Shown piece after piece: positions 1 to 61,647 of a stretch of 61,647 bases of DNA; the first letter of the stretch is position 1; every line of letters starts with the position of its first letter. The notes under the pieces were generated by a model that saw nothing but the letters and a program-made list of their open reading frames with translations, ran no database searches and had not been told where the DNA came from. Position numbers and translations under genes: made by a program. This DNA comes from Akkermansia muciniphila (GTDB taxonomy: Bacteria > Verrucomicrobiota > Verrucomicrobiia > Limisphaerales > UBA9464): positions 1 through 61,647 of the forward strand of contig CAMDGV010000020.1 of NCBI GenBank assembly GCA_945898055.1. Direction: 5' to 3'.

Positions 1-1
1 C

Positions 2-130
2 GAGTCTCTGGATCTCGTTGGAAACAAAAACCCAAAGAAACTGATGGAGCGAGTCCTTCAGGACGCCTTCCGATCAGGCGTCCTTTCGGTCGTCATCGAC
101 CTCAGTGAACTGGCCGCCGCTGCGATCTGA
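2..130 (+). CDS. C-terminal fragment of an unidentified protein (cut by window edge)
   Basis: An open frame enters from the left edge and stops with TGA at 128-130, giving about 42 residues that end in a short hydrophobic and alanine-rich stretch (VVIDLSELAAAAI). The codons look ordinary and the composition is protein-like, with a basic amphipathic stretch before the hydrophobic end, so this may be the tail of a real gene. I do not recognise the family. It lies just outside the mobile-element debris that starts near 190. It could also be a chance frame. Confidence 0.3.
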   Translation, partial: ESLDLVGNKNPKKLMERVLQDAFRSGVLSVVIDLSELAAAAI

Positions 131-192
131 ACCTCAGCGCTTGCGATTCCGGCACTCACCCTCGCTACCCGAGACTCAGTCACCGTTCAAGG

Positions 193-369
193 CTAAGCGT
201 ACCCCCAACCCCATGGTTCCCTCGTTGCCGAAAGTAGGATATTCCAAGATCGAAGGAGGGGGCGAAAGTTCGACCGACCGGATTAGGCTTTCGCAGGTTT
301 CCAGTTCCACGGCACGAGTTCGGCAGCGGTGTTGTTCGTTGCCTGTGAAATACGCCGCAAACTGATAGC
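193..369 (-). pseudogene. IS66-type transposase tail (remnant)
   Basis: Read on the minus strand, about 28 codons ending at a stop at 283-285 (RRISQATNNTAAELVPWNWKPAKA) match the C-terminal end of IS66-family TnpC proteins. The homology continues past the stop to about 193, where a CTAAGCGTAC-like end resembles the GTAAG-type terminus of IS66 elements. The same 150-160 bp, without indels in the coding part, recurs in inverted orientation at about 821-976. Upstream of the tail the sequence turns into the left inverted repeat of another element, so the rest of the transposase is gone. Family assignment rests on recognising the C-terminal motif. Confidence 0.65.
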
Positions 370-378
370 TGGCATGAG

Positions 379-645
379 AGCTAGGCCTGCGCTTGCCCCG
401 GAAGATAAGACGTAAAACAGAGCCCTGAATCGGTTATGGCAGTGCGGATGCATAGTCCCCTCTCCATTCAAGAGATTCTGGCGCAGCCGAAAAACACGCA
501 ACTGGTCGAGCAACTGCTTGGGAAGGAAGCGGCGTTGAGCCGTACCGGTCTTGCCAAGGAGCTCTGTCGGCGGCTGGATTTGCGCGACAGCAAGGGCAAC
601 GATCGGTTGTCGACAACCCGGAAGGTGCTTCGGGATCTGGAAGTT
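379..645 (+). repeat. Long direct repeat, copy 1 (DruA-like gene 5' end)
   Basis: About 267 bp here match 61159-61433 in the same orientation with roughly a dozen substitutions. The match includes about 57 bp of leader before the ATG, and it ends here at the junction with IS66 sequence. The partner copy continues as an open gene. Confidence 0.9.
436..645 (+). pseudogene. Truncated DruA-like (DUF4338-type) transposase-related gene
   Basis: From ATG 436 to about 645 the sequence is almost identical to the start of the open gene at 61219. The encoded segment carries the N-terminal SRTGLAKELCRRLDLRD region typical of DruA/DUF4338 proteins, which are often found in transposase-like genes. At about 645 the match stops abruptly and the sequence becomes part of an IS66 transposase in another frame, so the frame that runs on to 744 is a chimeric artefact. 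This copy has lost the catalytic part and should be inactive. Confidence 0.7.
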
Positions 646-976
646 TGTACAATCTGGTTGAGAACGCCATTCGGCCCACCTGTCTTGGGAAGAAGAATTG
701 GCTCTTCATTGGGCACCCGGACGCCGGATGGCGAAGTGCGGTGATTTACGGCCACTTAGTTATGCACGACGATACGGGTTAGGTCCGGTGGCCTGATTGA
801 AGGATGGGTTGCAGCGTATTCCACAGGCAACGAACCCTACGGTTGCCGAACTCCTGCCGAGGAACTGGAAACCGGCGAAAGGCTAATCCCGTCGGTCGAC
901 CCTTCTCCTCCGCCTTCGATCGCGGAATATCCTATTTTCGGCAACGAGGGAACCATGGGATTGGGCGCACCCTTAC
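645..976 (+). pseudogene. IS66-type transposase C-terminal remnant with right end
   Basis: Starting at 645 the plus strand encodes the conserved IS66 block YNLVENAIRPTCLGKKNW followed by the GHPDAGWRSAVIY segment. The frame then breaks (stop at 780-782). In a second frame a TGA stands where the family usually has Trp, followed by LKDGLQRIPQATN and the tail ELLPRNWKPAKG with its own stop near 868-870. Beyond the stop, sequence homologous to the left IS66 tail runs to a GGGCGCACCCTTAC end at about 976, matching an IS66-type terminus. At least one frameshift and one nonsense change make this a decayed copy. Confidence 0.75.
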
Positions 977-1089
977 CTTTGAACTTTGTTCCGAGCAGCC
1001 CCTAGCTCTCATGCCATCGATCAGTGCCAAACACCCTGCCATCACACTCGCGAAGCCGAACCAGGCGAGGATGAATTGATCGAGAGAGG

Positions 1090-1902
1090 TCATGGGGTGG
1101 GATGGAAGCGGCCGAAGAGTTGTCGGAAATTCTGCTCAACCCGAACGGCCAGCTGCTCGACGGGTTCGCCGAACAACTCCGCGGCGAAGTCATAGACTTC
1201 GCGGAGGTTCGCAGGGTGATTAACCGGTCTGCCAGAAGCGGGGTCGGTCAGCGGATGTCGGCTCCGCTCTTCCGGCAACAATTGGTCCGGCGCATCCGTC
1301 TCGATAAGCAATCGGTCGGGCCGCACATGGCGAAAGGTCTCCCGCTGACGTTCCTTGCGCTCGTGCGCGAAGTAGCCGGGCAGCGAGAAGTACGCCCCGA
1401 GCTTCGCCAGCGGCGGAATCATTTCCGCTGGACCACCATAGGAGTGCAGGAGAAATCCGCAGGCTGGACGAGGGCACGCTTGCAGGAGCTCCAACATGCG
1501 GCCCCACGCTTGAAGACAATGGATGCTGACCGGCAGCTCGCGTTCTGCCGCGAGACGAAGCTGCCAGACGAAGACTTCCTCCTGCGCCGGCAAGTCGTGG
1601 TCTTTGATCCATCGATCGAGCCCGATTTCGCCAATGGCAGAAGGGACTTCATCCAACGCGCGCGTCAGAGCGTCGCGCCAGCCGGGCGTCCGTTCCTTCA
1701 CATACCACGGATGGTAGCCGAACGACGGGATGATCTCCGCATGTTTCCGGGCGAGCGCGAGGACGTCCGGCCAGTCCTCTTCGCACGAGCCGTTGACGAC
1801 CATGCGCACGACGCCTTCCTGCGCCGCCGTCGCCACGAGCGACGCGACATCGGAGCCGAGTCGCGGATCTTGCAGATGATTGTGAGCGTCGTAGATCCGC
1901 AC
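1090..1902 (-). CDS. TatD-family metal-dependent hydrolase
   Basis: A 270-residue TIM-barrel hydrolase of the TatD type (metal-dependent DNase or deacylase family, cytoplasmic). The HxH metal motif is in DAHNHLQ near residue 6, the metal-binding Glu in AIGEIGLD near 95, the two later histidines in SIHC and LLHSYGG, and the last aspartate in IETDAPDQ. Length is normal for the family. The start is GTG, placed just before the RIYDAHNH strand. The gene is clearly richer in G+C at third codon positions than its neighbours (its antisense frames are open over 300 codons as a result) and it sits next to insertion-sequence debris, so transfer is possible but unproven. Confidence 0.88.
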   Translation of the reverse strand: MRIYDAHNHLQDPRLGSDVASLVATAAQEGVVRMVVNGSCEEDWPDVLALARKHAEIIPSFGYHPWYVKERTPGWRDALTRALDEVPSAIGEIGLDRWIKDHDLPAQEEVFVWQLRLAAERELPVSIHCLQAWGRMLELLQACPRPACGFLLHSYGGPAEMIPPLAKLGAYFSLPGYFAHERKERQRETFRHVRPDRLLIETDAPDQLLPEERSRHPLTDPASGRPVNHPANLREVYDFAAELFGEPVEQLAVRVEQNFRQLFGRFHPTP

Positions 1903-2055
1903 GTTTTCCTCGGTTCAGACGGGGGCTTTCAACAACAGCGAGGTCAGGTCATTTGGGGCGTAGCACTAGGAGGCGATACTATTTTTCGACCTAGCGGGTT
2001 TGGAAGCAAATCCAACCTATAAAAACATCACCCTAAAAAGGTGGGGTGGGGATGG

Positions 2056-2128
2056 AGCCAGTTGTCGGAATTGAACCGACGACCCGCAGTTTACAAAACT
2101 GCTGCTCTGCCAACTGAGCTAAACTGGC
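2056..2128 (-). tRNA. tRNA-Thr(UGU)
   Basis: On the minus strand a 73-nt cloverleaf begins GCCAGTT and closes with AACTGGC plus one discriminator base. The D arm (AGCTCAGTTGGCAGAGC) and T arm (GGTTCAATTCC) are canonical. The anticodon loop TTTGTAA, closed by GCAGT/ACTGC, gives anticodon TGT, which reads ACA and other Thr codons. The CCA end is not encoded exactly. Confidence 0.95.
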
Positions 2129-2218
2129 GTCCAAAACTGAAGACTAAAGATATCTAGATCTTGAGGATCACTGCAACATCTCTCTACCGGAATTTGATTC
2201 AGCGGGGCTGTGGATGAA

Positions 2219-2689
2219 TCAATTCGGGGAGCGAACCGGAACAGCAGTACGGCGAGGTCGCAGCAGGATAACCTTCTTGTCGCTTCCATCGACCTCCACA
2301 CTGTGAGTCTCAATCTCAGCATCATTTTTGAGGGCTTGATGCACGATCCGTCGCTCGTACGCATTCATCGGCTCGAGTTCCATCACGTCGCCGTGTCGTC
2401 GAACTTTATCAGCCATCTCTAAAGCACGTTTCGCAAGTTGCTCGCGCGCTTCGCGTCGGTAACCACCCACATCAAGCATCACTCGAGGCACGGTGTCGTC
2501 GCCTTTATGAAGAATTCGATTGAGCAGATACTGCAACTCACTCAAAGCCTGCCCTTGCCTCCCGATCAGGCGCCCCGAATCTTCTGCTTGGATATCCAGA
2601 AGCAGCATGTCGTCGTAGTCTTGCTCCGTCACCGTGGCGGAGAAACCCAAGTGTTTCAACATCTGGATCAGCGTGTCTTTAGCGTTCAT
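2219..2689 (-). CDS. khpB: KhpB/Jag-type KH-R3H RNA-binding protein
   Basis: A 156-residue protein with a KH domain (residues about 15-85, with the GRLIGRQGQ loop) followed by an R3H domain (about 90-150, with EPMNAYERRIVHQAL). Proteins of this family (Jag, EloR, KhpB) bind RNA and influence cell elongation and envelope processes in Gram-positives; their role here is not known. The N-terminal Jag domain found in many homologues is absent, leaving just the KH-R3H core. It is the last gene of the rpmH-rnpA-yidD-yidC operon, 16 nt after yidC, its usual place. Confidence 0.92.
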   Translation of the reverse strand: MNAKDTLIQMLKHLGFSATVTEQDYDDMLLLDIQAEDSGRLIGRQGQALSELQYLLNRILHKGDDTVPRVMLDVGGYRREAREQLAKRALEMADKVRRHGDVMELEPMNAYERRIVHQALKNDAEIETHSVEVDGSDKKVILLRPRRTAVPVRSPN

Positions 2690-2705
2690 GGCTTCGAAAG
2701 AAGAG

Positions 2706-4526
2706 TCAGTTACGTCTCATTGAGGTCACGGTAGTCACCGAGGGTCCGGTAGACTGTGCCTTGGTCGATTTCGTCTGCAGGATGGACATTAAATTCTGCA
2801 CCGTCCAGTACAGCGTTAGCCCAGCAGAATAGTTATAAAACAGGATACCAAAGAAAACCGGCATATACCGAAGCATTTTTTGTTGGGCTGGATCCATCTG
2901 CGGGGACGCGGGTGTCAAAGTGGATAACCACCAAGCTGTCCCCAAATAGAGGACGGGCATCAGATTGAGGGGCAATCCTACGCCAGTGATCCCGATCATG
3001 GGCAGAAAACCGAGCCCCGGAATCAGCGCTAAGGTATCGGGTCTAGAGAGATCGCTACACCAAAGAAAAGGGGAACCACGCAACTCGATCGAAGTGCGAA
3101 GCATAAAGAAAAAGCCAATGAAAACCGGAAATGTAAGAAGTAAAGGGAGGCAACCGGCCATGGGATTCACTTTATTTTCCTTCATGAACGCCATGGTCTT
3201 TTCGTTCATCTTTTGGGGGTCTTTTTTGTACTTCTCCTTGATCGCATTAATCTGCGGTTGGAGAGCTGACATCCGCTTCATGGACCGTGTGCTGGCATTG
3301 GTGAGCGGCCAAAAAGTGAGTTTGATCAAGACTGTAAGGACAACGATAGACCAACCATAAGAGGGGATTATGTCGTGCAGACCATTGAGCAAAAGCAGAA
3401 GCGCCTTGGCACAAAAGCCAGTAATGCCAGTGAAATCCATCACCAAATCGATCTGTTTGTCGCTGTTCTTCAATTGGCGATATTCCTTAGGACCGGCGTA
3501 GACAGTATGCGAACGGATCACCTTATCACCCGGCTTCAATTCCGATGGGCCATAAACAAAGGAAGTTTCGAAGGCCTGCGGCGCAGGATTGAGCGCTCCA
3601 TTCGTCGCCCACTCAACTGCGCTGGGAGCGGGTAAAATGATTTGGCGAACCCGAACCCCAAGCGGAAGTTCATTCGGTTGATCGATCATCGCAAAGAACT
3701 GATTATGGACGGCAGCCCAAACAATATTAGTGGACTGCGCGAGGAATTCCGTTCGAGGCGTACTGATCGTCGCGCAACCGAAAGTGGCGTTGGCGAACCA
3801 AGCAGCCGAAATTTGCTCTGCTTTATTTCCATCAAACCAGTACGCACCCTGAACTTCGGCCTTGTCCATCCGATCCATTGGCGTCGCCGACCCAATCGCA
3901 AAGTCATAGCCAGGCAATGCCAAAGTCTGCTGTCCACGATTTTCTAAAGTAACCGTGGTGTTAAAGAAATAGCCATTGGACAGCGAATAATCTTGGCTGA
4001 CGACTAGGCCATTCTCCATTTTTTTCTCGGCCCGCAAACCACCGGTTCGACGTTGCAAAGTAAACAAGCCATCACCGGTGAGCGGACCGACGCCGAGGGT
4101 CAAGGCCGGCGAAGATGCGAAGCGGTTCAAAGCAACCACCTCGCCCGTCAATTTCTCTTTTTCAATCCCGAGCTGTTCGGAGGCTGGATATTTTTTTAGT
4201 TCGATTAAGCGCACTCCGCCACCGTGAGAAGTGAGGCTGAGCTTGATGATGTCGTTCTCAAGGATTTCGGTCACCTCAGCGGTGTTGAAGGAAGGCCGAG
4301 GGACATTCGTCGTCGTCAGCATCGGCCGCAAGTTAGCCGTGGGTAGAGATTCCACGGAGCCTCCCGTACTTTTCACTCCCGAAGTCGCATCAGAACGAGG
4401 AAGACTCACTGAGTTAGTCGAGGTCAGCGGGCGAAGCGGTGTCGGCCAAATCCAGTCACCGACAAATTTAAGTCCCACCATGCCGGCCAAACATACGGCC
4501 ATGAAAGTAATGCTTTTGCGGTCCAT
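2706..4526 (-). CDS. yidC: Membrane protein insertase YidC
   Basis: A 606-residue YidC/Oxa1-type insertase, which folds and inserts inner-membrane proteins with or without SecYEG. An N-terminal membrane segment (residues about 7-25) is followed by a large periplasmic domain of about 330 residues, as in Gram-negative YidC. The conserved five-helix core starts near residue 370 with GWSIVVLTVLIKLTFWPLT. The cytoplasmic loop MKRMSALQPQINAIKEKYKKD is typical of the family. The ATG lies 2 nt after the yidD stop, so the two are almost certainly co-translated. The C-terminal tail is short and basic. Confidence 0.96.
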   Translation of the reverse strand: MDRKSITFMAVCLAGMVGLKFVGDWIWPTPLRPLTSTNSVSLPRSDATSGVKSTGGSVESLPTANLRPMLTTTNVPRPSFNTAEVTEILENDIIKLSLTSHGGGVRLIELKKYPASEQLGIEKEKLTGEVVALNRFASSPALTLGVGPLTGDGLFTLQRRTGGLRAEKKMENGLVVSQDYSLSNGYFFNTTVTLENRGQQTLALPGYDFAIGSATPMDRMDKAEVQGAYWFDGNKAEQISAAWFANATFGCATISTPRTEFLAQSTNIVWAAVHNQFFAMIDQPNELPLGVRVRQIILPAPSAVEWATNGALNPAPQAFETSFVYGPSELKPGDKVIRSHTVYAGPKEYRQLKNSDKQIDLVMDFTGITGFCAKALLLLLNGLHDIIPSYGWSIVVLTVLIKLTFWPLTNASTRSMKRMSALQPQINAIKEKYKKDPQKMNEKTMAFMKENKVNPMAGCLPLLLTFPVFIGFFFMLRTSIELRGSPFLWCSDLSRPDTLALIPGLGFLPMIGITGVGLPLNLMPVLYLGTAWWLSTLTPASPQMDPAQQKMLRYMPVFFGILFYNYSAGLTLYWTVQNLMSILQTKSTKAQSTGPSVTTVTSMRRN

Positions 4527-4528
4527 TT

Positions 4529-4798
4529 CTAAGGAGTTCGATTCAGTAAAGGTTTAACGACGGACGGCACCGGATCCTCGCCAGTTCCACCCCAAGGATG
4601 GCAACGGCACAGGCGCTGGGCGGCCAGCCTACTCCCCCGAAGGGCCCCATGGGACCTCACAGCTTCGAGGGCATAAGCGGAGCAACTAGGAATAAACCGA
4701 CATCCAGCATTCGGTCCCAACAGAATGTATTTAAGTGGCGAGATCCCACCGCGATAAAAACGAAGAATCCCAACTAAAATGGAAGCAACAGGGGTCAC
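4529..4798 (-). CDS. yidD: Membrane protein insertion efficiency factor YidD
   Basis: A small YidD protein with the family core [13 protein letters not shown], the cysteine-containing [15 protein letters not shown] segment and the [13 protein letters not shown] end. YidD helps YidC-dependent insertion at the inner membrane. The longest frame starts at 4819 (96 aa, 25-nt overlap with rnpA). I prefer the GTG at 4796-4798, because its last three bases overlap the rnpA stop as GTGA, a coupling pattern seen repeatedly in this window, and because the product (89 aa) then starts where YidD proteins usually do. Confidence 0.9.
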
Positions 4799-5163
4799 AC
4801 TGGATTCGGGTTCAACCAAATTTTGGCCCGATTCAACAGTCTGACAAAATCACGCTCGACATCAGCAAAGGTTACCTTGGAAATTGAAGGCCTCGCAACG
4901 AGGACAATCTCGACCGGCAGAGCTAATTCGTGCTGATGAAGACGAAACGCCTCTCGGATGAGTCTGCGAGCACGGGAACGATCGACCGAAGGCCCAACTT
5001 TTCGACTTGTAACAACGCCAACTCGAAGACGATCCGCGGCACGCCAATTCATTACCAGACACCCAGACACCTCGCGGCGACCGGTCTCGCGAAGCCTGCG
5101 GAAATCAGAGGACCGTTCGATCCTTAATGTCCGCGGGAGTCCAAATCGGACTGTCCCGCTCAT
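4795..5163 (-). CDS. rnpA: Ribonuclease P protein component
   Basis: A 122-residue basic protein. It has the RnpA signature around residues 45-75 ([28 protein letters not shown]), including the conserved RNR-like basic helix, here SRARRLIRE. It is the protein subunit of RNase P, which trims tRNA 5' leaders together with the RnpB RNA. It follows rpmH by 15 nt in the usual order, and its stop overlaps the start of yidD. Length is normal. Confidence 0.95.
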
Positions 5164-5178
5164 GTCATCCTAGAAAAA

Positions 5179-5316
5179 TCAAACTGGAGTGAGGCGTTTG
5201 CGACCCATGCGGCGGCGATTGTTGATAGTCGCGCGGCCGCCCCGAGTAGACATACGAGAGCGAAAACCGTGCTGACGCTGACGGCGGATTTTGGAAGGTT
5301 GGTACTGACGTTTCAT
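5179..5316 (-). CDS. rpmH: 50S ribosomal protein L34
   Basis: A 45-residue, very basic protein starting [18 protein letters not shown] and ending [11 protein letters not shown], the standard L34 layout. The open frame extends further upstream to 5553, but only the last 45 codons are L34-like, and the ATG at 5314-5316 is the normal family start. It is the first gene of the operon with rnpA, yidD, yidC and khpB. In many bacteria dnaA and the replication origin lie just upstream on the other strand; neither is visible here. Confidence 0.95.
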
Positions 5317-5639
5317 TGTTACTAGATCGCTGGCACTCAGGCCGACGGAAATGCGGAGGTTAGAGAGGATCGGACCTGAGTCAAGCAGTTGGGAAAAAAA
5401 CATTCTCACCCCCTTGCCTTGACCATTCTGATGCCGAGTGAGTTGAGAAGTCCAGTCGTCCCGTTGACCTTCGGGATGACTGATCGCAAGGATTGGTGGG
5501 CTTGGTCCGGCAGACAAAAAAGACTTTCGCCGGGTGCCAGAACTAACGGTCACCCGCCAAATCTGATCTCGCGTCCCTCCTGCGGTTGTTCACCCCCGCC
5601 CATTCGACCGATTGATCCTTGGCCGAAACTCACGCCGGA

Positions 5640-6120
5640 TCTCCATGGAATTTTCGGACTGGGGTTCCTCTGTATCTCAGGGCCGGATTTGCCTCATCCC
5701 GACAGTTTCGTTCCATCAACGAGTTACTTCTAACTTCAGCGCGAAGGGGTTCAAGTGCGCCTTCTCAACTTTCAACCGCCGCTTGGTTTCCACCGTCACA
5801 TCTGGCCTCCTCGTGCCCCCGAACAATTTGACCCTCTTTCTGCGCCTCGTTCTTCAGCTTCAAGTTCGCGTGAAAATAGTTCGTCAACTGCCCATAGGGA
5901 CGCCGCGTCAGCGCATTCATCGGTTTCAAAGTACCTCCGGGTTATCGAGTCGCTCGTGCCCAAACCAGTGCCGAATGTGCCCCAATTCCTCTGCTCCACC
6001 TGCGCGTTATTATCCTTCTTGTCGTGAACCCGGAGCAGATCCAACTGCAAGAAGGTTCTCACGAACAGAGTTAGGCGCGGTCAGATCAACCATCATCAAT
6101 GGCTGGAAGCCATTTCGGTA
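5640..6120 (-). pseudogene. Decayed integrase-core transposase (IS481-like group)
   Basis: On the minus strand, a stretch around 6010-5960 reads HDKKDNNAQVEQRNWGTFG, which matches the KNDNAQVEQ catalytic-Glu region of DDE integrase-type transposases. After a frame change, WFGHERLDNPEVL and then PYGQLTNYFHANLKLKNEA follow, the family's next conserved block, and further down NPFALKLEVTR resembles its C-terminal part. The pieces lie in different frames and contain several stops, so the gene is dead. It occupies much of the gap upstream of rpmH. The precise family name (IS481-like) is my best judgement. Confidence 0.65.
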
Positions 6121-6124
6121 GCAT

Positions 6125-6602
6125 GGCAACCCGTCTCCGACCCTAGGCGTAAACTGTCGCCTGCCAGATCGGTCTCAGCTACGGCATTAGCAACCCAAAG
6201 TTATACTTCGCCGGCCGTCCAAAATTGATTCACACCGCACTCACTATTTCCTCTGCGTCAGCCACTCGGATAGCTGAATTCGGGTGGTAGCCCATGAGTT
6301 CCACAGCCTAATCTAAGACCTTTTTTGTAAGCAAAACCCGCTCGCTTGTCACGCAGCCGCAACTTCTTCAATCGCTCGGTTCGAGTTTCTGCACTCATCA
6401 TTTTATCTATGCAGGGCAGGGTAACAGGACTCTAAGCGCAAGGTATCCGCGACACCCCTTATCGAATACCGAACTGAGTAACAGACATTTTGGCGCTGTT
6501 CGCATCCTTTAACAACGCTTCTACGCGCTTGCATTCGTCGGTTGGCATCTTCAACCTTCGGCGTCTTAGATAACCAACCGCTTCGGCGGCCTTGCACCTA
6601 CT
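6125..6602. other. Non-coding stretch, nothing recognised
   Basis: About 480 bp between the decayed transposase and the gene at 6603. Frames here are short and lack family motifs. No TTATCCACA-type DnaA boxes, tRNA or repeat was found by eye. It presumably contains the promoter of the 6603 gene and possibly that of rpmH, plus eroded transposase sequence. Confidence 0.4.
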
Positions 6603-8324
6603 ATGAGCGAATCCCTAGAGATCAATCTCGACCTCGATAAACTGTTTCAACCCGCTTGGGCTACATCCCCAGCGGATCCCAATAAGTATGCCCATTGTGA
6701 GGGCACTGAGGGAGAAGGACGCGGTGACCGCCGCTTCAGCCGTGGCGATCGGCCTCCACGTCGGGACTTTGGAGGCGCACCCAGTGGTGACCGCCGTTCC
6801 GGTCCTGGCGGTCCTGGCGGTCCTCGTTCAGATCGCGGTCCACGTCCTAGCGGTCCTGGCCTTGCTTGGGATCCATCCAACGGACCTAGGAGAGACAATC
6901 GAGACAATCGAGACAATCGAGACCGCGATCGAGGAGGTCGGCGTCCTGAGTTCCGACCGGAGCCGTTGATTCCGATTGAGGTCATTATTGCACCTGAACA
7001 AGGCGGGGTCGTTTCGTTGGCACGACAAATTAAGTTAAGTGGGCGTGCGTATCCCTTGTTTGAAGTCGCCACTCTAGTAGTTCAGAAGCCCGAGCGTTTC
7101 ACGGTCAGCCTCAAGGTGATCAGGCAGCGGGACGAGGTCACAAAGCAGGAAGTTGTTATCCAGCCGATGTTTGTTTGCAGCTTAGACGACACCCTCTGGC
7201 TTAGTGAAGGAGCGGCAGCCAACCACATTCTCAAGACACACTTTGAGACTTTCTACCAAACTGAGAAGCAGCCCTGTGATCCTCCCAAAGGAGTCTGGAC
7301 CTTGGTGGCGCAATGCGGTCTGAGCGGTGAATTACTCGGACCTCCCAATTTCCACGCCTACCAAGACAAATTACGGAAGCTGCATGCGGACCGATTTTCC
7401 CGCATGCCCTTCGAAATGTTCAAGAGCCGCGTTCGTATTGTGAAAGACGAAGCAGTGGTAAAGCAATGGATCGACTCGGTGAGTTCTCGCTTTGCTTACA
7501 CGACATTGAACGTCGCAGACCCGAAGGTGTTGCATACACTCGACGATGTCGAAAATCACTTCATAGAAGTACATCAATCCGCCCTGATCAAACAGGTGGA
7601 TACCTACTCTCCAAAACCGGACGCTAAACTACCGGGTGCGATCGAGACCTTGCTGAGGGTCACTCTCGACAAGGAAAAACGGTTCCCTATCCGAGTGGCA
7701 ACTGCACTGAGCAATGCCTTCGCCTCGCAAGGATTGCAGTTCTTCAAACGCGATAAGACCATCGTCCACGTTGCCATTGCCCGGCCTCACCATCTCGATA
7801 TTGAAACTAGCATAGTCTCTGACACCGTTCGGAAGATTATCGTTCACATCAACGAGAATCCTGGTTCCAACCGTAAGCGATTGCTGGAGACCATTTGTCC
7901 CACGGTGATTCCAACCGAAACGAGTCCCGCCGCGGACAGACCGGCTATTGCGCTGACCCCAGCCACCGTACCGTTGACCTCTCAGCAACAGGCGGTGCTC
8001 AACGACCTCCACTGGCTCATCCATCAAGGGCATGTGATTGAGTTTGCGAGCGGTTTACTTGAGACCGCCAAGAAACCTGCTCCAAGACCCACCCCGACTC
8101 GACCTGAACGAGCAGAGAAGAAGGGCCCTACCGATAAGGGGGAAATCTCCACTCCGAGCGCCAGTATTCCCGAATCAAGCAGTGCGGAGCCAGCATTTGA
8201 ACCTGCTGCTAAACCCGTTGCTGAAACTGTTGCGGCGACACCTGAGCCCGTAGCAGAGACAACGTGCCAAACTCCGGAACCGGAAGCGGTCGCAGCGATT
8301 ACTGAGGCGGCCCCGACAGTCTAA
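6603..8324 (+). CDS. Conserved hypothetical protein with RG-rich N-terminus
   Basis: A 573-residue protein whose family I cannot name. Residues about 35-120 are low-complexity and rich in Arg, Gly, Asp and Pro, with GPGGPGG runs and a DNRDNRDNRD repeat, a composition typical of disordered RNA-binding regions. Residues about 125-465 look folded (for example PLFEVATLVVQKPERFTVSLKVI and WTLVAQCGLSGELLGPPNFHAYQDKL). The last 100 or so residues are Ala/Pro/Glu-rich and disordered. There is no signal peptide or membrane segment, so it should be cytoplasmic. It is a single-gene unit closed by a terminator at 8348. An RNA-associated role is inference from composition only. Confidence 0.8.
   Translation: MSESLEINLDLDKLFQPAWATSPADPNKYAHCEGTEGEGRGDRRFSRGDRPPRRDFGGAPSGDRRSGPGGPGGPRSDRGPRPSGPGLAWDPSNGPRRDNRDNRDNRDRDRGGRRPEFRPEPLIPIEVIIAPEQGGVVSLARQIKLSGRAYPLFEVATLVVQKPERFTVSLKVIRQRDEVTKQEVVIQPMFVCSLDDTLWLSEGAAANHILKTHFETFYQTEKQPCDPPKGVWTLVAQCGLSGELLGPPNFHAYQDKLRKLHADRFSRMPFEMFKSRVRIVKDEAVVKQWIDSVSSRFAYTTLNVADPKVLHTLDDVENHFIEVHQSALIKQVDTYSPKPDAKLPGAIETLLRVTLDKEKRFPIRVATALSNAFASQGLQFFKRDKTIVHVAIARPHHLDIETSIVSDTVRKIIVHINENPGSNRKRLLETICPTVIPTETSPAADRPAIALTPATVPLTSQQQAVLNDLHWLIHQGHVIEFASGLLETAKKPAPRPTPTRPERAEKKGPTDKGEISTPSASIPESSSAEPAFEPAAKPVAETVAATPEPVAETTCQTPEPEAVAAITEAAPTV
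6892..6918 (+). repeat. 9-bp tandem repeat, three perfect units
   Basis: GAGACAATC is repeated three times in frame inside the gene at 6603 and encodes the DNR repeats of the disordered N-terminal region. A partial fourth unit follows. Such repeats can change in copy number by slippage without shifting the frame. Confidence 0.9.
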
Positions 8325-8347
8325 GTCTTATTTACTGAAATATCACG

Positions 8348-8378
8348 CGGCGGCATCCTAGAAAGGTGCCGCCGTTTT
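8348..8378 (+). terminator. Intrinsic terminator between convergent genes
   Basis: A perfect 8-bp stem CGGCGGCA/TGCCGCCG (8348-8355 with 8367-8374) and an 11-nt loop are followed by TTTT. It lies 24 nt after the stop of the 6603 gene and just before the 3' end of the opposing amidohydrolase gene. Confidence 0.85.
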
Positions 8379-8391
8379 GTTTGGAGCGGCC

Positions 8392-9699
8392 TTATTTTGC
8401 GAGAGGCTTGGGCCGGCTTTTATATCGGTCATGCAAGCGAGTATGACGCGACGATAGGTCCTGTTCGACGCCCGTAATCCACTGACGCTTTACCTTCGAG
8501 CGAAGGTCGAGAATGTCACCATCAACAAGGATCAAAGTTGCATCTTTACCGGCCTCAATAGATCCGAGTTGCTTGTCCAAGCCCAGCAGGCGAGCGGGAT
8601 ACAAGGTGAGACCTCGAATGGCCTGCTCATAGGGGAGTCCAAAAGCGCGCGCTTGAGCAGCCGCATACGGCACATTGCGAATCGAACTAGCACCAAACCG
8701 ATCTGTCCCCTCCCCAAAAGCAACACTCACTCCGGCTCGGGCCAAAATGGAGGCTGCGGTGAACTGCGTATCGTAGGCATCAGTATCCCGTACGGGTTGA
8801 GTAAACACATGTTCAAAGACGACGGAAATCGCATTGGTAGCTAACAAGGATGCCTCACGCCAAGCATCGCGTCCCCCTGAAATCACACCCCTTAATTTGC
8901 GCCGCCCCAGCCATTCGACCGCCGAACGAATCTGGCGAACTTCATCAGCGTGAATCCATAACGGCAAATCCCGTTGGAGAAAAGGTAACATGGCCTCCCA
9001 AGCAGGAACCGTCTGAAAAGCTCCAGTTCCAGCCGCCGTTTTTGCTCCAGCATACGCGGACGCATCTGAGAAAAAGGCGTCAATTTTGCGGAGAGTTTTG
9101 TTCCGTTCCTCAGCCTGTTCTTCAATAGACTTCCAAGACTCCTGGTTGCCCGACTGCTCTTTGGTTGTTGTATCCACAGAAAACGTGGGCCAACGAAGAT
9201 GCAACGCTACCTTTTTTCTGACGGTCAAATCTTCAATGGTCCAACCCTGCAACTGGATCACTGCACTTACCCCTGATACCAAGCCCCCCAACGGGATGAC
9301 CTGCGCATGAGTATATCCGTTCGCACGCGCCACAGGAATGAGTTCACTGTCTGGATTCACCGCCACCCAAGCCGCGACGTCTGGAGAAAACTCCCCAACC
9401 TCGGTGGTATCTCGTGAGGGTCGTAAGGAATCAATTTCCATCAGTCCTAGAACCGTCGAGGGAGCAATGAGGCCCGGAAACAAACGCATTCCCTGCAAGT
9501 TAATTACCTGATCTGCCTTCCCTGCGGCCAGCATCCCCACTGACTCAATCCGTCCATCGCGAACAAAGACCGAGGCATTGGTCAAAGAGGGGCCAGTAAC
9601 CGTCACCACAATTCCATTGGTAAAAAGCAAAGTACCCGCGTGAGTGACCGAGATCAGAGCAACGAGCCAAGTGAGGAAGAGGCGCAGTGGCGAGGTCAT
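8392..9699 (-). CDS. Exported amidohydrolase-like protein lacking the HxH metal motif
   Basis: A 435-residue protein with an N-terminal signal sequence (LFLTWLVALISVTHAG) and the layout of an imidazolonepropionase-like amidohydrolase. It has an N-terminal beta sandwich (IVVTVTGPSLTNASVFVRDGRIESVG), FPGLIAPSTVLG at the first barrel strand, and a C-terminal GLDKQLGSIEAGKDATLILVD sandwich return. The usual HxH after PGLID is absent (APSTVLG instead), while a later His (WIHADE) and HVFTQP are present. It may be a metal-poor or non-hydrolytic relative. It is followed upstream on the same strand by a second amidohydrolase, 18 nt away, so the two form an operon. Confidence 0.82.
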   Translation of the reverse strand: MTSPLRLFLTWLVALISVTHAGTLLFTNGIVVTVTGPSLTNASVFVRDGRIESVGMLAAGKADQVINLQGMRLFPGLIAPSTVLGLMEIDSLRPSRDTTEVGEFSPDVAAWVAVNPDSELIPVARANGYTHAQVIPLGGLVSGVSAVIQLQGWTIEDLTVRKKVALHLRWPTFSVDTTTKEQSGNQESWKSIEEQAEERNKTLRKIDAFFSDASAYAGAKTAAGTGAFQTVPAWEAMLPFLQRDLPLWIHADEVRQIRSAVEWLGRRKLRGVISGGRDAWREASLLATNAISVVFEHVFTQPVRDTDAYDTQFTAASILARAGVSVAFGEGTDRFGASSIRNVPYAAAQARAFGLPYEQAIRGLTLYPARLLGLDKQLGSIEAGKDATLILVDGDILDLRSKVKRQWITGVEQDLSSRHTRLHDRYKSRPKPLAK

Positions 9700-9717
9700 A
9701 AAAGTCAGTTCAGAAAA

Positions 9718-10647
9718 TTAAAATCGGTATACCTTAACTGCGTTTTGCCGAAACACCTTATCCATAGCCGATTGACCCTTCGGTTGGACAAAATCTTGAA
9801 CAAGGCCCACGACACGATCAAGTGAAGCGAACCGAGCTGAAACAGGCCAATTACTTCCGAAGATCAAGCGATCCTCGCCAAAGGCTTCCCACAGAGTGTT
9901 CATGACTGGACGATACAAATCGCCCTCGCGAGGTGCGGCGCCTGGACGCCCACTTCCCTCCACAAATCCGGACATCTTCATAAAAACATTTTCTCTCGAA
10001 TGACAGGCAACAATCCCACTCAACCACGCGGGATCGAGGGGAACAGGTCCCATCCGGATATTTCCCGAATGATCCACCACAATACGGAGTTTAGGAAAGG
10101 CGGCGGCGAGTTGTGCGACCTCTAACATTTGACCCGGCTCCACTAAGACATCGAGGGCAAAATCTAAATCGGCCAACCGATTCAAGTCTGCCATCCACAG
10201 ACGGTCCTTGAGATGAAGCCCTTTATTCCAAGCACCGACCCGAATTCCGCGGAACAGAGGATTTCGGGCGAGCCCCTTTAATCGCCCTGCAAACCTAGGT
10301 TCACCCGGCTTTAAATATCCCACTAACCCGACGATAAACTTATCTCGAGCTGCTAATTCCAAGACCCATTCATTATCATCTTCACGCGGACTCGCCTCCA
10401 CCACGACTGTTCCTGTAATACCCAAGGGCTCCGCCAAGCTCCGATATTCTGCGGGCAATACTGGGCGATAGAGAATCGAGTCGTCGGGTGCTGGCCAAGA
10501 GACACCTTGCGGACGAGTTGGATCATAAAAGTGAGTATGTGTATCGATGATCCCACGCCGCCCGGCCAAGGTCTGACACCCGGTTACAGAAGCCCCAGTC
10601 GCTAAGAGTGCTGCCCCAATAAAGTCTCGCCGGGAAATCATTTCCAA
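9718..10647 (-). CDS. Tat-exported amidohydrolase (PDC lactonase-like, amidohydrolase 2 family)
   Basis: A 309-residue TIM-barrel protein. It opens with a Tat-type leader (SRRDFIGAALLATGA) and a possible lipobox Cys in SVTGC near residue 24, so it is probably exported and lipid-anchored. The HxH motif is intact in IDTHTHFYDP; later come VVDHSGNI and FGSNWPVS, typical of the COG3618 group that includes 2-pyrone-4,6-dicarboxylate lactonase and sugar lactonases. The substrate is unknown. It is the first gene of a two-gene operon with the HxH-less amidohydrolase. The ATG chosen precedes ISRRDF directly. Confidence 0.88.
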   Translation of the reverse strand: MEMISRRDFIGAALLATGASVTGCQTLAGRRGIIDTHTHFYDPTRPQGVSWPAPDDSILYRPVLPAEYRSLAEPLGITGTVVVEASPREDDNEWVLELAARDKFIVGLVGYLKPGEPRFAGRLKGLARNPLFRGIRVGAWNKGLHLKDRLWMADLNRLADLDFALDVLVEPGQMLEVAQLAAAFPKLRIVVDHSGNIRMGPVPLDPAWLSGIVACHSRENVFMKMSGFVEGSGRPGAAPREGDLYRPVMNTLWEAFGEDRLIFGSNWPVSARFASLDRVVGLVQDFVQPKGQSAMDKVFRQNAVKVYRF

Positions 10648-10707
10648 GACTCTATCTGCGAGACACTGCGGTTTAAACTACGAACTGAAGTTGAGGTAAA
10701 CGATTGT

Positions 10708-11286
10708 ATGTATCCCATAAGCCATTTCCATTTCTGTCCTCGCTGTGGCGCATCTCGTTCTGCTCCGAACGCGTCAAATTCTTTTGAGTGCCCGCACTGC
10801 CAATTTTGTTACTACTTCAATGCATCGGCCGGCGTGGCGGTCTTCATTGAGAATGCCTTAGGGCAAGTCTTACTCATCCGCCGGGCTAAAGATCCTGGAA
10901 TAAATCGTCTCGCGCCGCCCGGCGGGTTCATCGATATCGGTGAGCGCGCAGAAACGGCCTTGAGTCGAGAAATAGCCGAAGAAATAGGCATCCAAATCCA
11001 CTCAATTCACTTCCTTTGCAGTCAAACCAACGAATACACCTACGCAGGAGTCACCTATCCGGTTCTTGATTTATTTTTCATCGCGAAATCCGAGGCGAGC
11101 AAACTCACCCTGGCTCCTGAAGAAGTCAGGACCGCGGACTGGTACGCGCCAGAGGACGTCTGCACCGATGACCTCGCCTTTGCCTCGATGCAAGCCGCTT
11201 GGAAAGAGTTTCTGAATTGCCGCCTTAAATTCAATGAGAGCCTTGGGTTGCCCTCTGCCAACTCGGCGATAGGGTACGGCCGATGA
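10708..11286 (+). CDS. Nudix hydrolase with N-terminal zinc ribbon
   Basis: A 192-residue protein. Residues 1-35 hold a zinc ribbon (CPRCG and CPHC pairs), and residues about 40-165 a Nudix fold with the box GGFIDIGERAETALSREIAE around 71-93, including the REIAEEIG core. Such proteins cleave nucleoside-diphosphate-linked compounds. The stop overlaps the ATG of the next gene (ATGA at 11283-11286), so translation is coupled with the HAD-Nudix fusion. Together with folB downstream, the context suggests pterin triphosphate or nucleotide clean-up, but the zinc-ribbon type is also used for NADH or diadenosine substrates. Confidence 0.9.
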   Translation: MYPISHFHFCPRCGASRSAPNASNSFECPHCQFCYYFNASAGVAVFIENALGQVLLIRRAKDPGINRLAPPGGFIDIGERAETALSREIAEEIGIQIHSIHFLCSQTNEYTYAGVTYPVLDLFFIAKSEASKLTLAPEEVRTADWYAPEDVCTDDLAFASMQAAWKEFLNCRLKFNESLGLPSANSAIGYGR

Positions 11287-12332
11287 TTCGAAACGTGATC
11301 TTCGATTGGTCGGGCACTTTAGTAGATGACCTACCTGCGGTCTGGTTAGCTTCCAATCACGTTTTCCAAAAAGCCGGGCTCGAGCCAATGACCCTTGAGC
11401 GTTTCCGTGCCGAGTTTCGACTCCCTTTCAGCGGGTTTTATCAAGAATACCTGCCGCACATTCCCCTGCCCCAACTGGAACTGTGGTTCCATGAATGCTT
11501 CAGCACAGCCCAATCCTCCGTTAGCATCCTGCCTTACGCTGAAGAATTCCTTCACTTTTGCCGAAGCAAAAATCTGCGCACTTTTCTTCTCAGCGCCGTT
11601 CATCCCAAACACTTTCAGACCCAATGTGACGCACTCCGACTGCGCTCTTATTTCGACAAAACCTATCTGGGTATTGCCGATAAACGAAATCAGATCCAGA
11701 CAGTCCTCGAGGAGAACGGACTCAACCCAGAAGAAACTGTATTCATTGGTGATATGCAGCATGACATCGAAACCGCGCACCAAGGAGGAACCCAATCGGT
11801 GGCTGTGTTGACCGGTTATAATAGTCTAACTCAACTCCAATCCAGCAAGCCTGATCTCATCGTCGAGCACCTCGGCGAACTACAAAGGCATCTGGAGCAT
11901 TCCCAACTCAAGGTCCGCGCGGACCGCCCGCGCGCACGATATCCTATCCCCACGGTGGGCGCCTTAATCTTTGATGCTGAAAATCGCATGCTTTTGGTTC
12001 GCACCTCAAAGTGGTCCGATCTCTGGGGTATTCCTGGGGGCAAAATTGAATGGGGCGAAGACTCAGAGACAGCACTCCGTCGAGAACTTCTCGAGGAGAC
12101 CGGCTTGGAGGTTGAAGGGATCCGTTTTGTGTTGGTCCAAGATGCAATCAACCCGCCCGAATTCTATCGAGAAGCTCACTTCATCCTCTTGAATTACGTC
12201 TGCCAGTGTCGACAGGGCCAGCAGGTTCGACTCAACGATGAGGCACAAGAGTTCCGTTGGGTAACTCGCGAGGACTCGTTCCGTTTAGCTTTAAACACAC
12301 CCACAAAAGTTCTGCTTAAATCCCTGACCTAG
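11283..12332 (+). CDS. HAD phosphatase-Nudix hydrolase fusion
   Basis: A 349-residue two-domain protein. Residues 1-205 form a HAD-superfamily phosphatase of the phosphoglycolate phosphatase-like type, with motif I FDWSGTLVDD, motif II in LLSAV and motif IV FIGDMQHDIETA. Residues about 220-349 form a Nudix domain with the box GGKIEWGEDSETALRRELLE. The second Asp of the HAD motif I is replaced by Ser (DWS instead of DxD). It is translationally coupled to the Nudix gene before it and lies 4 nt before folB. A pyrophosphohydrolase plus a phosphatase next to folB fits removal of PPi and then Pi from dihydroneopterin triphosphate; that role is inferred. Confidence 0.9.
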   Translation: MIRNVIFDWSGTLVDDLPAVWLASNHVFQKAGLEPMTLERFRAEFRLPFSGFYQEYLPHIPLPQLELWFHECFSTAQSSVSILPYAEEFLHFCRSKNLRTFLLSAVHPKHFQTQCDALRLRSYFDKTYLGIADKRNQIQTVLEENGLNPEETVFIGDMQHDIETAHQGGTQSVAVLTGYNSLTQLQSSKPDLIVEHLGELQRHLEHSQLKVRADRPRARYPIPTVGALIFDAENRMLLVRTSKWSDLWGIPGGKIEWGEDSETALRRELLEETGLEVEGIRFVLVQDAINPPEFYREAHFILLNYVCQCRQGQQVRLNDEAQEFRWVTREDSFRLALNTPTKVLLKSLT

Positions 12333-12336
12333 CCCC

Positions 12337-12684
12337 ATGGACACAATTCGTATTGTCGATCTCGAGGTCGTCTACCACGTTGGAGTACCCGACTTAGAGC
12401 GTGCCACACCTCAACGACTCCTTGTCTCGATCGACCTCCTGCGCGCCTTCCAAGAAGCCGCAAATGCTGATGATCTAACCCGAACGATCGATTACTACGC
12501 GGTAAGTCGACGACTGCTGAGATTTGGAGAAGGCCGTTCTTGGAAATTGATCGAAAAATTGGCGGGAGACATCGCCGAATGCCTCCTTGAGGAATTCAAA
12601 CCGGACCGTGTTCGGGTTGAGATAAAGAAATTTATTCTACCTGAAACCCGCTATGTTTCTGTGGAGATAGAACGTTCACGCTGA
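12337..12684 (+). CDS. folB: Dihydroneopterin aldolase
   Basis: A 115-residue protein of the FolB/FolX family. It begins DTIRIVDLEVVYHVGVPDLER, has the TIDYYAVSRRL segment typical of the fold at residues about 48-58, and ends with VRVEIKKFILPETRYVSVEIER. FolB converts 7,8-dihydroneopterin to 6-hydroxymethyl-dihydropterin in folate synthesis. The VYHVGVPDLER start differs a little from the usual YG(Y/H)HGV, so FolX-like epimerase activity cannot be excluded. It is the last gene of the three-gene operon with two Nudix genes. Confidence 0.88.
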   Translation: MDTIRIVDLEVVYHVGVPDLERATPQRLLVSIDLLRAFQEAANADDLTRTIDYYAVSRRLLRFGEGRSWKLIEKLAGDIAECLLEEFKPDRVRVEIKKFILPETRYVSVEIERSR

Positions 12685-12777
12685 AGCGGAATCGAACGAA
12701 AGGCTTCAGGAATTAGCGCTTAAGTAGAGGGAATATCTTGGCCCTCCAATTCTACAAATTTTTAAAATCTTGATTTT

Positions 12778-13010
12778 CTTTGGTGCCTGTTGTCTCTACG
12801 CCTGTTCTTTGAAGTCACCGGACGTACGGTCTGGTTAAAATCAAACATTGTTGGAAGTGCAGGAATGCCGTGTGAATCGGCGACGGTTGCGCCACTGTAT
12901 CGAGTGACAAACCTCTCTAGTCTCAAAGACAACCACTGGATTAAATTCTGGGAAGGTGAGGGGTAAGGTTAGTAGCTCGGAGTCAGGATATTGCGCCGAC
13001 GATGCTCGTC
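12778..13010 (+). promoter_or_regulatory. Cobalamin (B12) riboswitch
   Basis: The hallmarks of a cobalamin riboswitch occur in order: GGTGCCT at about 12782, CTGGTTAAAA at 12831-12840, a GCCG-TGTGAAT-CGGC hairpin at 12867-12880, CGACGGTTGCGCCACTGTA at about 12881-12899, and the B12-box-like AGTCAGGATATTGCGCCGAC at 12981-13000. It lies on the plus strand upstream of the operon that starts at 13233 and is followed at once by a terminator hairpin. It should lower expression of the operon when cobalamin is plentiful. Confidence 0.93.
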
Positions 13011-13011
13011 T

Positions 13012-13036
13012 GCCTACGGCTTTGTCGTAGGCTTTT
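13012..13036 (+). terminator. Intrinsic terminator linked to the B12 riboswitch
   Basis: A 7-bp stem GCCTACG/CGTAGGC (13012-13018 with 13026-13032) and a 7-nt loop are followed directly by TTTT. It starts 2 nt after the riboswitch and about 200 nt before the first gene, as expected for a transcription-attenuating expression platform. A further 9-bp stem (13066-13074 with 13081-13089) without a T tract follows. Confidence 0.75.
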
Positions 13037-13232
13037 CGCCGCAAAGCGAAGGATGAGACCTGCATCGCCTGAGCCTGTTTGCTCGGGCGGATTCCTAGAT
13101 GAGCCAGCACACTCCTTCTGGGTCTCGCCATTGCCTTTTTCATTTCCCTTAGGAATCGAAAACGCATCGGAACAAGTCTCTCAGCAAACCTTCCCAATCC
13201 GTGAACAGGATTGGGCGTTCACAAAAGAGACT

Positions 13233-14246
13233 ATGTCCCTCAATCAGCTTCAAATATCCCGTCTATCTAGCCTCGGCTTCGCCACACTCCTCGCCGCCGC
13301 CAGTTATAGCGCCACACAAACACGCCTCGTGGCCCAGTACGCCACTTCGATCGTAGATTACTCTCCCGGTGGGGGATTTTCGCCGAAATACACCAACGCT
13401 GCTTCCGCTCTCGGACAACCCAGTCGAGTCACCGAGGGCCTCTTTGGTGGTCCAGTGGATCCCTTTGCACCTCCCTATACTCCTGAGCAACTGGTCAGTC
13501 TTGGTGCTGGAGGTTCACTGACCGTTCGATTCAGCACTCCTATTCTGAACTCCGAGCGCAACCCTTTTGGATTGGATTTTAGCGTCTTCGGCAGTGCCGG
13601 ATTTATGGTCACCAACGCCTTTGATCTGGAATTCAATTACATCGGTACCCCCGCCACCGATGGGACTCTTTTCAATCCCTCATCCGCGACTTCTCGAGTG
13701 AGTGTCAGTACCGACGGATCAACCTGGTACACACTGGATTCAAGCAAAACGCCCAAGGTGGACGATCGCTTTCCTACCGATGGCTCCGGTGATTTCACTC
13801 GCCCGATTAACCCAAGTCTTCTCTCAACTTCCCTCGGTGGAAAGACTCTAACTGACCTCCGGTTAGCTTACAGCGGGTCGGCTGGGGGCGCTGGATTTGA
13901 CCTGAGTTGGGCTCGCGATAGTTCAGGGAAAGCTGTCTCCCTTGACTCGGCTTCTTTTGTTCGTATCGAAGTGCTCTCAGGTCGAACTGAGATCGATGGA
14001 TTAGCTGCCGTGATCGCCCTTCCAGAACCGGGTGCGGTCATGATTGCTTTCCAGTTCAGCGAGAAACAGGTCGTTTTTGAGGGCAAAGGCGGTTGGCTTT
14101 TCATCTTAGAAGCGTCTTCCGATTTTAACACTTGGACATCTATCAATCAGCACCCCGCATACGTCGATGGCGAGGTCCGTTTATTTGATTTGAGGAAAGC
14201 GTATTTTCCTGCCCAATTCTACCGAGTTAAAGCGACTCGACTCTGA
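13233..14246 (+). CDS. Secreted surface protein under B12 riboswitch control
   Basis: A 337-residue protein with an N-terminal signal sequence (RLSSLGFATLLAAASYSATQ). Residues about 30-260 resemble a family of exported cell-surface proteins that often accompanies B12-regulated transport genes: YSPGGGFSPKYTNAASALG, then VSLGAGGSLTVRFSTPILN, then VSVSTDGSTWYTL. Residues about 270-337 form a C-terminal module (FILEASSDFNTWTSI ... AQFYRVKATRL) shared with the product at 14714. The start is ATG 13233 with an AGAGA ribosome site; the longer open frame from 13002 lies inside the riboswitch. It is the first gene of the riboswitch operon. A role in corrinoid capture is inference. Confidence 0.85.
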   Translation: MSLNQLQISRLSSLGFATLLAAASYSATQTRLVAQYATSIVDYSPGGGFSPKYTNAASALGQPSRVTEGLFGGPVDPFAPPYTPEQLVSLGAGGSLTVRFSTPILNSERNPFGLDFSVFGSAGFMVTNAFDLEFNYIGTPATDGTLFNPSSATSRVSVSTDGSTWYTLDSSKTPKVDDRFPTDGSGDFTRPINPSLLSTSLGGKTLTDLRLAYSGSAGGAGFDLSWARDSSGKAVSLDSASFVRIEVLSGRTEIDGLAAVIALPEPGAVMIAFQFSEKQVVFEGKGGWLFILEASSDFNTWTSINQHPAYVDGEVRLFDLRKAYFPAQFYRVKATRL

Positions 14247-14321
14247 TTCTAGGAACTCTTCCTCGAACGTCTGACCTCACCGAAAAGAATCTGTCACCCA
14301 TCGCAGTGCTAACCCAAAGCA

Positions 14322-14717
14322 ATGCCCGACACCCACCAGTCTAGCACCGGTCAATCCCTCCAATCCGGAGCGCCCCACTGCGGAATCTGTCCCCAATGTA
14401 ATGATATCAATGGGTGTCGATTGCTTGAGCTAGCTCACAGCTCAGATCCCTGCTGGTGTGGTGCCGTCGCTTCCGTAGAAAAACAGGAAGCTCACTCGTC
14501 CAACTTGCCCTCATGTCTCTGCTCCACCTGCCTCACTGATCGAAGAAAAGCGACGGGGTGGATGCCTCGCGCGACACCGGCCGAACTTTACACTGACCCA
14601 GATGGTCGCATCGTTTTTCGTGCGGCTTACCATCTTCGACGCGGTTACTGTTGCAACAACGGATGCCGACACTGTCCCTACAGCTCAACGCGTCAATCGA
14701 GAGATGGGGAGCCGTGA
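14322..14717 (+). CDS. Cysteine-rich protein: CWC domain plus DUF5522
   Basis: A 131-residue protein with 14 or so cysteines in two modules. Residues about 20-70 match the cysteine-rich CWC pattern (CGICPQC, then GCRLLEL, then DPCWCG, then SCLCSTCL). Residues about 85-125 match DUF5522 (YTDPDGRIVFRAAYHLRRG followed by YCCNNGCRHCPY). Both are small modules of unknown function that probably bind a metal or Fe-S cluster. No signal peptide is visible. It is the second gene of the B12-riboswitch operon, 75 nt after the first, and its TGA overlaps the GTG start of the next gene. Confidence 0.85.
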   Translation: MPDTHQSSTGQSLQSGAPHCGICPQCNDINGCRLLELAHSSDPCWCGAVASVEKQEAHSSNLPSCLCSTCLTDRRKATGWMPRATPAELYTDPDGRIVFRAAYHLRRGYCCNNGCRHCPYSSTRQSRDGEP

Positions 14718-15697
14718 ATTTCAGCCCTTTTATTTGCGCTTTCAGATTCGGTCTCCGATGGATGACCTTGCTCGAATTTCTTTGGGTCGGAGTCCGCGCC
14801 AATACGATTCCATTAAACGCCAACTCCGGTTGGAAGATCTTCGGTGACCCGCAACTCTTTCAATGGCTACCCGATCTTCAGACAGTCCAAGTAACTTGGG
14901 ATTCCTCGCGATCCAATAGCTTTCTCGCCTATCCCCTACCCCACGCCCTCACCTCAGCGGACTCCTTCGATTTTACTTTTGAGCTTCTTCTGGAAAGCCA
15001 TGCGGTGGGCCTCCGACCCGATCGGCCCTCGACCTTTCAGATTACGGTCGGGATGGTGCGCATCGGCGTGGTCACCGTCCCGAACTATGTCCGTGGATCC
15101 TTGCCTGGGCCAAAAGACACGGTGGAATGGGCTTGGTTTGGAGACTCCGACCCGATTTCCGCCTCCGTATCACCAGTGATTATTCCCTCCGACGGACGCC
15201 TCCCTTGGGGCTATGCGGACAGCTTCATCACCTTAGAAACAGGCATCCACTACCGTTTCAAACTCGCCTACTCAGCCCTCGATCGAACGGCTCGCATCAC
15301 CCTGCAATTGAATGGAACCAACGGTCCCGCTCTCCAGCCCGTCGTATTGCCTGCTAACTTCACCGACTTTCAGGTTGATAGCTTTGTCATCAGTAATTAT
15401 TCAGACCTAGGGCAACATCCACTCTACGGAGGTTCGGTACTCGCTACCGGAAAAGTCAACAACCTGACCCTCACCCTTCCGCCCAACCCGATAGAAAGTT
15501 TAGGCCTGCGAAATGGAGAAATCGTCTTCCAAGGGCAATCGGGGTGGCGGTTCACATTGGAAGCTTCCTCCGATCTGAAAGCTTGGATGATTGTTTCCGA
15601 GATCAACCCATCGATTGCCGGGGAATTCCGCTTGGCCGATTCGAGGGAAGCAGTCTTCGCCGTTCAATTTTATCGAGTCAAGGCGAGACGCCCATGA
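14714..15697 (+). CDS. Secreted beta-sandwich-like protein with FYRV-type C-terminal module
   Basis: A 327-residue protein starting at GTG 14714, which overlaps the previous stop as GTGA; the alternative upstream ATG at 14651 would overlap the previous gene by 67 nt. The N-terminus (ICAFRFGLRWMTLLEFLWVGVRAN) looks like a signal sequence. Residues about 55-250 look like an all-beta, lectin- or LamG-like region (ITVGMVRIGVVTV, HYRFKLAYSALDRTARITLQL), but I cannot assign a family. Residues about 260-327 are paralogous to the end of the 13233 product (FTLEASSDLKAWMIV ... VQFYRVKARRP). It is the third gene of the B12-riboswitch operon. Confidence 0.8.
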   Translation: MNFSPFICAFRFGLRWMTLLEFLWVGVRANTIPLNANSGWKIFGDPQLFQWLPDLQTVQVTWDSSRSNSFLAYPLPHALTSADSFDFTFELLLESHAVGLRPDRPSTFQITVGMVRIGVVTVPNYVRGSLPGPKDTVEWAWFGDSDPISASVSPVIIPSDGRLPWGYADSFITLETGIHYRFKLAYSALDRTARITLQLNGTNGPALQPVVLPANFTDFQVDSFVISNYSDLGQHPLYGGSVLATGKVNNLTLTLPPNPIESLGLRNGEIVFQGQSGWRFTLEASSDLKAWMIVSEINPSIAGEFRLADSREAVFAVQFYRVKARRP

Positions 15698-16476
15698 GTG
15701 AGCGGGCTTCATCACCTGAGTTGCGGGCAATCGATCCAAGGACTCCGAGCTGCGTCGCCTCTTTCGGTGGATTTACACTAATCGAATTGCTAGTGAGTGT
15801 CGCTCTGATCGCTTTGCTTGCCGGACTCCTGCTTCCGAGTTTGATTAAATCGAGTCAATTGGCCGACAGCACCCGATGTTTATCCCATCTTAGGCAGGTA
15901 GGACTCGCCAGCCAACTTTACTGGGATGACCACGGTGGAAGGGCCTTTTCGGAGCGATCTATCCGGACAAATAACGGCTGGACCTATTGGTTTGGTTGGT
16001 TGGCCAACGGTTCAGAAGGGCTGCGCAAATTCGACCCCACACTCGGTCCCCTTTGGCCTTACCTCCAGAATCATAAAATCGGCATCTGCCCCGCGTTAAA
16101 CCGTTCGGCAACCGACTTTAAATCCAAGGCTCAGGGAGCGGCCTATGGTTTCGGATACAACCTACTGGTGGGCACCCGAGGCGAAAGCGGGATCCGGATA
16201 TCAACCCTGCGGGCACCTTCGGATCTGGTCGTCTTTGCAGACTGCGCTCAAGTAAATGATTTCCAACCGCCCGCCACTCCAGACAAACCGATGCTCGAAG
16301 AGTTTTATTACTTTGATCTAACCACGCCGACGATTCATTTCCGACATCGTGAAAAGGCTCAATGCTGGTTTGCCGATGGTCACTTAGCGGGAGAGATACC
16401 TCGATCAAACTCACTTGATACGCGGTTACCTCTTCACATCTTGGGTTTGCTCCAAGAGAACCAAATCCGCCCCTAA
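15694..16476 (+). CDS. Type II secretion-type pseudopilin, H-X9-DG group
   Basis: A 260-residue pseudopilin. The prepilin signal is [20 protein letters not shown] around residues 24-43, with cleavage expected after Gly and a membrane helix behind it. The globular part ends with FRHREKAQCWFADGHLAGE, the H-X9-DG motif of pseudopilins common in Planctomycetes and Verrucomicrobia. ATG 15694 overlaps the previous stop (ATGA). It is the last gene of the B12-riboswitch operon; no pilus assembly genes are next to it, so it would have to use the machinery encoded at 44.9-50.9 kb. Confidence 0.88.
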   Translation: MSERASSPELRAIDPRTPSCVASFGGFTLIELLVSVALIALLAGLLLPSLIKSSQLADSTRCLSHLRQVGLASQLYWDDHGGRAFSERSIRTNNGWTYWFGWLANGSEGLRKFDPTLGPLWPYLQNHKIGICPALNRSATDFKSKAQGAAYGFGYNLLVGTRGESGIRISTLRAPSDLVVFADCAQVNDFQPPATPDKPMLEEFYYFDLTTPTIHFRHREKAQCWFADGHLAGEIPRSNSLDTRLPLHILGLLQENQIRP

Positions 16477-16602
16477 CTGTTCATAAGAATCGAACCGCAA
16501 ACCTACCGAATTCCATTCCACTCTAAACCGACTGGGCCTACCTGATCTAAAGACAGCCCAAAAACTTAGACCGACTCAACTTTCCTTTAAGACAAAGGAC
16601 CT

Positions 16603-18672
16603 TTAACTCTTCACCTTAGATCCTTCGATCCAAGCTCGTAGTTCGTGATTAAAAAAGGAGATATCGAGCTCAAAACGAGACAATCGATGGGTGTAATCGG
16701 CGAGGTCATTCTTTTTTGCTAACTGTTCAAGGGCGATAGATTCTTGAATTAAAGCATCAGAACAAAAGTACGAGATCGCTCCTTTAAGCTTATGGATGGC
16801 CTGAAAAATATCGATTGAACTAGCTGACTGATGGGATCGATTTAGCGAGGCCAAATACCCATCGCAATCCTCTGCGTAAAGAGTCGTCATTTGAAGCAAG
16901 AGAGGTTTCTCGCCGAGGCAGCGACCGAGAGCTCTTGCGGGATCAAATCCACACTGAATCCTCTCCGGATGTTTTACAACCCGATCAGAATCGACAGTCA
17001 ACGAGGATTTCAACGAGACCGGACCCAATTTCGACAAAACTCGCTCGAGTTCTCCCTGTTCGATTGGCTTAGAAATATAATCGTCCAACCCGGCATCCAA
17101 ACACTTTTGGCGATCTCCCTTCATTGCCAATGCCGTCATTGCCACCACTGGCACTCGATGCCCGTCCGACTCCTGAATCGAACGGATTAAGCGCGTCGCC
17201 ATAAAACCATCGATTTCCGGCATTTGAATATCCATCAACACTAGGTCAAAGACCTCCTTGGCATAGGCATCGACGGCTTTCTGCCCGCCATCGACGGAGA
17301 CCACCAAATGCCCCATTCGGGTTAGCTTTACCTGCGCAATCTGGCGATTCACCGCGACGTCATCGACTAAAAGAATTTTTAGAGGACGCTTTTCCTCGAT
17401 CTCACCCTCCAAACAGACTCCCTTCGCCACTCCTAAAGTGGAGACAACAGACTCCGATGCAGGCTGAATCCGAAAGGGGATTGAGAAATGAAATTGAGTG
17501 CCGACCCCGAGTTGACTCTCAAACCAAAGGCGTCCCCCCATGAGTTCAACCAAGCTCTTAGAAATCGCTAATCCCAGTCCGGTCCCACCATAGCGCCGCG
17601 CGATTGATGAGTCCGCCTGTTGAAAGGCCTGAAAGATTAATTCTTTCCTCGAGTCCTCGATACCGATACCCGTGTCACAAACAGAAAAACGCAGAACTAT
17701 TTCTAAGCCTTTCGAAGAGGCTTCATCGAAATCAACCACGACGTCAATCCGACCTCTTTCGGTAAACTTAATCGAATTAGAAACTAAATTACCAACGATC
17801 TGCCTTAAGCGAAGAGAGTCACCGATCAAAGCATCAGGAACTTGAGGATTGATCGTCAAATTCATTTGAATTCCCCGTTCATCAGCTTTACCGCTTAAAA
17901 TCTTAAGAACGCCTGCTCCGGCTTCCCTCAAATTGAAAAGCACAGAATCCAATTCCATTCGGCCTGCCTCAATCTTGGAGAAATCAAGGATACCATTCAA
18001 AATATCCAGCAGCATCCCGCCCGACTTATTCACACTGGAAACGTAATCCCGCTGGATATCGGTTAAATCGGTCTCAAGAAGAAGTTCAGTCATCCCTAGG
18101 ACGCCATACATGGGAGTCCGAATCTCATGGCTCATATTGGCCAAAAATTGATTCTTGGAGATGTTGCTCGCTTCCGCTGCATTTTTTGCGGCCGTCAATT
18201 CCCTCACTCGATTCTCGAGTTCCGATAGTCGTTTTTCTTTCAGATGAAGTTCTGCTAGGTCAACCGCCGCCCCACCTTCAGTCACTCCCGAGCGCGCGGT
18301 CAAAGCCCGCACCGCCTGCGCTATCTCCTCGGCGCGCGCCACCTCACCTAAAACAAGCCAATGCCCCGCCAAAATAGGGCTGGATTCAAGAGTTTGCGTT
18401 GCCAATTCAAACGCCTCACTAATCACCAAAATCCGTATCTGAGAATCCGCAGTGCAAAACTGAAAAAGGACCGCAGGCGAGACTTCCCCCATCAATAAAA
18501 GTAAACTAAACCTGCCTTCGGTGATCATTGCTTGATTCAACCGACCGACCGATTCCTCCAAGCCACAAAAAAGCCATTCAAACTCCGCTTCACACTTCTC
18601 CCAGCCGATGGTCGATTGAAGGCGTTGGCGAGACCCAATCGCCATTATTTTTACCTTCTTAAAATTCTTCAT
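16603..18672 (-). CDS. Hybrid sensor histidine kinase with REC and HPt domains
   Basis: A 689-residue cytoplasmic phosphorelay protein without membrane segments. Order: an unknown N-terminal region (1-130), a coiled coil (about 145-170), HisKA with His near 182 ([10 protein letters not shown]), HATPase_c with [18 protein letters not shown] and [10 protein letters not shown] (about 290-395), a receiver domain with phospho-accepting Asp near 481 ([13 protein letters not shown]), and an HPt domain with His near 626 (IHKLKG). All phosphotransfer residues are present. No partner regulator is next to it. The N-terminal region has no PAS or GAF domain I recognise. Confidence 0.92.
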
Positions 18673-18826
18673 GGAAATTTACTCTTCCACGAGAGTTCCG
18701 AGGTCGACTTTAATCGAAAGCTTCTTAAGCAGCAATGACAGTTGAGCGATTACTTTGCTTTTGAGCAGAGAATCCCATTGATGCTAGTCTGGTTTGCACT
18801 ACTCTCTCGCTTCTTTCTTAAGACTG

Positions 18827-19171
18827 ATGAACGCCGAACTGATCAAAAAAGCCCTCGAGGTCATCGTTAATCCCAATCTACTGGTCAATGTGGTTTCCCG
18901 ACGTGTTCGTCAACTCACCGCTGAGGGAGGGGCTATTTCTCGCCCTCTTATTGACGTCCCAGTCGGAGCTGGCTATGCCGACATCGCCCTAATGGAAATT
19001 ATCGACGGGAAAATTTCCTATGACCGCGTCGATGCAGATGGGGTCGTCATCCCAGTGGTCGAGGTGGCTAAAGTAGTCAAACGCCGCAAAAAAGCTGCTC
19101 CCGCTGCCCCCGCTGCCCCTGTGTTGGCATCAACTGCTGATTCAGATTTAATTCCCGACCCAGTCGGCTGA
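18827..19171 (+). CDS. rpoZ: RNA polymerase omega subunit (verrucomicrobial type)
   Basis: A 114-residue protein starting MNAELIKKALEVIVNPNLLVNVVSRRVRQL. The NPNLLVNVVSRRVRQL helix and ADIALMEIIDGKISYD match the core of omega subunits (NRFELV..ASKRARQL and ALREIxxGKI), which help assemble RNA polymerase. A lysine- and alanine/proline-rich tail follows the core. An in-frame ATG at 18794 would add 11 residues; I prefer 18827 since it gives the usual family start. It is followed by a hairpin and then by smpB on the same strand. Confidence 0.82.
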   Translation: MNAELIKKALEVIVNPNLLVNVVSRRVRQLTAEGGAISRPLIDVPVGAGYADIALMEIIDGKISYDRVDADGVVIPVVEVAKVVKRRKKAAPAAPAAPVLASTADSDLIPDPVG

Positions 19172-19173
19172 CT

Positions 19174-19196
19174 AACGGGCCAAGATCTGCCCGTTT
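19174..19196 (+). terminator. Hairpin downstream of rpoZ
   Basis: AACGGGC/GCCCGTT (19174-19180 with 19189-19195) with an 8-nt loop, starting 2 nt after the rpoZ stop, followed by only a short T run. A second small hairpin (GGCAG-attac-CTGCC, then CTTTC) follows about 10 nt later. Probably a weak terminator between rpoZ and smpB. Confidence 0.5.
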
Positions 19197-19325
19197 CAAT
19201 CAGGCAGATTACCTGCCCTTTCACGGGACTTTTATTTGAGCTTTCGCTGACCGCAAAATGAAACAACTTAAGGCCCCGGCAGAGCTCAACTCGAATCGAT
19301 CAAAAACTCGATAAGACGCCCCCTC

Positions 19326-19778
19326 GTGTCTGATATCGTCAATAATTCTAAAGCTCGCCGCGACTTCCATATCCTCGCTACCTACGAGGCCGGCCTCGTC
19401 CTGAAGGGAACGGAAGTAAAATCGATCCGAGGTGGAAGAGTTCAGATCGGTGATGCGTTTGCTCGGGTTGAAAAGGGGCAAGTCTGGTTGTACAATTCCT
19501 ATATAGATGAGTATAGCTTTGGAACTCACGACAATCACGCGCCCAAGGCCCCTCGCAAACTGCTCTTAAACAAGGCTGAAATCCGCAAGATTGAAGGCCT
19601 AGCTGCCATCAAGGGGAACGCTCTGTTTCCAGTGTCTCTTTACTGGAAAGGCAGTCGGGTCAAAGTTACCCTCTGTGTCGGTCACGGAAAAGCGGAGTAC
19701 GACAAGCGCGAAGACATTAAAACACGCGAAGCCGAGCGGGAAATGCGCCGAGCAACGACCACTTTTAGGCGAAGTTAA
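19326..19778 (+). CDS. smpB: SsrA-binding protein SmpB
   Basis: A 150-residue SmpB, the tmRNA partner in trans-translation. It has the family signatures ARRDFHILATYEAGLVLKGTE, VKSIRGGRVQIGDAFARV, LYNSYIDEY, HAPKAPRKLLLNKAEI and the C-terminal KAEYDKREDIKTREAEREM. The start is GTG (19326), placed before SDIVNNSKARRDF. The tmRNA gene is not recognised in this window. Confidence 0.95.
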   Translation: MSDIVNNSKARRDFHILATYEAGLVLKGTEVKSIRGGRVQIGDAFARVEKGQVWLYNSYIDEYSFGTHDNHAPKAPRKLLLNKAEIRKIEGLAAIKGNALFPVSLYWKGSRVKVTLCVGHGKAEYDKREDIKTREAEREMRRATTTFRRS

Positions 19779-19984
19779 TTAGGGAAGAGTTCAACCCGAT
19801 GCTTCTCGCGTACTTCTGTCTCTGCAGCTCACGATCACAGAACGGGCAGCGGAGGCTGAACCAGCGATTCTCACACGAGCCGTTCCCAGCTGCAGCTTGG
19901 CTCAACCCTGCTCCGATTAAAACCTCCATGGCCTTGGCAAAGAACCTCGTAGAAATACCCACCAGAAGGGTACCGCGCCTCGAA

Positions 19985-20265
19985 AGACTTTCGGACTCGC
20001 ATAATATCCGAAGACAATTTGGCCTTCTAGATCTCAATGAGCACCAGCTTCCGGTCCCATCGGCCAAGGCAAGGCGCGCCGCAAAATCCATCCGAAAACG
20101 TTCGTACGAAACCCGAACACCCTGAAGCAAGAATTCGGTCGGACGAAATGTCAGTTCGATAATTGTTCCCTCCAGAAGGGTGGCGAGAACGAGGCACGTG
20201 ACTCGGTTATCCTCAAGCAGATATTTGCAGACGCTGTCGCAGGTAGGATTGGCAAGGCGCGTCAT
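19985..20265 (-). pseudogene. Decayed PD-(D/E)XK nuclease-family gene
   Basis: On the minus strand from ATG 20265: MTRLANPTCDSVCKYLLEDN, then EGTIIELTFRPTEFLLQGVRVSYERFRMDFAARLALADGTG. This matches the start of the Rpn/PDDEXK_2 type of nuclease-like proteins. A one-base frameshift then moves the continuation (KLVLIEI, then a TAG where Gln is expected, then KAKLSSDIMRVRKSF) into another frame. The catalytic E-x-K region is therefore interrupted twice and the gene should be inactive. The sequence from 19780 to 19985, between this and smpB, is not recognisable. Confidence 0.65.
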
Positions 20266-20489
20266 CCCATTTTCATCGTCCTTCAGCACCGAGTCAGAGG
20301 GACGCAACGTCAAGGAATGCCTCATCTTTAAAAAATGGGCGCGTGGCGCCCACTAGTAATACTTGTCCCAAACCGTCGGCGATCTCCCTTTTTCCAGCGG
20401 AAAAAGAAATAAATCTTAGGCCGGACTCAGTTGAATCTAAAAACGAAAACGAGATATCTGACCGAAGATCCCACCCCATACTCCATCGT

Positions 20490-21692
20490 TCACAGCAAAC
20501 GAACCCGATAGAAGTGAGGAGTGCCCGTTGTCGGTGCTGGAAAACGAAACTGGTTGCCCGAGAGGAATCCCTCGACCAAAGTCCAAGGGCTTCCGCTTAA
20601 CGCCTCCGATTGTTCCACGACATACACATTGGCAGAACGTCGCTCGCCCGAGATAGAATCAACTAATTTGGCATCGGGCCCTGACCAATCCAAAAGGAGA
20701 TCTGTCTTCTCCCTTCGAATCGACTGGATTTTGGGTTTAGGATGATAACCGATCACCCCTCGAAGTTTCAAAGCGCCAATACCGGGCGGCACCATTTTGG
20801 CCAGCGACCACTCCGCAAAGTTATCGCCTGTCCCCCAACTCGTACGAAACCGGACATACTGCTTTCCATCATTTTGGACGAGATACCCAAAGGCCAGCAT
20901 CCCATGCATTTCAGGGTTCACCTCGGGAACACCGTTCACAGTCCGGTTGATTTCAAGGGTCGGTTGGTGAAACAAAAGGACAGGATAACCCGCATCAATC
21001 TCTTTCTTCAAATCAGTAAAGGTAAACCCTCGGCCCGCTGCTACAGCCGGATGGAAACTGGGCATCTGACAAAACGACTCAGCCTCATACCCCCGATGGC
21101 GTGACCATTGAATCAAACCCGATGGAATGTCGGCCGCCGCAATAACCGCAGTCTCGAACCCAGGCTTTGCCCAGCGACGTGCCCCTGTCTTTTCCCAGTA
21201 GGTAAAGGAGTACCCATCAATATTTCCCCGACATTCTCCATTTAAACTCGACCACTTATTCTGATTCAGGCCAATGAAATCACCAATACAGTCTGCCTTA
21301 TGCTCGACTCGGGATGCTCGGATATAAGGGTCAGGAGCCACACTTTCGTAGGCCGCATAATAGTCATCTACGTGCCCAGGTAGGTTCGATGGACGCCCAT
21401 CTACTCCCGCCGCAGAAGCCCAAAGAGATTGAATCCCGCTATGCTCGAGACTTTGGCGACTATCCAGAGGAGCTAATCCACCCTCAGTGGGGCCGGTATA
21501 AAAGTTAGGAAATCCACTACGATCCCAAAAGCCGAAGAGGTTTCCAGTGGCTGTTCCAAAGCACCCATACTCCCATTCATAATCTGGCACCTCGTCAATG
21601 TAGACGTCCTCCATAGCGGTCAAGGGCACAACGCCCAAACTCAATCCCGCGATGCTGCCAATAACCACCCACCTCTCGAAATTGATTTTCAT
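20490..21692 (-). CDS. Secreted C39-like cysteine peptidase-type protein
   Basis: A 400-residue exported protein (signal sequence WVVIGSIAGLSLGVVPLTAM). Near residue 40, YEWEYGCFGTATGNLFGFWD resembles the N-terminal catalytic-Cys region of peptidase C39-like or papain-fold proteins. Around residues 285-310, HGMLAFGYLVQNDGKQYVRFR followed by TSWG supplies the expected His and a following polar residue. The last 70 residues form a module ending PHFYRVRLL, akin to the FYRV ends of other secreted proteins here. MKINFERW (ATG at 21690-21692) is chosen because the signal peptide then has a short basic start. The substrate is unknown. Confidence 0.75.
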   Translation of the reverse strand: MKINFERWVVIGSIAGLSLGVVPLTAMEDVYIDEVPDYEWEYGCFGTATGNLFGFWDRSGFPNFYTGPTEGGLAPLDSRQSLEHSGIQSLWASAAGVDGRPSNLPGHVDDYYAAYESVAPDPYIRASRVEHKADCIGDFIGLNQNKWSSLNGECRGNIDGYSFTYWEKTGARRWAKPGFETAVIAAADIPSGLIQWSRHRGYEAESFCQMPSFHPAVAAGRGFTFTDLKKEIDAGYPVLLFHQPTLEINRTVNGVPEVNPEMHGMLAFGYLVQNDGKQYVRFRTSWGTGDNFAEWSLAKMVPPGIGALKLRGVIGYHPKPKIQSIRREKTDLLLDWSGPDAKLVDSISGERRSANVYVVEQSEALSGSPWTLVEGFLSGNQFRFPAPTTGTPHFYRVRLL

Positions 21693-21848
21693 TCGATGCC
21701 CTAACAATCATCGGAATTTATTTGGTGTCCAGAGCAGGTTTAGACTTCTGGCATAATCCTTTGAACTTGATTAGCCAGAACCCGCTCTTGCATCTCCGGC
21801 CCCTCGCACCTTGAATCCTCTCACTGGGATTGTCTCAGATACTCTGAC

Positions 21849-23039
21849 GTGAAGTTTCATTCTCCCGGGAAAACGGGTTACTACATTCTCGAAGGATCAA
21901 ACTCCTTCGCCACCGCTTACTACTTTAACTACCTGATGTTCCTCCTCCACAAGGAACACGGTTTTAGCAGTTTCCAGAACCTTGCTGTGGGGGCAGTCCA
22001 CGGATTTATTTATGTCGCAGCTTCTTGGTTCGCTGGGCGGTTTGGTCAAAAATATGGCTATTTTACTAGCCTCCGGATCGGGTTTCTTGGCATGGCTCTC
22101 AGTCTGGCTGGTGGTTGGATTTTTCCCAGCGTTACCGGCCAAATTACTGCACTCCTCAGTTGGACGATGACGATCTGCTTTACTTGGCCGATGCTGGAAG
22201 CTCTCGTGGCTGAACATGAACCGCCAGATCGATTACCGGGGCGCATCGGATTGTACAACGTCGTCTGGGCTTCTTCAGCGGCGGCCGGTTATTTTTTTGG
22301 GGGATCCCTCTTTGAAAGACTTGGTCCCGCCAGCCTGTACTGGCTTCCTTTAATCCTTCAACTCGCTCACTTTTGTGCCACTTTTTTTCTCGAGAAACGC
22401 CATCTAAAATGGCTCGCAACCTCCTCTCCTCCCTTGCCTGTCTCTCTCTTTACTCAGGTCGCACGCGCGCGCCCTGACTATTTCAAAACACTTTCTTGGA
22501 TTGGAAACCCTTTCGCTTACATGGCGGGAAATACCCTCGTTGCGGTCGTTCCTAGCATTGCGGCCAAGGTCGGTCTCACGATCGAACAGGCGGGTCAACT
22601 TATGGCACTCTGGTATATCGTCCGAACTCTCACTTTCACAATCCTCTGGCAATGGCACGGATGGCACTATCGCATTACTTGGTTTCTCGGCGCATTTGTC
22701 CTCCTAATCGTCGGCTTTGTCTCCGTCATGATCACCCAGCAGATTTGGATTCTGGTCGTCGGCCAAATTCTTTTTGGTTGGGCTACCGGTCTCCTCTACT
22801 ATTCCTCTCTGTTTTACGCGATGGATGGAAGCGAAACAAAGGGTGAACATGGTGGAATACACGAAGCATTTATCGGACTGGGTATCGGCGGTGGACCGGC
22901 TATTAGCACTTTGGCACTCTGGATCTCTGGCTCGCCCCACGCCCCAGCAGTCGCGGTTGGCGTCTCCTTGCTCGCGGGTCTCGCTGTCTCAATCGAAGTC
23001 TGGCGCCGCCGCAACTCACCGACGATATCTGCCAAGTAA
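21849..23039 (+). CDS. MFS transporter
   Basis: A 396-residue integral membrane protein with about 12 predicted helices and MFS-like loops ([18 protein letters not shown] between helices 2 and 3). Start GTG 21849. The length and layout fit a single-domain facilitator. The substrate cannot be told from the sequence; the neighbours (pseudopilin, small anchored protein) give no clue. Confidence 0.82.
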
Positions 23040-23073
23040 TATTTTGATTTTCAACAGATCAACCAACTGCAAT

Positions 23074-23814
23074 ATGAAATCGATCTACCAACGGCCTAAT
23101 CCTCGTCTTGGGTTCACATTGATCGAACTCCTCGTGGTCATCGCTATCATCGGAATCCTGACCAGCATGCTTTTACCTTCGCTGACCGCAGCTAAAGGTT
23201 CAGCCAAACGGATCGCTTGTCTGAATCAAGAAAAGCAACTCGTCCTCGCTCTCCATCTTTATGCGGATGATTCTCGCGGCCATTTTCCCCCGAGAATTCA
23301 AACCAATCGCTGGTGCACCTCGCTCTTGCCTTATTACAGTGATCTGAAAATCCTCCGATGCCCCACCGACTCCGGGGCCAAGGGTACCACCAATGCCTTT
23401 ACGGGGAACCGGGTCGCCGAATTTGCTCCTCGTACTTATGTCATCAACGGTTTCAACGACTTCTACCGCACTATCGTTGGCAATAGTCAGATGAGCGACT
23501 TTCGTCGAATCGGTAATGGCGAGATTGTGATTCGTGAAGGTGATATTGCTGAACCTTCCGCTACCGTCGCTTTCGGCGAACGCGATTCTGCTCGGGTCCT
23601 CCAATACCATATGGATTTTGATGCCCTCGATGATTTGATAGGCCTGAATCAAAGCCTCCACGGTAATTCGATCAAGACAGGCCGTGGGGGTGGTTCGAAC
23701 TATGCGATGGTCGATGGCCATGTAGAGTTCATTCGCTACGGCCGATCCTTCAATCCGATCAATTTGTGGGCCGTCATTCCCGCTGAAAGAAACCTTGCCA
23801 TCACTCAACCCTAA
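23074..23814 (+). CDS. Pseudopilin, H-X9-DG type
   Basis: A 246-residue pseudopilin with prepilin motif [20 protein letters not shown] at residues about 12-31, followed by a globular domain ending [18 protein letters not shown] 23074 gives a short basic leader ([12 protein letters not shown]), typical of substrates of prepilin peptidase. It lies 34 nt after the MFS gene and 15 nt before the next small gene, outside the main pilus locus. Confidence 0.9.
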
Positions 23815-23829
23815 TCCGCTTCGCCTCTT

Positions 23830-24354
23830 ATGAATCGCCGACTTGGGACTCTTGGCGCCCTGACCGCCCTCTTAGGCCTCACTTATGTCATCGTCTTCAC
23901 CGATTGGCTCTCGCCTGTTCCTATCGAAATTGCTTCGCAGATTAGGCCGATTATTCAACCACCCCGGTTTGGTCGTCGACCTCGCTCTCCGGAATCCACT
24001 CCGCCCACAACCCCTTCTCAACCTACCTCCAACGGTAAACTCACCGACCCACCCAATGGAGCAGCACATGTCACCTTCAGCCTAGATGCTTCCTACTCTC
24101 TCACCGCTTTGAAAGTAATCCGTCTCGAAACGGAGGGGCAGCCACGTCGAGTTGTTTGGGAATTAAAGGGACGGACTCCTCCAATCAGGGCTTTAATCTA
24201 CGGAAACGATCCCGGCGGTCTCAAACCGCTTCAACCCTCCCAAAGAGCTGAACCGCTCCAAGCCGGAATTCCCTACCAATTGGAAGTAACGGCAGGGCGC
24301 CGAAAAGGAACCAACTCCTTTCAAACGGTGCTGCGCCTAACACCCTCAGAATAA
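23830..24354 (+). CDS. Small membrane-anchored protein, unknown function
   Basis: A 174-residue protein with one N-terminal membrane segment (residues about 7-27, LGALTALLGLTYVIVFT), a proline/serine/threonine-rich linker (about 40-75) and a C-terminal beta-rich part (VTFSLDASYSLTALKVIRLE, PYQLEVTAGRRKGTNSFQTV). I do not recognise the family. It is probably co-transcribed with the pseudopilin just before it, which suggests an envelope role. Confidence 0.7.
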   Translation: MNRRLGTLGALTALLGLTYVIVFTDWLSPVPIEIASQIRPIIQPPRFGRRPRSPESTPPTTPSQPTSNGKLTDPPNGAAHVTFSLDASYSLTALKVIRLETEGQPRRVVWELKGRTPPIRALIYGNDPGGLKPLQPSQRAEPLQAGIPYQLEVTAGRRKGTNSFQTVLRLTPSE

Positions 24355-24473
24355 CTCGATCCCTTCGATTAAAAGAAACCAACCTAGATTTCATTTCCAT
24401 TCTTGTCGGAGAGGAGCAGCCGAGTACTCTTTTGCCAGCTCCACTGTAGTTCATTTCAAACCTCTTAATCATC

Positions 24474-25892
24474 ATGCCCTCCCCCTCTCCGCAACCTCTC
24501 GCGACCGCTGGATCAACTCGACGCGATTTTTTGAAACGCACCGCCGCGGTTGGCGGCATCGCTGGGATCCTCGCCCAACAATCTGAAGGGGCTGAACCCC
24601 TTACTAAATTGGCCGCGCCTTACCAAGGGCGCGTCATCGGTGCCAACGACAAAATTGTCCTCGGTTTTATCGGCGTTGGCGGTCAGGGCGGTGGCGCTCA
24701 CGTCGGCCAAAATCTGGAACATTATCAGGAGAACAATGTGGCGCTGGCTGCGGTCTGCGACATTTCGAAGCACCGAGTCGACGAGCACGTCGCCAAGATT
24801 GAGAAAAAGACTAATAGCAAACCTGATGGCTATGAAGATTTTCGTCGTGTTCTCGAACGAAAAGATATCGATGTGATCTTTTGCGCTACTGTCGATCATT
24901 GGCACACGCGGGTCAGCTGTGAAGCCATGGATGCCGGCAAGCATGTCTATGTGGAAAAGCCGATGACCCGCTATTTAGCAGAGGCTTTCCAAATTTACGA
25001 CACCTGCAAGCGCACTGGAAAGTTACTCCAAGTCGGTTCCCAAGGTTGCTCAGATAAAAAATGGCACAAAGCTGCTGAATGGATTCGGGCCGGAAAGATC
25101 GGACCTATCGTGATGAGTCAAGGTAGTTATATGCGCAATAATCCGCATGGCGAATGGAACTACACCATTCAACCGTGGGCTAAGCCGGAAGATATCAATT
25201 GGAAGATGTGGTTGGGTGAACAGATTAAAACGGGCGAAAACTTCAATCCAGACCACTACTTCCGCTGGCGCAAATACTACCCCTATTGCTCAGGTCTCCT
25301 CGGGGATCTCTTTCCCCATAAACTCCACCCCTATATGCTCGCCACTGGGAATCCTGAGTTCCCAGTTCGCGTCGCGGCTATCGGCAGCAAGGCCTTCAAA
25401 ACCGATCTCAATAACGAGGGCCGGAAACCAGAACAAGCCACCAAATATGTGCGCGACGTCGAAGAAATTATCCAACTAATCGCTGAGTTCCCTAGTGGTT
25501 ACGTGATGCACATTACCTCGAGTTCAGTCAACGAAGTGGGTTCGTCCGAAATGATCCGCGGCCACAAAGCAACTCTCACCATGGGTAGCAACAAGGTTCA
25601 ACTCAACCCAGAGCGCCCGTTCGCCGAAGATATAGAACCTCAAACCAGTGAGGCCTTCCCAGGGGAAAGCGTCGCGGCACATCACAAGAATTTCTACGAA
25701 TCGATCCGCGCCAATGTCCAACCCAACGCCGGCATCGATCTAGCCACCAAGGTCCAAACGGTCATCTCGCTGGCTGAAATGTCCGATCGCACTGGGGTGA
25801 TGTGCTACTTCGATGCCAAAACCCGCAAGGTAACTGACAAGTCAGGCCGCGACCTCAAACCGCTGACCTACGGTTGGGATCAAAATTCGTAA
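24474..25892 (+). CDS. Tat-exported Gfo/Idh/MocA-family oxidoreductase
   Basis: A 472-residue protein. The Tat leader STRRDFLKRTAAVGGIAGILA (residues about 10-30) is followed by a Rossmann-type NAD(P)-binding domain (KIVLGFIGVGGQGG around residue 60) and the EKPMTRYLAEA motif with the catalytic-site Lys near 163, and the C-terminal substrate domain typical of exported Gfo/Idh/MocA proteins of Verrucomicrobia and Planctomycetes. The likely role is oxidation of a sugar or sugar acid, or glycoside chemistry, in the periplasm. It is transcribed alone or with the DUF1501 gene after it. Confidence 0.92.
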   Translation: MPSPSPQPLATAGSTRRDFLKRTAAVGGIAGILAQQSEGAEPLTKLAAPYQGRVIGANDKIVLGFIGVGGQGGGAHVGQNLEHYQENNVALAAVCDISKHRVDEHVAKIEKKTNSKPDGYEDFRRVLERKDIDVIFCATVDHWHTRVSCEAMDAGKHVYVEKPMTRYLAEAFQIYDTCKRTGKLLQVGSQGCSDKKWHKAAEWIRAGKIGPIVMSQGSYMRNNPHGEWNYTIQPWAKPEDINWKMWLGEQIKTGENFNPDHYFRWRKYYPYCSGLLGDLFPHKLHPYMLATGNPEFPVRVAAIGSKAFKTDLNNEGRKPEQATKYVRDVEEIIQLIAEFPSGYVMHITSSSVNEVGSSEMIRGHKATLTMGSNKVQLNPERPFAEDIEPQTSEAFPGESVAAHHKNFYESIRANVQPNAGIDLATKVQTVISLAEMSDRTGVMCYFDAKTRKVTDKSGRDLKPLTYGWDQNS

Positions 25893-25927
25893 GTGATAGC
25901 ACCTCATTAATAAACCTATCCGTAGCT

Positions 25928-25951
25928 CCTACCTAGATCTCTCTAGGTAGG
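25928..25951 (+). terminator. Hairpin after the Gfo/Idh/MocA gene
   Basis: A perfect 9-bp stem CCTACCTAG/CTAGGTAGG with a 6-nt loop, 35 nt after the stop. There is no T tract, so it may be a weak terminator or an mRNA end-stabilising structure. Confidence 0.45.
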
Positions 25952-26106
25952 GGCGGCACCGAAGCAAGCAACCCTAAAAAAGCGCGCAGAACTCAATCGG
26001 TTTTTCGTTTACTGATTTCATTAACTCGAGATCGATCCTGATTTAAACAGGCGCCCTTTTGATTCCTAATCTCGCTTCAACTTAAATCCCCCCTCGTCCT
26101 TTTAAC

Positions 26107-27510
26107 ATGGCGACCTCCGTTCAATCCTGTTCCGGACCGCGTTCTACCCGACGAGAATGGTTGCATGTCGGTGGACTAGGGGCACTGGGATTGGTACTTC
26201 CATCGGTGCTCGCTCGCACGACTGAGATCCTTCCGATCGGTACGAAATCAGGGTTCGGTCGGGCTAAATCCTGCATTCTTCTTTTTCTCGCTGGAGGTCC
26301 GCCTCAGCACGAGACCTTCGATCCCAAGCCCGATGCGCCTTCGGAGGTCCGCGACTTATTTCGTTCCATCCCCACTTCGGTTCCCGGTACGCACTTCTGC
26401 GAGACCTTACCCTACTCGGCCCGCATCGCCCATCGAATTTCGGTGATTCGCTCGATGACTACTGAGATTGATGCGCATTCCACGAGTGGCGCATTTATGT
26501 TGACCGGCTATGAGCCAGCATCAAAAGCCGAGAATGTCCCGCCAGGTCCTCAGGACTGGCCTAGCATCGCCTCCGTGGTTGGGGCACTCAAACCCAGCAC
26601 TCGTTCTCCGATGTCTTCGGTAGTGTTGCCAGAGATTCTAGCCAATGACGGTAACATCATTTGGCCTGGGCAAGACGGTGGCTTTATGGGGTCAGCTTGG
26701 CATCCCTTGATTATGCGTTGCGACCCGACTCGGTTGCCAATGAACATCGAAGGGTTGACACGTCTTGTGGACGTTCCTGAAGTCCGGCTTGATGATCGAC
26801 GCAATTTACTTCGCCAGATGGATGCACACTTCACCGCTGGGATAGAAAGTGGTTCGGTGGCTTCTTGGGATCAGACGCATCAGAAGGCTTTTGAGCTGCT
26901 CCACGCAACCGCGAGCCGTCGAGCCTTTGATTTGGAGCGCGAGCCGACGGCTGTTCGTGCCGCATATGGATTACACAAGTTTGGTCAAAGTGCTCTCTTG
27001 GCCCGGCGCCTAATCGAGTCAGGTACTCGGTTGGTTCAAATCAATTGGCCCCGGGAAGGTAAAGCTGAGGTTGCGGGAAGCCCCTTGTGGGACACTCATG
27101 CCAGCAATGCAAGCCGGGTACGTGACGTTCTTTGCCCTCAGTTTGATCGGACCTTTGCGACACTCATTGAAGACCTGTCCGATCGAGGATTGCTCGATGA
27201 AACTCTGGTAATAGCGATGGGCGAATTCGGTCGATCCCCAAAGATTAACGCGGTCGGCGGCCGTGATCACTGGGGTTCCTGCTTTTCTCTTGCCATGGCG
27301 GGTGCAGGAATTCCAGGCGGCAGCATTATCGGCGCCAGCGACCGCATCGGTGGCTTTCCCCTCGCCCGACCCATCCGACCGCGCGACTTTGCTGCGACCG
27401 TTTTCCATCTGTTGGGGGTGTCACCCAGCGCGGAATATATCGACCCACTGGGGCGTCCTCGCCCGGTCACCGACGGCGGATCTCCCATCCGCGAACTTGT
27501 CGGATCCTAA
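26107..27510 (+). CDS. DUF1501 protein (alkaline phosphatase/sulfatase-like fold), Tat-exported
   Basis: A 467-residue protein with a Tat leader (STRREWLHVGGLGALGLVLP) and DUF1501 hallmarks: SCILLFLAGGPPQHETFDPKPDAP, THFCETLPYSARIA, DETLVIAMGEFGRSPKI and GGRDHWGSCFSLAMAGAGIPGG. This family belongs to the alkaline phosphatase-like superfamily and is very frequent in Planctomycetes and Verrucomicrobia, usually beside cytochrome-linked DUF1549/DUF1553 genes. None is adjacent here, unlike the second DUF1501 gene at 55290. The substrate is unknown. Confidence 0.9.
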   Translation: MATSVQSCSGPRSTRREWLHVGGLGALGLVLPSVLARTTEILPIGTKSGFGRAKSCILLFLAGGPPQHETFDPKPDAPSEVRDLFRSIPTSVPGTHFCETLPYSARIAHRISVIRSMTTEIDAHSTSGAFMLTGYEPASKAENVPPGPQDWPSIASVVGALKPSTRSPMSSVVLPEILANDGNIIWPGQDGGFMGSAWHPLIMRCDPTRLPMNIEGLTRLVDVPEVRLDDRRNLLRQMDAHFTAGIESGSVASWDQTHQKAFELLHATASRRAFDLEREPTAVRAAYGLHKFGQSALLARRLIESGTRLVQINWPREGKAEVAGSPLWDTHASNASRVRDVLCPQFDRTFATLIEDLSDRGLLDETLVIAMGEFGRSPKINAVGGRDHWGSCFSLAMAGAGIPGGSIIGASDRIGGFPLARPIRPRDFAATVFHLLGVSPSAEYIDPLGRPRPVTDGGSPIRELVGS

Positions 27511-27659
27511 GTCGCCCTCTTTTCTTTTCTCGGCTGATTCGCCCTTGGCCTTTGGCCTCAGCCCAACGAATCCACGAATGCTGAATCAATGTTCCTTCGG
27601 ACCCTCGCGAAAAGCCACTCAGTTCACGTCTTCGACAAAATTGTAATTTCGTCAGTGCC

Positions 27660-30600
27660 CTATGGCAATTGTAGCACTCGGAAATAACGGGCCTGATCAA
27701 CGGGAGCTGAGGGGATTTCCACTTGCGTGCTCCCCGATGTCGCAGCGTTAGTACTAATAGGCGTCCAAACTATTGGAACAATTAGACTCGTCGTTACATC
27801 AATACGATACCGTTCACCCGCAATCGACTGCCAACGTAAGGCCGCAATCGATCCGTCCGGTCCAGCAACTGGAACAAGAATCAAAACCTCTTCAATCGGC
27901 GGTAATCCATCTGTCCCCACCTTAGCTCGAACTCGAAAGGACATGCTATTTGTCGACGGCAGGGTCACTCGTAAATACCAGTCTCGGGCCAAGGAATTGG
28001 TCTCATTTCCTGCCCGTAAAACCACGAGTTCAGGGTCCATATCCGGACGGATATTTGAGTAAAAAACCTGAGATATCGGCAAGGGATTATCCGAACTCAC
28101 CTGCAAATCTGCCGGTCCCGTTAGATCATAAATCTCAAAGGCCAGCGCCGTCACTGGGCCCGGATTACTAAAGAAGAAATCCTGTACCCCTGGCCCGCCG
28201 GTTGAGGCAGCAAGAAAACTGAACCCATCCGATAAGGGCAGCAGATCTTGAAAACTTGGACTCAACTCAGCCACGATGCTGTAGGGCGAAGCAAAACCAG
28301 AACGACCACTTACAGAGAAGTACCATCGCCCCTGACTCAATGGAACCGGCTGTGACCCGATTGTGATGACCAAATCCTTGTTGGTGCTGGCGGTATCACC
28401 GGTTTGATAGTCAAAAATTGTCAGCGTCGGCAACGGTAATTCCCGTCGACCCGACATTATCAATCGACTATCCAGAGAGTTAACACTGACTCGCAATCCA
28501 ATCGGACCCTCAGGCACGTCGACATAAAAGTAGTCAGGAACCACTCCATTCTGGGCCCCATTTCGGACAACCCCTGGAACTAACTGCTGTGGACTACCAG
28601 ACTGCTCGGTCGCAATTAAAGTATAAACGACCGGAGCGACACCTGAGACATTGACCACCCCCAAGTACCAGAGGCCTGGGCTCAGCGGAACGGGCAAACT
28701 AGTCCGACTGATGGCGATGCTCTCGTTGGAAAGTCCCAGATTTGAAGAAAGATAATCAAATTGGTTTAATCGAGGTAAAAAAGGTGCCCGAATCGCAACC
28801 AGATCCACATCGGCTGAGGGTGAAGTCAGCGAAAAGGTCACTCCAAGGACATCATTAGTCGAAACCGTAAAAGAAAAGTAATCGGTCAAAGAGGGGCTAG
28901 TATTGGTGGCTAACACCGAAATACCGTTGGTCAGAGGCGTAATCCGGACGCCCAAATCGACCCTTAGCGAAAACAAATTGGACGCGCCAGGATCAACGCT
29001 TCGGACTGCCATATAGTACCTCTGACCTCGTGGTAACAGTGGAGGCAAATTGGTATTTAAAACTGACTTCAATTGCCCGCCAGCAGATATGGGTCCTCCT
29101 AGCAAAACATCCGTGGACTCAGTCAGGTCCGGCAGGCCTGTCTCGCTATAAAGAAGGTAGAGCGGACCGCCCGATAGATTTGTCAAAAGATTGGTTGCTC
29201 GCTCCGCCTCTAGGGGAACATCGACAATAAAATATCGAGGTTGATCCCCAATTAGATTCGTGGTGTAAGCGATCCCATTGGCTAACCGAACCGCCGCCGC
29301 ATTGGTAGGCATAAAGGTCAAGCGCAACTGCCAATCAATCAAAGAGCCAGAAACATCCCCACGCGCATCGGTCATCGATAGCCGCCAATCGCCTAAACCG
29401 GATCTTCCTGCCAAAGGTCGCAAGGGTTCCTCAGGTTGATAGGTCAGAACAGATCCGGACTGATTGATCCAAACGCGCCCGATCTCTAGTCCGGAGAGTT
29501 GGTTGGTATCCGATGCCGCCGGCAACACGGCCCGAATCCCCAGCGCCGTGCGACCTGTTGTGGCGACAAAATTAACTCGATTAGTCGTCCAATCGGGAGA
29601 ACCGATGAAACTGGCCGTTCCTACCCCATCAATTTGAAATTCAACCGAGACTAAATTACTCGCCTTGGGCGAGGTCCGCATCGTGACATAGGCTGAGTAG
29701 TCTTGGCCCGTATTAAAATCATAGCGGCGCAAAATCGACGCATTCTTCAAATCTAAAACCAAAGCCTCTTGTCCTCCGGAACCCAGCACTTCCACGTTGT
29801 TAGTCAAAACCTCCCAACCCTCGATGAGATTGGTTCCGGCCCCATACCGGCCTGCCGGAAGAGTCTCCCAATCATTGGAAACAACTGTCGCAGAAGAAAC
29901 TCGGCTCAGATACGGCGGTTGAGCAAACTTGATCGGTGTGTAAACCCCATTGGTGCGGTCACTGAAGACCGCAAAGGCTCGATTGGTAATAATGCCAGAC
30001 GCAGTGAATAATCCTGGAGCTGAGGAAATAACCCTTCGATCACCCGTCGCATCAATAAACACGGCACTCAGAGATCCCGGACCGTTACCCAACGGGGCTG
30101 GATAGCCTGCAAGCAGGACGGGGCCAAAAACCTTCGATCCACTATTGAACCACCCGGCCACGACAACCGACTGATTCCCAGACACCGGTCGAACCCAAGC
30201 ATCGAGCGAAAAGGCCACTTGGCTCGACAGTTGGGCCACCTGTGAATTCGTGACCAACCCCGGATTCGACGATGATCCAACCCCCGGTCCGCGAAAGGTC
30301 AATCCTCTGCCCACCTGCCCCGCCGTCCCCGTTGTCCCTGATAAAGTGGCGGATGCTCCGCCTATCACATCCATCCCCGACCCATCAAATGGCCACAAGG
30401 AAACCAAACCCTGAGCCGCTTGAATTGGAAGTTTGCCGCGTCCAAATAAGCCTTCGTCATAAATACGACGCACCTCGTCTCCACGCAAAGGCCGGCGCCA
30501 CAAACCAATATCATCCAAACGCACCGCTTGTTCGGCATAGATTTTCGATGGCGAATGACCGATCCGAAATGAATCAGCCTGGTTGGTTGCGGTAAATGGT

Positions 30601-33600
30601 ACAAATCCTGTCGCAACCTCCTCGCCATTAAAATAGAGCACCGCCCTCTGAGCCACTCGATCAAAAGTAACGGCAACGTGTTGGTAGTTGCTCGAGAGCA
30701 GCACGCCTCCTAGTCCATTGGTTGCAGTCAAACCTCGATTCTCAAACAGAAGCGTCTCCAGTCCGGCAGGTGACTTTAATCGTAGAGCCAGATCCGAAAC
30801 ACGATCGTGACCAAGACGCACTGCTACATCCATATCGCTCACCGGTCGACCATCTTTGACTTGAATTGAGGCAAGGGTTTGCGCGACATCGCTTAAATTC
30901 GTGGAAGTCCCTGACAAAGTACTCGTGAAGCGCCCCGAAAGATTGCGTTCACCGTACAAGGCGACATCGAAGCAAAGGGTTACGGCACTCGGATTATGAA
31001 ACAGCACGAAGTAGACTCCCGACTGCAAGGGTGGAACATCACGGATTGAGATGCTGATCAACCCGCTCGGCGATGTGATGGTGGCCACTCGATCATTGAT
31101 GTCAGGATTTGCCGGGTCAGGAAAAGCCTCTCGCCGCACATAAACTTCCAACGGTAACCCCTTCGGCAGCAGGTTAGTCACCTGAATAATGAAGCGACTC
31201 GCATCGGGTGGCACCAAACGAAGTCGAAAATCATAGGCTTTCGGTCCAAGACAAACGGTCTCAAATTCAATGGTATCAAAGGCGGTTAACCGCTCTGGTT
31301 GAACTTGTATTTGGACAGAATTTAAAGATCCACTGGCACCCAGAACATCATCTTGCAGTAAATAATTCCATGCACCACCGACATTGAGCCCCGCAAAATC
31401 CAGAAGGGAGGTGCTTGGGCCATCTGTCGGTTGACCATAGGCAAAGCGAAGACCTGGAATATCGTCAAAGAGTCCCGTCGCACCCCCATTCACCACGAAC
31501 TGTCCCGTACCCAGATCACGGATTGCTCGGCGATTATTGATGGTCGCTCCGTAGCCTTGATGAATCAATGTGCCTTGAAGATCGGGAAAATTGTCGTGAA
31601 ACAAGGACTGGATAAGAGTCACATTGCGGACCAGACCGCTCGGACCGCTACCAAAATAGCGGATCACTCCAGGCACATCTGGGCTGCCTTCTGGGATAAC
31701 TCGACTCCCCCCAATCGGGGTCATCAATAATTCCAATCCATTGGGGCCAGGTTTGGAAAAGGGTTGGTCACTGCTCCGCACAATCAATTCAAACTCGCCC
31801 GCCTGCTGGTCCTCTGATTTAACTGCGATATAGTAAACCTCGCCATTGGCTGGGGCATTGGTTACTTCAATTCGTTCCCCACTCCCCTGCTGGGCGGACC
31901 GCTGCGCCGATGCCACCACTAAGGGTGTTAAGAGCATCAAACCTGGATCCTTTGACATATAGAGATCCAAATCTGGGCCCAACTCTGGATCCCTCAGCTT
32001 GCGACCTGTCTGACCCGTCCCGCGAGGACGAGCCAAATTCACCCCTGAAGAAATCGCAAATTCCACATAACGCCCGTTGGTAAGACCAGTGGCTTGTGCC
32101 GCAATCGGATCAAAAAGATTGGTGAAAGTGAAGAAGTGCCATTGGTTACTCTGCCCATTTAGCCCACCAAAGAGAGGTGAATTAGCACCCACCCGCCCCC
32201 CGGAAATTGGAACACCATTGGTCTGAACTGCGGTCACTTCTGAGGGTTGCACCCGCACCAAAGCCGCGGTTTCCTCAGTCAGAAATTCTGCCGTTGCCAC
32301 CACACTATTGCTCGATGATGCATCCGAGGAAATGGCCACCACAAAGTCTTGCACAATATTCGTTGCATAGGCTGGATGCAGATAGCCCGCAGTGGCACCC
32401 GCCGGAGCCTTGTAAATACGCGATGAAAGCGCATTCACATTCACTCGGCGCGCAAAAATCTGAATCACGTATTCAGAAGACAAAGGCGGCGGTAAGATCA
32501 CCCGCTCCACATTGTTCACCGCATCGAAAACCGAATTCGTAACCCCTTCCTCAACTACCTCCACCACATTGGTGCCTGGATAAGGAAGACTCAATCCCGC
32601 GCGATCGAAGCTATTCCCAACAAAGACTTCCCCAGTCACGGTGTTCGATACAATCAGATCTAGGTCATTCACCAACTTAACCCCCGCAGCAGGATTGCCC
32701 GGCGGATCAGTCCACACGAGAGTCATGTGGAAAGGGGCATTGGTCGCCACATCGGTTGGATTGGGCCGTAACCGCACCAAGTAGCTCGCCCCAGTGAATA
32801 AATCTCCACTAAATCCAGCCAGTTCGGCCACCCCTCCGCCTGGCCGAGTCACTCGCACTCCAGAATCTAAGGCGCGAGGAAGATTGGGGCGCCCCCAACC
32901 CGAATAATTCATCGTTGCCCTAAAATTCGGGACGTAAGTATCCGAAGTCACTCGCGCACTATTAATCAACATTGCCTTGAAAGCTGCAGGTTGAGCGTAC
33001 TTGGGTATTGATCGATTCGGACGTTCCCAAAACTCCTGAATCTGGGCCAAGACTCCAGAAATAGCGGGGGCTGCCATACTTGTGCCCGATAGAAATCGAT
33101 AGAAGGGTTCTACCGGTCGATTCAAATCCTCAAATAACGCGTATTGAACTGAATTTGTGTCGTACTCGGCTCCCAAACTCCATTGTGAGGAACGGGCAGA
33201 AAGGATCTGGCTTCCCGGTGCAACCACATCGGGTTTGAATCGACCAAAATCCCCCTCAATTCCCACACTCACATTGCCTCGGCTCGAATAGTCGGCCACC
33301 TCGGTATCGGTGTCGCTCGAGGCTCTCAACACCAAATTCGTCTTGAGGGTATCGTTGGTCAGAGGCGTCCGGAATTGATGTCCTCCAGCCCAAACCACTC
33401 GACCTAACTGATCTATAATCACCGAGTTTGTTAGCTTTCTCTGGCTCTCCAAGGCTCCAACGGTAATCACATTTTTGGCATTGCCCGGTGCCGAAATTGA
33501 TCCACGTAAACCACCCACTCCGTTCTCGCCTCCACCCCCAGAATTGCCAGCTGCAAAAACAAATAAAACGGGTTGCTCACCTGATTCATCAGGCAACGCA

Positions 33601-34916
33601 TCCCGCGAAGCCGCATCATAGCTGGCAGAAATCGAGTTGTAATCGTAAACGCCATTGTAACTCCAACTATTGTTGGAAATTAAAGCATTGGTCCGGGCGG
33701 CTTGCTCTTGTAAAAACACATCTGAGAGGGTCGGACCTGTCTTGAGATCAATCGGTAAAATAAACAACTTAGCTTCCGGCGCATGTCCACGAAAGTTGGC
33801 GTTGGTGACCGAACCTTGCACGGGTCCTTTCACCCCACTCGACTTCGATCCACTCCCTGCAATTGTCCCCGCAACATGTGTGCCGTGACCGTCGACATCT
33901 GACAACAGGTTGGTCGCACTTCCGACCGTCGAGACGCGATTAACTAAATCAGGGTGTTTCCAATCAATCCCTGAATCATTGACGTTTATCACCACATTGC
34001 TGCCAGTGAGGCCTTCATACGATAGCGTGTTGGTTAGATCCGTTGCGCTGCCTAAAAGGAAACCAGAACGATCATTTAGTAATTCACGATCCCGGGCCTT
34101 TTCAATCAAATGAATATCGGGCGATTGCGCCAGCACCACCAAGGAATCGACCGGAACTTCAACGGTTACCAGCAAACCAAACGGACTTCGCTGACGTGTC
34201 ACCTCCTGCACACCTACAGAGGTCAAACGACCTAGGGCTGCAGGATCGGTGACCGAGATCATTAACCGTTCCCCAGTCTCTAACGTCCGTCCGTCGATAA
34301 CTCGGGTCAAGAGTTCAGGCTCTAACTTGAAAGAGGGTTGCCAAGCGGGAAGAGCCACCACTTCAGGATCAAGTGCCAAACGATTGGCATCCTCGGTGGT
34401 GCCCTGCACCAAGAAGGCATTGTTGGGAATGTAAGAAATAATCCTCAGGCCCGCAGCCTCGATTTTATGACGAAAACTAAGGTCGGGCGAGCGGGCCGAT
34501 TGCACCAAATGAAATCCCGGTTCCGCTCCCGCTAAAAGACCGTGTGGAATAGCGATAGGAACCGACGAAGCGGTGTCGATCACCGCGTTACGGAGGTCTA
34601 AGGAATGAGAATCCTGTTGTAAGGCTCTGCCAGATTTTGGGGAATTCCGCGATCGCCATGGAAACGCGGTGTCCTCTGGATTCGGTTGTGCTCCGATTGG
34701 CAACTCGAAAAAATTCAGCTGCTTCACCCGGATCTGAGCCAATTCTGCTGCCGAAAAAGCAGTTCGAAGGGGTGCCGTGAGCGGGCTCAGACTCGCCGTC
34801 TCCGGTACGGCAGGTAAGATCGTAGGTTGAGACGAAGGCGGCTGCACCCAACGATGCACACCGAGCACCAGCGCAACCAGCGCGAGCGAGTAAATCAGAC
34901 GACGGGACAGGCGCAT
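27660..34916 (-). CDS. Giant secreted subtilisin-like (S8) protease
   Basis: A protein of about 2418 residues with a basic start and a membrane segment (RLSRRLIYSLALVALVLGV). A propeptide-like region is followed by an S8 catalytic domain with Asp near 314 (VNDSGIDWKHPDL), His near 344 (DGHGTHVAGTIAG) and Ser near 613 (LSGTSMAAPAISG). The remaining 1700 residues look like beta modules: proprotein-convertase P-like segments (VSDLALRLKSPAG, GDVSGSLIDWQLRLTF), a LamG-like region near 1430-1520 (VAVTFDRVAQRAVLYFNGEE), several PPC-like repeats, and a C-terminal module ending RYFRVLQLP. The ATG at 34916 avoids the overlap of the longer frame (34973) with the upstream gene. It directly follows the giant pseudopilin, so it may be a substrate of that machinery (inference). 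Confidence 0.92.
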   Translation of the reverse strand: MRLSRRLIYSLALVALVLGVHRWVQPPSSQPTILPAVPETASLSPLTAPLRTAFSAAELAQIRVKQLNFFELPIGAQPNPEDTAFPWRSRNSPKSGRALQQDSHSLDLRNAVIDTASSVPIAIPHGLLAGAEPGFHLVQSARSPDLSFRHKIEAAGLRIISYIPNNAFLVQGTTEDANRLALDPEVVALPAWQPSFKLEPELLTRVIDGRTLETGERLMISVTDPAALGRLTSVGVQEVTRQRSPFGLLVTVEVPVDSLVVLAQSPDIHLIEKARDRELLNDRSGFLLGSATDLTNTLSYEGLTGSNVVINVNDSGIDWKHPDLVNRVSTVGSATNLLSDVDGHGTHVAGTIAGSGSKSSGVKGPVQGSVTNANFRGHAPEAKLFILPIDLKTGPTLSDVFLQEQAARTNALISNNSWSYNGVYDYNSISASYDAASRDALPDESGEQPVLFVFAAGNSGGGGENGVGGLRGSISAPGNAKNVITVGALESQRKLTNSVIIDQLGRVVWAGGHQFRTPLTNDTLKTNLVLRASSDTDTEVADYSSRGNVSVGIEGDFGRFKPDVVAPGSQILSARSSQWSLGAEYDTNSVQYALFEDLNRPVEPFYRFLSGTSMAAPAISGVLAQIQEFWERPNRSIPKYAQPAAFKAMLINSARVTSDTYVPNFRATMNYSGWGRPNLPRALDSGVRVTRPGGGVAELAGFSGDLFTGASYLVRLRPNPTDVATNAPFHMTLVWTDPPGNPAAGVKLVNDLDLIVSNTVTGEVFVGNSFDRAGLSLPYPGTNVVEVVEEGVTNSVFDAVNNVERVILPPPLSSEYVIQIFARRVNVNALSSRIYKAPAGATAGYLHPAYATNIVQDFVVAISSDASSSNSVVATAEFLTEETAALVRVQPSEVTAVQTNGVPISGGRVGANSPLFGGLNGQSNQWHFFTFTNLFDPIAAQATGLTNGRYVEFAISSGVNLARPRGTGQTGRKLRDPELGPDLDLYMSKDPGLMLLTPLVVASAQRSAQQGSGERIEVTNAPANGEVYYIAVKSEDQQAGEFELIVRSSDQPFSKPGPNGLELLMTPIGGSRVIPEGSPDVPGVIRYFGSGPSGLVRNVTLIQSLFHDNFPDLQGTLIHQGYGATINNRRAIRDLGTGQFVVNGGATGLFDDIPGLRFAYGQPTDGPSTSLLDFAGLNVGGAWNYLLQDDVLGASGSLNSVQIQVQPERLTAFDTIEFETVCLGPKAYDFRLRLVPPDASRFIIQVTNLLPKGLPLEVYVRREAFPDPANPDINDRVATITSPSGLISISIRDVPPLQSGVYFVLFHNPSAVTLCFDVALYGERNLSGRFTSTLSGTSTNLSDVAQTLASIQVKDGRPVSDMDVAVRLGHDRVSDLALRLKSPAGLETLLFENRGLTATNGLGGVLLSSNYQHVAVTFDRVAQRAVLYFNGEEVATGFVPFTATNQADSFRIGHSPSKIYAEQAVRLDDIGLWRRPLRGDEVRRIYDEGLFGRGKLPIQAAQGLVSLWPFDGSGMDVIGGASATLSGTTGTAGQVGRGLTFRGPGVGSSSNPGLVTNSQVAQLSSQVAFSLDAWVRPVSGNQSVVVAGWFNSGSKVFGPVLLAGYPAPLGNGPGSLSAVFIDATGDRRVISSAPGLFTASGIITNRAFAVFSDRTNGVYTPIKFAQPPYLSRVSSATVVSNDWETLPAGRYGAGTNLIEGWEVLTNNVEVLGSGGQEALVLDLKNASILRRYDFNTGQDYSAYVTMRTSPKASNLVSVEFQIDGVGTASFIGSPDWTTNRVNFVATTGRTALGIRAVLPAASDTNQLSGLEIGRVWINQSGSVLTYQPEEPLRPLAGRSGLGDWRLSMTDARGDVSGSLIDWQLRLTFMPTNAAAVRLANGIAYTTNLIGDQPRYFIVDVPLEAERATNLLTNLSGGPLYLLYSETGLPDLTESTDVLLGGPISAGGQLKSVLNTNLPPLLPRGQRYYMAVRSVDPGASNLFSLRVDLGVRITPLTNGISVLATNTSPSLTDYFSFTVSTNDVLGVTFSLTSPSADVDLVAIRAPFLPRLNQFDYLSSNLGLSNESIAISRTSLPVPLSPGLWYLGVVNVSGVAPVVYTLIATEQSGSPQQLVPGVVRNGAQNGVVPDYFYVDVPEGPIGLRVSVNSLDSRLIMSGRRELPLPTLTIFDYQTGDTASTNKDLVITIGSQPVPLSQGRWYFSVSGRSGFASPYSIVAELSPSFQDLLPLSDGFSFLAASTGGPGVQDFFFSNPGPVTALAFEIYDLTGPADLQVSSDNPLPISQVFYSNIRPDMDPELVVLRAGNETNSLARDWYLRVTLPSTNSMSFRVRAKVGTDGLPPIEEVLILVPVAGPDGSIAALRWQSIAGERYRIDVTTSLIVPIVWTPISTNAATSGSTQVEIPSAPVDQARYFRVLQLP

Positions 34917-34938
34917 GACAGAAAAAGTGTGGCGGGGT

Positions 34939-37900
34939 TTAATCCGCAGTAATGACGCGATGGTCTTCGACAACAGCCCGCAAATTGCGGGTCACAGGAA
35001 CGTTCGGGGCCACATCGCCCTCAAAACGCAAAACGGACTTGGTAGTAAATTCTCCAGTAACCACATAGTTAGTCACTAAACCGAAAAATGGACCCGGTGC
35101 TGTCACCGTAGCGCCTGCCGCCGGTTTGAGAGTCTGAGCCCACGAATAAATCACATAACGCGGTTCATCCGACTTCAGCAAAGAAAGGATCTGCTGAGGA
35201 ATCCGCTCAATCACATCGTCAGGCAACTCGGGACGAAAATCATTAAATCCAGCAAGTTGAGTTGCCTCTTTGAGAAATGGGGACCCTACAGAAAGAGTCG
35301 GAACGGCGCAAATCTCACCGACAGATTCAAAACGGGGCAAAGTACGCCGTGGCACGGGAATATCGGTAATTCCTACTCCCGCAACAGGCGGATTTGCCGC
35401 TGGCGGATTTGTCAAAGTAAAACCTGAGCTGACCCCAGTGTGAAACATCCCCTCGTAACCATTGCTATTGGTATACTGGTAACCTGAAATTATCTGCATT
35501 AACTCACTCTGCAAATTTCCATTGGCCGGATTGATAATCGTCGGAACCAAGTTCGTTGCTGATTTGCTTGATAATTCTCTGGGTACCCGGAGCACCGGAG
35601 TCCCAGCGAGCAAAGCAGACCAAGCGGCTAAATTCGTCTGATTCACAGAAATCATACCACGTGCCGCATTCTCATTCATAGCGGTGGAAAATAAATCCAG
35701 CAACGCCCAGTCATTGGTCGGGTGGGTACCATAACTTCCAGACCACATCTTCCAATGATGCCGATCGCTAAAGTGTTCCAACTCCTCCGACGGCTCAGTA
35801 TTAGCCACAAGACTCTTCAAATAGACGGTCTGCCAAGGGGTGCCGCGATGAATTCGTCCTAGCTGCCCAATCGAAGCGAATGCATTGGTCGGTGTGGGAA
35901 AAGACCACGCCGATGAGTTAATGATCAGGGGATCTTTGAAGGCCAAATCAACGGAGAGAGTTTCGTCAGCAGCGCCCACTCCCAATCTGGCACTTCTTCT
36001 CCAAGGCGCATAAGCAGATAGTGTTCGATTGGTGGCTACGCCAGTGAGAGACACCAAGGAATTGCCTGACTCAAAAGCAATCTGATTCGCTCGCCAAGGC
36101 TCGAGTTCAAAAGCATTTCCAGAGAGAGCCTCTGGCCGCCCATCACCACCGGGGTACACGTCCGGGTACAATTTCCAATAACCTGAGTGAAGGGTGAAAA
36201 CAAGCCCTCCCGGTTGAAGATCGTCCTTGGTGTAGTGAACAAAAGGATCATTGGCCATACGACGCTCAGTCAAAAAAACATCGCCTACCGGATTAAACCC
36301 AACCTGAATTAGATTTCCATTTACTGAACCCATCGCCGCTGTCATTCGATCGAGTTCACGCTGGGCAATATCCATTTCGCTTCTTGGCACCGAATTGACT
36401 CCATAAAGAAAGGCCCTCAAGCCTAAAGCCGCATCTTGGCGAGAGTCCCCCGTGGTCCGAACCCCGCGAACTAAGGGTTGAGTCCACAAATTTGTAGGGA
36501 CGGTTGTTGGATTCAAAGATCCGGCAAATTGATTTTCAAATCCCGAGGGTATTAAGCGCCCAACCAGAACATTAGTCGACCAAAGTCTCGGCATGGTAAG
36601 GGACCCTGAAGTACCTCCACCGCCGAGTTTCCCACCCGTATTTGAGAAGCCGGCATCGATACCTGCACTGCCCGTGTCTCCGGTCTCATTGGGAATCTGG
36701 CCATTGGAATCAAACATAAGATTGGCCAGCAAGTTACTTTGCAGCGTCCCACTCTTGAGATTCACAAAGTCCAGCAATCGAGGCGGATTAAAACTGTCGT
36801 CCACGATCGCAAAGATCAATCGATTGGTCAGAGCAAGAGTCAACTGCGGAGTTAAGCGGTCAAGTCGGGCCGAGGGCAACCGAAAGAAGGACAGTGGATT
36901 ATTTGTCTGGCCCAAGGGGAAAATGAGATCATTGATCGGATTATAGAGAAAACTGAAGACCGTGTTGGTGTTCAGTGCTGGAATGTATTGAAGGCCACCC
37001 CAACGTGCTTTGTAGCCGCGATTCCCATCACCAATACGAGTAACTCGCCCAGACTGCACCACGAAAGAAGTTCGATTGGTGACCAACGGATTAAGGGCAG
37101 TAACGGCTAAATTCGGATTGAAAGCCTGCGGCAGCATCAGCGGTCGACCATAAGGAAGCAATGCCGTCGGGAGTTGGCTACTATCGTACAGCGTGATCTC
37201 CGTCCAATTTGTCGCAATCAAGCGCAAAGGTCGATCGGAGGGAAAGGCTTTTACGTACGAATTCCAAGCCTCAACTGCCGAGACATTATTTACCTCGATC
37301 GTATACTGACCGAACTTTTCAAAGCCCAAGCGGCTCAAAGTCGTCTCAGTAATCGGTCGAATAGCTCGGGCACTGGGACGCTGCAATACCAATCTCCGCC
37401 CCACCCGAACTCGAGTCTGCCAGAAAGCCTCGTTGAATGTAGGTAGACCGAGCGCCTCAGGACCGGTCTGATTTTGCTTGGTCCCGACCACCATAGGGAG
37501 GCCGAAGGCGTTACCAAAGGTAGGGCTTACGGGATTCGCGCTGACCTTGGACCGACCCGCAGCTGAAACTAAGTCCAGTTTATCAAAATCCAACCAAGTG
37601 TTCCAAGCCGAGTCGATTATGACCCTTGCATCAGTAATTTCCTCCAACCCAGCCAAGCGGATCACCGCACCGACATCGGTATCTTCGCGGTAAAAACTCG
37701 GCCGATAGATGTGAGGCGGAAAGGGTTCAGTTCCGCGGCCTCCGGCAATATTAGTGCGGACCTCATGAATATTTGCCGCCAACTGAAGTAAGCGGTGCGC
37801 TTGAGCTCCATAGCTGTAGTTGGTGATTCCAAACACAGCCTTGGGAGCCACGCCGTTAGTGTAAAGTCCGCGACCTGCGACGGCCAATCCATGAGCGGCT

Positions 37901-39582
37901 GGGACAGAAGGCAGCGGAACACCGCCCCGATAGATAAACTGATTAGTGTTTACTAATCCAGAAACGAACTCCTTTCGGAGCAAACGATCGCCCGCAAGAT
38001 TCATCCAAGCGGTTGCTTCCCAAGGTACCAGTGCGGAGGCCGTGGCCGCTCCACCTGCCGCACCATTGGTCACAATGAGATTTGCCGAGGTCGAGTTAGC
38101 GGAGTCTGGATCCAGAGACTGAAAATTAAGATTCAGCTTGGTCCGCCGATAATAACGGCCGGCGCGATCCACTCCCGATTCAATGCGCCCATCCGAGCTA
38201 TCGGTCCCTAAAGAGGCTAACAATCGATAGTAAGTGTAGGCGTTATAAGTCGAATTACCGGCCTGACCTGGGGTGACCACCTGCCCTGCCAAGTTGAATC
38301 CGCGCAGAGTATCCAAATTGGTCCAGATGACGCCCCCTCTAAAGCTTAAAAGACTCGGATCGGTCAGGAGTTGAAAGGGGGATGCATAGAAAATGCTCGC
38401 ATCTGCCCCTGACCAAGCTCTTCCAACTTGATCACCGTCGGCCAAGAGACGGGGATATCGAATCTCAGCGAGAGTTTGAAGCAGCGGACCGTTAGAAAAA
38501 TCATCGATTCCATTACTCGGAAAAACCCGACCTGCGGCACCGGTATCGCCGATGACACCCAACCGAGGTCGAGATTCATTCGCAAAATAAGATTGAGCAG
38601 TGCTACGAGAAAGTACAGTCCCCACTCGTCGATTGCGCCAGACATTCAACGCGTGATCAAAAGCCGTCCCTGTATTGATCGCATTCGGATTGTAAGAATA
38701 AGTCTTCCAAAGATTGGTATTTAGATCGCGGAAATAGGCTGCCAAATTTAACTCCCAAGATCCAACGCCTTGATTGCGCATAAATCGGCTATTGGCCGCG
38801 GTCATATCCCCAGCCTGATTATGCACATAGTTGAGGTCGAGGGTTCGGTCGGCCGGGATGACAAGATAGGCGATCCGATAGAGAAAACGATTATTACCCG
38901 AGTGCGGACGATCAGGATCAGCTAAAACACCAATCCATTCTGGGTCACCGACATGCCATAGGCGATTCGTCCCAACAGCCACCCCAGCAATATCACGATC
39001 CAAAATATACCCGTTGGTCTCGAAACGACCATTACGATTCAGATCTAGGTAGAAGCGGTTCTCCGAGGAATCGAGCGCATTCGGCATTCGGCTTGTCCGA
39101 ACCACGACTGGGACGCGTGGATCATAGAAGAGATTGGCTAACATCCGCCGATAATTCAGAATATCGGTTGAATTATTGAGATCAAACTCTCGCTTTTCCA
39201 AGCGATAGGAGACATTTCCTAAGGCTCGATACCAATTGTTCCACGCGGCGCTGTTACTCACCAAATTGACGGGACTCAATCCGGCAGTTGTAATGCCAAG
39301 CCTGTAAAACGGTGACACAAAGTTAGTGGAAACAAACATCACCGGTGCAATGCGGGAGGTAGCCGCAGCCATCTGCGAAAGGATCTGCATTCGCGCACGA
39401 TTTAGAGCAGAATCAACCGCAATTCGTACATCAACCTGCTCACCAGCGGCGGCCACCGCTGAGCGTTCTCGGCGGGCGACAGAAAGAAAGGCAACGGCCG
39501 TGATCGTGACCACCGCTAGCATGATCAAAGTAATGACCAACGCCACGCCGCGCCGTTGAGAAAAAGAGTGAGATAGCTTCAT
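34939..39582 (-). CDS. Giant GspK/PilX-like minor pseudopilin (Verru_Chthon cassette A-like)
   Basis: A 1547-residue protein whose first 45 residues are GspK/PilX-like (RRGVALVITLIMLAVVTITAV, then the membrane-proximal helix ERSAVAAAGEQVDVRIAVDSA). Ordinary GspK proteins have about 330 residues; the size and the position after GspH-, I- and J-like genes match the long protein A of the Verru_Chthon cassettes described in Verrucomicrobium and Chthoniobacter. The rest is Asn/Thr-rich with no domain I can name. Its ATG overlaps the stop of the GspJ-like gene by 4 nt. It probably caps the pseudopilus or is displayed by it. Confidence 0.85.
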   Translation of the reverse strand: MKLSHSFSQRRGVALVITLIMLAVVTITAVAFLSVARRERSAVAAAGEQVDVRIAVDSALNRARMQILSQMAAATSRIAPVMFVSTNFVSPFYRLGITTAGLSPVNLVSNSAAWNNWYRALGNVSYRLEKREFDLNNSTDILNYRRMLANLFYDPRVPVVVRTSRMPNALDSSENRFYLDLNRNGRFETNGYILDRDIAGVAVGTNRLWHVGDPEWIGVLADPDRPHSGNNRFLYRIAYLVIPADRTLDLNYVHNQAGDMTAANSRFMRNQGVGSWELNLAAYFRDLNTNLWKTYSYNPNAINTGTAFDHALNVWRNRRVGTVLSRSTAQSYFANESRPRLGVIGDTGAAGRVFPSNGIDDFSNGPLLQTLAEIRYPRLLADGDQVGRAWSGADASIFYASPFQLLTDPSLLSFRGGVIWTNLDTLRGFNLAGQVVTPGQAGNSTYNAYTYYRLLASLGTDSSDGRIESGVDRAGRYYRRTKLNLNFQSLDPDSANSTSANLIVTNGAAGGAATASALVPWEATAWMNLAGDRLLRKEFVSGLVNTNQFIYRGGVPLPSVPAAHGLAVAGRGLYTNGVAPKAVFGITNYSYGAQAHRLLQLAANIHEVRTNIAGGRGTEPFPPHIYRPSFYREDTDVGAVIRLAGLEEITDARVIIDSAWNTWLDFDKLDLVSAAGRSKVSANPVSPTFGNAFGLPMVVGTKQNQTGPEALGLPTFNEAFWQTRVRVGRRLVLQRPSARAIRPITETTLSRLGFEKFGQYTIEVNNVSAVEAWNSYVKAFPSDRPLRLIATNWTEITLYDSSQLPTALLPYGRPLMLPQAFNPNLAVTALNPLVTNRTSFVVQSGRVTRIGDGNRGYKARWGGLQYIPALNTNTVFSFLYNPINDLIFPLGQTNNPLSFFRLPSARLDRLTPQLTLALTNRLIFAIVDDSFNPPRLLDFVNLKSGTLQSNLLANLMFDSNGQIPNETGDTGSAGIDAGFSNTGGKLGGGGTSGSLTMPRLWSTNVLVGRLIPSGFENQFAGSLNPTTVPTNLWTQPLVRGVRTTGDSRQDAALGLRAFLYGVNSVPRSEMDIAQRELDRMTAAMGSVNGNLIQVGFNPVGDVFLTERRMANDPFVHYTKDDLQPGGLVFTLHSGYWKLYPDVYPGGDGRPEALSGNAFELEPWRANQIAFESGNSLVSLTGVATNRTLSAYAPWRRSARLGVGAADETLSVDLAFKDPLIINSSAWSFPTPTNAFASIGQLGRIHRGTPWQTVYLKSLVANTEPSEELEHFSDRHHWKMWSGSYGTHPTNDWALLDLFSTAMNENAARGMISVNQTNLAAWSALLAGTPVLRVPRELSSKSATNLVPTIINPANGNLQSELMQIISGYQYTNSNGYEGMFHTGVSSGFTLTNPPAANPPVAGVGITDIPVPRRTLPRFESVGEICAVPTLSVGSPFLKEATQLAGFNDFRPELPDDVIERIPQQILSLLKSDEPRYVIYSWAQTLKPAAGATVTAPGPFFGLVTNYVVTGEFTTKSVLRFEGDVAPNVPVTRNLRAVVEDHRVITAD

Positions 39583-40670
39583 TGTGGCGCGGTACGAAGG
39601 GCGATTCGTTGACGCAAGGTCTGTAGAGATCCGGAATTATTGGCTAACCAGCGATTACGGGACTGCACAGTTTTTGGGAGTGAACGAAATTGATCGAGTT
39701 GCTTTCCATCAAGGAGTGTCACTTCAATCTCCAAGGCGGCGGGCATCCTCGTCCCCCGGAACTGCACATTGACCTGTGAAGTGTCGGCGTTCACCAACGA
39801 AATCGAAACTGGAAGAGGCCGCCTAAGCGTCCCTATACGATTGGTTTCCTGCCATTGATCTGGGGAAATCGCCAAATGAACAGGGCTATTAGTATTTACC
39901 CCAACCCGCGGATATTCGACATCGAAGTTAACTGGATGATTCCGGTCATAAGGACGCCCATCGGCGTCAATGGCGGTCACCTTGAACTGAAGAACACCCT
40001 CTAACAATCGAACAGCATCCGCCCGGGCCAGAGAGGTATTACCGACAAAAGCAAGAGTACCGAGGCGGCGAGTAATTAAATTCGTCTGCACAGCGAGTGT
40101 CCCACTCAAGCGCATCGGTGGAACCAAGGCAGAATCTATGACCGGACTCGTCAGTAGTTCAGACGGAAGTGACTGCACTAAATTGGTGTTTGGAAGGGAT
40201 TCAGCGACTAAATATAGCGTCGCTAAACCCTCGACTGCACCGCCTCCGACCGGTCCCGTACCGTCGGGCCCAACAAAAAGTCCAGCAATATGCCATTGAT
40301 TGCCCACCGTCCGATACGTATAGAAAATCTCATCAAACCTCAGTGGCTGAGTTCGATTAAAATTTTGCCCCTGACCATCGAAGACCAGATCGTACCCTGT
40401 GGCATTGGCAGGCTTAACGACTAAGTGCAAGGCATCCTGCACCAGTGGCGATGACGCACGTGCCAACCCGCGCCCCATTAGTTCCAAAGCAGAGCGGCCA
40501 TTTTCGGAGACTTCAGCTTGATTAAGACTCTGGCGCAGCGCTTTCTGCGTTTGATCGAACATGGCGTACAGCGCCAAGACAATGATGGTCAGCATCCCAA
40601 CCGCGATCATCATCTCGAGGAGCGAGAAAGCCGCAATCCGCCGCTGAGCTATAGAGGGACGCAACTTCAT
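39579..40670 (-). CDS. GspJ/PilW-like minor pseudopilin (Verru_Chthon cassette C-like)
   Basis: A 363-residue protein. The prepilin N-terminus RIAAFSLLEMMIAVGMLTIIVLALYAMFDQTQKALRQS (residues about 12-50) has a hydrophobic helix and a Phe at +1. The family is the PilW/GspJ type. I chose ATG 40668-40670, 4 nt after the preceding stop; the longer frame to 40838 lies inside the gspI-like gene. It is the third minor pseudopilin of the run H-I-J-K. Confidence 0.85.
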   Translation of the reverse strand: MKLRPSIAQRRIAAFSLLEMMIAVGMLTIIVLALYAMFDQTQKALRQSLNQAEVSENGRSALELMGRGLARASSPLVQDALHLVVKPANATGYDLVFDGQGQNFNRTQPLRFDEIFYTYRTVGNQWHIAGLFVGPDGTGPVGGGAVEGLATLYLVAESLPNTNLVQSLPSELLTSPVIDSALVPPMRLSGTLAVQTNLITRRLGTLAFVGNTSLARADAVRLLEGVLQFKVTAIDADGRPYDRNHPVNFDVEYPRVGVNTNSPVHLAISPDQWQETNRIGTLRRPLPVSISLVNADTSQVNVQFRGTRMPAALEIEVTLLDGKQLDQFRSLPKTVQSRNRWLANNSGSLQTLRQRIALRTAPQ

Positions 40671-40674
40671 GAAA

Positions 40675-41574
40675 TCACAGGGCACCCGGTTGTAACCGGT
40701 AGAGGAGGATATCCGAGGGAGACAGTTTGTTCGATAACGGGTTGAAAGGGAAAAGCACGGAACCGAAATAGCTCGAGTCTTGAGGGACATTACCGAGAAG
40801 AGGTGCGGGAACACCCACGACGTCGGTCCGAAATTCACGACTGTTCAAGCCCATCCGATACTGATTGGGATTGACGCCATTGCGGATTAAGGGCCATTCC
40901 AAAGTAAGACGCATCTCGGAGACTCCATTAGCCGTGGAATCGGCAGCCCTAAAAGGATCATCGGGCGCAAGAACCGTTGGACGTGTTACAATCTCGACCG
41001 CGACTCGATAACGAAAAGCAAAATCAATCCGAGGATCTAATCGGGAAGTACGAACGTTACCCGAACGGATCACCGGTAAGTTCGCCATAGAACCACTCAT
41101 CGAGCGCATTTCGAGGGAAATGCTGTTGGTCGCCCGAATTAACCCGCTTGGATTCTTGGAAGACGCTTCCAGAGTATAACGCGGACGACTGATCAATCCG
41201 ACCAATTGAAAGGCGTCGATAAATGGCTGCGAACTCGCCGGAGTCCCGGCCACAAGTGGCCCATGAAAATGGTTGGTTAAGGCAGGTGAACCGTCGGCAT
41301 AAGTACGAACCAGCGTGACCCGATCCACGTAATTAACAAGATCTTGTGATCCCACCTGCCCTGCCCTCACCACATTCAGAAGAACCTCAGCGTCTTGATT
41401 GAGCACCGCTTCCTCGCGGTTCTGACGTTGGACATTAAGACCTGCTGGGAGGACACCGATAATCGCCACCATAGCAATCGAGACGACCGCCATACACAAG
41501 GCAATCTCCACCAGAGTGAAGGCCTCCCTGCCGTAGGACGGTCGAGTTACTGAGGTTGAAAGAGCTAGAGTCAT
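40675..41574 (-). CDS. GspI/PilV-like minor pseudopilin (Verru_Chthon cassette B-like)
   Basis: A 299-residue protein with prepilin sequence REAFTLVEIALCMAVVSIAMVAIIGVLPAGLNVQRQNREE at residues about 16-55, of the PilV/GspI type, as in Verru_Chthon cassette protein B. The ATG overlaps the preceding stop (TGATG), so it is translationally coupled to the gspH-like gene. Larger than typical GspI (about 130 residues). Confidence 0.85.
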   Translation of the reverse strand: MTLALSTSVTRPSYGREAFTLVEIALCMAVVSIAMVAIIGVLPAGLNVQRQNREEAVLNQDAEVLLNVVRAGQVGSQDLVNYVDRVTLVRTYADGSPALTNHFHGPLVAGTPASSQPFIDAFQLVGLISRPRYTLEASSKNPSGLIRATNSISLEMRSMSGSMANLPVIRSGNVRTSRLDPRIDFAFRYRVAVEIVTRPTVLAPDDPFRAADSTANGVSEMRLTLEWPLIRNGVNPNQYRMGLNSREFRTDVVGVPAPLLGNVPQDSSYFGSVLFPFNPLSNKLSPSDILLYRLQPGAL

Positions 41575-42488
41575 CAGGGAATGGCGATCTTGAGAATTCT
41601 GGATCGTCCAGTAGTCGACGAAATAATCACGCGGTTGTTGGTGGCATTATCCCTTGGTGTTTCCACCAAATCGGGAGGAATTGTGCCATCAATGGTGCCC
41701 TGAGCGGTTCGAGCTATAAAGACACTCCCCTGAGCTACAGCCAGAGCGATCTCGGCCAGCGGTTGCAGGGTGAGATCGGTCCGCTGATTATTCTGAGTCC
41801 AAGCCCGATTCATTTCATCCACAGCCAATCGGCCATCAGGTCCAAAAGCCACAAACCGCATGGCTATCGGAGGCAAGGTATCGCTGGCAAATTCGGCAAC
41901 TGGAAAGGAAAAATTCCGCTGGGGCAGTTCATGAATAACATGGGAGGTCCGATCCCCAGCCTGCACCTGCGGTGATCCGTTAAAAAGTCGCGGTGCAAGA
42001 ATCACTCCATCGGGTAATTGCTGCCAACCCGGCCCGAGATACCGAGTAAAGTAGCGTCCGGGTTGGGCTCCCGCTTCGCGCTCGACCAAGAGGGCATAAG
42101 TATGAAACGCACCTAAAGCGATGTTGGTAAAGGTCCGCATGGCTTGCTGACGAAACCGCCCCGGTGCGGTCGAATTCGCAACCATTGAGTTCAACTGTTG
42201 CTCCAAACTAGGCCCGGCCAACCAAATATTCGTCGGAGCAAACACCACATACACAGTTGTACGCATCCGCAACGCTTCCTGCCGAGCTCGATTTAAGTCG
42301 TCAGTCAACTGTTGATGTCCGCTCGATAGTGTCTTCCCTTGAGACATGCCCTTAATAGCCGGAACTGAAATTGCAGCCATCAGCCCGATAATGGACACCA
42401 CGACCATGAGTTCGAGCAATGAGAAAGCCCGAACCTTCCGTGGTTCAATCACGGTGATTTCAGGCAAAATGAAAGGCTCAATGCTCAT
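41574..42488 (-). CDS. GspH-like minor pseudopilin (Verru_Chthon cassette D-like)
   Basis: A 304-residue protein with prepilin motif VRAFSLLELMVVVSIIGLMAAISVPAI (residues about 19-45), then LTDDLNRARQEALRMRTTVYVVFAP, the GspH/FimT-type alpha helix and following strand. It is the first of four minor pseudopilins and lies 19 nt after the GspG-like gene. Bacterial GspH proteins are usually near 170 residues, so this copy is long, as are its partners. Confidence 0.86.
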   Translation of the reverse strand: MSIEPFILPEITVIEPRKVRAFSLLELMVVVSIIGLMAAISVPAIKGMSQGKTLSSGHQQLTDDLNRARQEALRMRTTVYVVFAPTNIWLAGPSLEQQLNSMVANSTAPGRFRQQAMRTFTNIALGAFHTYALLVEREAGAQPGRYFTRYLGPGWQQLPDGVILAPRLFNGSPQVQAGDRTSHVIHELPQRNFSFPVAEFASDTLPPIAMRFVAFGPDGRLAVDEMNRAWTQNNQRTDLTLQPLAEIALAVAQGSVFIARTAQGTIDGTIPPDLVETPRDNATNNRVIISSTTGRSRILKIAIP

Positions 42489-42507
42489 GAAAAATCAGTC
42501 AGAATAC

Positions 42508-43308
42508 TTACTTCCAACTGTAAATATTATCCCGGTTGTTCGGATGATCTTGGTCCAAAGTGAAGTCAGCCTTCCCGTCGGGCCCCAAGGACATCACCAA
42601 AACATTGCCTGGGATGAAACGTGCCTGAGCCGGTTGACCGACGCGAATCAAAGGAAACGGGCTTAAAACGCGACTATCGTAATCAAGATCCATGATGGCA
42701 ACATAAGGATGTCCCCACGGATCACGATAAACCCCCAAGTCATCCATCCCATTGGGCTGCCGAGTCGGAACAATTTTGACGTTCAGATACACATTTCGTT
42801 TTGGATTCTGACTATTGTTGGCGTTGACGAGTTCTGACATTCCCACAGCCGCATCAGGCGCAGTTTGGCCGGTTAAAATAGCCATTATCTCTGAATTATT
42901 TGGGTTACGGCCCCCAGATTGAGGATCGTTCACCAATTGATAACCGACGGCCGCAACAACGGACGGCGTGGGCATCTGGTTCTTGGGGTCTGGGGTCTCG
43001 ACATTACCAAAAACCCAGTCAGGCGTGGCGACCGTAGGAAATTGCCCTTGGGCATAGGGAGGTTTTGCTGAATGAGCCTGCCGGGTCCGAGGCGTCGCGG
43101 GCAGGCGAGAATAGTCGGCATAATAGGCATTGATCGCCCCGACCATGGCGGTCACTTCTGTCCTTGATTTGGCGGTCTTGGCTTTCACCACCGCTCGGAC
43201 CACAGCAGGAACCAGCATGGAGGCCAGAATGCCGATGATGGCAATGACCACGAGGAGTTCGATGAGCGTGAAAGCACTCCGTCGACGGGTGACTAATCGG
43301 GTATTCAT
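42508..43308 (-). CDS. GspG-like major-type pseudopilin
   Basis: A 266-residue pseudopilin. Prepilin motif [29 protein letters not shown] near residues 11-40; the globular part has DDLGVYRDPWGHPYVAIMDLDYDSR and ends SLGPDGKADFTLDQDHPNNRDNIYSWK, the GspG arrangement in which a C-terminal loop binds calcium. The start ATG is at 43306-43308 and lies 20 nt after the upstream pseudopilin gene; the longer frame to 43347 overlaps that gene. Confidence 0.9.
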   Translation of the reverse strand: MNTRLVTRRRSAFTLIELLVVIAIIGILASMLVPAVVRAVVKAKTAKSRTEVTAMVGAINAYYADYSRLPATPRTRQAHSAKPPYAQGQFPTVATPDWVFGNVETPDPKNQMPTPSVVAAVGYQLVNDPQSGGRNPNNSEIMAILTGQTAPDAAVGMSELVNANNSQNPKRNVYLNVKIVPTRQPNGMDDLGVYRDPWGHPYVAIMDLDYDSRVLSPFPLIRVGQPAQARFIPGNVLVMSLGPDGKADFTLDQDHPNNRDNIYSWK

Positions 43309-43328
43309 GGGACTTCGAAAAATGGAAT

Positions 43329-44114
43329 TCAGTTGTTCTCTTTCCAATTGCCGATAATTTTAATTTGGTCGCGGCCGACAGGAAGTTCGGCCCATAGATC
43401 AAACGATCCGGCATTATTGGTTGGATTAGTAGAAACATAACGCCACGGATTGAGTCCCCGATTCGAAGGAATCGGGTGATCGTTGCGATTATTAGGCCAA
43501 GCGAAGCCACCACCTCGCTTACCGGAGGCATCGGTCGCAAAACCAACCACCAGCAGCTCCAGATCAACATAGCCTGGGTCCGACCGGTTGCGGAAGATCT
43601 CTGCGTACTGCGACTCCTTAAAATCTGAGATAAACAAACGATTGCGCTGTTGGTAAGTGCGGGCGTTCAAGATCCCGTCTCGCCCGAACCAAGTCTGCAA
43701 TCCAGAACTACCCACCCCGTCTGGTCCATCCCCATCGGCACGAGAGACAAAGTAGCCATCTGGACTCGTTGCATTGGTGATATAGACACCGGACAATTCG
43801 TAAAAAAGTGGATTCCGAGCCGGGATCGGAACTAAGCCATCGACAGTCGAGGAGATTCCATCCGGCGGATACACCCCAAACTTGACCTTATAAGCTTCGA
43901 TCAAAGTGACCAATTGCTGCAATTCAACACGAACCGTCGACTCTTTGAGTTTATTAGAGGCAATCGGAGCAAGGCCCACCACCAGACCAGCCAAAATACC
44001 AATGATTGAAATCACCACGAGAAGCTCTATGAGCGTAAAGCCCCCTAACCGTCGGCAAGAGGCGAACGAGGCAACTCGAGATTGACTTTGACAGAGCATT
44101 TTAGTTTGGCGCAA
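43329..44114 (-). CDS. GspG-like pseudopilin
   Basis: A 261-residue pseudopilin with [33 protein letters not shown] (residues about 24-56), then a GspG-like head with RVELQQLVTLIEAYKVKFGVYPPDG. Its C-terminal half is longer than in classical GspG and carries RGLNPWRYVSTNPTNNAGSFDLWAELP. ATG 44114 or 44099 are both possible (5 codons apart). It is the first structural gene after the BrnT/BrnA pair. Confidence 0.9.
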   Translation of the reverse strand: MRQTKMLCQSQSRVASFASCRRLGGFTLIELLVVISIIGILAGLVVGLAPIASNKLKESTVRVELQQLVTLIEAYKVKFGVYPPDGISSTVDGLVPIPARNPLFYELSGVYITNATSPDGYFVSRADGDGPDGVGSSGLQTWFGRDGILNARTYQQRNRLFISDFKESQYAEIFRNRSDPGYVDLELLVVGFATDASGKRGGGFAWPNNRNDHPIPSNRGLNPWRYVSTNPTNNAGSFDLWAELPVGRDQIKIIGNWKENN

Positions 44115-44135
44115 AGAAGTAAGACTCCCGCAGGT

Positions 44136-44417
44136 TCATCGATCCTTCAATTCCTTTTCCATCCGTTCGCTCATCCATTGTTTGATCATGCTTTGGTAAT
44201 TGAGAAAGCGACAACGGGCGAGGCGCTTGATTCGACTCAACATTCGGGGATCCATCCGCAAGGTAATCGTGGTCGATTCTGACTGTTCGGAACTGAGCGC
44301 CGACGATGATTCCATTAACCTTAAGTCGACTTGATTCTCGGACCAAAAAATGGCCTCGGACTGCTCGCTGTCGAAGAGCGGGACATCCTCCCAAACAGAA
44401 ATAGACTCGAAGGCCAT
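44136..44417 (-). CDS. brnA: BrnA-like antitoxin
   Basis: A 93-residue protein whose C-terminal half TTITLRMDPRMLSRIKRLAR, then FLNYQSMIKQWMSERMEKE, is the ribbon-helix-helix region of BrnA/COG5304-type antitoxins, which bind the toxin and repress the operon. The N-terminal half is acidic. It follows the BrnT-like toxin gene by 18 nt, the normal toxin-first order of brnTA. The stop is 21 nt before the first pseudopilin start. Confidence 0.78.
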   Translation of the reverse strand: MAFESISVWEDVPLFDSEQSEAIFWSENQVDLRLMESSSALSSEQSESTTITLRMDPRMLSRIKRLARCRFLNYQSMIKQWMSERMEKELKDR

Positions 44418-44435
44418 TGTAATAAAATTTAGATC

Positions 44436-44723
44436 TCAAGACGCCAGTGCCAGAGTCAATTTTCGCTGATAAAAATAGGTTTCCTGATCGGTGAAGGGGC
44501 GGGAAACAATCACTCGAATCACCTTGCCATTGGCTCGGTACACGCTGAACAAACCTTGACCCGTCGCCGATTTCCCTAGATTGAAAAATCGACCCTGAAC
44601 ACCAAACCGAGGTGAATCGGGAAGCAAACGAATCGAAAAGGGATCCTCGAAGGATTCCTCCACTTCCTGATAGGTCATTGGAGGATCCAGTTCGAACGCG
44701 GGATTGATCCAATCGAACTCCAT
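44436..44723 (-). CDS. brnT: BrnT-like toxin (RelE-superfamily ribonuclease)
   Basis: A 95-residue protein beginning MEFDWINPAFELDPPMTYQEVEESFEDPF and continuing RFFNLGKSATGQGLFSVYRANGKVIRVIVSRPFTDQETYFYQ. This follows the BrnT pattern: the MxFEWD-like start, EEVxxxFxDP, RFxxIGxSxxGRxLxVxxT and RIIxxRxxTxxExxxY. BrnT toxins are ribosome-independent RNases. The central KHG region of classical BrnT is replaced here, so it is a divergent member. It pairs with the BrnA-like gene and lies between pilC and the pseudopilin genes. Confidence 0.78.
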   Translation of the reverse strand: MEFDWINPAFELDPPMTYQEVEESFEDPFSIRLLPDSPRFGVQGRFFNLGKSATGQGLFSVYRANGKVIRVIVSRPFTDQETYFYQRKLTLALAS

Positions 44724-44754
44724 CTAGACTTTCAAAGTATGGCCTTCGTACATT

Positions 44755-44770
44755 CAAAGTGTGTACTTTG
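44755..44770. promoter_or_regulatory. Candidate operator upstream of brnT
   Basis: A perfect inverted repeat CAAAGT-gtgt-ACTTTG, 32 bp upstream of the brnT start; a further TTCAAAGTAT half-site lies at about 44731-44740. Ribbon-helix-helix antitoxins such as BrnA bind palindromes in their own promoter, so this is a natural candidate. Confidence 0.55.
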
Positions 44771-44864
44771 TATTTACGGCACTCATTGCTAAGGTCAAGA
44801 TTTAGTTTAGAAAATGGACTCGGAAGTTTCCAATGAAGGGACCGCCGAGATGAAAAGAGGTCTA

Positions 44865-46217
44865 TTAGGCTTCGCCAGGTTCGCTCCCGAGGCTTTCCAT
44901 CAACTTGATCAGCGGTAGGAACATCGCAATAACGATACTTCCCACCACCACAGCTAAGAACACGATCATGATGGGTTCAAGAAGTGATGTCATTGCCGAA
45001 ACAGCATTATCAACCTCTTCGTCAAAATTATCTGAGATCTTTAGCAACATCTCTGGGAGAGCACCGGTCTGTTCACCGACATCCACCATCGAAATAACCA
45101 TCGGCGGAAAGACTCCCGACTTCTCGAGCGGTGCAGTAATAGTTTCACCCTCTTTGACCGAGTCATAAACATCTTGGACCGCCCTTGCGACCACCACATT
45201 ACCCGCGGTTTCTTTAACGATATTCAGAGCTTGAAGAATTGGGACACCCGACTGCACCAAGGTGCCTAGTGTACGAGTAAATCGAGCAATCGAGACCTTA
45301 CTAACAACGGGCCCGAGGACCGGCATATTAAGCTTAAATTTGTCAAAAACCCAGCGGCCTTTCTTGGTTTTGATGGTTAATTTGAAAGTAATGACGAAGG
45401 CAATAATTCCCCAAACGACCGGCCCTGGAAAGGGCCACCCCCCCAAGAACCATTCCGGAAAAATGACAGTATAATCTTTAAGAGTTTCCGAGATTTTAAG
45501 AACGAAGAGCGTAAATCCTGGCATACCGGCGTCGCCGCCGAGAAGGTCGGAGAAAATGGCTTTAAACTTAGGCACTACAACCACCATCAAAAGTCCGACA
45601 ATACCCACGGCGACCACCATAACGGCGACGGGATAAAACATTGCGGCCACCACCTTGCCCTTAATTTTCTCAGCCTTCTCCATGAATTCGGCGAGTCGCT
45701 TTAAGGCGACTTCAAGTACGCCGCCGAGTTCGCCGGCTTTCACCATATTAATGAAGAGACGGTTGAAAACTTTCGGATGCTGAGCTAAGCCCTCAGAGAA
45801 AGTGCTTCCGCCTTCAATGGAAAGAGCGAGATCACCCAAGATTTTTTTGAGAGTCAGATCCCTCTCCTGTTTTTCAAGGACCCTCAATCCGCGCAACAAG
45901 GGGAGTCCCGCTTCAACTAGGGTGGCTAACTGACGGGTAAAGGTGGTGAGGACTTTCGGTTTAACACCCCCACCAAAGCCAGGAATTCGGATATTAATCT
46001 GGCCGCCGCCTTTTTTCTTTTTGCCGCCAGCGGTGCCGGTGCCCGCCGATTTCCCCGCCAACTTAGGGCCCTTTGGCTTCTCATCCTCGGAGACTTTTGT
46101 TGGGAAAAAACCCATTTCTTTGAGGCGAGTGATAGCCTCAGATTGGCTTCCAACCTCGAGGACCCCCTTGGTTTCCTTGCCGCGGGAATCCATGGCAACG
46201 TAGTTAAATTTAGCCAT
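44865..46217 (-). CDS. pilC: PilC/GspF inner-membrane platform protein
   Basis: A 450-residue GspF-family protein. After the N-terminal FNYVAMDSRGKETKGVLEV domain comes a Gly/Lys-rich linker (residues about 45-85). Two GspF repeats follow (about 90-215 and 300-430): FTRQLATLVEAGLPLLRGL and FTRTLGTLVQSGVPILQALN. There are membrane helices near 195-215, 250-280 and 410-440. It is the platform that couples the ATPases to pilus or pseudopilus assembly. The spacing of 20 nt from the upstream PilB-type gene marks one operon. Confidence 0.93.
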   Translation of the reverse strand: MAKFNYVAMDSRGKETKGVLEVGSQSEAITRLKEMGFFPTKVSEDEKPKGPKLAGKSAGTGTAGGKKKKGGGQINIRIPGFGGGVKPKVLTTFTRQLATLVEAGLPLLRGLRVLEKQERDLTLKKILGDLALSIEGGSTFSEGLAQHPKVFNRLFINMVKAGELGGVLEVALKRLAEFMEKAEKIKGKVVAAMFYPVAVMVVAVGIVGLLMVVVVPKFKAIFSDLLGGDAGMPGFTLFVLKISETLKDYTVIFPEWFLGGWPFPGPVVWGIIAFVITFKLTIKTKKGRWVFDKFKLNMPVLGPVVSKVSIARFTRTLGTLVQSGVPILQALNIVKETAGNVVVARAVQDVYDSVKEGETITAPLEKSGVFPPMVISMVDVGEQTGALPEMLLKISDNFDEEVDNAVSAMTSLLEPIMIVFLAVVVGSIVIAMFLPLIKLMESLGSEPGEA

Positions 46218-46237
46218 AATGAGTTCTCGGAAACTAT

Positions 46238-47977
46238 TTAAGTATACTTCAAGACTTCTTCGACAGTGGTTTCTCCCCGGTAAATACTCTGGAGACCATC
46301 TTCACGCAAGGTTACCATCCCAAACTCGATCGCTTTTTGACGAATCACTACGGTGGGCGCGCGTTCGTTAATCAAATTACGCAGGGCATCATTGACCATC
46401 AAGAGTTCGTAAATACCTTTTCGACCACGATACCCAGTATCATTGCACTCCGGACATCCGCGGCCGTAGTAAAACATCTTGTCTCCGACGTCGTGGGCCG
46501 AAAGGTTCATGTTGTTCAATTGCGATTCACTGGGCTCAAACGGAGTTCGGCATTTCAGACAAACTCGACGCACTAATCGCTGAGCGAGCACGCCGAGAAG
46601 CGTCGAAGAAATCAGGAAGGGCTCAACCCCCATGTCCACCATTCGAGTCACGGCACCGGCGGCATCATTCGTGTGCAATGTTGAGAGCACGAGATGCCCA
46701 GTCAGTGAGGCTTGAATTGAAATCTGCGCGGTTTCCAAGTCCCGGATTTCTCCCACCATGATGATGTCCGGATCTTGACGTAGGAAGGCACGGAGCGCCT
46801 TGCCGAAAGTCATTCCAGCGGCATCGCTCACCTGAACCTGCATAATGCCCTCAATATCGAACTCAACCGGATCCTCAATGGTGAGCAATTTGGTATCGAT
46901 CAGATTGATCCGGCGCAAACAGGAATACAGGGTTGTGGTCTTTCCACATCCAGTAGGTCCAGTCACCGTAAAAATACCATTAGGTTGATTAATGGTCTCG
47001 ATAATGTACTCAAAGCTGTGCTTGGGAAGCCCGAGACTATCCAACTCTAGTTGCACAGCATTTCGATCAAGAACACGAAGCACGACCGATTCACCAAAGG
47101 CAGTCGGCAGGGTCGAAATACGAAGATCGATCTGCTTGCCATTGATCATCGATGTAATCCGCCCATCTTGAGGAAGACGACGTTCTGAGATGTTCAAGTT
47201 CGCCATGATTTTGAGACGCGAGGTCACCGGCATAGCGAGGTGCTTCGGCGGTGGCGCCATCTCATAGAGGGCTCCGTCAACACGATATCGAATCTTAAAT
47301 TCGTCTTCGAACGGTTCGAAATGAATATCTGACGCGCGGTCTTGTACCGCCTGCATCAGGACTAAGTTCACAAACTTGACTACCGGAATATCGTTAGCCA
47401 AGTCTTCCATATTGATGGAATTAATCTTAGCTGAAGCCTTCTCCTGAATTGCACCGGCACTTTTTTCCAACTCTTCCAGCATTTGAGTGTAACCCAATCC
47501 GCTTTGAGCCGGATAAAACTTCTCCAAATACTTAAGGATCTCTACCGGATCAACAACCACCACTTGCGGGGTGAACTTAAGAGAGAATCCAATCTCATCC
47601 ATGATTTGAGGATTGAGAGGATCCACCATCGCCACCTGAATCGTGTCACCATAGAGAGCAACAGGAATAATTTGATACATCCGAGCCGTTTCAGTCGGCA
47701 CCGCAGCCAAGGTCTCCGGGGTCAGTTGATCAGGATCAATGGAGGCAACCATTGTGCCGAGATGATCGGCAATAATCTGAAGAATTGAATCAAGATCCAG
47801 TAACCCGTAATCGAGGATTGCCTGAATCTCAGACTTGCCGCTTCGCTGAACCTCCTGACTAATTTCCTTGGATTGCAGATCTTCAAGAAAACCCCGTTCA
47901 CGGATCAGTGCTAGCAGTGGATAGGAGACAACTTCAGCCATAATATCGGGTGTTCGGATCGTAGTTGAGAGGAGCAA
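46238..47977 (-). CDS. PilB/GspE-type assembly ATPase (second copy)
   Basis: A 579-residue secretion ATPase. The N-terminal MshEN-like domain (1-150) is followed by the catalytic core with Walker [11 protein letters not shown] near residue 340, the Asp box [13 protein letters not shown], and the zinc-binding Cys pairs CLKC and CPEC (tetracysteine motif) near 460-510. Such hexamers power pilus extension or secretion. The ATG lies 2 nt after the pilT stop. It resembles the other ATPase at 49174 but is clearly diverged. Confidence 0.93.
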
Positions 47978-47979
47978 TA

Positions 47980-49089
47980 CTATCTGTTTTTACCGCCCGC
48001 TTGGGCCTCAGCGCGCAGGGCTTTCAGTTCAGAAAGCTTCTGCAAAATCGTGGTTGGATCCTGACTTTTTTGGATTACCTCCGCTTCCGCGATCATTCCT
48101 AATTGCCATTTATCGATGAGGAAACTGTCGAGTGTGACCATCCCATATTTGGCGCCTGTTTGGATATCAGATTGAATTCGAAAGGTCTTATTGTCGCGGA
48201 TCAGCGCCCCGACCGATGGGGTGTTAACCATGATTTCAAAAGCAGCTACCCGTCCAGGCTTGTCGACCCGGGGAAGAAGAATCTGTGAAATCACCGCCTG
48301 CAGAACGGTGGACAACTGAATACGAATCTGTTCCTGCTGATTTTGCGGGAAAGCATTCACGATACGATCAATCGTTTTCGCTGCGCCTGTCGTATGTAAG
48401 GTTCCAAAAACAAGATGCCCCGTTTCGGCAGCCGTGATAGCTGCTTCCATTGTCTCTAGATCACGCAATTCACCCACCAGAATGATATCTGGATCTTGCC
48501 GAAGAGCCCGTCGCAAAGCTTCCGCAAAGCTCGGGACATCGACGTTCACCTCGCGTTGGGTGACGACTGCCTTTTTGTGCTTATGATAGTACTCAATCGG
48601 ATCTTCGATGGTAATAATGTGGGCTTCATCTTTTTCCTCATTAAGAATATTCAGCAAGGAAGCCAAGGTGGTTGTCTTCCCAGACCCGGTCGGACCGACG
48701 ACCAGAACCAAACCTCGAGGCTTATTAATTAGATCAAGCACCGACATGGGAATCCCGATCTGTTCCATAGTTAACAGTTTCGAGGGAATCTGCCTTAAAA
48801 CGAGAGCAAAATTGCCTTTTTCCTTAAAAGCGCTGACCCGAAAACGGGCCATCTCACCGAAAGCAAAACCAAAATCAGCGCCCCCTTTTTCTCGGATCTG
48901 CTGAATATGTTCTTCTGAGCAAATCGAACGCATCAGTTCCTCGGCATCCTCCGGCCTCAAGACGGGCCCATCAAGGCGTTGAAGAATTCCATGGATACGG
49001 ATCACCGGAGGAATACCCACTCGAATGTGCAGATCAGCCCCTCCTTCGGCCACCATTAACTGCAACAAATCAGACATTTGATACGACAT
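47980..49089 (-). CDS. pilT: PilT-type retraction ATPase
   Basis: A 369-residue PilT protein with Walker [17 protein letters not shown] around residues 128-143, the Asp box [19 protein letters not shown], and the AIRE-like C-terminal region ([10 protein letters not shown] and [15 protein letters not shown]). It lacks the tetracysteine zinc site, as PilT proteins do. PilT depolymerises type IV pili; its presence argues that this locus makes a retractable fibre rather than only a type II secretion pseudopilus. Confidence 0.95.
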
Positions 49090-49173
49090 GACAGAAAAGA
49101 ATTTACTTTAGGTTTAATCGGCACTGAGAGGGAAACAGAGAGTTAGAAAAAGCTAGCAGGAACTAGACCTTTT

Positions 49174-50901
49174 CTAGTGCTCAGAAACGGTTGCACGAAT
49201 CACCTCGTCGGCGGTCGTAACACCCGCAACGACTTTACGGACGCCGTCTTCTCGAAGGGTACGCATACCCATTTCCCTCGCTTTCATACGCAAAATATTC
49301 GAAGGCACCTTATCATAAATCAGTTTCCGCGCTTCATCGTTAATAATGAAAATCTCGAAGATGCCAAAGCGCCCCTTACACCCAGTCTTATTGCACTCAG
49401 GACATCCCTTACCCTTGCGCGGCACCGCCGAGGCTACTTGCTCTGGGGTCAGGTTAAGTCCAACAATTTCCGACTCAGTTAAAGCGTAGGGACCAGCGCA
49501 CTTCTTGCAGACCTTACGAACCAACCGTTGAGCCATCAAACACCGAGCCGCCGAGGCCACAAGGAAGGGCTTCACTCCAATATCAATCAAACGAGCCACC
49601 GCCGCAGGCGCGTCGTTAGTGTGCAGCGTGGAGAACACCAAGTGCCCCGTCAGTGAGGCGTTGATCGCAATTGTCGCCGTTTCAAGGTCACGAATTTCCC
49701 CTAGCATGATCACGTTAGGCGATTGGCGGAGCATCGACCTCAACGCAGCAGCAAATGTAAATCCGATGTGCTCATGCACCTGGACCTGATTGATTCCAGC
49801 TAGCATGTACTCCACCGGGTCCTCAACCGTGATGATCTTGCGGTCGGGTCGATTGATATAATTAAGACAACTGTAAAGCGTCGTCGTCTTGCCGGAACCC
49901 GTCGGCCCGGTGACCAAAAGAATTCCGTCCGGCAAGGCAATCAGTCGTTCAAAGGTCGCCTGGTCATCCGATAAAAAACCTAGTTCAGCTAACCCCAATC
50001 GCAGGCCTGACTTGTCCAAAATACGCATGACAATCGATTCACCGTGCGAACAGGGAATCACATTGACACGAAGATCGATGGTCTTGCCGCCGACATTGGT
50101 CTGAATGCGGCCGTCTTGCGGAATCCGACGCTCAGCAATGCTCATCCCTGAAGCAATCTTCAGACGAGCAATCACGGGTGCTTGAAGGCGCTTCGGAATA
50201 TCTTTCATCTCCGTCATCATGCCGTCGATCCGGTATCGTAACCGAAAGCGTTTCGACATCGGTTCCAGATGAATATCGGAGGCTCGTAGTTTGAAGGCGT
50301 CGACAATGATCTGATTGACCAAGCGGATCACGGGTGCATCTGCATCGATTGCCTCAGTGTCCGATCCAACATCACCCTTGAGAGACTCGACTTCGACTTC
50401 ACCCTCAGTGATGTCTTGGATCATCTTGGCGATACTTGAGTCACCTCGCCCCGCCACCCCCCCGCCGCCTCCGCCGTAGTATTTATCCAGCGCCGCCTTC
50501 AGATCGGCCTCGCTGGTCACCCGATATTCAAGGGTTTTTCCCAAGGCGATCTGCAGGCCGTCAATAGCCTCAATGTCAGAAGGATCCGCTAAGGCAACAA
50601 TGACTGTCCCGTCCTGCTCGGCCACTGGGAACGCATTATATTTTCGTGCCACATGGCGTGGAACAGCACTGATAATCTCGTCGGAAACCTTGATTTCCGA
50701 GAGAGTCACCGGTTCCACCCCAAAGTAACTCGACTTGGCGATAACCACCATGCCGCCTTCGAGTCGCTGAGTCTTAACCAGAGTATCAACAATACCCTCG
50801 CCCGCAGACTCGGCTTCAGCCCGGACCTCGTCGATCAACTCACGGGTCAAGAGACCCAAGTCGATCATTGTATCGATCAGAAAATCGTCTTTGGCAGCCA
50901 C
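49174..50901 (-). CDS. pilB: PilB/GspE-type assembly ATPase (first copy)
   Basis: A 575-residue ATPase with an N-terminal MshEN-like region (LIDTMIDLGLLTRELIDEV, residues 1-150), then a Gly-rich spacer (YYGGGGGGVAGRGDSS). The core carries Walker [19 protein letters not shown], the Asp box [22 protein letters not shown] and the Cys pairs CKKC and CPEC. It is the first gene of the pilus operon. The residues before the MshEN domain look intact; ATG 50901 is the family start. Confidence 0.93.
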   Translation of the reverse strand: MAAKDDFLIDTMIDLGLLTRELIDEVRAEAESAGEGIVDTLVKTQRLEGGMVVIAKSSYFGVEPVTLSEIKVSDEIISAVPRHVARKYNAFPVAEQDGTVIVALADPSDIEAIDGLQIALGKTLEYRVTSEADLKAALDKYYGGGGGGVAGRGDSSIAKMIQDITEGEVEVESLKGDVGSDTEAIDADAPVIRLVNQIIVDAFKLRASDIHLEPMSKRFRLRYRIDGMMTEMKDIPKRLQAPVIARLKIASGMSIAERRIPQDGRIQTNVGGKTIDLRVNVIPCSHGESIVMRILDKSGLRLGLAELGFLSDDQATFERLIALPDGILLVTGPTGSGKTTTLYSCLNYINRPDRKIITVEDPVEYMLAGINQVQVHEHIGFTFAAALRSMLRQSPNVIMLGEIRDLETATIAINASLTGHLVFSTLHTNDAPAAVARLIDIGVKPFLVASAARCLMAQRLVRKVCKKCAGPYALTESEIVGLNLTPEQVASAVPRKGKGCPECNKTGCKGRFGIFEIFIINDEARKLIYDKVPSNILRMKAREMGMRTLREDGVRKVVAGVTTADEVIRATVSEH

Positions 50902-51268
50902 TGTGTCCTTAATTTTTCCGGCGGTCGCCCACGACAGTGAACCTTTCCCCAGATGAAGTGAAGAGAGTTAAGGAAGTGGACTCACCAATGTCAAACGCGG
51001 ACGCCATTAGGCCTGTAAAAAAAAAAAATATATGAAACGACTTTCTCAAGAACTCCTGAGATAAGGCGAACTGAATTCAGCGTCTAAATCGAGGGCTGAG
51101 TCTGGGCTTAAATCCGACCTCGTTTCCCGACTCAGTCCCAATCTCAATCAAGTACCGCAGCGGGAAGCCAATTTAAGCAGAAGGGAAATCGGAGGAAGCG
51201 AAAGTGGCACAAAGGATGGGCCTAGGGCTTTACCTCGATTTAAAACTAGGACCGAAGAGCCAAACTGG
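50902..51268. other. Non-coding gap with an A tract
   Basis: About 370 bp between the first pilB gene and tRNA-Arg. It holds a run of about 12 A residues at 51019-51030 followed by TATATG, and no gene, repeat or family motif that I can see. It probably contains the promoter of the leftward pilus operon. Confidence 0.4.
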
Positions 51269-51342
51269 TGCGCGGGGCGGGAATTGAACCCACAACCTTC
51301 GGCTTCGGAGACCGACGCTCTATCCAATTGAGCTACCCGCGC
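51269..51342 (-). tRNA. tRNA-Arg(CCG)
   Basis: A 74-nt minus-strand cloverleaf: acceptor GCGCGGG ... CCCGCGC with one discriminator base, D arm TAGCTCAATTGGATAGAGC, anticodon stem TCGGT/GCCGA with loop CTCCGAA (anticodon CCG, reading CGG), and T arm GGTTCAATTCC. All stems pair normally. Confidence 0.95.
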
Positions 51343-51437
51343 ACGCAATGAATGGATACATTAGGAACACGGAGGCTTTCGGGCAACAGTAAGTTACAGC
51401 GGCTTTCCAGAAATGATTCCTCTTTTACATTTTCCCA

Positions 51438-52004
51438 ATGAAACCGGTTCGATCAGTGGCGGGTCCGTTCCTCACCTTGTTGCTCGCAATTGCGGCAGGG
51501 TGGCTCATGCAGCCTGCCGATACCGCGCCTCAGCGCATCCCAACCCGCCTCACTCCAGCTCCCGACTGGTCCTTGGATGCGACCTCCGGAACAACTAACA
51601 AACTCTCTGATTACCGAGGCAAAGTCATTATCCTAAACTTTTGGGCGACTTACTGCCCTCCTTGCCTCCGTGAAATACCCGATCTTTCTGCCTTTTACCG
51701 AGCCCTGCCTGCTCAGGGAATGGAGGTCATCGGCATACTCGTCGAACCTGGAAACCGGCTAATTGCTCCCGACTTTGTGCGACGAAATCGGATCCCCTAC
51801 CCCGTGCTGTACGGCACTCGTGAGGTTGCAGAGGCCTACGGCGTTTTAGCACTGCCCCAGACCTTTATCATCGATCCAGCAGGCCGCATTGCCGGTCGCT
51901 ACCTCGGACGGATGCGTCAAAGTGATTTGGAAAATGCGATCGCTCCTTTCGTTTCACCGCACTTGACGAACAAGCCCACGGGAACACTCTCAGGAACTTG
52001 GTGA
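51438..52004 (+). CDS. TlpA/ResA-type thioredoxin-like protein
   Basis: A 188-residue protein. An N-terminal membrane anchor (AGPFLTLLLAIAAGWLM) is followed by a TlpA/ResA fold with active site WATYCPPCLREI near residue 73, and the cis-Pro segment ALPQTFIIDPAGRI near 133. Such proteins face the periplasm and reduce disulfides, for instance in cytochrome c maturation. Its stop overlaps the GTG start of the MFS gene (GTGA), so the pair is co-translated; the functional link is unclear. Confidence 0.9.
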   Translation: MKPVRSVAGPFLTLLLAIAAGWLMQPADTAPQRIPTRLTPAPDWSLDATSGTTNKLSDYRGKVIILNFWATYCPPCLREIPDLSAFYRALPAQGMEVIGILVEPGNRLIAPDFVRRNRIPYPVLYGTREVAEAYGVLALPQTFIIDPAGRIAGRYLGRMRQSDLENAIAPFVSPHLTNKPTGTLSGTW

Positions 52005-53389
52005 AGCTCCCCCCCGTAACCGCATCCACGGTGCCCAATTTGCGCCCCGCCTACTGGTTTGCTCTCTTAAATGCTCTTTCCTCCCAGGTTATTCTGAGCG
52101 GTCCGATGGTTCTTTTCGCAAAGACACTCGGTGCCTCCGCGACAATCCTCGGATTAGTCGCCGGGATGATGCCGCTACTGACCATTTTACAAATTCCTGC
52201 TGCCAACTTTGTCGACCGAATTGGTTACCAGCGGTTTGTCATCGGCGGTTGGTCCCTTCGTATAGCCTTCATTTTTTTGATGGCACTCATACCTCTGAGC
52301 GAACGGTTTCTAAACCCAAACGCTCAGTTGGTCCTTCTGCTAATCTTTCTTTTTCTATTCAACCTCTCTCGAGGAATTTCAGCCTGTGCTTGGCTTCCTT
52401 GGATTACCGGACTTGTCCCAGCGGCATCACGAGGGCGCTATTTGGCTACCGATCAAGCCTGTTCTAACGGTGCCAGTTTTATTTGTTTTTTGGTAATCGC
52501 CGCTCTGCTCGGAGTGGATCGATGGCTCCCCAACATCGCTCAATCTTGGAGCTTCATTTTAACCTTTCTCTTCAGCGGAATAATGGGCGTTTTGAGCCTG
52601 ATTTTTTTAAAACAAATTCCCGACATCCCGGTCCCCTCAGAGGAATCTGGCAATCGCAAACCCGTCCCGTGGATGCACTTGGCGGCGCACCCTCCTTTCC
52701 GTCGACTGCTGGAACTCGACGCCATCTGGTCGCTCGCCTACGGGGGGCTTGCCACCTTCGTTGTCGCTTTTCTTAAAGCAGGATCGATCTGGGACGACAG
52801 TTCCATTCTCGCACTCATGTCGGTGCAATTTCTCGGAGGCCTAGGTGCTCTCTGGTTCGGTGGACGTCGCCTCGATCAACACGGCAGCAAACCAACCTTT
52901 GGATTCATTATGCTCGCAGGACTCGTCGTGGCCGTGGGTTGGTTCCTGGTATCTGCCAAAGTCGTTTCGACCGGTCCTGCACTCCTCATTCTACTCATAC
53001 TCCCCCTCGGGCTGCTGAACGCTCTTTTTACGGCTGCGAACAATCACTTCGCAATGACTATTGTACCGCGGATGGGTCGCAATCACTTCTTCGCTCTCTA
53101 TTCAGTCGTCTGGCAAGTAACACTCGGTCTCTCGCCCATTGCTTGGGGATTGCTGATCGATAGCATTGGAGACCGGAGCATCCACCGACTCGGGATCGAT
53201 TGGAACCGTTACAGTCTCTTTTTCGGATTGGTCTCATTCACCTTTGTTTGGGCCTTCGTTCAGTCCCGCCGATTGGAGGAACCCAAAGCCACAGGGGTGA
53301 CCACACTCCTGCATGATCTTTTTCTGCACGAACCACGCCGGGCACTGGTCCGTTTACTCGGGCGCAGCGGCGGCGGATTGAGCCAATAG
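52001..53389 (+). CDS. MFS transporter
   Basis: A 462-residue membrane protein with about 12 hydrophobic helices and an MFS-type loop (FVDRIGYQRFVIGGW) between helices 2 and 3. It starts at GTG 52001, overlapping the stop of the thioredoxin-like gene. The C-terminus is basic and cytoplasmic. I cannot assign a substrate. Confidence 0.85.
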   Translation: MKLPPVTASTVPNLRPAYWFALLNALSSQVILSGPMVLFAKTLGASATILGLVAGMMPLLTILQIPAANFVDRIGYQRFVIGGWSLRIAFIFLMALIPLSERFLNPNAQLVLLLIFLFLFNLSRGISACAWLPWITGLVPAASRGRYLATDQACSNGASFICFLVIAALLGVDRWLPNIAQSWSFILTFLFSGIMGVLSLIFLKQIPDIPVPSEESGNRKPVPWMHLAAHPPFRRLLELDAIWSLAYGGLATFVVAFLKAGSIWDDSSILALMSVQFLGGLGALWFGGRRLDQHGSKPTFGFIMLAGLVVAVGWFLVSAKVVSTGPALLILLILPLGLLNALFTAANNHFAMTIVPRMGRNHFFALYSVVWQVTLGLSPIAWGLLIDSIGDRSIHRLGIDWNRYSLFFGLVSFTFVWAFVQSRRLEEPKATGVTTLLHDLFLHEPRRALVRLLGRSGGGLSQ

Positions 53390-53526
53390 CAGGCAGGCAA
53401 ATCTCACCGATCTAGGACTAATATGGCTCGGCACAGACTACCCCAATCGGATCGGTATGGGAGAAATCCGATGAAAACAAAGGGGATTCAAATCTGGCAC
53501 TCTGGCTGCTTACCCATTCTCGATCG

Positions 53527-54033
53527 ATGAACTCTATGAGTACAAACGCACATCCCGACCTGATTTGGTTTAAGATAGTGGACGACTTTCGCGAGGCCTG
53601 TGTTCTCCGCAAGAATGGCCGCCACGAAGAGTCAGAAGATCTGCTGAAACGAATACTGCCTGAGAAAATCGCCGAATGGTCGCGTCTACCTCTACCGGCG
53701 GGAACCAACCGACGTTTGCAGTTGGAGACCATGTTTCGAGAAGAGCAACGACGCGTCGATGACGCTTTTTTCCTGCAACGCCTTGTGACCCATCAAATTG
53801 AGGAACATCTGCTCCCAAAACTCTGTTTTATGGTCGCGGAAGAAATCCGTGAAGCTGTCCGATCCGACTCTCGAATGCCCAACTTCACCCCGACGCCAAG
53901 CCAAAGCCCCTCTCGTCCTAGAACTCAATCGCCGGCGCGACCCAAAATTCACTTTGATGAAGAGACCAAACAGATCCAAACCCCCTCGAGTTCCATTGAT
54001 GCACTCAGCATGTCCATCATGCAGGCGGCTTGA
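53527..54033 (+). CDS. Hypothetical protein
   Basis: A 168-residue protein of unknown family. Residues 1-115 are predicted helical and charged (WFKIVDDFREACVLRKNGRHEESEDLLKRILP, AFFLQRLVTHQIEEHLLPKL); residues 116-168 are a Pro/Ser/Arg-rich tail (PSQSPSRPRTQSPARP) ending in a short helix. There is no signal or membrane segment. It stands alone between the MFS and asparaginase genes. Confidence 0.6.
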   Translation: MNSMSTNAHPDLIWFKIVDDFREACVLRKNGRHEESEDLLKRILPEKIAEWSRLPLPAGTNRRLQLETMFREEQRRVDDAFFLQRLVTHQIEEHLLPKLCFMVAEEIREAVRSDSRMPNFTPTPSQSPSRPRTQSPARPKIHFDEETKQIQTPSSSIDALSMSIMQAA

Positions 54034-54173
54034 CCCGACCCCTCTTCCGACTTGACCGCCGAAAGTCAATCGCAGTCGCTCCAAGAAGCGTCGGTCGGAG
54101 TCCAAGGTTGAGAGTTGGTTCATCCAAATCTCAGTGAGTTCACCTTGATCACGCCGTCCGGCGGTCTGCAATT

Positions 54174-55199
54174 TTACAACCGATTCCCACCGACTGGACC
54201 GGTCGGTTTGGTGGTGACCCCTGGGCTTTGTAGAACCTTGCTATAAGCATCACAAGCGACGGAGTACTGGAATCCGGTCCCGGTTCCCGCAGCGCCGTAC
54301 CTCCCCTTTTTATCCACTGCAATGAAGTTAATGCTCAGGTCATAACCCTTGGGATCAAGAGAAGCGATTCGATCAATTGTGGCAAGGCAAGCATCCTGAG
54401 GAGAGAGTCCTTGCCGCATAAATTCCACCACGAGAAATGATCCACAATACCGGAGCACATTCTCACCAATACCACTTGCACCGGCTGCCCCGACGGTATT
54501 ATCCACGTACAGCCCACCGCCGATGATCGGAGAATCCCCAACTCTACCGGGGGTCTTGTAGCCCCAACCCGAGGTCGAGCATGCCCCAAATAAATCACCC
54601 GATTGGGTCAGTAAAAGAAGGGCAATGGTGTCATGATTGGGGGCTTTTTTCTTCTCCTTATCCTGTGCCTGACGCCAGTTTTCCCAAGCCGCTTTTTGAC
54701 TAGGCGTCACTTTCGGTCCGGTCTGCATCCCCCGTTCTCGAGCAAAACTTGCCGCTCCCTCACCCACCAACATCACATGACGGGTCTCTTCCATCACACG
54801 ACGGGCAATGGATACGGGATGACTAAACCCCTCGACTGCGGCCACAGATCCAGCCCTATGACCTGGCCCGGACATGATACACGCATCCAATTGCACAACG
54901 CCGTTAGCTGCAGGAATCCCTCCCAATCCAACGCTCGGGTTGCTGAGATCAGCCTCAGCCAAACGAACCCCCTGCTCTACAGCATCTAAACCGGATGCCC
55001 CCCCTTTTAGGACCGACAAAGTTCGCTCATTCGGTGGCTTACCAAAGGGCCACGTCGAAATTACCAAAGGCGGTTTCGAAGCGAGCCCCTCGTCCGATGG
55101 TTTTTTAGTTTCGCCCAGCACCGAGTTTGGCCCCGCCAATCCGGCACCAACGAGAGTTGCCAGCGAAGATCCCACAAAAGTCCTACGTGCCATTTCCAT
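54174..55199 (-). CDS. Exported N4-(GlcNAc)-asparaginase / isoaspartyl peptidase (Ntn hydrolase)
   Basis: A 341-residue glycosylasparaginase-type protein with a Tat-like leader (ARRTFVGSSLATLVGAGLAG). The family pattern is clear: GASGLDAVEQGVRLAE, GPGHRAGSVA, the autocleavage site NHDT with nucleophile Thr near 191, then CSTSGWGYKTPGRVGDSP and GGLYVDNTVGAAGASG. The enzyme removes the N-linked glycan-Asn bond or isoaspartyl residues. It sits 90 nt downstream of the DUF1501 gene on the same strand and may belong to that degradation block. Confidence 0.92.
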   Translation of the reverse strand: MEMARRTFVGSSLATLVGAGLAGPNSVLGETKKPSDEGLASKPPLVISTWPFGKPPNERTLSVLKGGASGLDAVEQGVRLAEADLSNPSVGLGGIPAANGVVQLDACIMSGPGHRAGSVAAVEGFSHPVSIARRVMEETRHVMLVGEGAASFARERGMQTGPKVTPSQKAAWENWRQAQDKEKKKAPNHDTIALLLLTQSGDLFGACSTSGWGYKTPGRVGDSPIIGGGLYVDNTVGAAGASGIGENVLRYCGSFLVVEFMRQGLSPQDACLATIDRIASLDPKGYDLSINFIAVDKKGRYGAAGTGTGFQYSVACDAYSKVLQSPGVTTKPTGPVGGNRL

Positions 55200-55289
55200 T
55201 TTGGGATCTTCTCTATGTGATGCCCGAGCGCAATTCCAAATCGAAATTCTAAGACCTAACTATAGAAATTTATTCCCACTTTAACTCGA

Positions 55290-56762
55290 TCAAAGAATGG
55301 CGTGAATAGGATCGATGGACTCGACGCCCACCAATTTTTGGTCAAGGCCACCGTAGAAATAACTCAACCGATTCGGATCTAGCCCCATCAAATTCAAAAC
55401 CGTGGCATGGAGATTTTTAACATGAATTCGATTTTCCACCGCCGCTGAACCTAGCTCATCGGTTTGCCCAAAACTGACACCACCACGAACCCCGCCACCC
55501 GCCATCCACATGGTGAAACCATAGGCATTGTGATCGCGCCCTGTTCCTTTCTCATATTCAGCAGTCGGTTGCCGACCAAACTCACCGCCCCAGATGATGA
55601 GGGTCTCGTCCAATAGCCCCCGCTGTTTCAGATCACGAATCAATCCGGCAATCGGGCGGTCGGTCCGGCCGGCATGAAAATTATGATTCTTCTCGATGTC
55701 AGTGTGGGCATCCCAATTGTCATCGTTATGAGCGCCCCCAGAATAAAGCTGGATAAAGCGAACACCTCGTTCGACCAGACGCCGTGCCAGAAGGCAACGA
55801 CGCCCAAATTCTTGAGTTCGGGGGTCGTTAATACCATAGAGTTCGCGGGTGGCTTCCGATTCAAGGCTCAAATCGACGGCCTCTGGAGCATGGCGCTGCA
55901 TATTAAAAGCCAACTCATAACTAGCGATGCGTGCCGCTAGGTTGGAATTGTCAGGATGTAAAACGGCATGTTCCGAGTTGAAATCTCGCAAAGTGTCGAT
56001 CATTCGCCGTTGCATCGGACCGGAAACATCGGAGCGCCGCTGAAGATCGAGAATGGGATCACCCGCCGAACGAAGAACTGTGCCTTGATAACTGGCTGGC
56101 ATATAACCGCTCGACCAATTTTTAGCTCCACTGATCGGGCCTCCAATCGGATCGAGCATCACCGCAAATCCCGGTAAATTCTCGCTGACACTGCCCAGTC
56201 CATAATTAACCCAAGAGCCCAGACACGGACTGCCCGAGAGGATTTTACCGGTATTCATCTGCAACATTGCTGACCCATGGATCGGTGAATCGGCCGTCAG
56301 CGAATGCAGAAAAGCCATGTCATCAACACACGTTCCTAGATGAGGGAAGAGATCACTAACGTATTTCCCAGATTGCCCGTACTGTTTGAAGGCCCATTTG
56401 GTCCCCACGACACGCCCTTGATTACGTTTACCGCCGCGACCAAAGGTCTTGATGTCGATCGTACGACCATCCATCTCGGCGAGTTTTGGTTTGTAATCAA
56501 AAGTATCGACGTGGCTAGGCCCGCCATACATGAAGAGAAAAATGACACTTTTGGCCTTAGCCGGCGAATGCGGTTTGCGAGGTGCGAGTGGATTGTTGAA
56601 GGCACTACTAACTTCGGGAGTCGCCGCGCCCACTTTTGTTGAGTGCAGCCCCATTAAACCGGATAAGGCCACCCCAGTGAAGCCGGCACCCGCTTCCCAA
56701 AGGAATTCACGACGGGTCCGGCGACAAAAGGGTCCACGATCGCTTGAGGCAGAAGTGTTCAT
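55290..56762 (-). CDS. DUF1501 protein (alkaline phosphatase/sulfatase-like)
   Basis: A 490-residue protein with a twin-arginine-like start (RRTRREFLWEAGAGFTGVALSG) and DUF1501 core motifs: SVIFLFMYGGPSHVDTFDYKP, KWAFKQYGQSGKYVSDLFPHL, DETLIIWGGEFGRQPTAEY and GRDHNAYGFTMWMAGGGVRGG. It is directly downstream (3 nt) of the DUF1549/DUF1553 gene, the standard pair in Planctomycetes and Verrucomicrobia; its partner carries c-type heme motifs. Confidence 0.93.
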   Translation of the reverse strand: MNTSASSDRGPFCRRTRREFLWEAGAGFTGVALSGLMGLHSTKVGAATPEVSSAFNNPLAPRKPHSPAKAKSVIFLFMYGGPSHVDTFDYKPKLAEMDGRTIDIKTFGRGGKRNQGRVVGTKWAFKQYGQSGKYVSDLFPHLGTCVDDMAFLHSLTADSPIHGSAMLQMNTGKILSGSPCLGSWVNYGLGSVSENLPGFAVMLDPIGGPISGAKNWSSGYMPASYQGTVLRSAGDPILDLQRRSDVSGPMQRRMIDTLRDFNSEHAVLHPDNSNLAARIASYELAFNMQRHAPEAVDLSLESEATRELYGINDPRTQEFGRRCLLARRLVERGVRFIQLYSGGAHNDDNWDAHTDIEKNHNFHAGRTDRPIAGLIRDLKQRGLLDETLIIWGGEFGRQPTAEYEKGTGRDHNAYGFTMWMAGGGVRGGVSFGQTDELGSAAVENRIHVKNLHATVLNLMGLDPNRLSYFYGGLDQKLVGVESIDPIHAIL

Positions 56763-56765
56763 CGG

Positions 56766-59042
56766 TTAATCAAGATAAAGAAATTCGTTTAAATTGAGGG
56801 CAAGAAGACAGAAAGAATCGAGGGCAGCGGACCGGGTGGCCCCGTCTCGAATGAGGTCTGCGATATACGCTACGCCACGCGTCACTTCGTCGGTGGATGG
56901 GGGACGCCCAGTGACCCAGTGAAGAACCTGCCGAATCTGCGCTGGAACCACATCTCCGCACTCATGGCGGGACCGATCGGCCAACCGGGACGCCTGCTGA
57001 TTGAAGAAGGCACCATTCATCATACCGAGTGCTTGAGTGGGCTGAGTCGTCGCGAAACGTACCGGCGTCGATCGATCCGTCTCAGCAAGATCAAAACCAA
57101 GGAGCACCGGGGTTAAAAGCGATCGCTTCACATGAACATAAATACTCCGTCGCAACTGTTCATCCGGCGGAGAATTGCCCCAGCCCTTACCGGGAACAGA
57201 TTGGCTGGCCAGGACTTCTTTAGGCAGGGTCACATACATACCCGGACCAAACATTTTGCTATTACCAGAACCGGACACCCAAAGAATGGAGTCGCGTATT
57301 TCCTCGGCGGTCAGTCTTCGCATATCAAAACGAGAGAAAAGGTCATTTCCTGGATCTAGTTTTAAAGCGATTGAACTGGGCTGAGCCGAAGCCCGATAAG
57401 CTCGCGAGGTGAGGATTCGCCGGTGGAGATGCTTCAGGCTCCAACCACTCTCGATCAGATCTTTAGCCAACCAGTCGAGTAATTCTGGATGGGTGGGAGG
57501 TTGGCCTTGAAGACCGAAATCGTTGGGGGTCCGAACGAGGCCTCGACCAAAATGATGCTGCCAAACACGATTGGCCACCACCCGAGCGGCCAGAGGGTTA
57601 TCCGGTGAGGCAATCCAATCGGCGAGAGCAAGACGCCGCCCAGAACTGCGTCCCGAGGACGGAGGAACCACGCGCGGTTTTGGAGGATTCAGGACCCCAG
57701 GAAACCCCGGCTCGACACGCTCACCCAGAGTGTTGGGGTTACCACGCAAAAGAAGAAAGGTATCCAATGATTTCGAGCGGGATTCCGTGACAGCCAAAGC
57801 CCTCGCTTCAGGTTCAAGTCCAGTCAAAGGAATCTGGTCATTGGGCCCTCCCCCACTGTAGAGATTGATATTTCGAAAAAAAGCCAGCATCGAGTAGTAT
57901 TCTCGCTGCAAAATCGGATCGATCTTATGGTCATGACACCGAGCGCAATCGACCGTCAGACCTAAGAATACCTGACTTGTCGTCGCTACCAAATCATCCA
58001 GTTGATCGTAACGAGCCAGTTCCTTGTCGGCAGGATCATTGTCCCAAATACCCAGTCGGTAAAATCCAGTGGCGATCTGTCCTTCCGTACCGCCATCCGA
58101 AAGTTCGTCGCCCGCGAGTTGTTCGCGAACAAAACGGTCGTAGGGTTTGTCGTTATTGAAGGCACGAATGACATAATCCCGATACCGCCAAGCGTTGGGC
58201 TTCGCATCATCGGTCTCGTAACTATTAGTCTCGGCAAACCGAACCAAATCTAACCAATGCCGCCCCCACTTCTCCCCGTACTGCGGTGAAGCCAGGAGCC
58301 GTTCAATCCAACGTTCCCAAGCCGCTTCCGAGGGTGCCGCAGCGAACTCTTCTACTTCCGCAGGAGAGGGCGGCAATCCGGTCAGATCATAAGCCACCCG
58401 GCGAATCAATGATCGCGCTTGAGCCATGGGCGGCGGCGAGAGTTTTGCGCGACGAAGACTTTCCTCAATAAAAGCGTCGATCGGATGTCTTTGCTGCCCA
58501 GTTTGAACGAGGCGCGAGGAGAGGGATGAGTTAACGGTTGGCGGGGTTCCCTTTTGCAGGGGCTGAAAAGCCCAATGCCGACGGGCACGCGCAGCGGACT
58601 CTTCGGCCCGAGCCATTGGAGGCTCTGCAGACTCCTTCGGCCATGGAGCCCCATCGGCCACCCAAGCCGTGAGATCAGCCACCTGAACTGGCGTCAACGG
58701 ACGGCGAGGAGGCATCATTAGATCGGGATTCTTCCCTGAAACAGCCTCAATCAGACGACTTTGATCGGGGCGCCCCGGCGAAATTACCGCTCCATTTTCC
58801 CCACCCTTCAGCAAGGCTGCGGCAGAGTCCAGTCGAAGGCCTCCTTTGGGATCTTCCTTCCCTGCACTATGACAACGATAACAGGCATCGACCAAGAGGG
58901 GGCGGATGCGTTTCTCAAAAAAATCGAGTTGTGCTGGGGTAGACTCGGTTCCCGCAGCGGCTCGCAACATCCCAGCAGCGGCGAGGCAACTGCAAAAAAG
59001 CAGGGCCGATCGCCAACTCAAAATAAAACGAGCCAATAGCAT
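56766..59042 (-). CDS. DUF1549/DUF1553 protein with c-type heme domain
   Basis: A 758-residue exported protein (signal SALLFCSCLAAAGMLRAAAG). An N-terminal PSCyt1 domain contains CYRCH (heme c ligand motif, near residue 55) and MMPPRRPLTPVQVADLTAWV. The PSCyt2/DUF1549 region (SLIRRVAYDLTGLPPSP, then DCARCHDHKIDP, a second CxxCH) follows. The DUF1553 region comes last (LADWIASPDNPLAARVVANRVWQHHFGRGLV). These families occur in planctomycete and verrucomicrobial degradation gene clusters and probably transfer electrons in the periplasm. Upstream, 15 nt away, is the beta-propeller gene. Confidence 0.93.
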   Translation of the reverse strand: MLLARFILSWRSALLFCSCLAAAGMLRAAAGTESTPAQLDFFEKRIRPLLVDACYRCHSAGKEDPKGGLRLDSAAALLKGGENGAVISPGRPDQSRLIEAVSGKNPDLMMPPRRPLTPVQVADLTAWVADGAPWPKESAEPPMARAEESAARARRHWAFQPLQKGTPPTVNSSLSSRLVQTGQQRHPIDAFIEESLRRAKLSPPPMAQARSLIRRVAYDLTGLPPSPAEVEEFAAAPSEAAWERWIERLLASPQYGEKWGRHWLDLVRFAETNSYETDDAKPNAWRYRDYVIRAFNNDKPYDRFVREQLAGDELSDGGTEGQIATGFYRLGIWDNDPADKELARYDQLDDLVATTSQVFLGLTVDCARCHDHKIDPILQREYYSMLAFFRNINLYSGGGPNDQIPLTGLEPEARALAVTESRSKSLDTFLLLRGNPNTLGERVEPGFPGVLNPPKPRVVPPSSGRSSGRRLALADWIASPDNPLAARVVANRVWQHHFGRGLVRTPNDFGLQGQPPTHPELLDWLAKDLIESGWSLKHLHRRILTSRAYRASAQPSSIALKLDPGNDLFSRFDMRRLTAEEIRDSILWVSGSGNSKMFGPGMYVTLPKEVLASQSVPGKGWGNSPPDEQLRRSIYVHVKRSLLTPVLLGFDLAETDRSTPVRFATTQPTQALGMMNGAFFNQQASRLADRSRHECGDVVPAQIRQVLHWVTGRPPSTDEVTRGVAYIADLIRDGATRSAALDSFCLLALNLNEFLYLD

Positions 59043-59057
59043 AGACTTCGAATAAAG

Positions 59058-60011
59058 CTAATTTCGAACGGGAAGAACGGCAACTACGGGAGTCGAATTA
59101 CCAAAGTGAGTGAAGTCTTTCCAAGACCAGACCACCTTAAGATCAGGGGTGACCTCAATGAGTTGCGGATTGTCCGGACCAGCGTGGCAGTTGCCGATCA
59201 GAGTATTGCCATTTGGGAGGCGTTCAACCCGAGTAACCCAAGCCAAGGTAATACCTTGAAGATCCTTCTGTTCAACCTTCCAAACAATTTTCCCAGCTTT
59301 GGTCACTTCCATCACGCTGTGACTATTTCCACCACCAATGAGAGTATTCCCATTTTTTAGGCGAACTGCGCTAAAGACAGACGTTCCCATGGCTTCGGGT
59401 CCGTGCCCACCTTTTCGTTCCTTCCCGAGAAGCGGGAGATCAAACTGCCAGACAATTTTGCCCTTTGAATTATATTCACGAACCCGACCATCGGCTTCGT
59501 GGGCGACGAGGTAATTGCCATTCTTCAATTTCCGAACCAACCGCGTGTCTGCATGGGCATTGGGATGATCCACTTGAAGTTTGACCTCGCGTCGAATCGT
59601 TCCATCACGAGCCACTTCAATGATCCGGGCAGGACCCGATTCAGCAATCATTGTCGCCCCATCTGGCAGGCGCTGAAAGGCATGGACCTCCACCGGCTTT
59701 CCCGGATTAGCTTTAGCCGCATCATATTCCCAGACAACAGAATGGTCCCGTTTGACTTCTTGAACCCGAGTCCAACCTTTTTGCAGCAAAATATTACCAT
59801 TCGGAAGAACCTCAGCGTCGTGGATCGCTGTGACTGGAATTTCCCACTCAACAGAACCATCAGGAGCAATAATGGCGAGACGTCGGGTGGAATCGTCGCC
59901 CGCAAGAATTCGACGCCCGGGCGCTGGGGGCTCAGCCTCAAGTGACGCCAAGAGCAGAAGGGTCGTGCCGAGAGCAACGAGTCGACGCGGAAGAAGGTTG
60001 GAAGGGAACAT
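59058..60011 (-). CDS. Exported beta-propeller protein
   Basis: A 317-residue protein with a signal peptide (LVALGTTLLLLASLEAEPP). It consists of repeated blades with GNxL motifs: VLPNGNILLQKG, KLKNGNYLVAHEADG, RLKNGNTLIGGGNSHSV, RLPNGNTLIGNCHAG. The blades resemble arylsulfotransferase/PQQ-type propellers. It precedes the DUF1549/DUF1553 gene by 15 nt and is the first gene of that block. No catalytic His of arylsulfotransferases is evident, so a binding or sensing role is equally possible. Confidence 0.85.
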   Translation of the reverse strand: MFPSNLLPRRLVALGTTLLLLASLEAEPPAPGRRILAGDDSTRRLAIIAPDGSVEWEIPVTAIHDAEVLPNGNILLQKGWTRVQEVKRDHSVVWEYDAAKANPGKPVEVHAFQRLPDGATMIAESGPARIIEVARDGTIRREVKLQVDHPNAHADTRLVRKLKNGNYLVAHEADGRVREYNSKGKIVWQFDLPLLGKERKGGHGPEAMGTSVFSAVRLKNGNTLIGGGNSHSVMEVTKAGKIVWKVEQKDLQGITLAWVTRVERLPNGNTLIGNCHAGPDNPQLIEVTPDLKVVWSWKDFTHFGNSTPVVAVLPVRN

Positions 60012-60164
60012 AATGAGTGTTTTTAAAATACCGCTTCGAAAGAAGACCTGTCGAGACTTGAACCTATCCTAGCCAATAAAAAGCGATCATCCCCCGATTA
60101 AAAGAGCGCTTTTGCGGCAGGTGTGATCTTGTTTCGGCGAAGACGGAACCGCACCGTCCAACCG

Positions 60165-61067
60165 ATGTCCAACTCTGATTCGTCCCCCTATCTCTTGCTC
60201 GTGGACGGCCATGCCTATGCCTACCGAGCATTTCATGCAATCCGCTCGTTGAACGCACCGGACGGATCCCCAACCAATGCCCTGTATGGTTTCATTAAAA
60301 TGCTGCAAAAGATGGAAGGCATCCTGAAACCAACACACCTCCTCGTTCTTTGGGACGGAGGATTGTCAGCGGAGCGTATGAGAGCTCTGCCTGAATACAA
60401 ACAGCAGCGTCCCCCAACCCCAGAAGCGTTATCCCTGCAGTTGCCTCAGCTACAGATCTGGCTAGCCGCATCGGGAATAGCTTCATGGAGACAAGAAGGA
60501 GACGAAGCGGATGACTGGATTGGGGTGTATACCCGTCGTGCAACAACCGCAGGGTGGAGGGTCGTTATCGCCAGTTCGGACAAGGACTTCATGCAACTAG
60601 TGACCGATCGAACAGGACTCTTCAACCCCAACGATAAATCCGACAAAGTCTGGGGACCGGCTGACGTCGTAAACAAAACCGGAGTGAATCCGTCCCAAAT
60701 AGTGGACTGGCTTAGTTTGATTGGAGATGTAGCAGACAATATCCCTGGAGTCCCAGGCGTCGGCCCCAAGACCTCAACGGACCTTCTGAGGCGTTTTGGA
60801 ACTATTGATATTTTGCTGAGTCGATTGGATGAAATTAAATCTGAACGACAACGGACTGAACTTCACGGAGCAGCGGAGGCCGTCCGACGCAACCAGCGAA
60901 TGGTGGCCCTGAACTGTGACCTAAAAGGCGGACCTGAACTGGATCAATTAGCCCCCGTTCCGGCCGATTTAAACCAATTGCGAGAGCTCTATCGGGCGTG
61001 GGGCTTCGGAAGTATGTTGGCTGGGATTGGTTCTGGAGAATCTCCCGTCCAAGGCAACTTGTTATAA
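60165..61067 (+). CDS. Stand-alone 5'-3' exonuclease (PolA N-terminal type)
   Basis: A 300-residue nuclease of the FEN/PolA 5'-3' exonuclease family. Acidic metal ligands sit in LLLVDGHAYAYRAFHAI, DEADDWIGVY and SSDKDFMQLV; the helix-three-turn motif is GDVADNIPGVPGVGPKTSTDLLRRFG (residues about 188-212). ATG 60165 is preferred over 60123 because the catalytic LLVDGHAYAYRAF strand then follows at the usual distance. No polymerase domain follows; the gene ends 150 bp before the DruA-like element. Confidence 0.9.
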   Translation: MSNSDSSPYLLLVDGHAYAYRAFHAIRSLNAPDGSPTNALYGFIKMLQKMEGILKPTHLLVLWDGGLSAERMRALPEYKQQRPPTPEALSLQLPQLQIWLAASGIASWRQEGDEADDWIGVYTRRATTAGWRVVIASSDKDFMQLVTDRTGLFNPNDKSDKVWGPADVVNKTGVNPSQIVDWLSLIGDVADNIPGVPGVGPKTSTDLLRRFGTIDILLSRLDEIKSERQRTELHGAAEAVRRNQRMVALNCDLKGGPELDQLAPVPADLNQLRELYRAWGFGSMLAGIGSGESPVQGNLL

Positions 61068-61158
61068 ATCTAATTAGTTTCGCCCCATTCAATGCCAAAA
61101 TCTCTCCCTCACTGACTTCCACAAGCAAAGCTGAACTCGATTACGATTAGAGGTGGCT

Positions 61159-61433
61159 GCTCCCTAGCCCTGCGCTGGTCCCGCAAGATAAGACGGGAAA
61201 CAGAGCCCTGAATCGGTTATGGCAGTGCGGATGCATAGTCCCCTCTCCATTCAACAGATTCTGGCGCAGCCGAAAAACACGCAACTGGTCGAGCAACTGC
61301 TTGGGAAGGAAGCGGCGTTGAGCCGTACCGGTCTTGCCAGAGAGCTCTGTCGGCGGCTGGATTTGCGCGACAGCAAGGGCAACGATCGGTTGTCGACAAC
61401 CCGGAAAGCGCTTCGGGATCCGGAAGTTCAGGG
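61159..61433 (+). repeat. Long direct repeat, copy 2 (DruA-like gene 5' end)
   Basis: Matches 379-645 in the same orientation, including about 60 bp of leader. Upstream of it the sequence is different (GGCTGCTCCCTAG instead of GGCATGAGAGCTAG), so the ends of the two element copies are related but not the same. Confidence 0.9.
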
Positions 61434-61647
61434 CTACTGGACTCTGCCCCGATCGACGGCGCCAGCGCGGCCGGGGTGGACCCCCATTCGTCTGAAGCAA
61501 GCGGTCAAGGCCGCCACGGCGGTGCCCAAGTCTGTCGAGGAGGTCCTGGGGCTGAAGTTGGTTGAAGTGACCACGGAGGAGGAGACAAGGATCTGGAATG
61601 AGCTCATCCTGCGCGAACATCCGCTGCGGGAATGCCGGTTGGTGGGC
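61219..61647 (+). CDS. DruA-like (DUF4338-type) transposase-related protein, runs off window
   Basis: 143 codons from ATG 61219 stay open to the window end. The order is an N-terminal helix region, LSRTGLARELCRRLDLRD, a spacer with GYWTLPRSTAPARPGW, then EVTTEEETRIWNELILREHPLRECRLVG, which is the entry to the DUF4338 core (W-x-E-L ... H-P-L ... VG). DUF4338 is the domain of the Druantia protein DruA and also of many transposase-like proteins; an isolated copy with repeats elsewhere in the window, like this one, points to a mobile element, not a defence system. The C-terminal part is not in view. Confidence 0.7.
   Translation, partial: MAVRMHSPLSIQQILAQPKNTQLVEQLLGKEAALSRTGLARELCRRLDLRDSKGNDRLSTTRKALRDPEVQGYWTLPRSTAPARPGWTPIRLKQAVKAATAVPKSVEEVLGLKLVEVTTEEETRIWNELILREHPLRECRLVG

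Follow-up and report, generated by a model that had tools for sequence, protein, structure and literature searches.

A cobalamin riboswitch operon of predicted surface proteins and a pilus-type subunit points to a possible alternative mode of vitamin B12 capture

The window, a stretch of 61,647 nucleotides from a genome of the family UBA9464 in the order Limisphaerales (GCA_945898055.1, contig CAMDGV010000020.1), carries a cobalamin riboswitch followed by four linked genes, P1–P4, all on the forward strand. The aptamer lies at 12835–13014 (+), where a covariance-model search gave a match to Rfam RF00174 of 55.1 bits (E 5.6e-11; gathering score 31.5), the single match found in the whole, 95%-complete source genome. 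A reading made from the sequence alone had put the riboswitch at 12778–13010; its presence is borne out, but the Rfam match is shorter. In cobalamin riboswitches, B12 represses the controlled operon, and scarcity of B12 turns expression on. The sequence-only reading also had a terminator behind the aptamer. There is a terminator-like 9-bp hairpin with UUUU at 13012–13036 (+) (hairpin 13012–13032, −14.5 kcal/mol, z −3.0), with just four U behind it, that is absent from the output of a terminator scan. A comparable element accompanies 1 of the 41 other family riboswitches (21 of 820 for shuffles of the same stretches), and the terminator is thus unsupported as a conserved expression platform.

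The genes are tightly joined, the start of P3 overlapping the P2 stop as GTGA and the start of P4 overlapping the P3 stop as ATGA, as had been read from the sequence. The further claim that the operon has no btuB, btuF, cobalamin-synthesis or B12-independent isozyme gene also holds, since none of the Pfam domains found in P1–P4 is of a btu, cob or B12-independent isozyme type. This rules out a role as a B12-independent isozyme or in cobalamin synthesis. Isozyme-type targets are separate: second riboswitches in the clade precede nrdB or nrdAB (named by eye from sequence).

P1 (13233–14246, +) is a predicted secreted protein with a core at about residues 34–266 and a C-terminal module at about 273–336. 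It has no Pfam family at E ≤ 1 and no NCBIfam match. P1 profiles match 8blw_B, the BtuH domain of BtuG1, with E-values of 4e-4 and 3e-5, the better match (E 3.1e-5) resting on two short stretches; 7biz itself is not among the reported matches. The AlphaFold model, with a core pLDDT of 89–98 in blocks of ten, retrieves 8blw and 7biz only in Foldseek at E ≤ 0.001. The structural comparison gave a VIA Z of 14.0 for 8blw and 13.5 for 7biz, the next row being 9.3, with 27–28% identity across 151–155 aligned residues and a superposition on 7biz of 3.5 Å over 151 residues. Both profile homology (to 8blw_B) and predicted fold therefore place P1 with the BtuH family, and suggest that it is a putative B12-binding surface protein of this type. 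BtuH2 binds B12, with Tyr510, Trp511, Trp577, His476, Asn399 and Gln333 as contact residues (PMC8941943). P1 shares its predicted fold with the H-domain of Bacteroides thetaiotaomicron BtuH/BtuG1 (7biz, 8blw; PMC8941943, PMC10404256), and these proteins are likewise secreted and come from riboswitch-linked loci. However, the Bacteroides proteins are described as lipoproteins, mostly from btuB-containing loci (PMC8941943), whereas the C-terminus of P1 proteins is either a PEP-CTERM-like tail or the C-terminal module, and the P1 operon has no btuB, btuF, btuC or btuD and does have a pseudopilin. Longer, diverged P1-like proteins gave no useful match in Pfam and PDB searches.

The small protein P2 (14322–14717, +) matches two Pfam domains, Cys_rich_CWC (2.2e-5) and DUF5522 (3.2e-16), as had been proposed. 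By tblastn, 39 of the 47 family loci have it, and it would act as an accessory particular to the family that may handle a metal or a corrinoid. In another locus (L341), a P2 gene sits directly 3' of a riboswitch–btuB pair.

P3 (14717–15697, +), the other predicted secreted protein, has no Pfam family at E ≤ 1, and a sequence search of the PDB returned nothing useful. Its AlphaFold model (pLDDT 94.6) has an L-type lectin fold in residues 1–232, with Z of about 15–16 against legume lectins, followed by a C-terminal module like that of P1. P3 is found in 47/47 family loci, either complete or truncated where the contig stops, and some genomes have P1–P3 fusion proteins. The module, which the sequence-only reading took as the common mark of the two surface proteins, is real: P1 as query matches its own genome at 15500–15691 with 45% identity (E 1e-12), and within the window the module occurs in P1 and P3 only. 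It is not a defining feature, since most P1 proteins of the family have a PEP-CTERM-like tail in its place (by eye). As a diagnostic of the system it was ruled out: of the family P1 proteins that are not fused to P3, only those of the window, of its sister L032 and of L060/L061 carry it.

P4 (15694–16476, +) carries the prepilin N-terminal motif (N_methyl PF07963, 6.2e-5; TIGR02532, 2.3e-4; of the H-x9-DG type by eye), which upholds the claim of a pseudopilin in the operon. Its N-terminus is like that of the pseudopilins of type II secretion and type IV pili. It differs from gsp and pil pseudopilins in lying outside any gsp or pil cluster, in being riboswitch-linked and in carrying its own long, conserved C-terminal domain (mean column identity of the P4 alignment 61%, n=28); it is not a GspG equivalog (TIGR01710, 25.5 against a cut-off of 88.85). 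Orthologues of P4 form a single family, found in 100 of the 146 order genomes at E ≤ 1e-45 (up to 19 first-look candidates were scored per genome, so that weak members may be missed). For at least 81 of the 103 copies, the riboswitch matches listed include one no more than 8 kb upstream, the other 22 having none within 8 kb in that same set. Because its members are orthologous and linked to the riboswitch in this way, P4 is well supported, on sequence grounds, as a predicted pseudopilin dedicated to the riboswitch operon. Seven P4-bearing genomes have no riboswitch match, two of which (L345, L346) keep P1–P3 and P4 together; in two family genomes (L060, L061), P1 and P3 are present and P4 is not nearby.

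Among the genes seen, the closest with a role in secretion or pili lie 26 kb from the operon, on the reverse strand. Pfam identifies T2SSF, two MshEN-T2SSE ATPases and a T2SSE ATPase without MshEN (PilT-like by eye) at 44865–50901 (−), with two more prepilin-motif proteins (N_methyl) beside them at 42508–44114 (−) that match the P4 profile weakly (2.1e-11 and 1.1e-6). This machinery at 42.5–50.9 kb, of which the sequence-only reading had assigned the 44.9–50.9 kb part to a pseudopilus exporting or displaying the two surface proteins, is a candidate partner of P4.

How firmly is the operon tied to the riboswitch? P1 was found in 48 of 50 family genomes and in 9/9 genera, and in 46 of these 48 genomes a riboswitch lies 219–394 bases upstream (limit 800 bases). 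Of the remaining two, one reaches a contig edge (G002) and the other, outside the riboswitch sample (G034), has a B12-box-like stretch upstream of P1 by eye. At least one cobalamin riboswitch is present in 46 of the 49 sampled family genomes, and the P1–P4 operon is a riboswitch target in 46/49. The linkage could be accidental, or P1–P4 could serve an unrelated envelope function, prepilin-type genes being abundant (139 loose first-look candidates in the source genome, G000). However, the constancy of the riboswitch–P1 pair in the family, the presence of P1 in every genus and the position of P4 behind riboswitches make this very improbable.

The arrangement extends beyond the family. The 54 riboswitch loci outside it were taken one per genome, also from genomes with two riboswitches, and came from 52 order genomes, out of 53 in the class sample that have a riboswitch, plus two class genomes; up to 6–16 riboswitch candidates per genome were scored in class and order, under stricter filters, and at most seven P1 candidates per genome in the class. 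P1 and/or P3 is found in 44 of the 54, and 42 of these 44 also carry P4 or a P4-like gene in the same orientation. The remaining ten have eight BtuB-like receptors, one nrdB and one contig end; the nrdB locus is from G235, whose other riboswitch precedes BtuB. The P1/P3/P4 module thus occupies the riboswitch slot that a BtuB-like receptor has in other members of the order. In 19 of the 44 loci there is P3 without P1, which counts against the capture reading: the BtuH-like protein is dispensable there, and any binding would have to fall to P3. These loci, together with the legume-lectin-like fold of P3, also fit an adhesion response, in which B12-starved cells would attach via P3, on the pseudopilus, to B12-producing cells or particles. 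This appears unlikely, given that P1 is BtuH-like and that a fold in common with legume lectins is no proof of sugar binding.

A strong BtuB (scoring 326 bits or more) was found in 19 of the 146 order genomes; other matches, of at most 237 bits, were taken as other TonB receptors, except for a second, 228-bit fragment in G484 that was counted with that genome. With the profile scored against the best eight candidates, at most, in each genome, strong BtuB and P4 never share a genome: 19 have BtuB only, 100 have P4 only and 27 have neither (Fisher p 1.3e-11, with genomes treated without correction for phylogeny). Fifteen of those 27 still have a riboswitch. The co-location count covers the 150 riboswitch matches listed, from 124 of 126 positive genomes; 51 of them have neither P4 nor BtuB, and among these are nrd cases, loci with diverged P1/P4 and loci at a contig end. 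In the source genome, none of the 8 of 13 candidates scored matches the BtuB profile at E ≤ 1e-40, though a diverged receptor is possible. No FecCD/BtuC permease matches strongly in 49 family genomes, and the partial matches of 20–46 bits (34 bits, weak and partial, in the source genome, which has none at E ≤ 1e-20) were rejected as BtuC and taken as related permeases. At E ≤ 1e-20, with at most the best five candidates per genome scored in the class, none of ten family genomes in the class sample has a match, and in the order G279 alone does.

Studied Gram-negative bacteria take up B12 via BtuB, to which Bacteroides add helper capture proteins. Like the BtuBFCD genes, P1–P4 stand behind a riboswitch, and a riboswitch in front of predicted surface proteins and a pilus-type subunit hints at another means of capturing vitamin B12. 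The operon is probably a B12-repressed corrinoid-acquisition system with a dedicated pseudopilin, standing in the regulatory slot of BtuB. The sequence-only reading had likewise proposed corrinoid capture, and that part stands because P1 is BtuH-like in both profile and predicted fold, because the riboswitch stands before this operon in nearly all sampled family genomes, and because its slot in the order is that of a BtuB-like receptor; the C-terminal module and the terminator are not general features of the system. The operon would be repressed when B12 is present and switched on when it is scarce. P1, judging from its homology, would capture cobamides outside the cell, with P3 as a lectin-fold partner in capture or in anchoring to envelope or glycan. 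P4 would be reserved for this operon and join a fibre of the type II secretion or type IV pilus kind, which may move, hold or present P1 and P3 across the outer membrane. A helper-type capture protein and a pilus-type subunit would then share a riboswitch operon across much of an order in which no strong BtuB was found beside P4. This would give a likely B12 role to P1, a protein that domain databases do not place, and a testable job to one of the many Verrucomicrobiota prepilin-type proteins. No publication on the riboswitch–P1–P4 system appears among the matches listed, in the text available from them, in literature on Verrucomicrobia, Limisphaerales, cobalamin riboswitches, BtuH, DUF5522 and pseudopilins.

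How is an essential cofactor obtained without a recognisable BtuB or BtuC? The fibre might work inward: P4 or a P4-like gene nearly always accompanies P1 and/or P3, P4 excludes strong BtuB, and the window has the PilT-like ATPase. A retractable fibre with cobamide bound to P1/P3 would then bring it in through a secretin, the pseudopilus replacing BtuB. This is quite unlikely, since the literature searched held no precedent and small-molecule uptake by a pilus is unproven; the broader proposal, a TonB-independent cobamide importer in which a retractable P4 pseudopilus with P1 and/or P3 replaced BtuB as riboswitch target across most of the order, is doubtful to the same degree. The fibre might instead work outward only, P4 being just a secretion aid with which a type II machine exports P1 and P3, while B12 enters via an unregulated TonB receptor. 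TonB Plug receptors are present in 48 of 49 family genomes, with four in the source genome, and any of them could import B12. Although the exclusion of strong BtuB by P4 and the BtuB result in the source genome speak against it, this stands at slightly under an even chance. A cluster outside the order (L355) is in its favour, holding P1-like, P4-like and CWC genes together with a TonB receptor. In a second such cluster (L354), P1-like, P4-like and CWC genes adjoin a DUF4465 PEP-CTERM gene; both clusters also speak for the main reading of corrinoid acquisition. P1 and P3 have no match to DUF4465/BtuJ (PF14717), the jellyroll proteins that are secreted B12-binders (PMC13398666; including Coraliomargarita D5EK51).

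A conserved unit linked to a cobalamin riboswitch encodes a protein with a BtuH fold, another with a lectin fold and a dedicated pseudopilin. The riboswitch itself, which the sequence-only reading had called, is an Rfam match at 12835-13014 on the forward strand (55.1 bits, against a gathering score of 31.5), and the genome of the window (4.63 Mb, 136 contigs, 95% completeness) has no other. Downstream on the same strand lie P1 (13233-14246), P2 (14322-14717), with CWC and DUF5522 domains, P3 (14717-15697) and P4 (15694-16476), which has a prepilin N-terminal motif; neither Pfam nor NCBIfam gives a match at E <= 1 for P1 or P3. P2, P3 and P4 are joined through overlapping stop and start codons. 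Elsewhere in the window, immediately 5' of folB, a single gene (11283-12332) encodes a fusion of HAD-type phosphatase and NUDIX domains.

How well is this arrangement kept within the family? P1 is present in 48 of 50 genomes and in all nine genera, and in 46 of the 48 the P1 match has a riboswitch 219-394 bases ahead of it. (In G002, one of the two remaining genomes, P1 sits at a contig edge; in G034, outside the riboswitch sample, a B12-box-like stretch can be seen by eye upstream of P1.) The riboswitch was found in 46 of 49 sampled family genomes, and 41 of the 46 have exactly one. A second, not before P1, occurs in five genomes, four strong and one at 31.8 bits; both of the strong ones examined (2/4) precede an nrdB-like gene. 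P3 follows P1 in all 47 fetched family loci, some cut by a contig end, and P2 was detected by tblastn in 39, with no DUF5522-like motif in the other eight. P4 is downstream on the same strand in 42, past the contig end in three (L036, L040, L064) and nowhere nearby in two (L060, L061). No flanking gene cluster recurs at a comparable share of the family loci, and the unit is therefore the four genes with their riboswitch. P1 and P3 form a single fused protein in three genomes of the family (L069, L070, L075), and also at L304, L326, L330 and L349. The most conserved of P1, P3 and P4 is P4, with a mean column identity of 61% (n=28), against 50% for the P1 core (n=30) and 48% for P3 (n=29).

The P1 profile found one significant chain in the PDB, 8blw_B (E 4.2e-4 and 3.1e-5), the BtuG1 lipoprotein of B. 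thetaiotaomicron, with the matched stretches in its C-terminal part. According to PMC10404256, BtuG1 is extended at its C-terminus by about 250 residues that are homologous to BtuH2, a B12 binder; PMC8941943 places this binding in the domain that P1 matches. The AlphaFold model of the P1 core (mature-chain residues ~1-230) has block-mean pLDDT of 89-98, and its sole Foldseek matches at E <= 0.001 are 8blw and 7biz (BtuH2); VIA-align gave Z 14.0 and 13.5, respectively, at 27-28% identity, with the next row at 9.3. The P1 end, which is poorly modeled, copies the C-terminal module of the P3 type (14041-14243), as it also does in the window's sister L032 and in L060 and L061, two genomes of another genus. 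Elsewhere in the family this position is usually taken by a PEP-CTERM-like tail (by eye), a hint that the module may serve as an alternative signal for surface sorting or anchoring. P3 (pLDDT 94.6) consists of a legume-lectin-like domain (Z about 15-16) followed by this module. P4 is set apart from other prepilin-type proteins, scoring 6e-121 in the window versus 5e-16 for the next.

Of 384 class genomes sampled, 48 carry P1 at E <= 0.001 (32 even at E <= 1e-40), and 226 carry the riboswitch. Downstream regions were taken for 54 riboswitches, one per genome, covering 52 order genomes outside the family, where 53 have a riboswitch, and two other class genomes. P1 and/or P3 is present in 44 of these loci (P1 alone, with P3 or fused in 25; P3 without P1 in 19), and 42 of the loci include a gene like P4 in the same orientation, 34 at E 2.3e-74 or better and eight diverged (7e-23 to 3e-31). 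Of the ten loci without P1 or P3, eight have a BtuB-like TonB receptor, one has nrdB and one runs into the contig end. TIGR01779 (B12 receptor) was the top match of three of four scanned receptors and fourth-best in L309, all below the model cut-off; in L341, a BtuB locus, the next gene encodes a P2-like CWC-DUF5522 protein. G405 has a second riboswitch with a lone P3 paralogue (L362 2939-4171, minus strand) behind it.

Outside the order, other families of the class have genes resembling P1 and P4 in clusters with PEP-CTERM surface proteins and CWC proteins. Such clusters include a TonB receptor in L355 and a DUF4465 protein in L354 (4213-5037, minus strand; PEP-CTERM tail match), with no riboswitch position assigned in either. 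In L353 the genes behind the riboswitch are DUF4465 (1057-2133), a TonB receptor and one like P1. In L352 they are those for a PEP-CTERM protein, a P1-like and a P4-like protein; this P1-like protein also matches the NCBIfam family of LIC_13355 lipoproteins weakly, below its cut-off (3.5e-7). A further DUF4465 protein (L358 5561-6385), also with a PEP-CTERM tail match, has just a weak P1-profile match nearby. DUF4465 proteins, one from Coraliomargarita among them, bind B12 according to PMC13398666.

BtuB (strong matches, at least 326 bits), P4 (E <= 1e-45) and the riboswitch were searched in one set of 146 order genomes. P4 is present in 100 (103 copies) and strong BtuB in 19; none has both and 27 have neither (Fisher p 1.3e-11, counting genomes as independent despite their relatedness). 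Across these genomes, P4 does not occur alongside strong BtuB. Both types are found within one family, f88, with P4 in G435 and BtuB in G459. Among the matches listed, 81 of 150 riboswitches have P4 behind them in the same orientation, at up to 8 kb (median 2.0 kb), and 18 have BtuB within 3 kb; 51 have neither. Counter to this pattern, 22 of the 103 P4 copies lack a riboswitch within 8 kb among the matches listed, and seven of the genomes with P4 lack any riboswitch match; in two of the genomes without a match (L345, L346) a P1-P3 fusion and P4 are still together.

B12-binding domains occur in 49 of 49 family genomes, including a MetH-sized frame in the window's own, so family members probably use B12. 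TonB Plug receptors are found in 48 of 49. A BtuC-type permease (FecCD, E <= 1e-20) is present in 99 of the 384 class genomes, and the best FecCD match in the 49-genome family sample reaches 46 bits. Among the matches listed, G279 alone of the order genomes has a strong FecCD, in an order where riboswitches are common.

Cobalamin riboswitches repress when B12 is present. P1, and perhaps P3, would bind cobamides outside the cell, and machinery of type II or type IV would assemble P4, which would export, display or retract them, the fibre acting outward or inward. A plausible candidate engine for P4 is the putative pilus or secretion machinery at 44.9-50.9 kb, with T2SSF, two MshEN-T2SSE ATPases and one T2SSE ATPase that is PilT-like in look. 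The riboswitch, the BtuH-type binder and the prepilin-type protein are each of a known kind; no description of their combination without BtuB was found in the open-licence papers searched.

Second, stronger cobalamin riboswitches were seen in L161-L164 (G033, G026, G031 and G025), L359, L360 and L363. By eye, those in L162, L164, L359, L360 and L363 precede an nrdB or nrdAB-type ribonucleotide reductase, and a CbiX-like gene, also identified by eye, is divergent from the riboswitch-nrdB unit in L162 (1700-2818) and L164 (375-1493).
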